The notes under the pieces are model-generated. The model was not told the origin of the DNA, ran no database searches, and saw only the letters and a list, made by a program, of their open reading frames with translations. From the NCBI GenBank assembly GCA_032433595.1, contig JASWJB010000049.1, positions 115,172 to 179,171 on the forward strand: a stretch of DNA of 64,000 bases, written 5' to 3'. Within the stretch, counting starts at the first letter, position 1. The number at the start of each line of letters is the position of its first letter. A program made the position numbers and the translations under genes. This DNA is from Conoideocrella luteorostrata (taxonomy: Eukaryota; Ascomycota; Sordariomycetes; Hypocreales; Clavicipitaceae). Of the stretch, positions 1 to 64,000 are shown in pieces.

Positions 1-3000
1 AGAAGAGACACGTGTCCGTATGACCCACGTAGACAGACATTTGCGAGTATAAGACGGCAACAGTCTCGCTGGTCTTGTTTTCGCCACTTACGGTGACTGT
101 CCCGGCTTCACTGCTGCCGCCCTTCTTGGAGTAGTAGTACGACAGTTTTGGATCTGGGGGATCCGCCCAGTCCGCGGTCAAGGTACCGACAACATTACTA
201 ATGAAGTCGTCGACCGGGGACGTCGCAGGCTCAGTCGCGTACATGTCGACAAATAGGCTGACGATCATGAGCCCGATACCCACGAGAGCAAGCACCGCGC
301 CGATGATGGGTATCGCTACGCTCAGAGTTGCCGAGACGATGAGGCCAGTAGCGACGGCCAAATCGAGAACGTCCACAACTACAGCAAGGATTTGGACAAT
401 GACCGAGAGGGTGTTGATCACCTTGCCCACGTCAGTGAGCTTGTCCCATTCCTCTATGAGGCTGTAGGTCATCGCGGCTGCCACGGCAAAGCCCAACACT
501 ATGTTGAGCCCTCGAATCCATTTACTCGTTGCACTGAGCTTGCTGGCAGCCTCTTCCTCCATTGGTCGCAGCTTCTCGGGAGTGGATGTTTTCTCTTCAC
601 TCCATATCTCGCTGTCTCCAGAGATGTGCTCATCATTGCTTGGCATGCCGCCTTCCTTCAACATGTCGGCCATGTTCGCCTTCACCCCACCTTCAGGGTT
701 AAGCTTTTCACCGAGTTCAAAAAGTCCCTCGCCGACTGGCTGGGTGATTTCGTGACTCAATGAACCGTCCAAGATTGCTGACTCCGTTGCCCTCACCGAC
801 TCCTTTGTATCAGGGTTCCGCCAGGCATTGAACTCTTGAACGGCCCTTTCGGTGGCGTTGAGTACAGCCCTTATGGCCTCCAGGATGCCAATGGCCCGCT
901 GGGCTGGTGTGAGCTTATCCCAGCCTTTAATGACGGAAACAAGTGGCAATACCTGCCCCACGAAGTATCCAACCTGCGAAGTGGGTTAGGTATTGGTCAG
1001 ACAGCAGTGATGACTGATTCGCGGTTTCGTAAACTTACCACGCATAGTGCCCCCAGGCCTCTCGCAATTTTGGTTCCCATAGGGATCTTACTAACGGCAC
1101 CTTCTGCCTTCTCTACTAACTTTCCAGCCAGTTGGAAGAGCTTACTACCGCCAAAAGCTCGGGCAAGCCCGCTACCGGTAATGACGAGCAACTGGGCCAC
1201 CTCGACTGTGAAGGCGGACATGAGTGCTATACAAGCGCTGACCTTTTTCTCTATTGACCACTGCTTGTTGATTTGATTCTTCTCCATGAACTCAATCAGA
1301 TCCTTCTCCAGCTGGTCTCGGACAGGACCCACGAATTTTGGGTCGTTAGTAAGGATCTTCGTGATCAGCTGGCTCATAGCGTCATCGAGGTAGTCTTGGA
1401 CGTATTTCCCATCCTTGTCCTTGATAAACGGCAAGTTGACAGACTTGGCGATTGCTCTGTCTGTTATTAATCTGAACCACTTGCCCGAATAGTCTTCCTC
1501 GGGGTGAAGTGTGTACATGATAGCGCATATTTTGTTGATGTTGTCTCCTCTCTGTGGGGAGGTATGATCTCAGTCAAGCACGGCGATAAGAGTTTTCAGA
1601 ACAACACTTACATCATCTTCCTCCAGAATCTGATCCATCTTTGGCTTGCTGGATACGACTTTGTAGAGTTTTTGAGCCAGATCTCGGGAGGTACCGGCGT
1701 CTTGATCAAGATACTTCTTGTATAGCTGCTTCATCGCGCGAATGGAAGAAATCCGGTTTAACTGGTTGAACTCTTTCGTGTTGGAGAGGCATTTCTTCCC
1801 CTGTATAAAGTGACGGACTTCAGTCAATGAGATCCGATCGTGCAAGTGTTCTCAGGGGCTTCTTACATTTCCTGACCACCAGTACCACACCTTCTCTGCT
1901 TGCCCGCTCTTCATATGTTCTTTGAACTTGTCAATCTGTGTGATGCTGCGCGTGATGAACGCGGGGGCATAAACGTTTTTGAGCCATTTCGAAAGATTGT
2001 CCGGAAGCTTGTCTGTGAGCTCATGACCGATATCATTCGGGTCGGGTTTTTCCTTGTTGGTGAACGTCTTACGATCATCGTCCTTCATGTGATAGAACAT
2101 GGCCTCATTAATGAGCCGCTGCTGCATTTCGTTGGCCTGTAAAGCATATTAGGGAGAGCTGTGGGCGACTATGAACGCAGAGTCTAAGGAGCATACTTAC
2201 GTCGTTGCTATTGTATGGCATCTTGTACAGCTTTTCGACACTTATGGGTGATACGGCGGCCAATAGTGCGGTGACTCCCGCAGGCTGAAACCCTGCACTG
2301 TTGCTAATGTTGGTGCCAGGGGTTGAGATGTTGGCGAAGTGCTTGGACACCCTGAGGCGATAGTCCGCCTTGTCTCCGAACGCCTCGTCCTGCCATTCAC
2401 CGTTGACAAAGTATCTGCGGGCCATATGTGGGTTAAAACTGTCCGGCTGCTGAATGTACGTGGAGATCAACATACCTTGAACCCTTGTTCTCCCGCATGG
2501 TTGGGTCGTGAATGAACAAACCACCAGACACCTCATCACCTTCAAAGTTTACGTCAAAATACATAGACTGAAACAGCACAGGAAGAGTGACGTCGATTCC
2601 AAGATTCTTCTTGAACGTCAGATTGAAAGGCGACGTCGAATCTGGACCCTGGTCTGAGAGGAACAGCAGAGTCGAGGATTCGTTGACCTTGATGAACCGA
2701 CGTTCCACCACTGTTGGGTCGTCATCTTCATCTTTTTCGACGACTCTATTGAGAAAACTGGTGTAGAGGCTATCCAACACCTGTTTCCCGCTGAATTTGC
2801 GGCCTTTGTTAATGGCCTCCAGAATCTCGTCGAGAATGGGAACCGTCGCGCCGAAAATGTTGACCTCCTCGGGAATCACATGAGTTCCCGTGAAGATGGT
2901 GCCGAATTTGACTGGATCTTCCGGCTTATCCCTCTTCTCGCCCTTTTTCCACTCCTTCTTGTCTAGCGTCATGTCCCACTTTGACCTGATTCCGCCTGTC

Positions 3001-5539
3001 AGAGAGGCGACAGGCGATGCGGACGAGGACAAAAGAGACATTGGGAATGCTCTGGACTTGCGCTGCACGGAGTCTATAGTGGACGAAGACACTGTGAACT
3101 TGATAATGTCGCCCTGGTCGAGGCTGCTAGGGTGCGCCTCGGGCGAGTACAGAGTTGAGCCCGATCCAGTTTCGTCGCCGGCGAAAATTTCGACCTGGCC
3201 ATGCTCATAGACAACCTGCTTACCAGGAATCTTGCGGGTCCAGCTCACGGTCCTGTTCTTTTCGTTTACCGCCGCACGGCTCTGAACTTGGTCATCTAAG
3301 AGAAGATTGCCGTCAAGTAGCTTCATCCCTGGAAGACTATTGATCGGCAATCTGGGAGCTTTTCCAACAGGAACAAGTTTGTAAGACTTGGCAAGGTGCA
3401 GGATGGAGTTGTTTTGTAGAATGTGAGCATGCGCCCCGCGGCTGCTGAACGGAGCTGAGTATGATGAGCCCTTCCATGGGTCGATAGCCTGAGACTTGGC
3501 GTCAAGCATTTCGATTTGCAAGCGCTCCCAGATTGTCTGCGTGTCGAAAGTGCTTAGCAATGGGTTAATCTCCTTGGCAGATGACAGGATGCGCATCTGG
3601 TCCGCCGCAGAAAACTTTGAAAGCAACGCAGACACATCCTCGAGGCGGATCTAGACCTATATTAGAGCTGGAAGCAAAGGATGCTGTCGGGTGAATATAT
3701 TCATCATACCTCGGGATCGTTCACATTGGCAAGATATCTGTTGACGTGGTGGAGACGGACGCCATTGTTCAACGCAAGGGCAAATACCGTCCGCTTTTCT
3801 GGAGTCGTCCTCTCAATCGACTTGACTTCAATAAGCTCATAATCGCTTTGAGTCGACGGGTTTTCTTTGTGGCGGTACAAGATGTGACCGACAGCCAAGC
3901 GCCCGATTTTGGCCCAGGGATTTTGCTTCATTGCTGCCTGCGGGTTGACTGCACGAAGACCAGTAGTAGTGTGGAAAACCTGGGCAGGCGTGGCGAATGG
4001 CTCTTCACCGTCTATGATTACACTGTCAGAATCGGGGACGTGATCTTTTGACAGCGATAAAAATTCTACTCACTGAAGCTGATGAGCCCTGCAGTGAGCT
4101 CCATGGGGTGCGTGTCCCGAGACACCTTGACTGGGTCGGTGTCCCCCTTTGCCGATGTCAGCAACATGTCATTGACTTTGAGTGTTTCGACCTTTCGATA
4201 GCTGCCATCAGCCAAGGTGATCACATTACCGGCGGCAATGTATGCACCATTCCGAGCGAAATATTTTTTAAGCATCTTTTTGCTTCCGTAGGGAAGTTCA
4301 TCCTCCCAGAAGTATCCTACACAGGTGTCAATGTCAATATCAGCTCCTGGCCTCGAGCTCTGGAGTATGCAGGCATTGTGACATACCATCAGTCACCCAT
4401 TGTTTGATGACGGCCTCATCATCCTTTGCCATGCCCTTCTTGACAGCATCTTTCCAGTAGGAGTATGACGACGTGGACCAAGCGTTGCTCAGCCCCTGGT
4501 AGATGGATTTCCAGGTGTTCAGGTCACTTTCGATGAGATCATTGATCGCCTGTCGCACTTCATCTATGTAAGAGTCGTGGCCCGGGTCCCTTTTCGTGAT
4601 TTCGTGGTATACCTTGGTGGTCACGTCATAGGTAGAGGGAATTGGGGAGCTCTCGGAGGGCCGATACACGGCGGTCGCAGCCCTGCCGCAGAAAGCGACG
4701 ATCTTCTTGGTCTCCGATGGATTTCCCTTGCCTTTGCGCTCCCAAAGAGCGCGTGACCACTGCCGCAAGATCTCAAAGGACGACTTGAAGACGAAGTCCT
4801 TACGGACCTCGGCGGTGTACGGGTCGCCAGTCATGAAGTCTGCCAGGAACAGAATCGACATGCTGCGAAGACTGTCTTCGTGCGCGGTATCCTCCTCGAT
4901 GATCTTCGCAATGAATGGAAGGTATGTCAGCAATGGCTCCATCACATCCCCGACAACGTTGTGTCCGTGGCCGGCGTCAAACTTCCAAGTCAGCATTCTG
5001 AGATCGCGAAGATCCTTGACTTGTCTGACTGAGCCTATAATTTCATCGTAAACCTCTATGGGTTTTTCACGGAGAGTCGCGTTGATGTGCTCCGTGAAAC
5101 ACAAGTAGGCGAGTGTAGCCATCTGGTCGGTGTAAACTTCATCACAAATCACCTACATCACATGTTGCATCAGAAATTTTGTACTCGGTGTCACCTAACA
5201 TGCAAGAATCTGCTTTAGGAGGTGACATACCATGTCCACCTTGGATTGCAGCTGACTGCCCAAGTCTTTCATGGCACGAGCGACTGCTGTTTGGGCCAGG
5301 TAATTGAATGTGTCAGGAATCGCGTACCCAGCAAGCGAAGGGGTGCCGGGCCTGTCGTCATAGCCGGGCCACGGACTTCCCATATCCAGCATGCTTTGGT
5401 CCCTGAATTCCATGGCTCGCCTGGATAGAGCGGCCTTGTAGTGCAGCCGCCCGGCATAATCCGTGGCTGGAAGACTTTTGAGGCTTGACGTCAGCTCAAC
5501 GAGCTTCTTAGCGATTGCCTTACCATCGATGTGGTCCAT
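1..5539 (-). CDS. Giant multidomain protein with degenerate Hint fold (3' end beyond window)
   Basis: I do not recognise the full-length family. Ten exons can be joined on the minus strand: 5231-5539, 4387-5152, 4074-4316, 3710-4044, 2476-3650, 2201-2414, 1867-2136, 1612-1800, 1039-1551 and 1-973 (open). All junctions have GT/AG ends and keep one frame through 1,662 codons without a stop. Residues about 376-480 (exons 3-4) resemble a Hint domain: a VITLADGS strand, KVNDMLL, then HPMEL and the block FATPAQVFHTTTG, ending in PWAKIGRLAVG. Tyr384 sits where Hint proteins have the nucleophilic Cys, and Gln461 where block B has His, so self-splicing is unlikely. Exon 5 (residues 552-942) looks beta-rich. 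Residues about 1485-1580 form two or three long hydrophobic segments, suggesting membrane insertion. The start is the first ATG after an AT-rich promoter. No signal peptide is evident. Architecture is seen directly; function is unknown. Confidence 0.8.
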
Positions 5540-5824
5540 GATTTTAGGGAAGTTTGTTATGGTGGTAAGTTTAAAAAATTTTATTTATAACTAAAGTTCT
5601 TTTTTTTTTGAATGCGGACAAAATAGCGTAGTGAATTTAGAAAAGAGAAAAGCGAGCTGAGAAAAACTATGAATAACAGGTATTTATATAAACGCCGCAG
5701 AGCTGGCACTCCCGATCAGCGGTCAGGGTTACCCATTAATTTTTTATCATAATTATGTTTCTATTGAACTGGATAGGGCCAATCAGCTCTGGGCGTAGGT
5801 CTCACAATTAGGGCTTGGAGCTTA

Positions 5825-6050
5825 TTTGTCACAATGTGGCAGCTACGGATTAACTGATGTTTTGCAGTGGAAAATTGTCCTTGATTACTATCTCATTTGA
5901 CGAGGAATATGACTGCTATTTATCTCTTTAGGATGCTTCTTCCGAATTCATTTATTCTATTGCTTCCGGTGATATCATACGCTTCCGGCAACATCATGCA
6001 TTTCCTCACATCCACGGAGTACTACGTGATTCTGGGTGACAGTATTGCTA
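5825..6050 (+). repeat. Diverged direct repeat, copy 1
   Basis: This stretch is recognisably the same sequence as 7675-7900. Both run through CACAATGTGG, TTGTCCTTGAT, a TTTAGGATGC core, then ATTCTATTG and TTTCCTC in the same order. Differences are mostly transitions and small indels. It probably represents an old duplicated non-coding element eroded by RIP. Confidence 0.65.
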
Positions 6051-7674
6051 GCGGAATGACCGCCGACGCAGTAGCTCTTTGGTTCATGGGGATGCTTAGG
6101 TTTCCATAAGGCATAAATGGGATAGACCACAAAAGCCCAGCTCCTCCATCCGCTAACTGACCAAAAAGATGCATTTAAGACATCTCTTGGATCCCTATGA
6201 GGTGGCTGCGTCTGCTGTCACAAAGCCGGATGCGTACTATAAGGTATCTAGCGAATTCTGTATCAAGCTCCCTGCGTCATCATGATGGTGCTGCCAAGAG
6301 AATTGCTTCTGTCAGGAATATCAGTACCGTAAATAGCTAGATTAGTGAGGGAATTACTGAGTAGCTGAACGAGTTAAATGATGACTGCCTGCAGGAGGTC
6401 TCAGTTGTGCAAGGATACGTCGGACGGTGAGGGAATCCGAAGGAAATCAACGGATTAGACGAGTCCAAATTCTAGACTTAAACGGAAGGAATTCTCCATA
6501 GATTTGAAAGGTATCAGACGTCATTAATTTTTATCATTCCTATCAATTTCCGCTGTGTCAAATTGCTCTATGAGTCTACGTCTCAATGACGTAACATACG
6601 CTGCCTGGATGACAGGTCGCATTGAATATCGCGGTATGACGTAGGAGGTTGTTGAGCGCCACAAAAACATGCTCTAGCAGCGTAGCACTTTTCGTATATT
6701 ATAACCTTTGACAGCCGTTCTGAATCTGGCCATTGCTCGCGCAGCGAGTATTGTCGCGCCTTCTAATTGATAGGGCTTGTGTAGCAGTTACATGGGGAAA
6801 TGGTTTGAGCAGCGGGGCTCTTAAATTTTTGAATGCCCAACGTCATAACGGACTAACGGAGCTACCTGCATTTCGCTGCAGCAGCTGCAGAGTGTAGAGA
6901 AACCACGACAAGATAGGAGGTCAGGTACTCAAGAACCGAAACTAAATAGGGTTAATTAAAGCGTCTATAGGGCACAAAGTAAAGTTAGAAATAGTAGGTA
7001 ACATGAGTTTTAGCTCTCCACGTGGCGCAAAAAGTATCAGGTCGCCGTGAAACAGTCTATTGCGGTCACACATTAGCCAAGGTTCCGCAGAATGTTACCA
7101 AAACGCGATATGAACAAGCCGCCTGCAGCAATACACTGCCTAGTTAGTCACTGTCCTAAACTAACGAGAAGGAAGATCGCGAGAGCCGGCTTGCTTCTGG
7201 AACGCGCGGGCCGAACCAGGGCTTATCCGCTTTGTGGAACTTCTCGCTCTACGCTAGCGGAGAGCGCAGATTACGTAATATATGTTTACTACTCAGTAAC
7301 TCGGAATAAGAGGGACCGGTGACGCGAAGGCAATTCGTGAGCGCAGTGCCTAAATCGTCGATTGACGAGCGCGTGTCCTGAAACGTTGTGGCCTTGCCTT
7401 TATAGAGAGGTCTTATCCATCAAGCGCTCGCATCCAACCAGGCACTGTAGGTCCCATCTACTTGTTTCTGCAAATGGCGGCGAAAAGGGAGCGTAGAGCA
7501 ATTCGCAAAGCCACGCCATACTTTGGACTGAAATTGTACAGAGAGTCCACGGGTGCCGTATAGCTCCTGCCATCTGCGTCTAAAATTGCGAATTTGCGGT
7601 CAGGCTTCCGGGAAACAGGAGATGTTGGACAAGTCGTATTACTTGTCGTCGATAAGGCATGCAGGGTTCATTGC

Positions 7675-7900
7675 CTAGTATATCACAATGTGGGCAGCTA
7701 TGATCTTCTGATATAGTGGAAGTGTTGTCCTTGATTTCTATCTAATTGAGAAGGGAATTTGACTGCTAGTTATCTCTCTTTAGGATGCCTCTTCCGCATT
7801 CATCTATTCTATTGTTTCCGGCATCTTTGTACGTTTTCAGCATTTCCTCCGATGTTATTGAATTCCACTGGTTTTTACGTGATTCCGGTTGACAGAGTAG
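7675..7900 (+). repeat. Diverged direct repeat, copy 2
   Basis: Second copy of the element at 5825-6050, about 1.85 kb downstream in the same orientation, with the same order of short conserved words. No coding capacity is preserved in either copy. Confidence 0.65.
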
Positions 7901-8299
7901 TTTGCACGTGTACTAGTGAAGTTCAGTTTTGGTGACCCCGAGCCGTCGGCATGGTGGCGGGGATGGTAGAAACCACTCGTTCAGAAAAAATACCTTTGCT
8001 CACTTCAGCATGGTATACAAGGCACATGTTGCGCCGATTGCACCCAATCGTCTGTCTCTAGCATCCTCTTTTGGCACATTCTTTTCCATGGAAGCAGGTG
8101 TATGCCAAGCTTATCATGCTAACATTTATGAATGAGAGGGGTATAACAACTCAGAATTGGTCGGTAAGTACTGCTTCCATCCAGCTCATATCGCTTTCCT
8201 CACCTGACGAGAAGAAATACCACCGCCAATAACCTACCTTGATGGCAGGTTCTGAGTCTACGACGTATCATTTACCTCAAGAAGTAATGTGGTGTCGAC

Positions 8300-8850
8300 A
8301 CACTCACTCACTGCACACGCCCATGGAGTAATGCGTGGCACCCCGACTATCAACAGTGAAGGTGCAGTTTCCCGTCGAGCACTTTAGAACAATCCTGCTA
8401 TCATTGCTCTGTGGGTTCACTGGCCCATTCAGCGGAACGCCGCAGGTATTAGGAGGCATGTCAGGACTATCAACAACTATTTCCTCAACCCAATGAACTA
8501 TCCGTGAGTCATCGCCGACGTACTGTGCCACCGGCGGAGCCGCTATCCCCTTGGGCGATACCTGCATACGGTCGAAGGTCTGCACAGCCTGCTGCGTAAA
8601 TGGACCAGCAGTGATGGCAAGCAGACTAATAATGGCAGCGAGCAGTGTCGGAACGTGCGATGATGCGGTAAATAAGAGAATCAACGAACCAAGACTGCTG
8701 CGACTATGTGAATCAACGATTGGGGCTCCTCGAACCGCTGCCATTTCGACTGGCTAATTGTAGCCGCCGCAATGTCACGAATGGGTTCTGATATAGCAGA
8801 GTGATGAACAAGACTCCTGATGTATCCGTTACGCCGTAGCAGCAAGGTAG
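8300..8850 (-). pseudogene. Relic of a DUF3176-type fungal membrane protein
   Basis: Characteristic DUF3176 pieces occur in order but in different frames. One frame reads TISQSKWQRFEEP, the segment that precedes the membrane region in this family. After a frameshift near 8710-8720 another frame (8304-8744) continues with SSLGSLILL, a hydrophobic stretch ending LLAITAGPFTQQ, and later CSTGNCTF and YSMGVCSE. The reading frame closes right after CSE, where family members continue for several hundred residues; nothing matching that remainder is visible downstream. At least one frameshift plus loss of the C-terminal part makes this a pseudogene. DUF3176 proteins have no established function. Confidence 0.7.
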
Positions 8851-10234
8851 CACTCTATGGATGACGGTCTTAATCTCTGGCCTCCTAAAGATCTGGTCCT
8901 CTCCTCTCTTCTTATGCTCGTCGCTACCCCGCAGCGAAGAGTTTGCTAGCTGCATGATACTCTCCATCCTGTAGCCTTAGGTGCATCACTAGTTCCACGG
9001 CACCGCGGGGATCGCTGATTGCCCTCACAGGTGGTGGTCTCTGACACGCAATTACGAGGATGGCTGTATGCAATAAAACACACACGAAGCGCATTTCACT
9101 CGTTTCCTTCACACAAAAAGTACTAGACGAGGAAATTATATTCCCAGCATGGTAACAGATGACCAAGTCCACCTTGACCCTCGTACATGTTTCACTTTTT
9201 TCTTTAACACGCCTCAGCACCATAATAATAATCAGCATCTCCTAAAGCGGCTGAAAATATCGGCCAACCACATGAACTATATTTGTAATTCATCAGTCAT
9301 CGAGGTCTTAATCAGAGCGGCATTCCACGCTGCTGCTATAGAATTCCTCCAGAATCAAGGTTTCTTAAATGCGTGGAGCGGGCCGATAGGAGGACAGGGT
9401 GGATAAGGCGCATGTAGCATTACCAGAGGGTCTGAGATCTTGTCTCGGGGATTTGAGACGAATGTGATGCTCTAGAGGAAACGGGGAATGACTGCGGATA
9501 TTTAGGTCTCGGATGTTCGGCAGAGTAGGGAGGACAAGAGTGAAATTTCGTCTAGGGGCTCAGTGGAGAGGTCAACTATATGAATTACTATTTCCGACTA
9601 GTATCTACTAATTGATATGCAAACTCGATATTATTTCGTCGCTGTGCAGAGACAATCACTTTGGTTGTACAGTAGTAAGCAATAAAGGCTATATTGCCAA
9701 ACGCCTTACATTCATGCTTGCATACCCACACATGGTTGCATTTAAGTCCCATCAACTATTAGAATTTTCACGGCTATTGAGGCTGTGATGAGGGTTCAGT
9801 TAGGCCCGGGTCTTCAGGCGCATTTATCCGAATGGCTGCACCGCTCTCAATCAAGTGAGACCGGAAGACTAACTAACTACTCCGTAGCCAGTTCCGTCTC
9901 TACAGCTGGTATAGGTCATAGCTTAGCTGCAGATGATTAACCAGTGACGTGTGATGGGACGATCCGCTTTAACTCAGCCGGGAACGCAGACACGAATGTC
10001 CACCCATCCCATCCTAAGGTCAGCCCCAGCCCATTGGGCATTGTCTTCGACAACGTAGTGAGACGCAAGCGAGAAAACTGAAAAACACGTCTCATTTATT
10101 ATGAAAACTATCAATTTTGCGGTGTGTGCATCTTGTGCCCAGGTACGAATTAGACGAGCCATCAAGTCCACGTACAGCACCTCCTGCTCCGGTACTTCGA
10201 CAAAGCATAATTCCGAGTCTTGCCCTTGGAGCCA
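8851..10234. other. Intergenic, nothing recognised
   Basis: Short open frames only (8924-9238, 9149-9406, 9974-10180), all with unremarkable composition. The proximal part may hold the 3' UTR of the NmrA-like gene, whose stop lies at 10235. Confidence 0.55.
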
Positions 10235-11248
10235 CTATGCCGCTACATGATATTTAAGGCGTAGAGCATCGACCAGCTCCATCTTACCTACAATTGTATC
10301 GTCATTATACTCGTACTCCTTCGCGATGTTCCCACCTTCCAATGAAGCCACGACCATTTCAGCAAGTTCTTCCGCCACACCGCGAGGAAATTGTTGTGCA
10401 AAGAAATCAACGATCCCATCCTTCTCTGGCAATACAAGTTCCGCGTTTGTGCCGGTGATCTCTTTCACGGCGGCCTGAACATCGTCAGAGCTGTACAGAC
10501 GAGGTCCGAAGAGGCGCATGAAATGCGGGCTTGGAACGCCACTGCGTCGTTCAAGAAGCGCCCTTGCGCTTTGTTCACCGACATCTTGCACGCTCACCTA
10601 TACGAATATCGGTTAGTCAACCTATCTTCAGCGTATGCAGGGAGGTCACATACAATGGGAACCTTCCAGTCAGATGGGGTAAACTGAGAAATAATTTTGG
10701 GCGGATCCGCCTTGATGGACTCGAAGACGTGCGAGAAGTCCTCAGCAAAGTAGCCAGCTCTGATGACGACCACCTCGGGAACTGCGTCTTTCAAAATTTC
10801 GTCACTTATGTGATTGATTCGAAGAACACCCTGTAAGCTGTTAGTACGAAGCATCAAAAGAGAGCCGTCGACGCAAGCATACAATGCCGCTCTCATATTG
10901 CGACCCCAAAGCCGAAAGAATCACCAGCTTCTTCACGCCTGCGGCCACAAGTGCATTCTTCACATTAGTTGCAGTCTCCGATGCAAATTCTCCCAGGTCG
11001 CTTCCATCGTATGTGGGCGGCTGGTTGTAAAACACCGCATCGGACCCGGTGAAGTCTAAACTCGAGGCTTGGCTGACGTCGCCTTTGACCGCTTGAAAGT
11101 TGGCATGCTCTCTAAAGGCCGCAGGTGCTTTGGAAGGGTCGCGATAGATTCCTTGGATATGCAGCTGGGAGTTGGCCTCGAGGAGAAAGCGGATAGTTGA
11201 GGCGCCTGCTCTGGATGAAGCAGGCAGGACGGTCATGTGGTAAGTCAT
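10235..11248 (-). CDS. NmrA-like NAD(P)-binding Rossmann protein
   Basis: Three exons (10883-11248, 10654-10830, 10235-10597) give 301 aa, the usual length for NmrA-like proteins. The fold begins with a beta strand and VLPASSRAG loop, followed by an alpha helix, GIYRDPSK, VKGDV, a FYNQPP segment, then VKKLVILSALGS and HISDEILK, the typical order in this atypical short-chain dehydrogenase family. The usual GxxGxxG dinucleotide loop is replaced by PASSRAG, so cofactor binding may be altered. Such proteins act as redox sensors or as oxidoreductases; the substrate cannot be told. Both introns fall between codons. The ATG at 11248 was chosen because the fold starts immediately after it; an in-frame ATG at 11314 would add 22 residues. 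Neighbours give no pathway. Confidence 0.85.
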
Positions 11249-11939
11249 GATTGTGAATGTTTTTAAATTGGCTGAGCTAGCGTTAGTTCCTAATTGGAAT
11301 GGAATTATCACCATGCTGCTGGGGCCGAGGCCATTTTGTACTCAAATTGTAACTCACAGATATTATTGATCACCCGACCCGAAGCAGTCGTCGTTCTAAG
11401 CTTTTGTCATACCAAGAGCTAGCTTCATAAAAGCTTATAAATCTAGCTCCAAAACCCCGATGGTAGGTGTAATAACTTAATAGAAAACTGATTAGTTCGG
11501 AATCTGAAGCACATTGTACTTACTGCACTTAAGTCATTTTAGCAGTTCTTGGCATCGAGCCACCTCGTAACCTCCACTGAAGTCCAGGCCGCGGACTTGG
11601 CGGTGGAGTTTGTAGGCGGACTTGGCACGAGGCACTCCAAACTAGCATATTAATTAGTGCAAGCTTTCGTTGGCGTAATTTAGTGAATACTGACGGCGAT
11701 CTTGGAGTTTCGGACTATCCCATCGGCAATTTTGGTATGCATTTCAAAGCATCAGTAATATGATGTCAGTGTGACATACCGCCATCCGAAGAAATTCTGT
11801 CGCCATGTCTTCTAGGGTATGCCAAACAGAAAAATAAACAGAAATGATCCACCGCCCGCATAACTATCACATCTTCAACATAAGGTGTGAACGATCAATT
11901 GTCTGCAAACAAGGTTGTCTAGAACGTAATTTTCTCGAC
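11249..11939. other. Promoter side of NmrA-like gene, AT-rich
   Basis: No coding features seen. TpA-rich sequence with several short direct words; presumably the upstream region of the NmrA-like gene followed by eroded repeat DNA. Confidence 0.5.
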
Positions 11940-12400
11940 CGGCACATACCCCCAACTCATGTATGCTAGTGTCCGACACACAACCAGCAACGCAACCTCA
12001 ATTCTGTGAAAAGTCCTGGCAGAGACCTTTGGTAATTCGTAGAGACCATCACGTTTAAAGAGGTCAAATGACCTAACAGCTTAACCAAAGATTATTTAGC
12101 TACTGTGCACTTCAATATAGCAATTTAATTATGATAAGCGCTTAAACAAGACCTTAGATAAAGACACAAGTCTTGTGCACAGAGAAGCTTCTTGATTCTA
12201 TTCTAGCTACAATAGCAAGCGATATAAGCCCCCTTCATAAAGCTATATCATTTTATCTGACTAACCCGGTCAAGTCTAAAAACTTGCGCGAGTCCATTCT
12301 AGCCACCCTTGAGGCTCGATTCCGCTCACACAATGTCAGTCCTAGGGCCAAAAGTTTCGTCATAGCCGGGTGCCTCCATAATTTTGTTCTGTATTTCCGG
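11940..12400 (+). repeat. Dispersed RIP-diverged repeat, copy A
   Basis: Shares with 35250-35800, in the same order and orientation, the words ACACACAACCAGCAACGC, AGAGACCTT/AAAGACCTT, ATTCGTA.AGACC, TCAAATG.(C/T)CTAAC, then AGCTATA and GGTCAAG(T/C)C and ATTCCGC.CACA. The differences are mainly C/T and G/A transitions, the RIP signature. The open frame 12173-12511 lies inside the repeat and is not taken as a gene. Confidence 0.7.
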
Positions 12401-12677
12401 GTTCTTAATGACGCGTTGCATCGCCTATATTGTGCCACCATTAACCCTCGGTTTGTTAACCCACATGCATACTGTGTGGGTGGAAAGGAGGCTCCAGGGT
12501 GGCTAGAATAGATTGGCGTGAGTTTTGGGTGCGTCTCTTGGGTCGACAAAATACATGGAAATTTCCGGCACGTAGCAAGTAACTGCGTGATCAGAACTTC
12601 GTTTCGTAGGGTATAGTGATAGAGCACGGATACAAAGATGCTTAAATTGGCTGTTGTGAACTTGATTTTCGACCGAA

Positions 12678-14155
12678 TCATCCAAACACAGCTTTCAATC
12701 TTCTCACAGCCTCCTTCTTCAACGCCGCGTGCTCTGCTTCGGTCCGTGTCACAGCATCCCGATTTTCTACAGCCCGACGCAGTAAATAAGAAATGCAATC
12801 ACCAACCGAGCCCCAGCTCAGACATTTATAAACATCCAGAGGCGTAGCGCTCATTCCTTTCTCCAGCAGCAGCGTGCAACTAATTTCGTCCGCCATGCCC
12901 AGAAGCTGCCCAAACTGTACTTTCACCAGAGGCTTCCCCATACTGCTCAAGTCCTTCTGCAGATTCCAAGCAATCAACGTACTTGATTTATTATGTGTTG
13001 CGAGGAACAGCTCAATCCGCGGGAAGGGGGCACTCCTGCTTTCCGGACCTTGGAGCGGAAACTGCTGCTGCAAGAGGCTCCGCGCGATGGAGTTGTAGGT
13101 GAGATCAGTGTCTTTCTTGGTATCGTTGATCAGGTGGCGCGGTTCGGAATTTATGTACGCTCCGCGAACTAGCTTGATTCCGATGATAAAATCTTCTTTC
13201 TGTGCTTGCAGGATGTGACGCTGAAGAACGTGTGGTGTGGTCTTCAGGTAAGCTTGATAAGTGTTGTACACGACGGCCCGTTGTCCCCGATTGTACTTTC
13301 TCATGAGGTCCATGGCGACGATGTCAATGCCCGGTTGTACAAATTGCTGCTCTGCGTCCACTAGAATACGCGCTTTCCGCTGCATAGCTTCAGAACATAT
13401 ATCCTCGAGAGCCTGTGACATCTGGAGCGGCAGCGACTCGCAGGATGCTAGAGCGTCCGCGACGGCTGCACCACCACCAGTAAGCCTGACATTTTAGTGT
13501 TAGCTTCTGCACAGATTATCTGAGTTGGGGTTCGATATGAGCATTACTTCAGAGCAAGATGATCGCCGTCACCGATCATCCTCACAGTCTCAAGGACACC
13601 CTGACGCCAAGCCGCAATCGCGGTATCACCACCACGATTTTCCTCAACATTCGCATGAACAACTCCATCCTTAATCTCCTTGGCTCCCGTACCAGCTTCT
13701 CTCTTCGTTTTGGAGTCAACCACCACTTCAGCGGCATATGTCAAAATGACGCCCCGAAACCCCATGTCCTTGATGTGCCTGATGGTTGACTGCACCTCGA
13801 GCGAGTTTTCTCCTGCGCAGAAATGATTATACAATGTTTTCTTCAAGGCAAATCGCAGTATCAGATTGTTGTTCATATTGAAGAAGCCCCCGCGCTGTCG
13901 AGCAAGAAATGAGAGAACCGCCACGGCTGAGGACAGCAGCAAGCGATTGTTTGAGACGGTGGAGACCAGCAAGGACCGCCAGAACATGCGTGACGGCAGC
14001 ATGGCGTGCGGAGGTAGCTGTTCAACACTTGGTTGTGTCCCTCTGGCGAGTGTACGCAACCCATCTTTCGCTGAGCGAGATGTACGAGACGTAATCTTGG
14101 AAGTCTGAAGAAGCTGTCGCCGGGCTAAAGTCTTTGTGAGTAAATTGCTGTTCAT
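12678..14155 (-). CDS. PUT1: Proline dehydrogenase, mitochondrial
   Basis: FAD-dependent oxidation of L-proline to pyrroline-5-carboxylate in the mitochondrial inner membrane/matrix, the first step of proline catabolism. Two exons (13548-14155 and 12678-13485; the junction lies within a codon) give 471 aa. The N-terminus is basic and hydroxylated, without acidic residues (MNSNLLTKTLARRQLLQ), fitting an import presequence. PRODH barrel signatures follow in order: YNTYQAYL, GIKLVRGAYI, FLATHNKSS, VQFGQLLGMAD and, near the C-terminus, YLLRRAVENRDA. The last carries the RRxxEN motif that binds the substrate carboxylate. No breaks are seen. The gene sits in a repeat-rich accessory region with no other proline-pathway genes nearby, so it may be an extra copy next to a housekeeping one elsewhere; that is inference. 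Confidence 0.93.
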
Positions 14156-15732
14156 GGTGCAAGCGAATGAAGCGGGTTAATTCGCCGAGCGACCTTAGTG
14201 CGAGGTCTACTTATTCGCGTGGCCAGAAGAGTGATGTTGCTTAAGAAGGCCGTACACATGTTATCAGTGTTGTTGTTGTCACCGCCATTCGATCCGCCAC
14301 GATCGGCCCTGCATCCGATAGCGGCGAAGGCGGCACCGACACCGACACGGAGGTCCTGTCGGTACCGATCCGAGTGTCTTGGTGTAGTGGCTGGTGCAGC
14401 GATAACTTACTCGTCTAACCCCTGTCATGTTTATCTGCCAAGGTATGTGTGCTAGTTAGCATGCAATCAGATAGAGTTGACAAATGCGACCATAGTAGGT
14501 GGATTGCACGCCCTTTTGCCCGCACGCTGGAGCCTCATAACACCGCCCCGCCTCCTTACATGTCTGCTTGCCGCCACGTAGGTTACCTTACCCCTCTTGA
14601 CTGGTCTTTCAGCGACATATCAATATATGTGTCGTTAATTCTTTCAGTCGAGTAAGCAGTCAGGCAAGCTTCTCGTCAAAGTGTCTCGTATGTCTGTCAC
14701 TTGCGCCTGTGAGTCAATTGGATTTCAGATTGGATGTAGCCTACGATTCCCAAACCACATACTTACGACATGAGGTACTTGCTCGAAAGAGCTGACCATA
14801 TCGACTTCGCCGGCACCCGTCGTCCAGTCGCCTCGCTGAGCTGCGAGAAATACTTTTCTGAGGCAAGCTCGTTTGCACCATCTGTTTCGTCCCGGAATAG
14901 CAGTCAAGTCTTTTCCGAATCTCATCATGCTTCCGGTCTTGCAAGATGCCATTTGCGACGATGAGGAGTCTGGCGTCATTATCCCTATGGATGCATTCTC
15001 CGATGATGGTATGCAACGCAGACTCTTCCCAGGAGGGTCAAAGAAAAGGCATCGAAGACTTAATTAGTAAATAGTCACAGAACTAAAGTGGCGACCTGTT
15101 AAGACACTAAAAGGACAGCTATATATCTGGAGACTGGTGCTGTTGTGAGTTACTCCGCGTGGACCGTCGCCTTCACTAATACTGGAGGGAGGGTGCACTG
15201 CGTAGACCATCAGGTGAGTAAATCGCTTGCGTTTAAACCAGCTCCGTGATTGAAGAGCACTGAGCTGTCTCTCTCATTTAGTTGGGCCTTCGACGCTGCT
15301 AGCTGAAAATGACCTGTTTGCAATCGACTTCTCGGAGAAGGTTATCGCGATACGCAAAACCTCTGTCGACTGAAGGAGGCCCCAGCCTCGTTAGTATGAC
15401 TATGTCGGTTTTCATACCAACCTCTACTGCTGTAATTTAGTCTCGGTTTAAACCTATAACGGCCTAGAGAGTATATTAACAAACTAACTAAGCGATTCCA
15501 ACAGATATCTGACGCAGAAGAAGGAAGGTAAAATAGAACAAGAAAGGCGAGCCGGAGAAACTCATTCAGCCCCTGAGATAGACGCAGATAATATCACTTC
15601 TTAATGGATCTCGGTCTACCCATCGGAACAGAGGCGAGAGTATAAACTAAGCCACTACTGGGTTTAGCCCGTTACACATGGCTACAACAATAGTTGTTTT
15701 GGCGACATCTTCCGCCCACCTCAGCCACCAAA
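14156..15732. other. Intergenic region with possible coding remnants
   Basis: No intact gene. At 14725-15016 minus-strand frames look coding-like (LLIVANGILQ; FLAAQRGDW) but are short and split over frames. At 15130-15400 on the plus strand an intron-like element (CAG/GTGAGT to TTTAG, about 15214-15281) can join two short frames ending in FAIDFSEKV and a TGA. I cannot assign either piece to a family; they may be gene debris. Confidence 0.35.
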
Positions 15733-16604
15733 TTATCCGTGCGAGCTTCCTAACAGAAAAGTATCCAATGCACCCGAGAATTTTATAGGAGGTCGCTCTA
15801 GTGCACATTTGTCTCCATGGAACACTCTACTATCAATTAGGTCCTGTGGCGAAAGTTTCCGTAGCTTGCCAGCGCTGACCAATTTTTCGACTGTATCGCC
15901 AGCTTCAAGCATGTACTGCAGTCCAGCTCCTTTTTGCTCAAACCATGGCGCTATGCGTCCCTTGTACACTTTGAAACTTTCAATGACCTTGTAGGCGTTA
16001 TAGTTATTATATATGTTGGCGTCAGGCTGAATGGGCCAATTGGGCCGGGGGTTAAGATTGTTAGGCGAAATAGCTCTTTTTGAATAAGGAGTGCCTATCG
16101 ACCCAAGAAAAGTCCCTAAAGCAGAAGGAAGATTTTCGTCAGAGAGCCAGTTATTATTATATATATATATCAGTTTCACGTACCATTCTCTGGCCCAAAT
16201 CGATCAAGATAATGGTCAATTTCTGCTTCTTGGTGGTGAATATCGAAGACACCCTTGTTGTTTTTCGCAAATCCATTTGCGGGAGGATATATCCATCCTC
16301 CCTTCTCGGCGGTCCCGTTCCAATACTTGGCTAGAAAATCACCTGGTTGCATACCCCCAAAGGGGACATAATCGTTCACCAAGCAAGATATAATGTAGGC
16401 CTCCACAGGTGCTGATTCTCGCCTAGTCTCAAAATAGTCTGGGAATTTCGGTCCAAGACGCTCGTCGCCGCAAACATAAAAGCTGGCTTTCTCTTTGTTA
16501 TCACGAGTGCCCGTACAGTTGATAGACTTCTCTGGGACGGGACCTGCCAAGGCAAGCCTGGCAAAGCCAAGCACCGCAGATACAAATGCAAGCGAGATCT
16601 GCAT
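15733..16604 (-). CDS. Secreted TNT-type NAD(P) glycohydrolase
   Basis: Two exons (16184-16604 and 15733-16115, intron GTACGT...TTTAG) give 267 aa. The start is the ATG at 16604, which opens directly into a hydrophobic signal peptide (MQISLAFVSAVLGFARLALA, residues 1-20). The mature protein has the Cys-containing N-terminal segment of fungal secreted NADases (FYVCGDERLGP), then the TNT (tuberculosis necrotizing toxin) fold: WIYPPANGF, a DRFG motif with the conserved Arg, IGTPYSKRAI, and GRIAPWFEQKGAGLQY with the conserved Gln. The family hydrolyses NAD+ (often NADP+) to nicotinamide and ADP-ribose; known fungal members are on conidial surfaces or secreted. Two N-glycosylation sequons are visible (NCT, NGT). 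The gene appears intact. Whether it acts in competition, virulence or spore biology cannot be told. Confidence 0.88.
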
Positions 16605-17822
16605 GTCGTCCGGTGCGTTTTCAATTCTGGTCAAGACAAGGAAAAGTAGGCTTTCAATCTGAATGGGACTTTTGTTGCTGATGAATATGATAATTAGCAG
16701 TAGTGAATGGAGAAGAACCAGTTCGCGTCGCAGGGAGTCTTTTATAGCTAAAATGCGTGGGATCTTTCGATCCCTGAATCAGTTCAGTGTGAGCCCTTGT
16801 TGACGGCTTTACCGAGTCGAGTACCCCTGCATGCATATTCGTCCGTCTTCATGTCGGCTGAACTTTTTTTTTGTGAGAAAAAAGCATATGTATATGTTGC
16901 CGCTAAACTCTTAATGCTAAGCATGAAGACAATTCTAGAAATCTACATACTGTTTTACTTAATACGGGGCTGACAGGTTTGCCTGCTTTCACGCATCACC
17001 CCTTGAGAGCTCTCAATCCACGTTACTCCTTGCTCCCCTTTGAAAGATGTGTCCGCTGTGTAATACAAAGTCTCGCACTCCTGTGGCCGTAACTATCGCA
17101 AAATTAAACTTTCAAGGCTAGCCGTGCGTTTATGCGCTTGAACGTCTATTGTCTACGACCGTACAGCACAGATGAGCTCTAGAATAGCGTGAGAGAAGTG
17201 CTAAGTACGGAGTACCCGAGTAAGAACATTCGCGCTCTATGTTTAGCCTTGCATGACAACTTGTCCCTTGCCAATGACGGTAGCCAAGTTGTTAAGCCGA
17301 ACTGTCTATAGTATTTATGCGAACCTGGTCTCGAGTCATGTCGGTACCAGCCAAACGGTTTCGCCTCTGACTGGAATGTCTTGCGTCCGTGGGGTCTGCC
17401 ATTGAGCATTCAAGTCCCACCATTCGCTACTCCTAATAGGATGAAATAAAGCCTTATTTTCTTGCCCCATAAAATAGAGGGTAGAACTTTATTTTCCGCA
17501 CCCTCTTCAACATCTAAAGGCGTTTTGGCTTTTAACTCTCTTTTTTATTTGAAGGCGTTTTACCTTTAACCGTATAGACAATATAGATAAGGTACTCCGC
17601 AGGCTAAGTGAATCTAAATACTAATTCTGCAAGGTGGCATGCACATATCACGTCGCACGAAAGCAAGGTTAAGTGTAACATCCGTAGGACAGACATACAA
17701 CAGAACACGAAAACGAGTCAAAGACAATGCCAGACAACCAGCCGACGATTCGCCGGATTTCTTGAACTCTAATTTTACGACTAAGCTGTCTCTTGTGATT
17801 GAAAACGTTACTTCTACTATTG
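16605..17822. other. Intergenic, nothing recognised
   Basis: The part near 16605 is the presumed promoter of the NADase gene. The rest is AT-rich, with repeated AAGGCGTTTT.GCTTTTAA and AAGGCGTTTTACCTTTAA words near 17516-17570, and no credible coding frame. Confidence 0.5.
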
Positions 17823-18049
17823 CTATATCAGATCTTCATAAGATAGTTCATCGTCATCGTCGTGGCACCGATACTTGACACATCTTCTGAGCGGTATCTT
17901 GGCCCCCAGACCGAGCTCACGCAAACACTGCTCCGTTTCTTCAACTTCATGTGAGCTAATTAGTTGCGACGCCAACCCAGCTAGGGACGAACACCATCCA
18001 CATTGTAGGTGACTCTGAGGGGGGAAAGCAACCCGGTCCGGCTGCACCG

Positions 18050-18406
18050 ATGCGAATCATGGGAAACGAGTCGGGGCGGGTGGTCCATCACGGTGTCCAG
18101 GCGCTAAAGAGCGACATTGCGACGAACCAGACCGGAAAGACATCGAGCAGAGACGAGATGGCAATTACGCTCGGATATGATACAGTCGGAACTAGGGTTG
18201 CCGCGCCCGGACAGCTTCTGAGTGACGAGGTTGGCATGGCGAGCACCCATGGTCATCCAAACATCATTGTCTATGAACGCCACAGCATCGAAGGCACTTT
18301 ATCTCGCCATATTTTCTTATCAGTGCTGAAGAATCTGATCAAATATGTCGCTTGCGCTGAGGCCACATCGCCTGACGAGGCCGTAGCATTTGAACATGCT
18401 CTCTAG
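18050..18406 (+). CDS. Doubtful small hypothetical ORF
   Basis: An open frame of 118 codons beginning MRIMGNESGRVVHHG and ending AVAFEHAL. Composition is less repeat-like than the surrounding DNA (GC-richer, balanced residues), but no family is recognised and no introns or targeting signals are evident. A minus-strand frame at 17823-18047 (CGWCSSLAGLA, acidic C-terminus) is equally possible. It may be a remnant of a larger gene. Confidence 0.2.
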   Translation: MRIMGNESGRVVHHGVQALKSDIATNQTGKTSSRDEMAITLGYDTVGTRVAAPGQLLSDEVGMASTHGHPNIIVYERHSIEGTLSRHIFLSVLKNLIKYVACAEATSPDEAVAFEHAL

Positions 18407-18821
18407 TCACCATCGAATATCCCCATTAGAGGTATCATAGGGACCTGAGAAGATTGTTTGAGGGTACAGCTCCTTAGTGAAGTCTTATCGCGTCCGATGA
18501 GAGTGCTAGGGCAATAGTCCTGCTCAGGTACATTGTTGAAGTTGGACTGTTCAGCTGGTTACCTCATGGCCGTTTTATCGCAGTGGTCAAAATGATACAA
18601 TTAAGCACTACTTCGGCTTTCTATTAATTTATCCTTCTTACCCCTTTCCCCCTCTATTCCCCTTCTTTTGTTTGCTCCCCACTCTCCAAAGAAGTGGCTT
18701 TAAAATCTACCGTCACATAATTTCTAGCCTGAACCAGTAACTCACTATTGGTCAACTGGCCCCCCATGATAGGGTCCAGTCATTCATTCCAACTAACTGT
18801 TATACTCTAAGCCAAGTCCGA

Positions 18822-19132
18822 CTACTGCTGGTCATTCTGCACAACCAAGATACTCAACTGTGGGTGAGCCTGAGGACTTCTCCAGCCCTCATCGTCACCG
18901 CCCAAGCCCAGTTCTTCCCGCACTCGTTATCTAGAAATTTACACTGCCTACTCTCTAACTCTCCTCGCATGCCACCAGCACGGGCCGCTTCCTCGTACAC
19001 GCTTTTCTTGAGATGGTAGGACTCAAACTCGACTCCCATAACTGATGGAGGAGAACCTCGCGGCGGCATAATCACAACCTTGAATATATGTCCAATGGCA
19101 TTTGGCAGCTCCTGGAGATAATCGTACCACAC
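18822..19132 (-). pseudogene. C-terminal relic of a SAM methyltransferase
   Basis: Reading from 19132 leftward, the frame contains VEFESYHLKKSVYEEAARAG and GMRGELE, clearly related to VDFMTCHMKKRVHGEAAR and GMRGKLE of the plus-strand relic at 19133-19887. A single missing base near 18920 shifts the frame: after NEC the homologous text continues as REELGLGGDDEGW and ends LSILVVQNDQQ with TAG at 18822. The N-terminal methyltransferase core is absent. Frameshift plus truncation make it non-functional. Confidence 0.7.
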
Positions 19133-19887
19133 TTGAGTTTTCGTTCAGATCCTACTGCGCGATGCTGTTGCGAAAGACGCCACACAGAGCAATGGAGATT
19201 CACAATGTTCGTCTTGCTATAGAATCATTGTTGCGGCTTGGAATGGCTGTTCTCGAGTTTGCCTGTGGGACAGGCTTCTACTCGTCGTAGCTCCTGTCAT
19301 GGGGTGCCAAAGAGTTGACGGGAATGTACTTACGTCCCGCCATGCTCGCCGGCGCCAATTCACGAATATCCGATCTCGTCGCCTCTAGGAGGGCACGACT
19401 CGTGGAGCGCGAGGGCGACGGCGCTCAGGTTCAGCCATTCGCCCCTGACGAGGAACTCGGCTATTACGATCTGGCGTTTGGGGCTTGGTTTCTAAACTAC
19501 GCACAGACAAAGGAAGAGCTGACAGCAGTGTTTGAGAACATCTCGCTCAATCTCAAACCGGGAGGCGTGTTTGTCGGCGTCGTTCCACATCCAACGGATG
19601 ACATTGGCCAGCGCGCCGCAACGTACAGGGCGGTTCCGTTGAGCGGGCTCTACCCGCAGAATACGTACACGGAAGAACTGGCGTCCGGTAACGGCTGGGG
19701 CTTGCGGGTTTTTCGCGATGACCAAGGCGTAGACTTCATGACGTGCCATATGAAGAAGCGGGTGCACGGAGAGGCGGCAAGGCGGGCCGGCATGAGGGGA
19801 AAGCTGGAATAGAAACCCGAGATATTGCTTGGAGGCGAGTGGAGACAGACGTGCAGTTTGACTGCGGATGAGTGGAAGGTGAAATAA
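19133..19887 (+). pseudogene. SAM methyltransferase broken by two TAG codons
   Basis: One frame carries a class I SAM-dependent methyltransferase: motif I VLEFACGTGFYSS, then YYDLAFGAWFLNYA, and ISLNLKPGGVFVGVV. It is interrupted in frame by TAG at 19288-19290, directly after motif I, and by TAG at 19810-19812. The frame then continues with family-like residues (KPEILLGGEW, LTADEWK) to a TAA near 19887. The second stop stands where relatives have Trp, so it is a TGG to TAG change, a TpG to TpA transition typical of RIP. No start or N-terminal arm is convincing. The other copy lies head-to-head on the minus strand. Confidence 0.72.
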
Positions 19888-21565
19888 TCCAGGCCCCATT
19901 TTGGCATACTTACCGTTTGGAAGGCTTGAAAAAGTTGAAGAAAGGACTGCTGTTTTGATGAGAGTGCGCTGTATATCGACGTTTGGCATGGTTGTGGCTT
20001 TTCTTTAGGAAACTTGAAATTCGGATTCAATGGGGAACGCAAACTCGGTCAGAACAAAATATGACTGATATATGACTTTCCGAGTAACCGGGCGACTCTA
20101 ACTAGTCGGCGGTGCAAATCTCTACCCGTGCGACCCGGCATAGGGGGTTTTCTCTCTCATGCTTCCCACCCGGCTCCATTACAACATCACTACCCCCAAC
20201 AAGTCCAATAAATGTACCAAGTCATCTGTGACACCCAGCCGTCTTTTTTCACTATGGCTCCTGACACTTGTCAATCAGCAAACAGCTTAGTCTTATACCT
20301 ATACTAGCAATGACAGTCGAGAGAAGACTGATATCTTTAGTACCATCCTCTTCCGCCGACTCACACGGCTATTAAACACTCTTATCTTGCTATTGATTTT
20401 ATAACAACACATTTTAAGCTAGAATATAGAGTTACAGTGACAAAAGATCCGCAAGGTTAAGTGCTATTGTGAAGAACACGATCTCACAATCTCACTATTC
20501 TACTGCTCTGATACTATGCATCTCGAACTAGTACGGCACCTCACTACGGGATAGTCTCTGTGAGAGACGATATTGGCCTTATGCCGCCATGTACAAGTGT
20601 GTCCCCCGCTTCCCGAACTTCGCTGCCAATCATAACCATGCCGCCAAGGACTTCGCAACAGCGAACACACACCTCTGGCACCTGTTACAGAAGTTACAAA
20701 TTGAGCGTACGACTTTGCTGCTAAGTGAACATCTAATCTAACAGTAGACTTTCAGGTAATAGGTAATAACAGACATATAATGCACTGTTGCGCGCACTTC
20801 TTAAATATGGTGATAGAGAGCACATGCAAGTATTGTGCTAGGTTGGCGTACCGACTCCATCTTCTAGCATATATCGTATAAAAGAGAACTCAGCACGTAG
20901 AAAGTTGATAAACATACAGAACTCTACGCAAATTCCTCCTGTAAGTAATGTAGAGACTCCGGCACCGTTTCCCCCTTCCAGCTATTGCTGGTTATGTATG
21001 CTAATAGAGCTCAAGAAAGTAGCAGGCCCGGAAGTGCTAGCTATACCCAATAATAGACACTTCCAGCAGGAAGACAGGTAAATGCAACACCTATATGATT
21101 AGACATAAAATTGTTGTAGCTAATCTGCACTTGTGTATGAAGTATGTGACATCATACGGCGATGACCACTGCGCTATTAACAACGCGGGCGAATCCGCAT
21201 GTCGCTTTTAACCCTTTGACAGCCCATGCGCTAAATCTGTCCATAGCAAAGAACAGGAATCTATGTTTCCACGATTCAGGGTTCTTTTTGATCAAAACAA
21301 TTATCACTTTACTACAACTCTGCTAGGAGTTATGTTGATCCCTCAGCTGACATCAGTTCCACAGGCTTGTCTAGCGCTATGCCAGGTTCCGGCGGTTGCC
21401 TAAGAGGGCAGTGCAATTCTCCGCCCCCGCGATGCTGTCAACTCACTTGTCTGTCCGTCTTCCTCCATCATGAACTGCTTCAACTTAGTCTATTGCCAGC
21501 GCCGTCATTTACACGAATGAGTATCACAGTATCAACTCTTCAAAACATCCAACTACTTAAAAAAC
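19888..21565. other. AT-rich gene-free region
   Basis: About 1.7 kb, TpA-rich, with stops in all frames; consistent with RIP-eroded DNA. The distal part upstream of 21566 is the presumed promoter of the HET-domain gene. Confidence 0.55.
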
Positions 21566-23667
21566 ATGACCTTTTGCCCCTGCTGCGTCGATATTGCCGC
21601 TTACGAGCTCCCAAACCGAGACTTTGACGAGCAAAACGGGATTCTTCCGTACTTGATTTCGCGCCCTCACCAAGCCGACTTGGCCGCACTGACTGCATCC
21701 GCTACGAGCTGCCCCTTGTGCAAGAAACTGCTGCATGCTCTACACTCTTCACCAAATCTCCAAAAATACAGCGATATTGGCAAACCCAACGCTGTCGTCA
21801 ATGAGATCAAAGTCTGCCCCGAAGGCAATGGCACAACTAGCCGCCTTGAAATGCTGCGTCACGGCATCCTTGCCAAATCTCTGAACTGCTCAGTCAACGG
21901 TCGGAAGCTACAATTCGCAAGAGTACTTGTGAAGCGATCTCACCTGCAGATCCAATGTGAGACTCATTACCTTGATTGGGGCTGTCTCTATTGTTACTAA
22001 TGTTCCGTTCCACACCCCTTGTCCTAGACGATCCATCATTTACATCCCCGTGGAAGATCAAAACCCCGGTGAACCTGGAGGGCTTGACGTCTCGTTCCAT
22101 CTGGAGAACTGATATCCCTACTGCAGACCGACTGGATGCAAGACTTGACGTCCTACGCGGCTGGCTGGACGAGTGCCAGAAGAATCACCCGAAATGCCAG
22201 ATCAAAACGTCGCTCCAGAAGCCTACCAGGCTCCTAGAAGTCAAGTCTCAGGATGGATCATACATCATGCGGCTCGTGGACGTGGCCGCCCTGCAGGACA
22301 GAGAAAATATCGTCTACAACACTCTCAGCCACTGCTGGGGCGATTTGCAAAGTGCAAACCTTCGGACCACACGCGAGAATGAAGCGAAACACCGGGCTGG
22401 CATCGATATCAGCGCCCTTCCTAGGACATACCGGGACGCTGTAGCCGTTACCCAAAAGCTCGGCGTACGATATATCTGGATTGACTCTCTGTGCATTATT
22501 CAAGGGGAACGCCAGGACTGGGAATTCGAGGCATCGCGCATGAGCCACGTCTACCACGGCAGCTTCCTCACTCTTGCAGCCACGGACGCGGCCGGCCCAG
22601 ACGGTGGCCTGTTCCTCGCTGAGCCAGAGTCTCCTCTGGAGCTCCAGTATGACGCCAGAATCAGCGAGCTCGCTTTATTACGCTGTCCAGGAGCTGATGT
22701 CGAGCAAATCCATGTGGCGCCACTGAGCACTCGTGCCTGGGCCCTGCAAGAAGTCATACTTTCGCCGCGAACAGTGCACTTCCTGGCTGACCAAACCTAC
22801 TGGCAGTGCCGCACACTCCTTCTCTCAGAGGATGGGCTGGTGCAAGACGATAAACTCAGCAGCCTGCGCTGGGGCGGTGGCATGATGTTCAAGCCCCTAG
22901 ACTTCTCCAATGCATTCAATTCGCGTGAGTACTGGTGGAAGTTGGCGGCCGACTACAGCCACCGAGAGATGACGATACCCGCGGATTGGATGGCCGGGCT
23001 GGCTGGTATCACTACATACTTCGAAGAAGGCATGGGCCAAACGTCAGTGCTGGGAATGTGGTCCGAGTCGCTGGTGCATGATCTCTCGTGGCACACCAGC
23101 CGGTCTACACGCAGGCAAAGTCGCGATCTAGGACCAACTATACCCTCATGGTCTTGGATGCAGTTTCAGAGACCGATCAATCCACCCATGGGCATGTATC
23201 GCGTCGCAGATGTCTTCATGACGGTTAAAAACTATCAAGTTGTCTGGACAGGCATGCCGCTCACGTCGCCCCTTGCATCTACCGTGCTGCTTGTTTCTAG
23301 CCAACTCCGGACCCTGAGCTTTGTCGGGCACGCTGGGGGTGCGGCCGGGTCCGATAAATGGATGGTCGTCGGACAAGAGCATGTTGCCTTCTCCGCGTGT
23401 TCCTTAGACGAGCCTGGGGATCTTGATGATGAACAGGAGATCATGACGGCGCCGTGTGTTCCGTTAGCTTCGTATGAGAGGGAGTATCATCTCAATCCTG
23501 AGACGATATCGGCTGGATTCGGTACGTTTCTCATTCTTCAGCCCTGCGAGAAAGATGCGACGGAGCGCCCAAAGTACAAGCGCATTGGAGCCGGCAAGTT
23601 CGACACATCGGAAGGAAAGCCAGACCCTTTCGCAGGCGCCGAAACGCAATTGCTGGAGATAGTGTAG
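21566..23667 (+). CDS. HET-domain (heterokaryon incompatibility-type) protein
   Basis: Two exons (21566-21956 and 22028-23667) give 676 aa. The N-terminus has Cys pairs (MTFCPCC, SCPLCKKLL) that may bind a metal. The HET domain spans about residues 223-330: NIVYNTLSHCWG, ALPRTYRDAV, RYIWIDSLCIIQ, DWEFEASRMSHVYHGSFLTL and a GGLF end, all hallmarks of PF06985. HET proteins mediate allorecognition and regulated cell death when incompatible partners meet, though most paralogues are uncharacterised. The C-terminal half contains the usual SRAWALQE-like continuation (STRAWALQEVILSPR) and WSWM. No NACHT or other regulatory domain follows. It appears intact, although it borders RIP-eroded DNA and pseudogenes. 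Confidence 0.92.
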
Positions 23668-24896
23668 GTCGTCGGCCAGTCGACGAGGTCGGTTGGTGCA
23701 TATTGAGGATGGGATGGCGTTGTAACTTCGACGATGGGCCTTTGAGGATCGCGTTGCTCGAGGCAAGTCACCTTTTAACATCTTGTGGAGATTTACAGGG
23801 TCGAGCATCACCAAATGGCAGCAGCGCACACCACTCATCCAATTTTACTACCCAGTCTCTTATGGACCCTCCTACGACGAACCTGATCTATCCCTAAGTC
23901 ATTCAACTAAAACAAAACAAAAAAAACAGTCTGTCAGAAAGCCTCGCTTCGACACCCTCGGTGTTTTCGCCCCATCGAGCCCCCTAGGCTTGGTGGACCC
24001 AGGACCGACCAGGATGCCAATCGTCGATGCCAAGGACCAGGCGGCACAGCATATCGTCACCAATGCCGCACTGTTGGCCGCGCATAGGGCTGACCGAGAC
24101 TCACCAATAGCTGGAAGCGAAGGCAAAAACAAGCCGTTCGCTTATGTCTTGCATCCTTTCATGTAATTGCTCCACTCCGTTCGTTTTTCGTCGTCTTGCC
24201 GCGCTGAACGGCCGTTGCAGCTGCATGAATCAGCAGAGTCAAAACGCCAGTTAGTGTGCATAGCGGAGGACACCATCTACCGACGGGTCGCAGCCCGTGG
24301 TACGGAACGACAGCGCATAGACAAGATCAGGAGCCCGACAGACACGAGCAGAAATATACCATTTGCTGGCAATGGCCGGCATCTCGGGGCTACTGCGGGA
24401 ACGCACGAGGACCGATGCGAGCCAGAATTAGTGAGGTGAGGAGCAGCTACGCTGAGGGTGGGTGGCAGTGGTAGTGGTGCGCGACACAATCAATTATTAA
24501 TGAACGGATCGTTCATCTCGGCAGATTGAACTGCGCGGCAAGTTTCTCGTCAAACACGACCGTCCAGGCCCCTGGAGGTGATTTATCCCTGCTGGCGAGT
24601 CCTGATGCAGCATCCAAGTGCGCTAGTGCTTACCATCTTGCAGGCCTGCCGTATAGGTCTCCAGGGCTGCAGCTTTCATTGGCTGTGTTGATAGTTGATG
24701 ATGATTCCACAGCTTACATATTGTGAAATGCATCTGGGCGGCAGCAGCTCGTCCAGAATCCCGGGATGATCGTCGTTTAAATCTGCGCTCATCCCCCCAT
24801 TCTCCCCAGAGGAGTCGCTTCTGCTCGATCCATTGCTCCGATCGTTGCACCGCGTCTAGTCACTCTATAACTACTAGAAATTCCCTTCGCGACAGG
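23668..24896. other. Intergenic, mixed composition
   Basis: After the HET gene's 3' region, 23950-24500 is GC-richer with an open frame at 23783-24166, but I recognise no family and no splice structure. Sequence just before 24897 is the presumed promoter of the membrane-anchored gene. Confidence 0.45.
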
Positions 24897-25857
24897 ATGG
24901 GCTCTCATGTATGTCGCTTATCCAGACTCAGGAGACACGACGTGAATATGTCAGTCAAGTATGCTAACCGCACTGAGACCACAAGTCCCCGTACGATGAC
25001 TCGCCAGAGGTAGCACCCGATACCCTCCCACAGGTTTATCATGCTCCTCCTCCTCCGCCGCAACCACAACAACAGACATCATGGCAACAACAGCCCAAGC
25101 CAGAGACATCTCTCTACGACAGTAACACCTCATCACCTACTTCACCACCAAAGAAGGGGAGGGGGCTCGTCTGCGGATGCTCCCTTTTAGTCTTGGTGCT
25201 GTCCGTCGTCATTGCCATCCTGGCCATGGCTGTGATAGGACTGGCTGCAGGCACAGGCGTCGCTTCCAGTAAATACAACGACGCCATCACACAGCTCAAC
25301 GCCCTGAGTTCCTCCTACTCTGCGCTTCAAGGGTCTGCCACAGTGCCAGCAACTACAACAGGCAAAGGCACCGCTACCAGTTCCGGCGCCAAGCCCACGG
25401 CGACAAGCAAATCTGACATTACAAACGGCTGCTCCAACGACAATGAGAACGTCTCTGGAACAATCTACCAGTCAAACTGTAAGGCTGGCCAGTCGACCTT
25501 TGGAAATATTGTGCCTGGCTTCCTCGTTGCTAACTGCTTTATCTTTATCTGCTAGTCTTCAACAACGCCTCATATACCATGTACTGCAACCGCAATGCCC
25601 CCAAAGACCCGCTGTTTTCCCTCTTTACCGCCGACTTCAGCGGCTGCATTGAGGCGTGCACTGCTTGGAATAATTACAATAGCACCAAGAAGGGATGCAC
25701 GGCTGTCTCCTTTATCCCGCCCTGGACGAGCATCGCCAGCGCTTTGTCAGTAAACGCCCCGGGGGACTGCTATTTGAAACCTGGGCCTCAGACAAAGACT
25801 GGCCTTGAAGTAGCCAGCGTGAAGGATGGTGCTCACGCTGCCATTTTGAACGCTTGA
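24897..25857 (+). CDS. Single-pass membrane protein with apple/PAN-like ectodomain
   Basis: Proposed exons 24897-24908, 24986-25478 and 25556-25857 give 268 aa. The first exon is only 12 nt and rests on a GTATGT donor, a GCTAAC branch site and an AAG acceptor, so the 5' end is uncertain. The cytoplasmic N-terminus is rich in Pro and Gln (PPPPPQPQQQ). One membrane segment follows at about residues 65-95 (LLVLVLSVVIAILAMAVIG), preceded by KKGRG, which sets the topology with the C-terminus outside. Then come a Ser/Thr-rich stalk and a Cys-rich domain with FSGCIEACTAW, KKGCTAVSF and GDCYLKPG, the cysteine pattern of apple/PAN-like domains. A cell-surface binding role is plausible; the ligand is unknown. 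Confidence 0.72.
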
Positions 25858-26462
25858 GAGCAGAAGAGGGGGCACGGGGCGGAGGGTCGGGTTGTCTGTG
25901 CAAATAATACTACTAGAATAGCAATTATAATAGTCCAGTCTTGTTGGTCCGTACGGAATTTACTTTGCCGCATTAACAACCGAGGGCTCTGTCTTCGTGG
26001 CCTGACAGCTCTCGTCGCCCAGCGACACAAATTGAAGATTGTCGTCAACGGCTTGGCTTGGCACTTCCCGTATCTGGTCATAAGTTGCGGCGAAGCTAAC
26101 AGCCACTCCCAGGACATGGCGTTCTCAACCGAGCATGCCCCACCAGCTTACCTAACTGCCAGCTTGCTAGGAAGCTCACTCCAGCCCACCATCACCACCA
26201 CCACGTACCCACCCACCAATCAGCCCCAACTCCCTGCACCATACACCAGCTGCTGCTTCTCAAAGCAGCAATCCTTAATCCCCAATCTCTCAATCTAGCT
26301 CTTCTACTTCTCGTAACTTCAATCTTCTCTATACATAAGCCATTTCAACAAGTCATAGTCCATTCTTCTCACTACATCTACGTCGACAACCCCCCACACT
26401 CCCCTCCCCTCTTCCCCTCCACCAACAACACCGACGCCACCGACACCACCAACTCTGCCGCC
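25858..26462. other. Promoter region of GET5
   Basis: Intergenic, becoming strongly C/T-rich on the plus strand from 26380 to the start codon (CCCCTCCCCTCTTCCCCTCC), a common fungal housekeeping promoter feature. No other gene seen. Confidence 0.5.
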
Positions 26463-27147
26463 ATGGCCGAAGCAGCCTTCGCCAAAACCTTCCTCTCAAC
26501 GCTCGACTCCCGCCCTTCCAAGCTCTCCGCCGACCATGTCGAAGACCCAAAATCCTTTCCCGCCCGACCACCCGTACGTACACACTTCTCGCGTCCCCGG
26601 GCCCCAAACCATACTGATGTGTGCTAACCGCTTCTTCGTCACGCAGTACATTCTCCCCCGGATGCCCAACCCCATGAGCAAACCGAAAAACATCCTCCCC
26701 GGTCAGGAGCGCAGCATAAATGTCCTGTTGAAATCGCTGCGAAACCCACCCCTCGACATCAAACTCACCTCGCAGCCGCTCAACACGTCTATTCTGGATA
26801 TCAAGGCCGAGGTTTCGGAACAGTCCAGAATACCAGTCGATAAGATGAAGATCCTGCATAATAAACGACCCCTCACGGATAGCAAGATCCTCAAGGATAT
26901 TGTGGGCGACTCCGAGAACAAATTAGAATTCTCAGTCATGGTGATGGGTGGCGCTGCGGCAATCATGCCTGAGCAGAATGCGGCTTCTGCGCCTGTGGTG
27001 GCGTCGGGCAGGGATGCGTTGACTACGGATGCGTTTTGGACGGATTTGAATGGATTTTTAATGCAGAGGTTGAAGGACGAGGGAACGGCGAGGGAGCTGG
27101 GGGGGTTGTTTAGGTCTAGCTGGGAGTCGAGTCGTGCAGCTCCGTGA
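26463..27147 (+). CDS. GET5: Ubiquitin-like GET pathway protein Get5/Mdy2
   Basis: Two exons (26463-26573 and 26647-27147) give 203 aa. With Get4 and Sgt2 this protein hands tail-anchored membrane proteins to the Get3 ATPase in the cytosol. Visible parts in order: an N-terminal Get4-binding segment (FAKTFLSTLDSRPSKLSADHV), a ubiquitin-like beta-grasp domain at about residues 65-130 (INVLLKSLRN, ILDIKAEVSEQS, IPVDKMKILHNKRPL, LKDIV), and the C-terminal homodimerisation helices (TTDAFWTDLNGFLMQRLKDE, ARELGGLFRSSWES). Length and order match fungal homologues. The intron begins GTACGT and ends ACGCAG. Confidence 0.85.
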
Positions 27148-27536
27148 TGTTAAGATGGGCAAGGCAGTAGGTTGCCCTATGTTACACGGTGTGGTTTAGA
27201 CTTCTGGGAATAATATGCACATATCAATGGTCCACACCTAGTGTGATTTTGTGTATTTTTGTTTCCTTTGGCGGTGCAACATGTCATCAAGAGTTACACC
27301 CGTAGCCGCAACTTCCTCCGCGACATGAAAAAAATCCCGATGTCGGGCCACCATTGTATATATCCGAAATCCTCACAGTCCATCATCAACTATTTCCCTT
27401 TTGTCATAGGCTGACTGTGTTCGACAAGAATAAGACCGGTTGCGTCTGTCCGCTCAATTTCTTATCGCCCCCCCATGAAGGGTGCCATGCCCAAAGGCTT
27501 TTCTGTTGGAACAAAATACGAATAATAAAGCGATTC
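27148..27536. other. Convergent 3' regions of GET5 and cofilin
   Basis: Short region between two convergent stop codons; holds the 3' UTRs. No other feature seen. Confidence 0.5.
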
Positions 27537-28442
27537 TTAACCGGCAAGTCCCTTGCTGACAGTCTTGACGATACTGTCGTATTCGATGTCATCGGAGTCA
27601 TTAGCCTGCAACTCATGGGCAATGCCAGTGAGGCTTCGCTTGAGGGCCTCCTTGGAAGAGGCGTAGATCATCTTGGGCTATACACGATGTTGCGGTCAGC
27701 GAGAGTAGCTTAGAGTGGAGGGATGGTGGAAAAGAAGCATTACATGAACACCAGCATCATCAGGAGACCAGGCAATGAAGGTGATCTTGTTTCTATTCTC
27801 ACAGTTAGCGCTACCATTTCATAGCCCACATTTCGCAGCAGGCTACCTACCGGATGCCATCTCCAGAAGCGAGGTTATACTCAAAATCGTAAACGGCGTA
27901 CCTGGGGCCTTTGCCAATGGCGCCCTAGATCACTGAGTTAGCCCAATGCTTCCATGCAGGCGGAGAAGGTTCCAATGGGCCAACGAACGGATTTGCTCTT
28001 GGACGTAGCGTTGATCAGCTTCTCACGGAAATTATCCCAATCCTTGTCGTTAGATTGTTCCTCAATAACAATCTCCTTGTAGTCGTCCGACAGCTTGAAG
28101 ATGATAAACTTGTACTTCTTTGCCAACTTCAGATCGTTGTAGGCAGTAATGCAGTCTTGCGAGACGACGGCTCTACGTATAGCAAATAGGAGCAGTTAGT
28201 CGCCGATCACATTTGCAAAAGTATTCATAATATTCCAAAAATTCTTCTCCTCGTTGCGCAATAAACTCTCCCTCCAGCTCGGCGGGGCAGTCCAATTCGT
28301 CATAAGGATTATGCGCAGAAGTACGGTTCGAGGTAAATGGGACGATGAATTAAATGGGACATAAATACGAACCCGGATTGAGACTATCACTGCGTTAGGA
28401 TCCAATCCCATCACCACGAAGCTGTAGGGGCCGACTTACCAT
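27537..28442 (-). CDS. cof1: Cofilin (ADF family actin-severing protein)
   Basis: Six exons give 153 aa: 28440-28442 (ATG alone), 28373-28383 (11 nt), 27989-28172, 27851-27924, 27744-27792 and 27537-27677. The product starts MSQSG and contains the ADF-H fold throughout: [80 protein letters not shown] and DDIEYDSIV. It severs and recycles actin filaments in the cytoplasm; the N-terminal Ser after Met is the known inhibitory phosphorylation site in the family. The long basic helix [10 protein letters not shown] is the actin-binding helix. Introns 2 and 3 both use the donor GTTCGT. The start codon isolated on a 3-nt exon is the notable feature. Confidence 0.92.
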
Positions 28443-29484
28443 GATTGCGGTCGGGGTCAGGAGACGGTGCGCGAATGAGGGGTGGGGAGAGAGGGAAAGG
28501 CCCTGCGAGGAAGCTTGTCAGCATTGCTTGCTTCAGCCAGGCCGGGGGCTCGAATTCTGTGCGTGTACTCCGTACAGGACCAGAAAGTATACGTCTAGCT
28601 CAGCTTACAGTTGTATAAGAATTGCGACCAGAATGCGGTGTCGCGATGATAAAAGCAACGACGGTGCGAAAAGTGCCTCTTATGTTTGTTGCAGGTAAGT
28701 GTCTGTGTACGATGGGATGGCGGGATGGACCTCGACTTGGGGGACTTGGTATTGGCACTAGAGAGACTGTGAGTGTGGAGGGGGGAGCCTGGCGGAGAAA
28801 AACACCACATCATCATGGTGGGGTTGCCCGTGAGATAGCAACCTGAGCTGGCCCTAGGCTTGGGCTTTCGCCTCTTGCCACGTGACTCGTGCTGCCATCC
28901 TTGACGCTGCGTGAGCAACCTTGTGAGCCTGAAGCGATGAGCCAATCAATGGGTGAGCCACGGTATGGATTGATTAAACCTCGGAGCTTGAAACCAAACC
29001 TTGGCTGACCTAGGTTTCTGCTGGGGCCAATACGGACACTTGCTTTTGGTCAGGCCGTACATGTACAATAACCGACAAGTCCAAGATTGCACAAGCAGAT
29101 GACGAATACATCCAGGCTCCCACATTTCTCACCCAACAATTTGGCTGCCTCCAAGGCAGCTAGAATATCAATGTACGGAGTAAATTAGCCTAACAAGAAC
29201 GAGTGGAACCATTTTTAGTATTACATTTCGTCATTTTTATTTTTTGGCGATTTTTGTCCTGTTGTACATGACCAAGTGCTAGTTACTTGCTATAATACAT
29301 GGGGTCCAAACTGCTTGAGAACTCGCAGGGGCATGGGACAATACATGCCGGGACGACGTGGTAGAGGGGAGATTACCAGACTACTTGGTCCATCTTCCTT
29401 TGTTTTATAACACCAAATCCATGCCCAGTTGGGTTTTGTACAACGCCTGAAATAGCAACCTCATTTTCATCCTGATGAATCATC
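28443..29484. other. Cofilin promoter and HSP60 3' region
   Basis: About 1 kb between the cofilin start and the HSP60 stop. Two CGTAC-type half palindromes occur (GTACTCCGTAC near 28566, GTACGGAGTA near 29173). No gene seen. Confidence 0.5.
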
Positions 29485-31374
29485 TTACATCATGCCGCCC
29501 ATACCACCCATGCCTCCCATACCTCCCATGGGAGGCCCACCAGGGCTCTTCTCCTCCGGAGCCTCGACAATGGCGACCTCAGTAGTACCCAGCAGAGAAG
29601 CAACACCGCTGGCATCGACGAGACCGGTGCGGACAACCTTGAGGGGGTCGAGGATACCAGCTTCAATCATGTCAACGTACTCGCCCTTGGCGCTGTCGAA
29701 GCCCTTGTTGAAGTCAGCGGCATGCTCATCAGTGAGCTTGCCAATGATGACGGATCCCTCCAAGCCAGCATTCTCAATAATGGTACGGGCGGGGCGGGTA
29801 ATGGCGTTCTTTACGATGTTAACACCCAGCTGCTGGTCAAAGTTGGCAGCCTTGACATCCTTCAGGCAGTTGGCGGAGGCCTTGATCAAGGCAGTACCAC
29901 CACCAGGCAGGATGCCCTCCTCAACGGCGGCACGGGTGGCGTTCAAAGCATCGACGAAGCGATCCTTCTTCTCGCCGACCTCGACCTCGGAGGAGCCACC
30001 AACCTTGATGACAGCAACACCACCGGAGAGCTTAGCCAGACGCTCCTGGAGCTTCTCTTTTTCATACTCGGACGTGGTGGGATCCGCAACGACACCACGG
30101 ATCTGTTCACATCGCTGAGCAATGGCATCCTTGGAGCCTTCTCCGTTCAGGATGATGGTATCCTCCTTGGTGATGGTGATGGAGCCGGTGGAGCCGAGCA
30201 TATCAATGGTGGCCTTCTCGAGCTTGATGTCCAGCTCATCGGTGAAGACTGTACCCTTGGTGAGGACACCAATATCGCCGAGGATGGACTTGCGGTTATC
30301 ACCAAAGCCGGGAGCCTTGACGGCAGCAACCTGGAGCTGGCCACGGAGCTTGTTCAGAATGCAAACAGCCAGGGCCTCACCGTCAATGTCCTCGGCGATG
30401 ATGACAAGGGGGCGGCGGGTCTGAGTAGAGATCTCGAGAGCAGGAATAATGTCCTGGACAGCAGAGATCTTCTTCTCGGAGAGGAGGATAAGGGGATTTT
30501 CAAACTCGACCTTCTGGGCCTTAGTGTCGGTGATGAAGTAAGGGGAGACGAAACCGCGGTCGAATCGCATACCCTCGGTAACCTCGAGCTCATCCTGCAT
30601 GGTCTTGCCCTCCTTGACAGTGATGACGCCCTCCTTGCCAACCTTCTCCATAGCATTTGCAATCATCTGACCAACATGGATGTCGCCGTTGGCAGAGATG
30701 GTAGCAACCTGGGCAATCTCGGAGCTGGTGGTGATGTCACGCTTCTGTGTGTGGAGGTACTCAACAACGGAGTCAACAGCAGCCTGGATACCGCGGCGGA
30801 GATCCATTGGGTTGCAGCCGGCAGCAACGTTCTTGACGGTCTCGGAAAAGATGGCTCGGGCGAGGACAGTGGCGGTAGTGGTACCGTCACCAGCAACATC
30901 GTTGGTCTTGGAGGCCACGTCTTGTAATAAGCGGGCACCAAGGTTCTCGAACTTGTCCTTCAGGGAGACAGCCTTGGCGACGGTGACACCATCTGTAAGA
31001 GATGACGTTAGCCGCAGTACTTCCTATTGAGGTCTCGAGTACGTATAGATCATGTACGAACCCTTTGTGATTTTGGGAGAGCCGAAGCTGGACTCAATCA
31101 GGACATTTCGGCCTTTGGGACCGAGGGTAGTAGCGACGGCTTTAGCCAGAGTGTCAACACCGGCCAGAAGAGCGGCGCGTCCCTCAACACCGAATTTGAG
31201 CTCCTAAAACTTTGTGTAAGTAATCCCGAAGCAACCACTGAAACAATAGCATCCAAAACATCGTACCTTGTGAGCAAATCGGAGCTGCTGGCCAAGGCCG
31301 GCGCGAGCGGGATAACGGGAGGCGGCCGAGGAGAGAGCGGTAGCCCGCGCTCGTGAGCTCAATGCGCGCTGCAT
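29485..31374 (-). CDS. hsp60: Mitochondrial chaperonin HSP60
   Basis: Three exons (31267-31374, 31062-31203, 29485-30992) give 585 aa. It forms the double-ring ATP-dependent folding chamber of the mitochondrial matrix. Exon 1 encodes exactly the presequence (36 residues, many Arg/Ala/Ser, no acid, ending RFAHK). The chaperonin core follows: [80 protein letters not shown] and LPGGGTALI, ending in the GGM-repeat tail (four GGM units). Intron 2 uses the donor GTTCGT. Codon use is strongly biased towards C-ending codons, as expected for a highly expressed gene; this also makes long spurious open frames on the opposite strand. Heat induction is likely (see the heat-shock element at 31641). Confidence 0.97.
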
Positions 31375-32169
31375 CTTCTGTGTATGAAAAAAGAGGAGAA
31401 TTATAAAGTACAGAGAGGAAAGGGAGAAGTGACGCGAAGATCTGGAGAACAAGGAGAGAGGAGTGGATGGCTGGCTCAGTTGTAATTGGAGATTGCTGCT
31501 GTGCAGAAAAATTGTCGCGGCCAGGGTCGGTCGGAAAAACATATTGCCAGGATGGCTCTGACCGGCGTCCCTCTGTGTGCTAGTACGCCAACGGCAATGC
31601 CCGCCTGACGACCCCATGTGCGAAGGCAAGAGAGACCCAGAGAATGTTCTGGCCAATTGCCTAGTTCAACTGCATGGGCCAGTCATTGGCTACATTTCAC
31701 TCGAGACGAAGCCAAGCTCGGCTCTGTACGAAAAGCTGCTCCAAAGAGACTACTAATATTTATTGTCCATTGCTCTAGCCCAAGATGGGTGGCATGCGCC
31801 TATAGCTGCGCCCTGCGCTCTTCTGACGTTTCGTTGCGTGCAAGTGCATATCCATTTCTTTCATCCGTTTTTGAAGCCTTGTCCTCCATCATAGCCCTGC
31901 TCTCCTCCGTCTGGCAAAGCGAAAAATACCACCACAGTCATCGGAATATCCATCGATCGTTTCTCTACTTCCTTAGGATTATTTCCTCCGTTCGCTACCT
32001 GCTCTGTTCTATTGAACAAGTAAATATATAGCAATAAGCCCGGACCTTAGTCTAAACAGGCAACAGGTCCCTTTATCATGTCTTTTCGTAAATCCCTGAC
32101 GATCTCTTCAAGTTGTTATCCTTGATTACAAACAACCAATTGGAAATGGCATTAACGCTGATGTGAAGG
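31375..32169. other. HSP60 promoter and 3' region of gene A
   Basis: Non-coding. It holds the HSP60 upstream region with the heat-shock element and, towards 32170, the 3' end of the next minus-strand gene. Confidence 0.5.
31641..31657 (-). promoter_or_regulatory. Heat-shock element and CCAAT box of HSP60
   Basis: AGAATGTTCT is a perfect inverted nGAAn/nTTCn pair, about 267 bp upstream of the HSP60 start, immediately followed by GGCCAAT. Hsf1 binds such units and CCAAT is bound by the HAP complex. Only two clear nGAAn units are seen, whereas three are optimal, so strength is uncertain. Confidence 0.45.
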
Positions 32170-33684
32170 TTATTGATCCTCAGTAGTAATCACATCGGCT
32201 AAGGTTGCTTCTGTGTTCGGGACCTCACCCTCTCCTTCTTTTAGCCCAAGCCAGAGCTGTTCGAAGGGATCAGCGAATTGTGACGCCTCTTTAACTTGAG
32301 GATCTACTTGTTGTCCACTGGATACAGAGTCATCGCTTGCCTCTGGTTTCATCATGCTTTGGTTTGGCGCACAGTACATAAAGTGTGCCGACATCGGCAT
32401 TGGGGCTGGAGTAAGATAGTGGCCATGTTCAAAGCTAGCCGCCGGAGTAGAGATATGCTGTGGCGTAGAGGGCTGGTAAACGTATTGTTGGTGTGCCCAG
32501 GGGGGAGGCAACCTGTAACTATCCATGTGACCATAGTAGTGCAGCGATGACACTAACCCCGCGTTTGCATCTAGATCTGTGATAATGCAATCGTTCTCAA
32601 AAGATCGGATAGCTGCAGCGTCATCCTCAACCAACGAACTTCCAGCGTCCGACATGCCCGCGGACTGCTGGCGATGCTTGTACTCTGACTCCTGTCTTCG
32701 TGTAAGCTAACATTCGCATATCTATGATGTTCTCTACTTACAAGACTATTATCTCTGAGATAGTAGGTAGGCATGGCGGGACTAGGTCTGTGACTCTCAG
32801 CCTTTTCCTGGTCGGAAGAGTTAAGCGACAATGGGAGAAAGTCCTGGGTAGATTCACGAAACTCGGCATCTTCTCGGTCCAATGAGATCAACTCTTGAGT
32901 CTCCGGAGAGCCACTTAGGACTCTCGAACTGGTGCGTCCTACAGGCGTAGGTGACTCTAGAAGCTGCGGATTCTCTTTAGAGCCAATTATCGGGGAACTC
33001 CCGAGATCCTGCATATCCACGACATCAGAATCGGCGTGGTCAGAGAGGTTCATAGCATCGGGCAAGTTAAACTTGGGGTCATCAACCCTCTCGCCAAACC
33101 GCACAGCACGAGTAGTCTCCAAGTCGCTACCGCCGATATCTTTACGGATATATCCACGGATGTCAGGGTCGGCCGTTGGTGCCGACTTTTGTGGCATGGG
33201 CGGAACGAGGTGCCCTTCAGCCACCAGCTCTCGCCGAAGGCGGTTAATGTGTTGACAGATAGCCTGCCCGGACGAGCCAGGATGCAGACGATGAGCAATG
33301 GCATCCCATGGCAGCTGGACCTTGTGTCGGCTGCATTCATATTGCATGTGGAGGAGCAACTTTTCCGCCATTCGAGGACCTTGAGACTTGTCAGGGCAAT
33401 TGTGCAGCTAAACAAAGGGTCATCACATAGAATGCGAAAGACTTACGGTTCCACATGATTAAGCTTCGTCCAGAACAACGCCCATTGCCTTTACGTTGAC
33501 GGTCTGTTGGAAGACGATGGGAATACCTGGCAGTGCGTGGTGTTTCCACATTGTTCCGAGAGCCCGGAGCAGTGGATGGATGCAGCGAAGCTTTTGCAAT
33601 TTGAGTTCTTGTTTGAGTTCGGCGATCCTTGGCAGGGGAGCGCTTTTGCTTGGATACCGCTTTCTTGGTGGAGGCTGAACCCAT
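32170..33684 (-). CDS. Gene A: Myb/SANT-like domain protein, long form
   Basis: Three exons (33447-33684, 32742-33379, 32170-32691) give 465 aa. The N-terminus (residues 1-75) is strongly basic (KKAVSKQKRSPAKDRR). A short helical domain follows at about residues 77-135: a Trp, RMAEKLLLHMQYECSRH, QLPWDAIAHRL, then AICQHINRLRREL. This is the pattern of small fungal Myb/SANT-like DNA-binding proteins, with the last helix as the likely DNA reader. The rest is low-complexity, Ser/Pro-rich and acidic, ending in a Tyr/Pro/Met-rich region (HMDSYRLPPPWAHQQYVY). A transcription-regulator role is inferred. The first intron was set at 67 nt with an AAG acceptor because it alone keeps the frame. First member of the ten-gene cluster. 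Confidence 0.72.
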
Positions 33685-34440
33685 AACGAACAGCGAAATA
33701 AATAGGACGCAATGGGTTCAGATCGTCTCGTGTCTCAAGGGGGATGAAGCTTGGACCAAAGTGAGGGAGAAGTGAATTTGGCTTGTGGTCAATGAGTTGT
33801 GATCAAGTTCAGAAGTGAGAAACGAAAGATTGTGCGAGTGCAACAATCGTCGGGCGGCTGCGGGAAACTCTAAAGCGGTGCTGGCACTGGGACGAATTGG
33901 CAAAGCGATGAAGAGAGTGAGCATTAAGGTCGTGTCGAGCTGGTCACCAAATTCTTAATTTTTTTTTCGAAGAAGCGAATTGATGAGCCGGACCAAGTGA
34001 CACAACTTGGTGCACGCACGATAGGGCAGAAGATTAAAGCGAGCCCTCTCAACGAGCATCTGATGGGAAACGGGTGAAAGAAACGCGTTTGCGATTCACA
34101 GCTGTCACAGCTGGCGAGGCAAGCTTACTTGGTCCGAGTGATTTTCCCACAACCAGCCCAGGCGAGCGAAACAAGACATGTACACAGTGCATGTTCAAGT
34201 GTTGCTGCAGTTCTGTTGATCCAATACATGGCAGTGCACCCTTGGCAGTCAACACTATTCACCAGAGTAGTGCTATTCGGACAGTGCAAAACTGCTATTC
34301 GGGCAGTGGGTGGAGCCTACCAACTGGTTTCAAACTAGCGGCTTAATTCCCACACACCCCCCGCCATTTCACACCACAGGGCTTGGATGCAAGTAAATCA
34401 TCAAAGTAGTCAATTAAATTCCTAAAATACTAAGAATACG
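33685..34440. other. Upstream region of gene A
   Basis: Non-coding. It contains the promoter of gene A and otherwise no recognised feature; the short open frames here are random-looking. Confidence 0.45.
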
Positions 34441-35245
34441 ACCGCTGCCGCAGACCCTGCTGCTTCCAATTCGCTCAAAAATGCGATTGCCGGTGTTTTC
34501 TTCAGAAGTGTACACTTTACGGCCCGCGAGTCATTCCGGCTCCGGCTGCAGCTTGTGCCGCTGCCAAAGCTGCCTCCCAACTAGATGCTGGCTGGGTTGC
34601 AGGAATAACCTCATTAAAATCTATAGATATCGATGATGCTAGGCAGCCAATATTATTCCTTCCCTGCGTTTCTGCCACCATAGTATTTCCACTATATTTC
34701 AATTAGCCGATGGGCTATGCCATGGGTCTCTGCTGCTATTGTGAGGTAGCTGATATGCCACCTTGTCTTGAGTAAGGCTCCTTTGAATGCTTGAATTTAG
34801 CCATTTAATCCTTTTCATTTATTGCTGGTTTTTCCGCCTAATAATAGTAGGATCCTAGATTTATTGGACTTCATCGCTAAGAACCTAAAGGTTAAGAATA
34901 AGTACTTGGTCTCTATAATTTCTTATAAAAATACCTGCCACTTACTAAGGGTTTTAAAAGCCACTAATGCGGGTAAATAAGGTTCTTTATTATATACGCA
35001 TAAGGTAGTGCAAATTAATACAAAAGTGCATAATTTTTCAATAGAAGGTAGCTTTTGCTTGCTTATTTAATAAGCTTTAGGAAGTTAATATGGCTTTTCT
35101 AATAATTTAATAGCATAATAGGAAATTTATGTCGGAAGCACACTAAACTATTCTCTTCTAATATATTCTGTAATTTAACGAATGCCTGTTACAGCAGCCT
35201 TATAGTTATAGTTGGTAACTTTTTTTGTAACTATCTGTTTTGTCG
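34440..35245. repeat. Strongly AT-rich, probably RIP-destroyed transposon
   Basis: TpA-rich DNA with almost no CpA. A fragment on the minus strand at 34517-34620 still reads coding-like (VIPATQPASSWEAALAAAQA) and is GC-richer than its surroundings, as the end of a degraded element gene might be. Family cannot be named. Confidence 0.4.
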
Positions 35246-35249
35246 ACCC

Positions 35250-35800
35250 AAAACGCACACCCAAAACTCACGTATGCCGGAGTCTGACACACAACCAGCA
35301 ACGCTCCGTACACTTCGTAAAAGGTTCTCGCAAAGACCTTCCGTGATTCGTATAGACCTTTCTCTTGCCGATATCAAATGGTCTAACGGTTTGCTTGTCG
35401 GATATCGAGCTGCTATGCGCTTTAACTGAATATAATAAGTAGGGAATGTAAGGCACGAAACACTTAATAAAACCTCTGTCACGATGGGCACTAGATTTAC
35501 CCACTGCGCCAGGAACAAAAAGATCCAGCAGTAGCGGCCAATACCAAATACCCCCAGTATCCAGCTATATAAGGCGCCTATCGGCCAGAGTCACCTAACG
35601 AGCCCCTGACAACTTCGGGGGGGGAACTTTTTTGAATTCTGCGCTACATGCCTGTGTGTTCTGCGAAAGGCATAATCGCACTACTTAGAGCTATAACGTT
35701 CCTTCAGACCAAATTGGTCAAGCCCAAAACTCATTTGAATTCAATCCTGTCACCCAAAAGGATCTATTCCGCCCACACACTGTTTAATATCCTGATAGAC
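35250..35800 (+). repeat. Dispersed RIP-diverged repeat, copy B
   Basis: Second copy of the repeat at 11940-12400, same orientation, about 23 kb away, with an extra stretch (about 35440-35650, including a GGGGGGGG run near 35619) between its two conserved halves. The differences are mostly C/T and G/A transitions. No intact frame. Confidence 0.7.
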
Positions 35801-36944
35801 AGTAAGCAGATTAACTTGACCAGATACTAGGTATAATTTTAGTTCTTTGTGAATAGTCTTAGTCGCGCTGTTAGATCTCTCGCCAAATTGCGATTACCTT
35901 TTGTCAAATAGATTACTTACTGCTGCGTCCAAGTTTGTCAGGAAGCAAGGAACACACTTTGTGCGTGAATTTGAGCACCCCAGGGTAGCTGCGTGGAGTG
36001 AGGATTTTCTTTGACAAGGATGACTTTAGCCAGCCTTGAACAGTGTATTTATAGTTAACGTAGCTCCCCTCAGAATGAAGAGAAATCACGCCTTCTTCGT
36101 GAAGCAAAGTGACACTTTGAGATTTTTGACGTTATCTTTAAATGCCTATTGTTACATGATGCTGACTTCTTGAATACCTGAATCATCTGATCATATGCAA
36201 TTGAACAAGAACACGAGCTCAATTGAGAAACAAACCGATGCCTTACGATTCTGACTCGTACCTCTGACTTACAACTCTGTCCTGTAACTCTGACTACACT
36301 TGTGCGCACCGCGCGAAGTTAGCAACTCCAACGCACGATCCATTGTTCAATTGATACCAAACAGTATCATAAGGTCCTCTGGGCGTTTGGTGTGCTCTTT
36401 TCTTCCTGACAAAAGATGAAGTTAATAATGTTGAGTGCAACGGAAGAAGGTGGCTGCAAGGCCACAAAAATCGAAGAGCAGGTTTCTGTCAAATTTCCGT
36501 GGAGGACCTTCATGAGGCAATGAGCATTGCCGTGATCATGGATTCAGACTTCGGATATTCCTTGTTAGTCGCTTCTGCTGACCTCCTGAATCCCATAACA
36601 TTGTATGTGAATTTGGTGGGGCCAGATGTCAGAGGGAGTGGCATGAAAAAATCTAGGGGTGGTTCGAAAAAGGTGGGTCTTTCATAGGCCATTGCCCGAA
36701 TAGCAATACTCATTCACCATATTATCTCACGAGTCGTTTGTCAATGCAAATCGTTGTCGCGGCATGTGTATTTCCATATACCAAGTGTCTTTTAGAAAGC
36801 ACCTAAACTTTAGTTCTCGTGTTTCCTAAGTTTATTATCATCCCAAAGCTAAGTCACTGAGCCAGAAAGCAAAACTAGATGCATGTCCGCGTCTCCGTCG
36901 TCGCTCCATGTTCCCACCAAATACGTGATGTCATGAACAAGCCC
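35801..36944. other. Intergenic, nothing recognised
   Basis: AT-rich DNA between the repeat copy and the 3' end of gene B. Short open frames (36070-36309, 36499-36687) lack any family resemblance. Confidence 0.5.
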
Positions 36945-37603
36945 TTAAGCTTCACCATCTTCAGAAGTAGGAGGATCTAGCCATCTCCAGTCAGTATTTC
37001 ATCTCAACCAAGACGGATCCCACCTCAGCAAGCCTTCGAAAGGGGGGTGTTGAAGCTTACCAGACAGATTGCAATCGGAATCCTCTTCTTTCTTGACACC
37101 GGCTTTGGAATCCTCCTTGGAATCATCCTTGGAATAATCCTTGGAATCATCCTTGGAATAATCCTCATCCGACTCCTCCTTCTTCACAGACTTGCCTTTG
37201 GCCATCTTTGGCTTCTTGGAGGACCCTGGAAGAGCACGACGAGGCGTAGCTTTGCGCTTCACAGGTGAGGTCTCAGGGGTAATGGGATCAGAGTCAACAG
37301 CCTTTGTAGCGGCCCTGGAGCTACTGACACCGTTGGCCTTGAGCATTCGCTCATATCGCTTCTGGCTGCATGTCATATCAGCGAGGAACTCGGATATGAG
37401 TACAACGTGGAGGTTCAACTCACGCAGCCGCCTTGGAAACAATGCTGAGTTCTTCAGCTACGGCGTTAAAGTCGGGCTATGCAAAACATGTTAATCGCCG
37501 ACGTGATGAAGAATTCGGGATGTCTTACACGGCCATTCGTTGTGTTTCCAATGCAGGAAACGAGGAACTTGACCTGCTCGGAGGGGTCCTGGTTGGCTGG
37601 CAT
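36945..37603 (-). CDS. Gene B: small Myb/SANT-like protein with K/D/S repeats
   Basis: Four exons (37529-37603, 37424-37476, 37061-37365, 36945-36976) give 154 aa. The domain occupies residues about 8-55: SEQVKFLVSCIGNT, PDFNAVAEELSIVSKAAAQ and KRYERMLKANG, matching the three-helix small Myb-like proteins next to it. It is split by introns. A basic tail follows (SPVKRKATPRRALPGSSKK, KMAKGKSVKKEE), then a tandem SKDD/SKDY/SKED repeat and an acidic end (DPPTSEDGEA). Nuclear localisation and DNA binding are inferred. The last exon is only 32 nt, but its junction (GTAAGC donor, GGCTAG acceptor) is in frame and ends the protein naturally. Confidence 0.72.
37104..37168 (-). repeat. Coding minisatellite in gene B
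   Basis: Imperfect 12/30-nt units of GGAAT(C/A)ATCCTT on the plus strand, repeated about five times, encode the SKDDSKDYSKDDSKEDSK stretch. Copy number is likely variable between strains. Confidence 0.75.
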
Positions 37604-38425
37604 GTTGGCGGTGTGGGTAGAAGCTTCTAGATGGGATTCTACCAATTGGTTGAATGAAACACTGTATTGGAGGGGAACCTGTGGCAATGTTGGCAATTGA
37701 TGTGTTGAAGGAGTTTGAAAGAACAGATGCAATCAAACTACAAACATGGATGGCAGGACGAAAAGTTGAGTACGCTTGGTTTGAAAGATCGGTTTTCAGG
37801 AAGGGTGAACGACGTCTGGCCTGGTTTACAATGAAAACAAGGGGTAGCCCTGGCGACGGTTGTAAGTGACGACCAGGTGAGCAAAGACCAAGTTGTCAGC
37901 TGTCAGACGGTCGATAGTGGATACTCCGTGGACAAGAAGTGGCTGGGGCAAAGTCTTGGGGGTGATTGTATCTATCAATTATGAGGACCGGGCTTTCGGC
38001 CCTCGCTTAGCATTTGCAATTTGAAGATAACCCCGTGTCGTGTCGCCTTGTTTGAACGAAAACATTCATGCCGTGTTATAAATGCTCCGAACGTAGAGTC
38101 TTGCAGCAACTCTAAAAGCTAAGCTGTCAATCTCTCTGTTAAGAACTAGGTACTTAAAGCAAATTATGCCATGAGCGTTCTGAAGGTATACCGAAGTCAT
38201 CTTCTAGCTGGAGTAGCATCATGGTGCCATCGCAGGACCACCAGACAAACTACCGTCGTCAACATACCCACCCCATATACCATTGTGAGCAAGCCATAGT
38301 CTGATATCTCTAAATCCCATTATCGGCAAGCCCTTAATCACAAATCACTGCCTTATCGGTCCTCATACCAAGAAGCTCAAGCCCCCCCCCCCCCCCCCTC
38401 GCGTTTTCTGCCATAGCTTGGCTGT
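37604..38425. other. Promoter of gene B and 3' region of gene C
   Basis: Non-coding. Contains a 17-nt poly-C tract close to the gene C stop (listed separately); nothing else recognised. Confidence 0.5.
38382..38398. repeat. Homopolymer of 17 C (poly-G in gene C 3' UTR)
   Basis: An uninterrupted run of 17 C on the plus strand lies 28 nt beyond the gene C stop codon, so the transcript would carry poly-G in its 3' UTR. Such a tract could form a G-quadruplex-like structure and is prone to slippage; length may also be affected by sequencing error. Confidence 0.8.
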
Positions 38426-38800
38426 TCACTCTGCTTCCGAGTCCCCCTCCTCCTCCTGAGCTCCCACTGAAGCATTCGACTCAAAGTGCCTCTTTGTTGG
38501 TGTACGCGGAGCTCTCTTGCTCACTTTCTTTTCGCCAGATGGCCCCATGGGACCGCCCTTCCTGGGGCTTGGACTGGCACCCGTCTGCTCTCGCCATTTA
38601 TGGCGAGCAGACATCTGCCGGAAGCGCTCTTTGGCGCATTTCGAGTCTTTCAGACCCAGTTCCGCCGCGACGTTGTCCCAGTCTGCGTCAGGCTTGCAGC
38701 TCATATTGTTAAAGATAGCTTTGATGAAGCGGAGCTCGGTTTCGGTGAGACCGTTAGGGGTCTCGCCATTGCCCGCAGCCGCACCGGCCTTTCGAGGCAT
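38426..38800 (-). CDS. Gene C: small Myb/SANT-like protein
   Basis: An uninterrupted frame of 124 aa from the ATG at 38800. The domain is at about residues 18-70: TETELRFIKAIFNNM, DADWDNVAAELGLKDS and AKERFRQMSARHKW, a clear three-helix Myb/SANT-like unit with the Trp of helix 2 conserved. A basic tail follows (SPRKGG, EKKVSKRAPRTPTKRH) and an acidic C-terminus (EEEGDSEAE). Nearest in style to genes B, D and E. A nuclear DNA-binding or chromatin role is inferred from domain and tail. No intron lies within the coding part; a 5' UTR intron is possible (CTTAC at 38874). Confidence 0.75.
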   Translation of the reverse strand: MPRKAGAAAGNGETPNGLTETELRFIKAIFNNMSCKPDADWDNVAAELGLKDSKCAKERFRQMSARHKWREQTGASPSPRKGGPMGPSGEKKVSKRAPRTPTKRHFESNASVGAQEEEGDSEAE

Positions 38801-39800
38801 TGTTTCGTTTGGGAGGGCTTTTGTTAAGATTAGACGGGACTCAGTGAAATGAGATGAGAGCGTGGTTGGAGACTTACGTTGACTCGAGAGTAAGCTGTTT
38901 TATGCCAGACAAGCTCTGTGTTTGAGAATATTCGCAATGGATGCGAATATGAGGCTACTGGTGCAAAGTAGATAAAAGCCGAATGCTACAAAAACTTGGA
39001 GGAGTTGTGAATGGGGCGTGGCACTCTGGGTTAAGGAGGGAAGGGCGCGCGTTGGCGGTGGTAGATGCGAGCTGGGCGGTTTGTGTTGAGCTGATGTGCC
39101 TTGTGTATTAGGAAAGTGAACTCAAAGATATGTGCTGTGATTCATCAATGCACCTCGCTTCACCTCACCAAGCTCATATATTCTCGCACAGACCACATCA
39201 AAATTGTCAACAGACCGACATCTCCGTCCCACCTTCTGGGTTGCGGAATTACCCCAGTAAGTTTCACCCGTTCTCTATGAACAACAGAACCCAGTTAAAC
39301 CAGCCAGTCTCAAGCCCGCATAACCTGCAAAGCTGTCCTCATGTCCTGCAAAGCCAATTATATTGGGAGGGCCATAAGAATATGTAGAGTCGATTATGCC
39401 ATTCACTAATAAAACTTGAGCCAATTATCCTACTCTGGTCATGTCAATCTCCCCATCCCCTGCTTAGCCTCATCATCTACACAAGTTGACACTAAAATGC
39501 ATTTGCTCACTCACTCACTCTATGGATGGGTCCATGTCCTCCAACCGCAGCCTACACATCAAAGTGTCTACAATACCTCCACGCACATAGCTTTCAGAAG
39601 AACAATTATGTTATAATCAGAAGCATGTATTTACCGTTGTCCGCTTTCCCTCATAACTAGCATCACTTCGTAGAGTAGCTAGCATCTTGACCATTTCTCA
39701 GCCATTTCTCATATGTCTCGATTCCACCAGAAACAACTGTTAACCCCCAACCTTCTTCTCAATGACTTGCCAAAGTTCCTTCAATCTCGTCAGCAGACCC
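38801..39800. other. Intergenic between genes C and D
   Basis: Holds the gene C promoter and gene D 3' region. No further domain remnant of the Myb-like family was seen. Confidence 0.5.
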
Positions 39801-40383
39801 TTAAAACGGATCGTCATTATCCTCATTCAGAAACGCATTACACTCAGCATGCAGCTCCGCATCCTGATCATACTCTTCGCCATCCTCATCCTCATCCTTC
39901 ACCGCCACCGTCTGATCATCGTCATCGTCGTCCTCACTCTCCTCCTTTTTAGCCGGCTTGCCCCTAGGCTTGCCCTTCGTGCCCGCCCGTCCAGGGGTCT
40001 TGACCACCTTGGTTGGTGTTCCTCCGACAGAGCCGCCGCTTTTCTTGGTCGGGGTCCGAGCCGTGGCACAGGGAGAGGTACCTATAGCAGGAGATTCGGT
40101 AGTAATTCCCAGTTTGCGCTTGACTTGACCGAAGCGGACCTTATAGAGCAACAACAATTCAGCTCGATTCGTGAACACAACACAACCACAGGGCGTTGCA
40201 AAACAAAAGCGACAAGAGAAAGAAACATACCTTGGCGACATCGGCGTTTTTGAATCCCTGCTCGGAGGCAACAGAGTTCCAGTCAATATCCGCCTTGTTG
40301 CGGGTATGCTTGACAATGGCGAAAAAGAACATAGCCTCTTGCGCAGTGGGCTCCTTCTTCTTGGGGGTAATGTCGCCAGCCAT
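39801..40383 (-). CDS. Gene D: small Myb/SANT-like protein with acidic tail
   Basis: Two exons (40231-40383 and 39801-40139) give 163 aa. Residues about 12-65 form the domain: AQEAMFFFAIVKHTRNK, DIDWNSVASEQGFKNADVAK and VRFGQVKRKLG, with the intron exactly before the last helix. The tail has AT-hook-like basic stretches (GRAGTKGKPRGKPAKK) followed by a very acidic end (EDDDDDD, DEDEDGEEYDQDAE). DNA binding is inferred from both elements. The phase-0 junction before the DNA-reading helix differs from the phase-2 junction of the plus-strand members. The ATG at 40383 is the first in the frame. Confidence 0.78.
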
Positions 40384-41089
40384 CACGAACTAGTGGAAAT
40401 TGTAAGCACAAGAAGGGAGCTTTTCGAGTTTGCGCACGAGGGCCGAACCTTGTGCCTTTCAGTGAAAGCGATGTGGTCAAGTGTAGATACGTTTGGCTCG
40501 AGGGAAGTTACTGGAAAATTAGCAGTTTGGCTGCGCAAAGAGGTCGTGAAACAGAAGAAAATAAAAAATTGGAAGAGATGAGGGAGAGACGATTTGGTAT
40601 CGCCCTTCAGGGTTAATGAGGGGGCAATGCAAAGTGAGTTATAAGTGAGTTGTAAGCATGTGTGCGCAGGTGGTTGCAGTTGGGCCATTGCATCGACAAA
40701 CTTACAGCACTCGCTCGAGTGACGCGTTTCCATGCACTCGGTACGATCTATCCAGTCAACAGACCTACACAATTACAACTTTTTCACAGACCTGGAGACA
40801 CAGCAACATTTTAATCATGATAAAAGAAGCTCTGTTACTTTGAAGAAGTCCAGGACAGCAAATAGCTCAACTATCAGTATACAATTTGTAACTAAATCCA
40901 CCAAACGCCAGTCACATCAGAGCCAAGTAGTATCCCTGAATCTGAGCATCAAAGTACCTTCTCATCACCTTACAATTATTTGTTCATCATTAAGTCGTAA
41001 GCAGGCGAAACGTCTACCGCACGCCAGTTTTTTTCCATGATACAATCCACTTTGCCAACCTGTTCTGGAATTCCCGTCTCCATTGGGTA
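40384..41089. other. Intergenic between genes D and E
   Basis: Non-coding; gene D promoter and gene E 3' region. Nothing else recognised. Confidence 0.5.
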
Positions 41090-41882
41090 TCAAAAAAGCT
41101 GAGGGTCGTGGAAACGATCGTTCCACCCTTGGGCACAGTCTATCAGAGACTGAGGGTCACTAATATCGGACAGTTCTGGGCTTTGCAGATCCGCCGAACC
41201 GCTGCTATAGCTGTTCAGGTCGTAAGCAGCCTCAAAGGCTGAAAAGGCAGGGGAGTGCGTGAGACTGCCAGGATCGGTAAACATGTCAGAGTTCGCATCG
41301 AGCATGGCAAATGCGTTAGAGTCTCTGGGCTGTCGCTTCTCGATGACAGCCGGGTGAACTGACATCATGTCGTCGCTGCAGGGCGTGAGAAATCGAGCGC
41401 TGAAATCGTCGTTATCGCCAATGTATGGGGATGCAAGAGAAGCCGGCGAATACTGTGGGTAGCATGTTAGAAGACGGCGCCCTACTTGACGAGGTTCATA
41501 ATTATGCAAGCATACCTGAGCGAGCGATGAAAGGCTCACGCCAGATTCTGACTTGACGATAGCGTCTTTCTTGGATGAGCTGCTCTTTCTTGCAGACTTG
41601 GACACGCGATCCTTTTCTTCGTGGCGAGACCGCTTCTGGGGCTCATGGCCAGTGACAGTAGTCCGGAAACGAGAGTATCGCATTCTGGCGGCATGTCCGT
41701 TCGAAATGGGTTGCAGCAAGACTGGGTCTTGGGCAACTTGATTCCAGTCAATCTTGACGACTGTCAGTACATCAACACACACAAGAACAGAGATGTCACG
41801 GTAGACTAACATCTTTGAGATTCTTTTGCTTCAAGATGGCAAAGAGGAAGCGGGCCATGGCATTATCACCGTTTGGAGACAT
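41090..41882 (-). CDS. Gene E: Myb/SANT-like protein
   Basis: Three exons (41811-41882, 41516-41752, 41090-41452) give 223 aa. The domain starts almost at the N-terminus: ARFLFAILKQKNLKD, then IDWNQVAQ, an 8-residue insertion, and ISNGHAARMRYSRFRTTV, the very conserved third helix of a widespread fungal small Myb-like subfamily. A basic/Ser stretch follows (EPQKRSRHEEKDRVSKSARK), then a Ser/Asp/Pro-rich acidic C-terminus (FTDPGSLTHSPAFSAFEAAY, LQSPELSDISDPQSL) that could be a transactivation region. Exon 1/2 was joined at the phase-0 AAG acceptor, which restores the family text KDIDWN. It is the last minus-strand member; the divergent core begins upstream. Confidence 0.78.
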
Positions 41883-44800
41883 GTTGTTTGTGTTTGTGGA
41901 TGAGAGTGTACTGGGCAAGTTGTCTTTGGATGATGGCCGTCAAGAGACAGTTGGGTGGTGCGAGGCAAAACAAGCAAGACTTTTCGCGGGAGCAAGCTTG
42001 AGTAGATATAGCCTTGATATGAGTGCCACCAGGCAGTCTGTTACGACTAAGCAGCTGCGAAGGCACAAACACACTACAACAAGTAGTGCTAGTATTTCAG
42101 GTGAATCAATGTGAATGGTCGGCGTTACGGTACTTCGGGGAGATAGAGCTGTGAGGGTGACTAAGTGGGCGATGCAACCGGGCCGAGACAGGTTTTAGCC
42201 AGAGTCGACCAGGAGGAAGCAGTGAATCTGATGTCAAGATGGTGTTAGGGATGTTAAGATTGAAAGAAGGTTAAGCTTCCACGGGGCAGCAGTGCTTCAT
42301 GCAAGAGCTGATGAAGGGCAGAGTCAACAGAAGAAGGGTCTTACGGATGGATGAGATAGTCGGAAGGAAAAGTGAAATGGATGCCTTGGGGGAAAGGCTT
42401 GCATTAAAAAGGCATCGATCTCAGGCATAAAAGGCAACGCAACGAATAGACAGTATCTAGCAGAGGGGGGTGGACGGATGCAAGGATCCAGGAACCGACA
42501 GACACAGACCTTGACAGCATGGGGGGTGGTTCAATGACGCCGTGGGACTAGCATCTACTCCGTAGTCGAATCGGCATCCAGCATGCGGTGGCCTGTCTCG
42601 AAATGGGGAGCTCCAAAGGCCGCCGAGGGCGTGGTTGCCTGGCGGTACCGCCATTTAGGGAACAGTGCGGGAGGTTACCAAAGCAAATTGATGCAATCGG
42701 CGGAATCAAGTTGGATGGGTGATGGGGTGGATGGGTCGAAGGGATTGAAGTGTGTGGGAGCGGATGTGCAGATGATGACGGGATTGATGGAGTGGGGGAA
42801 TCGTATGTATTGGTATTGTTCGGAGTAGTACGGAGTACGGAGTAGTGGCAAAAGCTATGCCAGGCAGCCCAGCAGTCCCATCTAGTGCCATATTTTAGAG
42901 GGCGGCCAGTGATAAGCAGCGCCGTCACAGCGCGTAAAGAGTGTGCAGCAGCGCTGCTCCGCTAAGCCCAGCACTATATACGTCCTTAATTAGGCCCCAC
43001 TAACGACTCTGGACTCTGATCCCTGTCAGCCACCGCCAGAGAGCAGCCAGATTGCATGGGGCTTCGTATTGATTGTCGCAAAAAGAAATACCGAGAGTAA
43101 ATATCGTCGAGCGATTGAAATCAGTTAAGAGCGACAAGCTCCGTTCCTTCGAGTGTGCATTCACCTGCTCTGCTGCTCTGGCAACAGGCAGCATACCCTC
43201 TTGTGTCAGGTGGCGTCGTCCCACACACGTCTTTTCTCAAGCAACTCCCGCCAGCACGAACCAAGTGCTCGACTACGGATGAATGACAATCGCAATTCGC
43301 AACATTGACGAGCAAACTTAACGACAGGGATGGCTTTCCGGCCTGGGACTGAAACCCGTGTGACTCATCGTTGGGAACCAAGCCAAGGAAAGCAAAAGAA
43401 AGGGCCAAAGGGGGGTGTGCTTCCATGGCGTCGTAGTTCATTCCGTCAGCCCCGGCAGTACCCCATCATGATGCGCCGCTAAGCCTCGCGCATCCAATTC
43501 AACCAAAGTCATTTCACCAGCAGATAGGGCACAGTTTCAATGCGCGACGAGGGATATAGTCCTTCGTTCGAGTTCTCAAATCAATTAAAGTGTTTTGGTC
43601 CTGGTTTGGTTGGCCGATGGATTGTCGGTGTCCACACAGCAAGGCCAATTGGCAAAGCGTACAACGGAAGGCACCACTTCTCGTTGAGTAACCATTGATA
43701 TCAACCCTTGGCAAGGACCGGCTGAAACTTTTTTTTTTTTTCCTTCGGCCAAGTGGTCCTCATTTGTCAAGGGATGTGTCGGCTGTGAAATGCGAAGGCC
43801 CCAGCATACCCCATCACATCGATGCTAGCTGAGGCAGCGACGGCGTCATCTCAAAAGAGGGGCTGTCGCAGGAATTATCATGACGCTGGATTAAATGCAA
43901 AATATTGTATTTCAATGTTCAGAAACCCTTGGAAGCCCAGGAAAATTTGCGAATACATAAATAGATCACTCAAAAGTCATTGAAGGCTATTTAAAACTTC
44001 TTCATGGTTGTGCAGCGGCTGTATTCGCAATCGCCGTCGTGGAGGGGATGGGGTGAGGTGGTTCGGAGACGCGACGGGCGCGAACTTTTGCGGGACACTG
44101 TGTGACCAGGTTCTCGCCAGGTTGCCACGAACTCACGTGAGAGCATTATGGAGGTACCTGGGTACCTGCTGAGTGCACGTTCTGCGCCGCCGCCTGCGCG
44201 TCTGGTCTGTGTCGCCTCCCCCTCGCCGTACAGAGAATTGGAGGCTGGCACTCGACTTTGGCTGCTGGCCGAACTGACTAATGTGCAAACCATGGAGCAT
44301 CATTCCGCCGCTTCTATTGCATCTTACACCGCCACATGGAGCCACTTGACGTCGGTGGTTCTACAGATGCATTTGTCATCCAGATTTTGCGAGATTCTGA
44401 TTGAAGATTGAAGACAGAGTCAACATGGCCACGAGGAAGAAGGAATGACAGTGGCGGTTTGTTGCTGTTGCTGCTGTCACCTGCAAAGTCGCGAACATGG
44501 TGCACTGTTGCTTCGATTGGAATTCCGCAGGCACCAATGGTCAGATCAGACTCGCCAATTAGTTATTCCTCATCGTATTTTGTCATACATGGACCACGGG
44601 CAGGTTTCGGCCTGGCATCATTTTTAACAGTAAGGGTAAAGTTTGTCGCCGAGCCGTGGTGCACAACCAGACCTCTCACAGACTCACAACCGGGCGATTT
44701 TCCCAGGATAGAGCGGGTAAACGCCGTTTCAACATCGGCTAAGTCCATGCATCAGCGTTTGCTAAGGCTACCTACCCGTCCGCGTACACATCGAGAACCC

Positions 44801-45190
44801 GGTGGGAAACGGCCGGACGGGTCTATTTGTTCTCAAACAACTTATTGTACCGTTCGCTTGCGTTTACTTCTTATTGTCATCTCCGCAAGGCTCAAAGACT
44901 ATCAATAAGATCGCCAACGTGCAGTTGTGCAACATGCCCGCGGGCCGGAAGATATGATATTCCGCATTCCACCCCGACACATGCCTGTCCCAGCCACCAC
45001 TCGCACGGGCCATGCGCGTGTTGTCCAACCGCCCATACCCCCTTTGCCATTATCACACTACCATTTTTCCCATTGTATTCAGCCGAGCACTTAACACGGC
45101 CTATCCGCGAAACGCGCAGGAACTAAGTTACCTCCAATATCCCGACTTACACAAGAGTTCGTCCTGTCCCCACTGGTCTCTCAGTTCATA
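41883..45190. other. Gene-free divergent core of the Myb-like cluster
   Basis: About 3.3 kb between gene E (minus) and gene F (plus), so it contains both promoters. Open frames (for example 44408-44908, 166 codons) look random: extreme Ser/Arg/Leu composition and no domain. A TACGGAGTA cluster is at 42821-42845 and a T13 run at 43729-43741. The GC content is not RIP-like. Confidence 0.5.
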
Positions 45191-46255
45191 ATGAGTAGCA
45201 AGAATTGGAATGATCGTGCGGACAAGGATTTGTTTTTCACAATCTTGTCTGTAAAGAACATAGGTGTCATCAGCGGCGCGGAATGGACCAGCATTGGCAA
45301 CCAAATGCGACTGTTGGGATATGGCTTTACCAACGAGGGATGCCGGTATGTCGTTTTCCCTGCGACGTTCGCTTGAGATGAGCCGCTTGTGTGTGAAATA
45401 CTTCGCTTCTTTTATACTCGCGACCGTAGTTAGCGGTCACACGAGCATGTCGTAGTTGTGTCGCCTGTCATGCGTGGGCTTGGCTGCTTCAAGTGAGGCT
45501 GTATGAGATGAAACTACAGCCGACACTGGACGGATGCGCATTTTCCTTTCATCCACACCTTTTTTCTTCAAGCTTGAGATGGTTCAATAGTGACTCCCAG
45601 TTGACACATCCCTCATAGGCAACATTTCCAAGGTCTTCGCAGAATCCAGAACAAAGCCGAGGCAAATGGCTCCCACCCAGCAAATTCTTGGCAGCCCGAC
45701 CATACCATGAATCCAATCACTAGGCGGCCTGGGCCTGGTAGAGGTCGCCCCAGGAAGCAATCTTCTATGGGAGCAGAAGGCCAGGTGCCAGTTCAAAGTC
45801 AGACAAATGCATCTCCAGCACAGGATCACAGTGTAATCTCCGCCCCAGAACCTGCACAAGAACCTCTGACGCCAAACCTGCAACATGTTCATCAACTGCC
45901 ACATGGCCGACAAGTGCAACAGCAACAACATCCACATCAACATCAACAAGACCTGCAAGACGACAATGTAGCTGCAGAAAATACCGTCGCCGTGCCACAG
46001 CCCAACATCGCTCCAACAGACAGCCCGGCTACTCCCGCTACCGAAGCAGATGTTTCCAGTGCGCCGTCACAGCCCAACGATGGCGACGATGTCGAGGGCA
46101 TCGATGAACATCCAGCCAAGAGGCAGAGACTAGACACGCAGGAACTCGAACGGGATCAACCTCTTGATGATGAAGCAGTTTTGGCTTTGGCGGCACATAA
46201 TGGCGCCGCCGGCCCGGATTACGCCGAAGAGTACGTCGTTGTCCCGACCACTTGA
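45191..46255 (+). CDS. Gene F: Myb/SANT-like protein with AT-hook and Q/H-rich tail
   Basis: Two exons (45191-45345 and 45619-46255; intron 273 nt, phase 2) give 263 aa. The domain is at residues about 5-65: WNDRADKDLFFTILSV, EWTSIGNQMRLLGYGFTNEGC and RQHFQGLRRIQ. The intron lies inside the Arg codon directly before QH. A canonical AT-hook (PGRGRPRKQ) is at about residue 90, then Gln/His-rich low complexity (QVQQQQHPHQHQQ) and an acidic C-terminus. Two separate DNA-binding elements make a chromatin or transcription role likely. The intron is much longer than the 50-90 nt usual here. Confidence 0.75.
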
Positions 46256-46776
46256 GCCTGTCCAAGCTAACACATAGTTCGTAGCTTCAGCTACGGCGAA
46301 GCATGACATATAGCTAGTGGTTTACTCAATAGCCGAAAAAGTGGGTGCGTGCCTCGAGAAACGTCCAACGTGCGGCCGAAAAGGCGCAATGATTGTGTAT
46401 TGTAGTGGTAATGTGATTGATTGGTAGTGCTCAAACAGACAGACATGTACAGTAGCGTTATTGAATAACACGGACTTTGGCCGTGGGGAGGATGAGTTGG
46501 AATACCAGGATTATTATTAACCATGAACATCTGACAGCTGTTATCGCCAAACGAACCGTTTGCACCTGTCCGTGCATGTTGGTAATGACATCCCCTACTT
46601 TGCCATTCCCCCCTGGCCACCATTCGATCTTTTTCACCTTCAACCTGTCATCTGTATTTCTTGGTCGATACCACAGGGTTCGCCGCGCATCTGAAGAACG
46701 CCTCATCTACACCTCATCTGCCACGAACTTGAAATACTCTGGTGAAACAGCCACGCAGCTCAGCCCGCCGTCGAAA
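46256..46776. other. Intergenic between F and G
   Basis: Non-coding; 3' region of gene F and upstream region of exon G. Nothing else recognised. Confidence 0.5.
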
Positions 46777-47059
46777 ATGGCGCCAAAAGCCCACTGGACA
46801 GACGTCACTTTCCTACACGATCTCGTCGTGTCCTTTTATGGAGCTGGAGTCGATGCATCAGCCATGACTACCGATATCCGCAAAGATATCGAGGACCGCA
46901 TGAGACAACTCAACCACGACGTGACCTGGGAGGGTATCCGGTAAGAAATTTAGCAATTGCCTTTCTTTTGGTTCCATGATTTTCAGCACATCCTCGGGCA
47001 GTTTTGCTGCCAAGTGCCGCACACTTCGCCTGCCAGTTGAACGCGCAGCTCACTTTTGA
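46777..47059 (+). CDS. Gene G: Myb/SANT-like first exon, own or shared 3' part
   Basis: Exon 1 (46777-46940) encodes 54 residues of the same domain type: WTDVTFLHDLVVSFYGAG, TTDIRKDIEDRMRQLNHDV and TWEGIR, ending phase 2 inside the Arg codon at GTAAGA. The expected QH..LRR helix and basic tail do not follow. The nearest acceptor (TTTTCAG, 46986) gives a short end (KCRTLRLP then stop at 47059) for a 78-aa protein that lacks a proper third helix. Alternatively exon 1 splices to the exon at 47884, which is in frame and supplies QHIQKLRR plus the tail (141 aa). Transcript data would decide; otherwise G is a decaying copy. Confidence 0.5.
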
Positions 47060-47286
47060 CTCATCTTCGCCTCACCCCTGCTCATCACCAAGTCCGCCCT
47101 TCACCAGGCACAATTTATAGCTGACCTTGCACTCATTCCCCTCACAAAACTGCCCGTTTTCATCTTCTCTTGTTTGCTTTGTTCTCGTCGTCCAGTGAGA
47201 AGCAGCTTTCTCATCCGGCGAAGCTCTACGCTACTGTCTGCCAATTCTCTTCTTTATTTGTTGAGCTGCTCGCTCGTCTTTGCAAA

Positions 47287-47438
47287 ATGTCCCGCCAAGT
47301 GATGAAGTGGGACGAGAGTGTCCATCAAGACATCCTGCTCGCGGTGTTTCAGCATGTCAAGTTTACCCCTGCGCAGCTCGAGCTGATCATGGCTGAGCTA
47401 ACTGGCGCAGGGTACACTTTCTCTGAAAGCGCGCTCCG
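47287..47438 (+). CDS. Gene H: Myb/SANT-like first exon without own second exon
   Basis: A 50-codon exon from the ATG at 47287: KWDESVHQDILLAVFQHV, PAQLELIMAELTGAGY and TFSESALR, the same layout as F, G, I and J. It ends phase 2 inside the Arg codon at GTACTC. From this donor to 47667 there is not one AG dinucleotide, so no splice acceptor is available before gene I. Joining to the acceptor at 47883 is in frame and yields RQHIQKLRR plus the tail (137 aa). The feature therefore behaves like an alternative first exon of gene I. Reading through the donor instead gives a stop at 47487. Confidence 0.55.
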
Positions 47439-47547
47439 GTACTCTATTTCACTTTCTGCTTGCTACTTTCTCGGTTCTTGCGCTTGATCACTCCGTCAAA
47501 TACATCTCCCACAACTGCTTTTATCTTCCCAAAATCTTCCCACCCTC

Positions 47548-47583
47548 ATCAATCATCATCATCATCATCCTCCTCCTCCTCCC
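47548..47583 (+). repeat. Microsatellite (ATC)n then (CTC)n before gene I
   Basis: About six ATC units run into five TCC units. The surrounding 47440-47643 is C/T-rich and free of AG dinucleotides. Probably part of the gene I promoter or a very long polypyrimidine tract for splicing. Confidence 0.7.
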
Positions 47584-47643
47584 TCCTTCGACTTTGAAAC
47601 CTCATCATTGCCAAACACACTGTCCCCCTCTCCCTATCTCGCC

Positions 47644-48228
47644 ATGTCTGTGCACAAATGGGACGAAAGGTCTCACTATGGGCTTCTCCTCGCTCTCCTT
47701 GAAGCGGCTGATCCAAGGAAGGAGATGATCACGATGCTAGCCACGCACATGCAGGCTCAGGGCTTCCAGACTACATTTCACGGCATCAAGTATACTACCA
47801 ACTGCGGATCTCGTTGGGATTCATCGTCCATTGTCATTTGATCAACTGCAGAAAACAAAGTTTTGCTAATTACTCTTTCGCAGCCAGCATATCCAGAAGC
47901 TCCGCCGCGACCAGGGCTCCCCTGAAAAAGGTGCCTCCAAGAGCGCTCCAGCCACTCCTACTAAAGCGACTCCGCAGAAGAGGAAGGCCAGGGCCAGCAA
48001 GGCCAAAAATGCCAAATCCGAAGCCAAAGTTGATGATGGCGAGGATGACGAGCTGCCCTCCACCATCAAGTGTGAAGAGCCGCAGGAGCCGACTCCCAAG
48101 CGTGCCAAGATCGCGAAGGCTGAGTAAGTTGTGGTCACGTATTTATATTAATATATATGCATATATATATTTATTGTTTGACATACTGTCTAACAAACTA
48201 ATGCAGGTCTGAGGGTACGGAATCTTGA
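47644..48228 (+). CDS. Gene I: Myb/SANT-like protein with basic tail
   Basis: Three exons (47644-47789, 47884-48123, 48207-48228) give 135 aa. Domain: KWDERSHYGLLLALLEAA, KEMITMLATHMQAQGFQT, TFHGIK and, from exon 2, QHIQKLRRDQG. The phase-2 junction precedes QH exactly as in F and J. The tail is histone-like: APATPTKATPQKRKARASKA and KNAKSEAK, an acidic patch, then TPKRAKIAKAE. The last intron (GTAAGT, ATGCAG) adds ESEGTES; if it is retained, GAG-TAA stops translation at the junction instead. Exons 2 and 3 could also serve first exons G and H. DNA or chromatin binding is inferred. Confidence 0.75.
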
Positions 48229-48922
48229 ACCGTCTTGTCGAGACGTTTGGAACTGCCTGCAATGTGGGGTTTGGTTTGCTTTAGTTGAGACGGAACAGGA
48301 TGGAAGCTTAGCAAAATGCTCAATGTAGTGGACGAAATGGATCCAGGACATGGGTGGAATGGAACTTATGGACATGATTGCCTAGATACGGAACAACTTA
48401 GGATGCTGGCACTGCATGGTCTGACCCATTGATGCGAATGCATATAAATCACATTTTCGTTGATGAGAGTATGAAACATCAACCACGGACACCAAGTAGA
48501 GTCGCTCATAACATGAACAAATACAACATCCATCGTTCTAACGCTTCGTATTTCACGGTTAGGCTATGTAATCTGCGCAAGACGTTACGTTACAATCGCT
48601 GTTTGACCGTCCCTCAACCGGCGATCAGCCTGCTGCACACTCTTCCAACTCACCATTCGTTCACCTCGGTTAGTCCAGCACTCCGTTTACACTCTCCAAG
48701 CAGCCACCTACCTACCGATCGCCTGTGGTCCCCTGCTACATATACCTCCTATTCTTATCGACTTTTCAATCAGCCCTTCGTTCAGCTTTACTACACCTCA
48801 TCAAGCCACCCTCACTTCCACCACTCTCACGCATCGTTCTCACGCATCGCCATCGCCATCCCCACATCCTCGCTCCCAAACCAAACCCTAACTATTCATC
48901 AACCCTCACACTGAAACCCACT
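48229..48922. other. Intergenic between I and J
   Basis: Non-coding; C/T-rich before the gene J start, as before genes I and GET5. Nothing else recognised. Confidence 0.5.
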
Positions 48923-49292
48923 ATGTCTTCTGCCAAGAAGTGGGAGATCTCCGCAGAGCTAGACCTCTGCATGGCTGTCATCCACACAGGCGGCTCAGTC
49001 GGTTCCTACAAATGGCCCGAAGTCCACGCCATAATGGTGCTACTCGGCCATAATTTTACCAAGGACGCCATCTCGTATGCTTCAGAAACACCCACTGCCA
49101 CCCCTTCTCACCATTAAATCCATTTATCCACTGACCACTTCAAATAGGCAGCACTACACAAAGTCCATCCTGCGTGGCTTCAAGAAACGCCATGGCCTTG
49201 GGTCAGGTAGATTGGCGACATCATTTCCCAGCACTGGGAAGAGAAAGGCTGATGAGCAGGGGGCGGGATCTCCCACGAAGAAGGGCAAATGA
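48923..49292 (+). CDS. Gene J: very small Myb/SANT-like protein
   Basis: Two exons (48923-49074 and 49148-49292) give 98 aa. Domain: KWEISAELDLCMAVIHTG, YKWPEVHAIMVLLGHNF, TKDAIS and, after a phase-2 junction, QHYTKSILRGFKKRHG. The layout equals F and I. The tail is short and basic (GKRKADEQGAGSPTKKGK), suitable as a nuclear localisation signal. With fewer than 100 residues there is no room for an effector domain, so it may act as a competitor or as a small chromatin component. Last member of the cluster; UFD1 follows convergently. Confidence 0.78.
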
Positions 49293-49710
49293 TGTTTCTC
49301 TCGTAATAAGTCTTCACCCAGCTGCCTTCCAGTGTAGAGTGGATAGTGCGAACGTAAGATTACAAGGGCCATGAAAGGGTTCATTACGAGTGAGGCTACG
49401 GCATTAGGGCTGAGTTGAGTCTTTGCGCTTCGAATATTTGGCTTTGTCTTAGTTTGAAGGCTGCGTGATGGATAATTCGGACACAGGGACTCGTATTGAG
49501 GCTGATGTGCAAAACCGCTGTGTCATTGGAAGGAAGTCTGAAAGTTGGTGCGACACAAGTTGAATTAGAATTTGCTCCTAAATCACTAATGGTAATTTTT
49601 GATGCGAATATGATGACATATAAGTCATCCTCCATTCCTGAGCTGATGCACTGCCAAAGATACCTGTCCTATCATGCCAAACCGAAACGCCTAAGCCCAG
49701 ACCTGCAGAT
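49293..49710. other. Convergent 3' regions of gene J and UFD1
   Basis: Non-coding; both 3' UTRs. Nothing else seen. Confidence 0.5.
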
Positions 49711-50955
49711 TTATCTTGGTGGACGGCCGTCAAGTCTGTGGCCCTCGCTTGGCCCTTTCTTTTCAGGCGCTTTTGACGTCTCATCCGTCTCCCCCTTCCT
49801 CTTGACAGTGCCTCGTAGACTTTGGCCTTGGCCAGCAAAGTGTGGCCGTTTGGTTTGTTCTTTCTCCTGTTCTTTCTGCTCCTTGGTTTTGAGAGGTGTG
49901 AATTCGTAACCAAAGAATAATTTGTTTGGTGCCAAGCGGAGTGGTGCTGGCGCTCCTGTCCGGCTCTTTGGGGCTGAGGGTTCTGCAGGCACAGGCGTAG
50001 CAGGCTTTGGTGTCGGGGCCTTGCTCCCCTTTTTAACCAAACGCTGTCCCTCCCCTAAAAAGTTGGTGGGTTTGCTGGTGACTGATGGCGCGATGGAGTT
50101 GTAGCCGATTGCTTGGGCCATGCTGCCCTGCCCATGGAGAACCCCTCCCGAGGGAACACCACTTCTTGTGCTACCAGGTGTGTTTGTGCCACTCTTTCTT
50201 TCCGGTTCGACATAGCCAACTGGAGGAGCAAACTCAACTGATACATCAGTTTCAATCATGCTGACGCCCATCTTGTCCGTTTCTGGCTTGACGTCCAACA
50301 CAGCAACGTCGTATATCTCGTCATTGTATTCAAAGTTGAATACATCACCTTTAGTGAGTGCGGCAAAGTTTCTGAATGCTCGCTCCAATACCGCCTTTGG
50401 GTCACTAATTTCCAAAAAATTGACGGACTGGGGTTGCAGCTTCACCATTTTCGCCAATTCAAGGGATGTGGTTCGGATCTGGATCATGTCGCCTACATCC
50501 ATGCCAAGAGTCTCCATCATCTATGTCCTGTTAGAACTCGGGCAGACCAGGTTTGGGGTAGTAAAATACTGACCCACTGAGGAATATACGCTCTTCCTTC
50601 TTCAGCAATGAACTCTAGCACACCAGCGTGCGAATGTCTTCCCTTCTCTCCGTTGATCATCTCCATCAGTAGCGGCCACTGCACATGCAACTTCGAGACC
50701 TTGTCCAGTGCAGATGGAGGGAGGATAATTTTGGAGCCGTAGTTGAGCTCAGGTCGTTCGGAGCCGGGGGCCATGATGACAGGATAGCATCGGTAGTATT
50801 CATCGAATCGCTGGATGACCGGTCGTCGGCCGCGAGCCATGTTGTAGAGGTGTTCCGGGTTGGACGGATCGAATCCGCCAGTAAACCCTGGTTGAAACTA
50901 GCATGTTGTCAATAACGGGCAAAAAGTACTGCGCAGGGAATGTGGCGTTTACCAT
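49711..50955 (-). CDS. UFD1: Ubiquitin fusion degradation protein 1
   Basis: Three exons: 50953-50955 (ATG only), 50574-50897 and 49711-50520, giving 378 aa. With Npl4 it is the substrate-recruiting cofactor of the Cdc48/p97 ATPase in ER-associated and chromatin-associated degradation. The N-terminal UFD1 double-psi barrel reads FQPGFTGGF, FDEYYRCYPV, YGSKIILPPSALDKVS, WPLLMEMING, CGVLEF-like AGVLEFIAEEGRAYIPQW, MMETLGM and VKLQPQSVNFLEI, then FNFEYND. The C-terminal part carries the Cdc48/Npl4-binding regions, is Pro/Thr-rich and ends in a Lys-rich tail. Exon 2 ends at the donor GTCAGT. The start codon stands alone on a 3-nt exon, as in cofilin. Confidence 0.93.
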
Positions 50956-51696
50956 GATGACAGCTTGGTTATCTGTAGATGTGGTCAGATCAGATTGGTG
51001 CTAGACTGATAGAGCTCGAATGATGCCGCCTCAATCACGCGTTGCCGCAAGCAAATCAGCAGCGGTTTCTGGACGCACGCGATGAGTAATTACGGCTATT
51101 TTGGTGGGCGTCAATAGCTGTTTGAATTAAAGTGATGAAGCTGAAGCTCCAGAGTCAGGACGATGATGTGGGGTGGAAGGCGAAGGCAGCTCTGCGGATG
51201 ACGCAGATTGTCAATCAATGACAGGCCAGTTCCGGTGGAGTCCATGTCCTGCCGGTACTTGCCTTCCCACGCTTAAGACCCGCGAAGGCTCATGTACCTA
51301 GACAAGTCGTCCCTTGTAGCGCTAGCACTCATTCTCTGAGCTTCCTTGCAGCCACCCAATTAACTGCTAGGCAGGGCCTGCTTCATCGGTCGCGAAATTT
51401 CATGGCAATTATAAGCTGGCGGCATAAACAACATGAATATTACAGTGATAACAGTACTGTCCCTAAAGCCCTAAAGTATAGATGTTTTAAATGCCATATA
51501 TAGTTTGTGGCTGTCTCAAGGTTTTATGACTAGAGACAATCTAAAATACTGACTCAGACAAACTACTGCTGCAACTTGACACCTTAACCATCACCTTCAC
51601 CTCTCTGTCCCCATTCCCCTCCCCCGCGATCCAAAATCATTCAAATGTTTCCGTAACTGCTCGCGCATACATTGATTAATCACCCCTTCGCTCATA
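50956..51696. other. Divergent promoter of UFD1 and LIN1
   Basis: About 740 nt between two divergent starts; AT-rich in the middle (51420-51560), C/T-rich before LIN1. Nothing else recognised. Confidence 0.5.
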
Positions 51697-53145
51697 ATGT
51701 CATCGCGACATCCTGCCCGCGCTGCGCGTCCCAGTCGAGACAGCGAGAACTTTGCCCGGACTCACCACAACAATGCCGATTCCGAAACAAACACCAGGTT
51801 CGATGTCCGCAACCCATCCACACTGGCGCCAGACTCAAGAGAAGAAGATGCAGTATTGGATGCGGACGTTATAGGAGGAAGAAACTCAACCAAACGTGGG
51901 GCGGTTAACTTGGACGGCTATGACAGCGACTCAGATAATGAAACATTCAACACCAGGGCCGCAGGCCGCAAGAAGGGCAAAGTAGATATCAACGAGCAGC
52001 TGGATAACTACGATGCCGCTGGCGCAAAGGCACCAGGACCCAGTGCCAACGGAGCAGGCGTGGACAACGACGATGACGATGACGACATGTTTGCCATAAG
52101 TGGTAATGCTGAGGTGTCAAGAGAAGAGGGAGAGGAGAATACGGATTTCGACAAGTCCGGAAAGAAGAGAAAAGACGTCCGCTTTCTAGATGTCGCAGAA
52201 ATCACAGGCCAGGAGCACAATAGCAAAAGTGGCGGACACGTACGACTCGACGATGGAGAGAGCGACGACGACGAAGCGGACGCACAACTGGCGGCGCTGG
52301 AGGAAGACTTGGACGAAGAGGTCGGGGCTGGCGGCCGAAAACGCAACGCACCAAAAGTAGAAGCATTCAATTTACGGGCCGAGATGGAAGAAGGACAATT
52401 TGACCAAACGGGCAACTACGTGCGCAAAGCAGGCGACCCAGACGCCATCCATGACAACTGGCTAGACGGTGTGACCAAAAAGGACATGAAGAGGGCTGCG
52501 GAAGCACATGAAAAACAGACTGCTGAGGCGCGAAAGCAGCGGCTCGAAGAAGCGGAGATTCTCGTCTCCGACTTGCTCAAGACACTTATTCTTCAATTAG
52601 AGCCTGCAGAAACGCCACTCGAAGCCTTGGCTCGATATGGCAAAAGCCAGACGAAGTCGAAAAAGATACCCCAATGGAAACTCAAGAAAATCAACAAGGG
52701 TGCGCAGAACACGGAAGTAGATAAGGAAGCAGCGGCGGCAGCAGAAGATCCAGAGCAGGTCCGAATCAAGGAGTCCATCAACACTGTCACTGATGCAGCC
52801 GACAAGCTGCTCAGTCGTGACTTTGAAGAGGTGTACGACCAAGACCGCGAGCTCTTGATACGAGCGTACCGACGCGAGACTGGAGAAGATTGGGTGGAAC
52901 CAACCTCACGATATAGATATGCTGCTGCTGCTAATGGTGGTGGTGGTGGTGGTGAGTCAAGCATACCAGTTAAGATGTGGGAGTTCCGATGGATAGATGG
53001 CCGGGATGACGCTACAAAGCAAGGTCCGTTCGATACCGCTTCAATGAAAGCTTGGCAAGATGCTGGGTATTTTGGGCAGGGTGTTGAATTCCGAGTCGCA
53101 GATGACTCCGAAGATGGCTGGACGTCATCCGCGATCTTTGCTTGA
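51697..53145 (+). CDS. LIN1: GYF-domain U5 snRNP protein Lin1/CD2BP2
   Basis: A single exon of 482 aa. It is highly charged throughout (DNDDDDDD, ESDDDEADAQ), with the family signatures VRFLDVAEITGQE, FNLRAEMEEGQFD, GNYVRKAGDP and IHDNWLDGV. The C-terminal GYF domain occupies about residues 425-482: MWEFRW, KQGPFDTASMKAWQDAGYF and GVEFRV. Human CD2BP2 (U5-52K) and yeast Lin1 are U5 snRNP assembly components, with the GYF domain binding proline-rich partners such as U5-15K. A Gly run from a (GGT)n microsatellite (about 52933-52953) separates the GYF domain from the rest. Length and order match fungal homologues. Confidence 0.9.
   Translation: MSSRHPARAARPSRDSENFARTHHNNADSETNTRFDVRNPSTLAPDSREEDAVLDADVIGGRNSTKRGAVNLDGYDSDSDNETFNTRAAGRKKGKVDINEQLDNYDAAGAKAPGPSANGAGVDNDDDDDDMFAISGNAEVSREEGEENTDFDKSGKKRKDVRFLDVAEITGQEHNSKSGGHVRLDDGESDDDEADAQLAALEEDLDEEVGAGGRKRNAPKVEAFNLRAEMEEGQFDQTGNYVRKAGDPDAIHDNWLDGVTKKDMKRAAEAHEKQTAEARKQRLEEAEILVSDLLKTLILQLEPAETPLEALARYGKSQTKSKKIPQWKLKKINKGAQNTEVDKEAAAAAEDPEQVRIKESINTVTDAADKLLSRDFEEVYDQDRELLIRAYRRETGEDWVEPTSRYRYAAAANGGGGGGESSIPVKMWEFRWIDGRDDATKQGPFDTASMKAWQDAGYFGQGVEFRVADDSEDGWTSSAIFA
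52933..52953 (+). repeat. (GGT)n coding microsatellite in LIN1
   Basis: Seven GGT triplets encode a glycine run just ahead of the GYF domain, preceded by an Ala-rich GCT stretch. Confidence 0.8.
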
Positions 53146-53980
53146 TGTATCACTCTAGATGCTCTGAACAGGCAGGCTATTATTTCCCCTGTGAATTATT
53201 GATGAATGGCCTTAATTTTTCCATTATTCTTTATATAATTATAGCTACTAGCCTTTTGTCATCATAAGACTTATCCGCGTTTATCGTGGCGGCTACCTCA
53301 GGGGGTTCCGAGTAGTTAATGCGTCGAATGATTGTCAAGGGTCACTCACACATGCTCCTGTGGAGAGCTTGGATCTTGCCCTCGCTATGAAGACAGCCCA
53401 AGATGTTCTTAAGCTTAATGTCACGACAAAAAATTCAGCACATTATAGAAGATTTCTCGACCAGACGCACAAGCTTATTCGCGACATGAGAATTTCCCCC
53501 CAATCGTCAGCGCGATTTTCTTTCTAGATTGGCAAGGTCGAGAGTACTGCTCGGCAAGGCGAATGCTGCTCAAAGACATGCCTCAAACTTGATGGTGTAC
53601 GTTGCCTTCTGAAACAGACGCCCCTATAGGATTCCATGTTGCTCACTAACTGCGATGTTGGAACTTTCAATAACAGGTGCATGTTATGGATAAAAGCTCT
53701 ACCCAAGCAAGTCCTATAAGCGAAACTTGTGCCCAGAATAGCAGTGGACAATGCCATGACGGGAATACCCGAACCCGTGCAGCCTAACTAAAAGTCGTTG
53801 TGGACACGATACAAAACTCGGGACAAGTCTTTGAAAGATGATATCAAAACCCGCTCAACGCCCCCAATCGGACGAATGCTTACCCATATCCCTTTCCGTA
53901 AAAGTTACTCTGAAGCTTCCCCATCCTCAATCCTTGTCTTGACGAGCTGCGCGGCAGCTTTCGCTTTCGTCGCTCAGTAT
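53146..53980. other. Convergent intergenic region
   Basis: Between the LIN1 stop and the stop of the coiled-coil gene. Longer than needed for two 3' UTRs; the small open frame at 53524-53757 shows no family match. Confidence 0.5.
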
Positions 53981-56021
53981 TTACCTCACGCTAGGTGGCA
54001 GTTTTCGCTTCCTCATCGCTCCATCATCATATTTCAGCAGCCCTTCTATAGCATCCACTCGAGAATTCAGCAATGAGATTTGCGTTACTGTGGCCGTCGG
54101 CATTGTGGCATTGATGTGTTCGACAATGTCTCGATAGAGTGGCTTCGTGGTAAAGTTACACTGCCAGGTATTTACAACTTGTAGCTGCATCGCAAGTGCC
54201 TCCGCATATTCAGCATTCTCCCTAGCCAAGTGTTGTAGTCGAGAATCAAATGCGGCGATACTGTCATTGCACGAGTGAATGGCTCTGGCCTGTTGGTCTA
54301 CCTGCCCATTCAATCGGCCCACTGACGCAGTGGCTAACGTCCTGAGCTGGTCGACAGTCTGATGTAAAAGTTGCACCGTGGCACTCGATTTTTCCGCTTT
54401 TTCGGATGTCTTTTCCCTCTCAAGTCTTTCTTTGTCGATGAAAGACCCCAGATCCGTTGCGACCTTAGCCAACCTCTTCTGCATCATGGCTTTTACATCT
54501 TCTTTAAGTGAGGCGGAGAGGCGCTGAATTTTGTCGTCCACGTCACTTTGACTAGTTGTGGGAGCCGGTGATGGGTTGTTAGGTTGGTTTCGTACGCTAT
54601 TCATTTCAGAATACAAGGAGGACATCCGACTTAATGAATCCTCCAGAGACTTAAGAGCGCTAGATGTCAACTTATTCTGCTCTGACTGATTCTGTGTTGT
54701 TTCGGCGAAGCCCTCAACCTTTTTTTGCAAAGTTATAACACACTGTAGGGTGCTATTCTCCACATCTTGTTGGGGGGAGGATTCGAGACGACTGAATGAG
54801 TCTGATAATTGTTGCAAGCACAGGCGCGTTTTGCAACCTGGTGCACTGCCAGCTTCTTCTTGGCCTGTCGAGGTTGTGCCGTCCAGATAAGAAGATGCTC
54901 TGTCGTCAAACTGTCTCAAGGCGTTGGCCAACTCCTCCTTATTTACGAAATCAAAGAACAAGTCATCCAATCTCTTGTGGGCATGCTTTAGTTTCTCCGA
55001 ATTCTCAGCCACGTCAGCTACGGCCTTGTCAATCACATCCTTATCTTTACTGGAGGCAGCCTGGATAAGATTGTCCTGCTTCTTGCTCTGGCTGTCAAAT
55101 TTCTGCTCCAGTTCTTCCAGACGCTTCTCCAGCTTGTCGTTTCGTTGCTTTTCCACGGCGAGACATTTCTTCAGTTCTGTGGTTTCCTTTTGGAGAGACT
55201 GAAAAGAATCGTTAACCTTAACGATTTCTTCTTCGAGGTGCTTATCATAGGACGCCTTGAAAGACCTGCGAAAGCTTTCCAGCTGATCTTCAAGGTCGTC
55301 CATTTTAACCCCATTTTCCTGCGCCGCAGCGCTTTGGCAGGCCGGCTGTTTCTCCATAAAGCGACCGATGCCTAAAAGAAGCTTGCTGTCGCTTGCGTTT
55401 ATACGATCTGAGCACTTCTTTCTGGCTTTTTGGCTTTGCTCTATTTGTATGCTCAGTATATCCGAGAGAGGTGTAGATTCAGAGTTTCCGGGGGGGCAGC
55501 GATCTTGGTCGGCGCGCAACTTTTTTTCTTTTTTATTTTCTTGTTCACATTGCATGAACCACCACATCCTGTCACATAAAAGATCAACTAGGCTTTTCAC
55601 CTCTGCCTCCTTCTGGGATGTGTTGGCCGGGCTCGTTTCATGCGTGGTTGCAGGTGGGAGTGGGGCGTCTCGGCCTTGATCTGTATTAGTTGCGAATCAT
55701 CACGGTAAACCAGAACCAGATGCTGTGAATGTACTTACTTGAGGACCTGGAAAGTCCATTACCTCGGACGGAAGACATATTTGCCCGGTGCGAATAGCTA
55801 TGGGAGTCTTTGTCTTCGACCTGAGACCGGTCGTTGTCAGAACGCCTATCTTCGGAACGGCGTCTATCTCGAGGGCTGTAGTCACGTCGCTCAGGCCGGT
55901 ACCGGTCATCATCTCGGTCCGGAGATCTGCTCCAATATCGGGGATGATCTCTAAAGTCTGACGTTCTCCTGCCTCTGTAGCGACTCTCCGATGCTGAGGG
56001 CCGCCGGGCGCCCTTCACCAT
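53981..56021 (-). CDS. RS-rich, coiled-coil nuclear protein
   Basis: Two exons (55739-56021 and 53981-55680) give 660 aa. The first about 95 residues are Arg/Ser/Asp-rich with dipeptides of splicing-associated proteins (RYWSRSPDRDDDRYR, PRDRRRSEDRRS). From about residue 180 the protein is mostly heptad-rich coiled coil (KKCLAVEKQRNDKLEKRLEE and similar), with Lys/Glu/Gln-rich helices up to about residue 560. A conserved-looking segment follows (LYRDIVEHINATMPT), then a basic end (MRKRKLPPSVR). I do not recognise a named family. RS content and basic ends suggest a nuclear protein, perhaps a scaffold in RNA processing; this is inference. Confidence 0.75.
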
Positions 56022-56844
56022 CTTCTATACCTGGCTGTAGAGACGGTGAGAAGCGTCACGTGGTCTGCACCACCCGCCAACAGCTGACGAGTTCACGCTC
56101 AGCTAAGCTTAGACGTCTTCACAGCTAGATGAGAATGTTTTCGCAGCTGCAAGACAGACGGTGGTTTGTGTTCAAAAGCCAGTGCTCTTCTCTAGCGAGA
56201 ATAGTCGGGCTGAAGCCACCATTTACCTGTTGAGGTGTGCCTGGACAGGTGTGCATTTGTTAACTTCTAGATCAACCTCGGACGACAAATACGCCCAAAT
56301 GCCTTCCGAGACTAGAAAATCGAAATCTTGTCCAACGACGAGAATTTCTCACATGTCTCACATACTCTCTACAGAGCACACGCTGGCTTGGCTCACTCAC
56401 CTAATGTACGACCTTACTTGCGGGGATATGCCCTGAGCGAGCGCCCGCCTGCGCTGATGCGGGAAGCAGACCTGCGCCAGTGGAACTTTGAAATAAGCAC
56501 GTAGAAAATGTCTGGCCGTGAGAGTTGTTCCTTCGCCACCAGCGTATGCCTCTACGGAGCAGATCTTGGGTCGAGCAAACAGGATATATGACAAAGCCGA
56601 CTTTATGGGGGGTGGAGACTTCCTAATATATTGATCTGTGGGTCGTTCTTGCGTTGTCCGGTCCATCAACTAACCAGACCAGCAAGCGCGCCCCCAACAA
56701 GGGTGCGTCCAGAAAGTCAGGGAAGCTAGCAGCAGCCAGCCGTCAATTTTGCAAGGTCGGACGTAGCTCGAGACTTGGCCTTCCACACCACAGCCGCACC
56801 TTTCGACTTTGCATCCGTCATTCTCGCAGAGGTATTCCACCACC
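56022..56844. other. Divergent region between coiled-coil gene and RVB2
   Basis: Holds both promoters. No other gene seen; open frames at 56161-56436 and 56654-56857 are not supported. Confidence 0.5.
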
Positions 56845-58412
<1,568 letters not shown>

Positions 58413-58788
58413 TATCGCAGCAGGAGAGCTCGGAATGATTTGTTTGCCAAATGGTAGCTGGTTGGCGTTACTAGGACAAAATATATATGCGGCAGGAGCT
58501 AAAGGTCGGGAATTCGATTGACATATTGTCTGTCTATATGTAACTAAATGTAAGAGCTGGCATAGAAGAAGATCCAGCCAGGTTAAGACCATGATCAAAT
58601 GTCTAATATCGTCCGTTTTTCCCCTTGAGTGACCAGGTGGCGAAACGCCTATGTACGAGCACAGGTCAGGTACCTGGGCATGAAGATTGTTTCTTGAACT
58701 CCCCTCCGCCATTAACAAGAAAACTACTCTCGAGCTACTACCGTACGCAGTACACGTTTATATGTTGGTCAGCCAGTCAAGAGCTGTT

Positions 58789-58804
58789 TCTCCGTACGGA
58801 GTAG
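58789..58804. repeat. Dispersed CCGTACGG palindrome
   Basis: TCTCCGTACGGAGTAG, a near-perfect palindrome. Related copies lie at 59103, 59167 and 60294, with half sites at 59146 and a cluster at 42821-42845. Confidence 0.7.
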
Positions 58805-59102
58805 ACTCGGCACTTATGCAAGGATACGTTGGCTTACCCACCCGCTAACCGCTAGCAGCTAGTAGCTTCAGTGGGTGAAGATCGTCAGCTCCCTGGCCAG
58901 TTCTCCGTGCAAGCCCTTTGTTCGCCGTACCTGCGCGTCAGGTCACGGGGTCGGTTTTTATCTGCATGAATGGATTGATGTGACTGGTTGGCTTCTGTCG
59001 TGGACTGCGGAACACTCTGCATGAGAGGGTCGTTGAACATACCAACATACGTGTCTTGGGTACTCCGCACTCCATGGAGACATGGCACAACCCTTATTTC
59101 TG

Positions 59103-59118
59103 TACTCCGTACGGAGTA
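59103..59118. repeat. Dispersed palindrome TACTCCGTACGGAGTA
   Basis: A perfect 16-nt palindrome. A half copy (TTACTCCGTAC) follows 27 nt later. Confidence 0.8.
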
Positions 59119-59166
59119 ACGAATTGGGAACGGAGACTTGGTAGTTACTCCGTACCTAATACGACT

Positions 59167-59182
59167 TCTCCGTACGGAGTGC
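59167..59182. repeat. Dispersed CCGTACGG palindrome
   Basis: TCTCCGTACGGAGTGC, one of the cluster in this intergenic region. Confidence 0.7.
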
Positions 59183-60293
59183 ACTACCTGCTATCTGGTA
59201 GCTAGCTACCCTATGCTTTTCTCTGCGGCAAGCCAACTACTCGTGGATGCTCTGCAATTGCTGTGAATGCCGTCAATTGTTGCCATGGCTCCGCATACGA
59301 TACAGCCAAATAGAAATAGTGGTTCGCCCAGCTATCTGGTGCTGGGCAGCAAACAGGCATTTGAGACCTGCCAAACGGCTCATCTGTTTTATGTTTTTGT
59401 TCCAAGTTAGCGCATGCGCACCGACGGTTGGGCTTTGTCCCGGCGCCCACGGTGTGATTCTAGGTTGCAAGGAATTAAACAATTAAAAAGTCAATTGAAA
59501 GCACGTATCTTGTATCTTGGGGCAGAATCACCACTAATTAATTCTACGAGCGGAGCGGGGCGGATGTCTTTCCTAAGCGTGAGTTTGAGCTTGATCAGAT
59601 TTCATCATCACCATCCACACCGGCGGCTAGAAGCCGGCAGGCACGAAAACCACTCCCTCCACCACGTACCTACCATTCGACGTCTTGCGCCGCCGCACAC
59701 ATCCGCGTTACTTTCTTCCTCCAGCCCCAGGCATTGGAAACGATTGCCATTTTTGAACTGAACAGCCTTTCCCGTACCAACAGCCCTACCGTGTGAGACT
59801 ATCCCCAAAGTCTCCGCCCGCCTCCCTCCCCGACCCGTCCCCATCTTTTTTTTTTTTGTGTACTGTTCTTGTTTCTTTTTCACCTCCAGGATAGCGGCAC
59901 TTTATGGTCTATTGTCCACCGCCGCTGCTGCGCTGAATCGCAACCCCCCTTCCCTCTCATTGCTGGCTATCGGGGGTGCCGTGACTCGGCTCTGCTGGGC
60001 AGTCGCCCTGACACGCTTGTTCGGTCTGTTCGCTCGTTGAGTTGTTTATCTGTTCCAAGGACGACAGCATCAGCTCATCACCACGAGTGACTTGTTGGTG
60101 AAGCGTTTAACCGTTTTAAACTGCCAACCGCTCGCTCACTCATTCCCTTGCACCTGGCCACTGTGGGACAGGTGACAGGTGACGGACAATTCGCGCCGAC
60201 CCACGACCACCCCGACCGCCGTCCGCCATCCACTGTCCTCTATCCGCTTTCCCCCATCCACTCACCATCCGTTTGCCCCATTCTGGCCTTAGA

Positions 60294-60309
60294 TACTCCG
60301 TACGGAGTA
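60294..60309. repeat. Dispersed palindrome TACTCCGTACGGAGTA
   Basis: A perfect 16-nt copy 398 nt before the start codon of the next gene, followed by a GGTACTGCTGCACCGTAC partial palindrome. Confidence 0.8.
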
Positions 60310-60706
60310 CTTCACTAGTTAGGTACTGCTGCACCGTACTTATCTGGTCACCCTGGGCCAGACGGAGACAGCCCAGACAGCCCAGCCAGCCCAGCCGGAC
60401 AGCCCAGCCAAAACCTTGCCAGCCGCTAACTAGTCGTTCGCCTTGGGCCCTGGATCCCGACAACGACAAACCGCCGCCGTCGCTCGCTCGCCCCGATCGC
60501 GTACCATCACATCACCAGCAACGACTTGCCCACGCCAGCCACCTTCCCCGCCCAATTTTTCTTGACCGCGGAACCGGTCCTTTTACGTGCGATATCGTTA
60601 GCTGCTGCTTCTCCTGCTTCTCTTTTGGCTGTCATTATCGACGTTTGCGCTCCATTGCTTGCCGCCGCCGCGTCTTGCCTCCCGGTATGGTCACGCTTAG
60701 CGAACA

Positions 60707-63292
60707 ATGGAAGCTGCGGCGAAGACGGTCGAGGTGCTCTCCAAGCGCATTCTACCTGAGAAACCACATCATCTAGCTGGCTCTACAACCTGGCGATATC
60801 GCCCACCACCTGAAGGCGAAGAGACAGAATCACGCGGCGCCAAGAGGCGTTTTGAGGAATGGCGTAATCCACGCCTGCAATATTTAACCTTCTTATCCGA
60901 GGCCGATCGTGGCACTCTATTCACGAGGCCCTACTACGATATGCGCGAAGAGCCGTTGAAACCCGTTCCTCGCGAGGTTAGCGCGCTCTCAAAGGCAGGT
61001 GGCACCGGTGAGAAGAAGAAGTTGTCATTGAGCGATTACAAGAATAAGAAGACGGGCGTTACTGCATCTGCGTCACCGCCCGAACCAGCCATTGCTAAAA
61101 GGAAAGAAAGCGAACGCAAACTCGAACGCGCGCCGCCACCTGTTGGCTCTGCGACATCCACGCCGACATCATTGCCTGCTGATGTCGGGAAACCACACCA
61201 AGAACCCAGGCGGTCAGATGCCCCGAGCATACGGGAGCCGGATGCGCCGTCGTCTTCTGGCGCAAAGCCAAGGTCCAACCGCGAAATCATGTCATCTGAA
61301 TCTAGGTGCGAAACACGATGTTCTCTTAAATGTTGTGATGAACTGACAATAGCTAGACTCCCGCCAAAACCCGCCTCACTTCCTCCGCGGCCGCCATCAC
61401 CTGCAACAAAGCGCCGTATGCCAGATGCCGACGATGATCGCCCTCAGAAACGGTCACGACCCGACGACCGACGCCTCACAGACAATAGATTACAGCGCGA
61501 ACGCGACCGCGACATCTCCCACCACCGCAAGGATAAGCTCCAGCCTTCGTCACGAGATCGAGATAGTGAGCGTGATCCGCCGCCGCCGCCGCCGCCGCCG
61601 CCAAGAGATGACCGAGGGCATCCCTCCTCATCACTGCCTAACGGAAGAAGTCTTCTAAAAGGTGCGATGAATCCTGGCCGTAGCACCCCTCCCTCTGGCC
61701 GTCCGCGAGGCGATTCTGTCAATGGTGTCCGTCCAAGCGGGGTCGGGAACAGCAGTAGCAATCGAGGCGCGCCCGTAAAACTAGATGTTGGGTCGAAAGG
61801 ATTTGTACCGCCGCTACTCTCTCCTCTAAATTTGAGCTTTGATGCTCGTGAGAAGGAGAGACGATTATTGGCGGAGGATGACGATTTAAGTTCGAAGAGG
61901 GAGAGGCGGAGGCGGGACGAGGCGGACGAGGACGGTGCAATGTCCAGGGCGAGGAAAACAGATGCACCTCCTTTGGCCAAGAAACCGAAACCGCCGATAG
62001 TAATACCACCGTTGCTGTCACCTACATTGCCACCAGCTGTGGAGGCCGAGCTGAGACGACGGAAGAAGTCGACTTCCGATTCTTCAGACGAAAAAGCCGG
62101 AGAAGGAAGAGATGCATTGGGTATTAAGAAGCGATCTGTGGTGGACGAGGACTTAGACGAAGATGTCAGGCCTATCACCAAGCCGGGCCACCGTAGAAGG
62201 ATGATAGTTATGCTTGAGGTGCCAAAACACTTGCGAGCGTCTTTTGCGACGATTGTCGCGCAGGCGTCAGGACCCAGAAAGGATTCACAGAGTCAATCAG
62301 AGCGGGAGCATGACCGGAAACCTCGCGCGGGGAGTGATGATGCCATGCAACAAGCGCTGGCAAGGAAAAGGCCCGTGGGATCCGGCGAGGGCTCATCAGA
62401 CACGATAGCTATAAAACGACCGCAGTCGTCAGACGTGCCAGGGTATCACAAGCTAGGAACACCCTCAACGCCTTCGAAGAAAACCACGGCCATGTCCCGC
62501 GTCAGCTCGACAAACTCGATGGTACAAACGCCGGCGGAGCTAGTCAACTCGACCCCTTCAGCATCTGCATCGGCAGACCGTCGACCAAATGGCGGCGACG
62601 GCCCTGGCAATGGAGAAAGGCCAGAAGCAAGGGCTATGAAGGAAAAGCAAGACAGGTTGAGGGAGGTCGGCAAAAAGCTCAAGCACGAGGCTGATTTGAC
62701 TATGAAACGGAATTTCGGCGACGGCGGTCAGAGCATGAGAGACAAGCCAGGAGAGCCCAAAGCCAAGCTGGGCTACGTGCTGAGCCTGGAGAGCATTATC
62801 GCCTTCATGATGTCATTCGACGCTCAAAACCTTTGGCGCGGCATGTGTAATAAGATTTACGACCCGTCAGGTTGGAACAGTATGCATCCTCTCATGGAAC
62901 TCCTGCAGGGCGAAATGCGCCGGTTCAACGTCAGCAATTATCAGCCCCTGTACGCCATGCTGCATCTCCTGTACGCCGTCTCCATCGACGAGATGATCAA
63001 GTGCTATGTGCACAATGACAAACTAGATGCGCATATCAAATACGAGGAGCTGACCAAGCTGGAGCGCAGAAAATACAAGATGTGGATGCACGTTCACGAA
63101 GCCAATGCCGCCGTTCCAAACGCCAGGTTTCGAGTCGACGTGCAGCCGTGGTCATCTCTTGACGACATTACGGCAGCCTCGCTGCGAGCCTTGCGCGTGT
63201 GGTGCGACGAGGAAAGAATCAACTGGACTCCGGAGCAGACACTCAAGGAGAACTGGCCCGTGAGGGCCAGTCATGGTCGGAGGCAACAATAA
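60707..63292 (+). CDS. Large conserved protein, disordered middle, helical C-terminus
   Basis: Two exons are proposed (60707-61305 and 61357-63292), giving 844 aa. The 51-nt intron (GTGCGA, CTGAC branch, GCTAG) is a multiple of three and stop-free, so reading through also gives an open protein (861 aa). The N-terminus looks like a folded, conserved block: TWRYRPPPEGEE, AKRRFEEWRNPRLQYLTFL, FTRPYYDMREEP, KKLSLSDYKNKK. The middle (about 130-640) is disordered: Ser/Pro/Arg/Asp-rich with a Pro run (61577-61602) and RDRDISHHRK-like charged repeats. The C-terminal 180 residues are a compact helical domain (YVLSLESIIAFMMSFDAQNL, LYAMLHLLYAVSIDEMIKCY, KYEELTKLERRKYKMW). I cannot name the family. The composition suggests a nuclear transcription or RNA-processing factor. 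Confidence 0.8.
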   Translation: MEAAAKTVEVLSKRILPEKPHHLAGSTTWRYRPPPEGEETESRGAKRRFEEWRNPRLQYLTFLSEADRGTLFTRPYYDMREEPLKPVPREVSALSKAGGTGEKKKLSLSDYKNKKTGVTASASPPEPAIAKRKESERKLERAPPPVGSATSTPTSLPADVGKPHQEPRRSDAPSIREPDAPSSSGAKPRSNREIMSSESRCETRCSLKCCDELTIARLPPKPASLPPRPPSPATKRRMPDADDDRPQKRSRPDDRRLTDNRLQRERDRDISHHRKDKLQPSSRDRDSERDPPPPPPPPPRDDRGHPSSSLPNGRSLLKGAMNPGRSTPPSGRPRGDSVNGVRPSGVGNSSSNRGAPVKLDVGSKGFVPPLLSPLNLSFDAREKERRLLAEDDDLSSKRERRRRDEADEDGAMSRARKTDAPPLAKKPKPPIVIPPLLSPTLPPAVEAELRRRKKSTSDSSDEKAGEGRDALGIKKRSVVDEDLDEDVRPITKPGHRRRMIVMLEVPKHLRASFATIVAQASGPRKDSQSQSEREHDRKPRAGSDDAMQQALARKRPVGSGEGSSDTIAIKRPQSSDVPGYHKLGTPSTPSKKTTAMSRVSSTNSMVQTPAELVNSTPSASASADRRPNGGDGPGNGERPEARAMKEKQDRLREVGKKLKHEADLTMKRNFGDGGQSMRDKPGEPKAKLGYVLSLESIIAFMMSFDAQNLWRGMCNKIYDPSGWNSMHPLMELLQGEMRRFNVSNYQPLYAMLHLLYAVSIDEMIKCYVHNDKLDAHIKYEELTKLERRKYKMWMHVHEANAAVPNARFRVDVQPWSSLDDITAASLRALRVWCDEERINWTPEQTLKENWPVRASHGRRQQ
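61577..61602 (+). repeat. (CCG)n coding microsatellite
   Basis: Eight CCG triplets in a row encode a poly-Pro stretch in the disordered middle of the large protein. Confidence 0.8.
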
Positions 63293-64000
63293 TTTCTTCT
63301 GACCGGAGGGTTCTGATGCTCGGTTTCTTTTATTTTGTTAATTTTATTCCGGCCACCTGAAAATTTACCGGGACAGGCCAGCACGGTGGGCGCGGGACAT
63401 GTACACGTCTTCCAGCCCATCCATGTATTATGAGAAAAAGAGCGAGTTTCTTTGTTGGGATACCGGGCTATAAGTTGGAGGGGGCCTTGTATCCGTCATA
63501 CTAGGGAAACTGGACGACCCAAGGAAGGGTCATGCATCCATGGCGTTTCGAGACGATCTGTTTGTTTTCCAAACTTGTATTTTGGTACTTGGTAACGCAT
63601 CATCACCACCGCCGGTTACTTCTTCCATCAGGGACACAACCAGCATCCAGACAGACCAGACAAAACCAACTCACTCTCCCGACGAAGGGGAGTCTGGCAA
63701 TATTTCACACATCATGCCAAATGGTTTTTGATTTTTTGTTTTTCCGCAGCAATTCAAAGTCAAAGTTCAACCACCCTCTGTGCCAATCAATCCCTAATCC
63801 ACGTCGACATCCACGTCATTACCTCTTCTCTCCCTTTCGGCCCACCAGCACCACCGTACCTACCATCTTTATCATTTCCCACCGTTATTCCCCACAGCCC
63901 GCATGTACCATGATATCCCTCACCCGTCCCCCCATTTCCCTCCTGCACGCCTCACTACCAAACAGTGACGCTCCACCAGGAAGGAACAAAGTTTTTATTT
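63293..64000. other. 3' region, nothing recognised
   Basis: 3' UTR of the preceding gene followed by C/T-rich non-coding sequence up to the window end; a further gene may begin beyond it. Confidence 0.5.

What the first reader, a model, noticed from the sequence alone, without database searches (positions are those of the whole stretch)
32170..49292. Mirrored cluster of ten small Myb/SANT-like DNA-binding genes
Ten neighbouring genes or exons (A-J) each carry one short three-helix Myb/SANT-like unit plus a low-complexity charged tail, with no unrelated gene between them. The first five are on the minus strand and the last five on the plus strand. They sit between the housekeeping genes HSP60 and UFD1. 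Sequences are very divergent, so the array is old or under diversifying pressure. A clustered family of one-domain DNA binders with no effector domains suggests a coordinated regulatory or chromatin module, or a fast-evolving recognition system. I know of no described system of this layout.
Basis: partly seen in the sequence, partly recalled or inferred. Interest (0 to 1): 0.9.

Follow-up and report, generated by a model that had tools for sequence, protein, structure and literature searches.

The report
Fungal Myb-like gene, swappable first exons
Inside a cluster of small DNA-binding-type genes of an insect-infecting fungus, three of the supposed genes look like interchangeable beginnings of one gene that share a single ending, a layout familiar from vertebrate detoxification and nerve-cell genes.

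Summary
The window is from Conoideocrella luteorostrata (Clavicipitaceae). The cluster of ten short Myb/SANT-like units between HSP60 and UFD1 is real, but it is not ten genes. B, D and E are PF22980 members and C is just below the cut-off. A has an unclassified unit. F and J are complete two-exon genes. G and H are first exons only: each has its own ATG and a phase-2 donor at the same place in the domain as I, and neither has a second exon. The exon that completes their helix 3 is exon 2 of I. G, H and I are best read as three alternative first exons of one gene sharing the rest of the recognition helix and the tail. In Metarhizium acridum, Ustilaginoidea virens and Beauveria bassiana, deposited models of one species share exon 2 (77/77, 75/75, 75/76 residues) but begin with different first exons. 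One protein from an apparently unspliced source shows H joined cleanly to exon 2. G and H form supported clades; G and I also occur in Colletotrichum. Expression of all three isoforms in one organism is not shown. The layout resembles UGT1/protocadherin loci, but here the junction lies inside a DNA-binding-type domain.

The parts
32170..33684 (-). Gene A: 3 exons (33447-33684, 32742-33379, 32170-32691), 465 aa, one helical unit (LLLHMQYEC...WDAIAHRLHPGSS...) and a long tail
   Evidence: hand model; no Pfam match; no second copy found
36945..37603 (-). Gene B: 4 exons, 154 aa, PF22980 Myb_DNA-bind_8 plus charged tail
   Evidence: 75.7 bits, cut-off 27
38426..38800 (-). Gene C: 1 exon, 124 aa, PF22980-like, just below cut-off
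   Evidence: 23.7 bits
39801..40383 (-). Gene D: 2 exons, 163 aa, PF22980
   Evidence: 28.8 bits
41090..41882 (-). Gene E: 3 exons, 223 aa, PF22980
   Evidence: 40.4 bits
45191..46255 (+). Gene F: exons 45191-45345 and 45619-46255, 263 aa, own second exon, phase-2 intron in helix 3
46777..46940 (+). First exon G of the G-H-I gene (own ATG, phase-2 donor GTAAGA, no second exon of its own)
47287..47438 (+). First exon H of the G-H-I gene (own ATG, phase-2 donor GTACTC, no second exon of its own)
   Evidence: joined to exon 2 in P0005
47644..47789 (+). First exon I of the G-H-I gene; the only one in the deposited model found (P0001, QQS21_003681)
47884..48123 (+). Common exon 2: most of helix 3 (QHIQKLRR) and basic/acidic tail
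48207..48228 (+). Common exon 3 (last residues of the tail and stop)
   Evidence: identical to P0001
48923..49292 (+). Gene J: exons 48923-49074 and 49148-49292, 98 aa, own second exon, same phase-2 junction

Best explanation
46777-48228 is one gene with three alternative first exons (G, H, I) and common exons 2-3. Each first exon has its own start codon, encodes helices 1-2 and the first turn of helix 3 of a Myb/SANT-like domain, and ends in phase 2. A transcript begun before G, H or I is spliced from that exon's donor to the single acceptor at 47884; later first exons are removed as intron. The gene would thus make three small DNA-binding-type proteins with the same C-terminal part of helix 3 and the same tail but a different rest of the domain. 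Shown: no second exon for G or H in the window, same phase and position, one exon 2, conserved kinds and order, and different-start/same-end models within species. Inferred: separate promoters, expression of all three isoforms in one fungus, nuclear location, DNA binding, changed target choice.
For: Acceptor lists and joins: of 14 YAG acceptors listed for H only 47884 restores RQHIQKLRR, none of 11 listed for G before 47700 does, and the G-to-47884 join does. Five first-exon but three second-exon modules in the window. Of 58 proteins, 21 hold a G or H module: 8 join it cleanly to exon 2, 2 irregularly, 9 run through an I module first, 2 (G+H) have no exon 2; all 11 multi-module models keep the order G-H-I. 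Same-species exon 2 identity 77/77 (M. acridum I vs H), 75/75 (U. virens I vs G), 75/76 (B. bassiana I vs G) with unlike first exons. P0005 shows H|exon 2 from a source whose four other proteins here look unspliced. H rows one clade 97/91, G rows one clade 100/98. H is the best conserved first exon within Clavicipitaceae. Both modelled isoforms fold as three helices with the junction five residues into helix 3.
Against: No read-level transcript was seen. The deposited models are mostly predictions, and the same-species pairs have different locus-tag prefixes, so they come from different assemblies. The species' own deposited protein found here has only I. The H donor (GTACTC) is poor, the G intron would be 943 nt, and the G leader is not unusually pyrimidine-rich. 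H looks degenerate in Claviceps purpurea (P0053), where exon 2 also differs at 10 of 110 residues between G- and H-type models (P0040/P0053), so a second copy there is not excluded. P0018 has only 17 residues of H. P0005 could come from an intronless copy.
Confidence: 0.8

Rival explanations
1. G and H are remnants of tandemly duplicated genes that lost their second exons and are decaying.
For: No second exon; H looks degenerate in C. purpurea P0053.
Against: G and H are conserved as protein over many species, H more than I within Clavicipitaceae, and each forms a clade.
Confidence: 0.06
2. G, H and I are consecutive parts of one long polypeptide holding two or three half or whole domains, as some deposited models suggest.
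For: Nine models run H-I-exon 2 or G-I-exon 2 and two run G-H.
Against: Linkers differ and look like intron or leader sequence; clean G|exon 2 and H|exon 2 joins exist in 8 proteins; in this window unspliced G meets TAA right after its module and unspliced H stops 15 residues after it.
Confidence: 0.06
3. G and H act as short two-helix peptides made without splicing, for example as dominant negatives.
For: Unspliced G encodes 55 residues ending exactly after the module.
Against: The conserved phase-2 end and clean joins to exon 2 in 8 proteins.
Confidence: 0.04
4. G and H are ordinary separate genes whose second exons I failed to recognise.
For: Second exons of this family are short and variable outside QHxxKL.
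Against: None of the 19 G/H proteins with an exon 2 has one specific to G or H; listed acceptors between G and H, and between H and I, give nothing alike.
Confidence: 0.04

Closest known systems
Vertebrate UGT1, GCNT2 and clustered protocadherin loci with multiple variable first exons (PMC1885805, PMC3325998; beginnings of abstracts seen in the listing)
   Same: Tandem first exons, each with its own start, and one set of common downstream exons.
   Different: Fungal, only three first exons in about 1.5 kb, the junction cuts a DNA-binding-type domain inside its third helix; separate promoters not shown here; unrelated proteins.
Xlr2 microexon switch of Trichoderma virens (PMC11121469, passages seen)
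   Same: A filamentous-fungus regulator whose DNA-binding domain depends on exon choice.
   Different: There exon 1 and a microexon switch the domain on or off; here alternative first exons would replace most of the domain.
Pfam PF22980 Myb_DNA-bind_8
   Same: B, D and E are members; same cluster and general kind.
   Different: F-J are not matched above the cut-off; C is just below it.
Trihelix GT-1 DNA-binding domain (PDB 2ebi, 2jmw)

Membership tests
Variable-first-exon gene (UGT1/protocadherin layout) | Tandem first exons, each with a start codon and a donor of the same phase at the same protein position | tested here: met
   G, H, I all end in phase 2 at the same point before QHIQKLRR
Variable-first-exon gene (UGT1/protocadherin layout) | One common set of downstream exons, none private to the upstream first exons | tested here: met
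   one usable exon 2 for G, H and I; 0 of 19 G/H proteins with an exon 2 show a private one
Variable-first-exon gene (UGT1/protocadherin layout) | Transcripts joining each first exon to the common exon | tested here: inconclusive
   8 clean database joins including P0005; no reads examined
Variable-first-exon gene (UGT1/protocadherin layout) | A promoter before each first exon | tested here: inconclusive
   pyrimidine-rich leader before I and H, not clearly before G; no TATAWA within 350 nt of any of the five
PF22980 Myb_DNA-bind_8 (B, D, E) | Score over the curated cut-off | tested here: met
   75.7, 28.8 and 40.4 bits, cut-off 27
PF22980 Myb_DNA-bind_8 (C, F, G-I and H-I joins, I, J) | Score over the curated cut-off | tested here: not met
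   C 23.7 bits; others no match
Classical Myb PF00249 | Score over the curated cut-off | tested here: not met
   no match among the 10 proteins; none of the 20 genome matches lies in the window
Myb/SANT-like fold (G-H-I gene) | Three-helix fold related to Myb/SANT | tested here: inconclusive
Sequence-specific DNA-binding regulator | DNA binding | not testable with these tools
   inferred from fold and charged tail only

The most novel reading that the evidence does not exclude
Hypocreomycetidae fungi carry an old variable-first-exon regulator (G and I kinds shared with Colletotrichum) in which the choice of start swaps helices 1-2 and the first turn of the recognition helix against a fixed remainder of helix 3 and tail, giving a switchable DNA-binding specificity from one small gene. 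The first exons of F and J, with the same phase and junction, might also mix with the second exons of I or J.
Probability: 0.35. Interest if true: 0.85.

Novelty: new variant of a known kind. Interest (0 to 1): 0.7.

Why it matters
If expressed as inferred, this is a compact and conserved variable-first-exon gene in fungi, where only about 6% of genes are said to show alternative splicing (PMC11121469, passage), and one in which exon choice rebuilds the DNA-binding-type domain itself. It gives a very small system for asking how exchanging helices 1-2 alters recognition by a common helix 3. It would also explain why deposited models of this locus disagree (I only, G only, H only, or fused).

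Tried and rejected
Rejected: ten separate genes (G and H lack exon 2); classical Myb; decaying copies. Led nowhere: NCBIfam (only matches far below cut-off); PDB by Foldseek (none at E <= 0.001); a viral-contig scan with P0042 in search of a relative's DNA (none); Rfam and tRNA scans of the window (none). A relative's genomic DNA and the P0005 contig were not obtained, so exon arrays of relatives are seen only through proteins; no dN/dS was computed and no reads were mapped.

Rows dropped: the tree used 62 rows; modules under 20 bits or under 39 residues were left out (among them P0018 H, P0049 G, P0053, and the I parts of P0007 and P0036), and P0001 was left out as identical to the window's own I. 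In one search the three module profiles were seeded by hand from the same proteins that they then typed, and the profiles contained the window's own sequences.

Paper searches: 20 of 609 listed; 20 of 43; 8 of 8; 0; 13 of 13; 20 of 162; 20 of 27; 0. In the titles and abstract beginnings listed I saw no variable-first-exon gene of a fungus; absence from print is not shown beyond that. Papers: PMC12352038, part 1 of 2 of the whole text; PMC11121469, passages; PMC5294800, one passage; PMC1885805 and PMC3325998, listing only.

Full report
Setting. The window is contig C49:115172-179171 of a 46.4-Mb genome. A protein encoded in it is identical to QQS21_003681 of Conoideocrella luteorostrata, Clavicipitaceae, Hypocreales, a scale-insect pathogen whose genome was annotated with funannotate using UniProt alignments and BUSCO training; the part of the text that I read names no RNA-seq (PMC12352038, part 1 of 2).

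What is in the cluster. Hand-built models with GT-AG introns give A-E on the minus strand and F, I, J on the plus strand as complete genes. My model of I, with its 22-nt last exon, equals the deposited protein. B, D and E pass the PF22980 cut-off, C falls just short, and A, F, I and J pass no Pfam cut-off. PF22980 was found nowhere else in the genome (5 matches, all in this cluster), and the 20 PF00249 matches all lie outside the window. Such counts are lower bounds because the genome is read exon by exon.

The anomaly. G (46777-46940) and H (47287-47438) have start codons, open frames and phase-2 donors at the point where F, I and J are interrupted too, but no second exon follows. Of 14 YAG acceptors listed downstream of H only the one at 47884, exon 2 of I, continues as RQHIQKLRR; none of the 11 listed for G before 47700 gives anything like it, and the G-to-47884 join does. 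A profile scan of all six frames finds five first-exon modules, F-J (E 1.4e-18 to 4.9e-11, next 2.7), and three second-exon modules, F, I, J (E 6.5e-8 to 4.9e-5, next 0.96). The profiles contained these very sequences, so the result shows only that no further ones were found. Single-protein searches of the whole genome found exon 2 and exons G and H once each.

Relatives. Three protein searches gave 58 proteins. Typing by module profiles gives 21 with a G or H module, P0049 at about 20 bits. Eight join it cleanly to exon 2 through an arginine (H: P0005, P0018, P0027, P0032; G: P0019, P0038, P0040, P0051). Two join it irregularly (P0048, P0049). Nine run through an I module before exon 2 (P0004, P0006, P0007, P0009, P0016, P0020, P0036; P0022, P0045). 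Two have G and H and no exon 2 (P0008, P0042).

Different start, same end. Within a species exon 2 is the same while the first exon differs: M. acridum P0010 (I) and P0018 (H, only 17 residues of it), 77 of 77; U. virens P0017 (I) and P0019 (G), 75 of 75; B. bassiana P0023 (I) and P0038 (G), 75 of 76. First exons of these pairs agree at 2 of 17, 13 of 56 and 12 of 49 residues. Tag prefixes differ within each pair, so these are alternative models of one locus from different assemblies, not observed isoforms. C. purpurea is less clean: the G-type P0040 and the H-like P0053 differ at 10 of 110 exon-2 residues, which strain differences or a second copy could explain. The nearest thing to a transcript is P0005. 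Its source tag lgn (from memory, assembled public reads) covers four other proteins here, and in all four the residues just before exon 2 belong to no first-exon module, as if intron had been translated. P0005 alone shows H joined cleanly to exon 2. An intronless genomic copy is not excluded, though that would itself suggest a spliced RNA.

Age and constraint. A tree of 62 first-exon rows (45 columns, 32 of 58 inner branches open) puts the 13 H rows in one clade (97/91) and the 10 G rows in one clade (100/98); the I rows are not a single clade. G and I occur in Colletotrichum, order Glomerellales, as well as in Hypocreales, so these two kinds seem to predate that split. H was seen in Hypocreales only, Bionectriaceae included. 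The window's H exon is 87% identical to Moelleriella, 80% to C. maximensis and C. digitariae, 73% to C. citrina and 67% to C. sorghi; the I exon is 57-64% identical to six Claviceps rows; tails in the same rows with exon 2 are 44-53% identical. G is 54-64% identical to Claviceps and Ustilaginoidea rows but only 26-29% to Beauveria and Colletotrichum rows, and H is 27% to Beauveria.

How it most likely works. Transcription begun before G, H or I gives a pre-mRNA whose first donor is joined to 47884 (introns of 943, 445 and 94 nt); later first exons go with the intron. The leaders of I and H are pyrimidine-rich compared with the window (0.1% and 1.3% of windows as rich), that of G is not clearly so (12.5%), and the H donor GTACTC is poor. 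The products would share the tail and the C-terminal part of helix 3 and differ in the rest of the domain, so DNA choice or partners would be expected to differ. Promoters, expression and binding are inference.

Placement. The layout is that of vertebrate variable-first-exon loci such as UGT1 and protocadherins (PMC1885805, PMC3325998, listing). The nearest fungal precedent met is the Xlr2 microexon switch (PMC11121469, passages). I saw no fungal variable-first-exon gene in the listings named under Tried and rejected. I rate it a new variant of a known kind.

Noticed in passing
45346-45618: The intron of gene F is 273 nt, long beside the other introns of single-start genes here (50-94 nt), and no CTRAY branch motif was found in the last 60 nt before its acceptor.
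   Followed up: partly
33685-36944 and 41883-45190: Two gaps of about 3.3 kb inside the cluster hold no gene recognised here; 7 of 13 ORFs of 90 aa or more were scanned against Pfam without a match.
   Followed up: partly
37095-37170: The tail of gene B is a short repeat of lysine, aspartate and serine (SKDDSKDYSKDDSKEDSK), seen in the model.
   Followed up: no
38380-38400: A run of about 18 G on the minus strand lies just after the stop of gene C.
   Followed up: no
P0053 (Claviceps purpurea): The H-like first exon of this model is strongly altered (about 5 bits to the H profile), so H may be decaying in that lineage or the model may be wrong.
   Followed up: no
P0001, P0004, P0008, P0017, P0019, P0022, P0038 and others: Deposited models of this locus disagree between assemblies (I only, G only, H only, fused), as expected if predictors allow one transcript for a gene with several starts.
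   Followed up: yes
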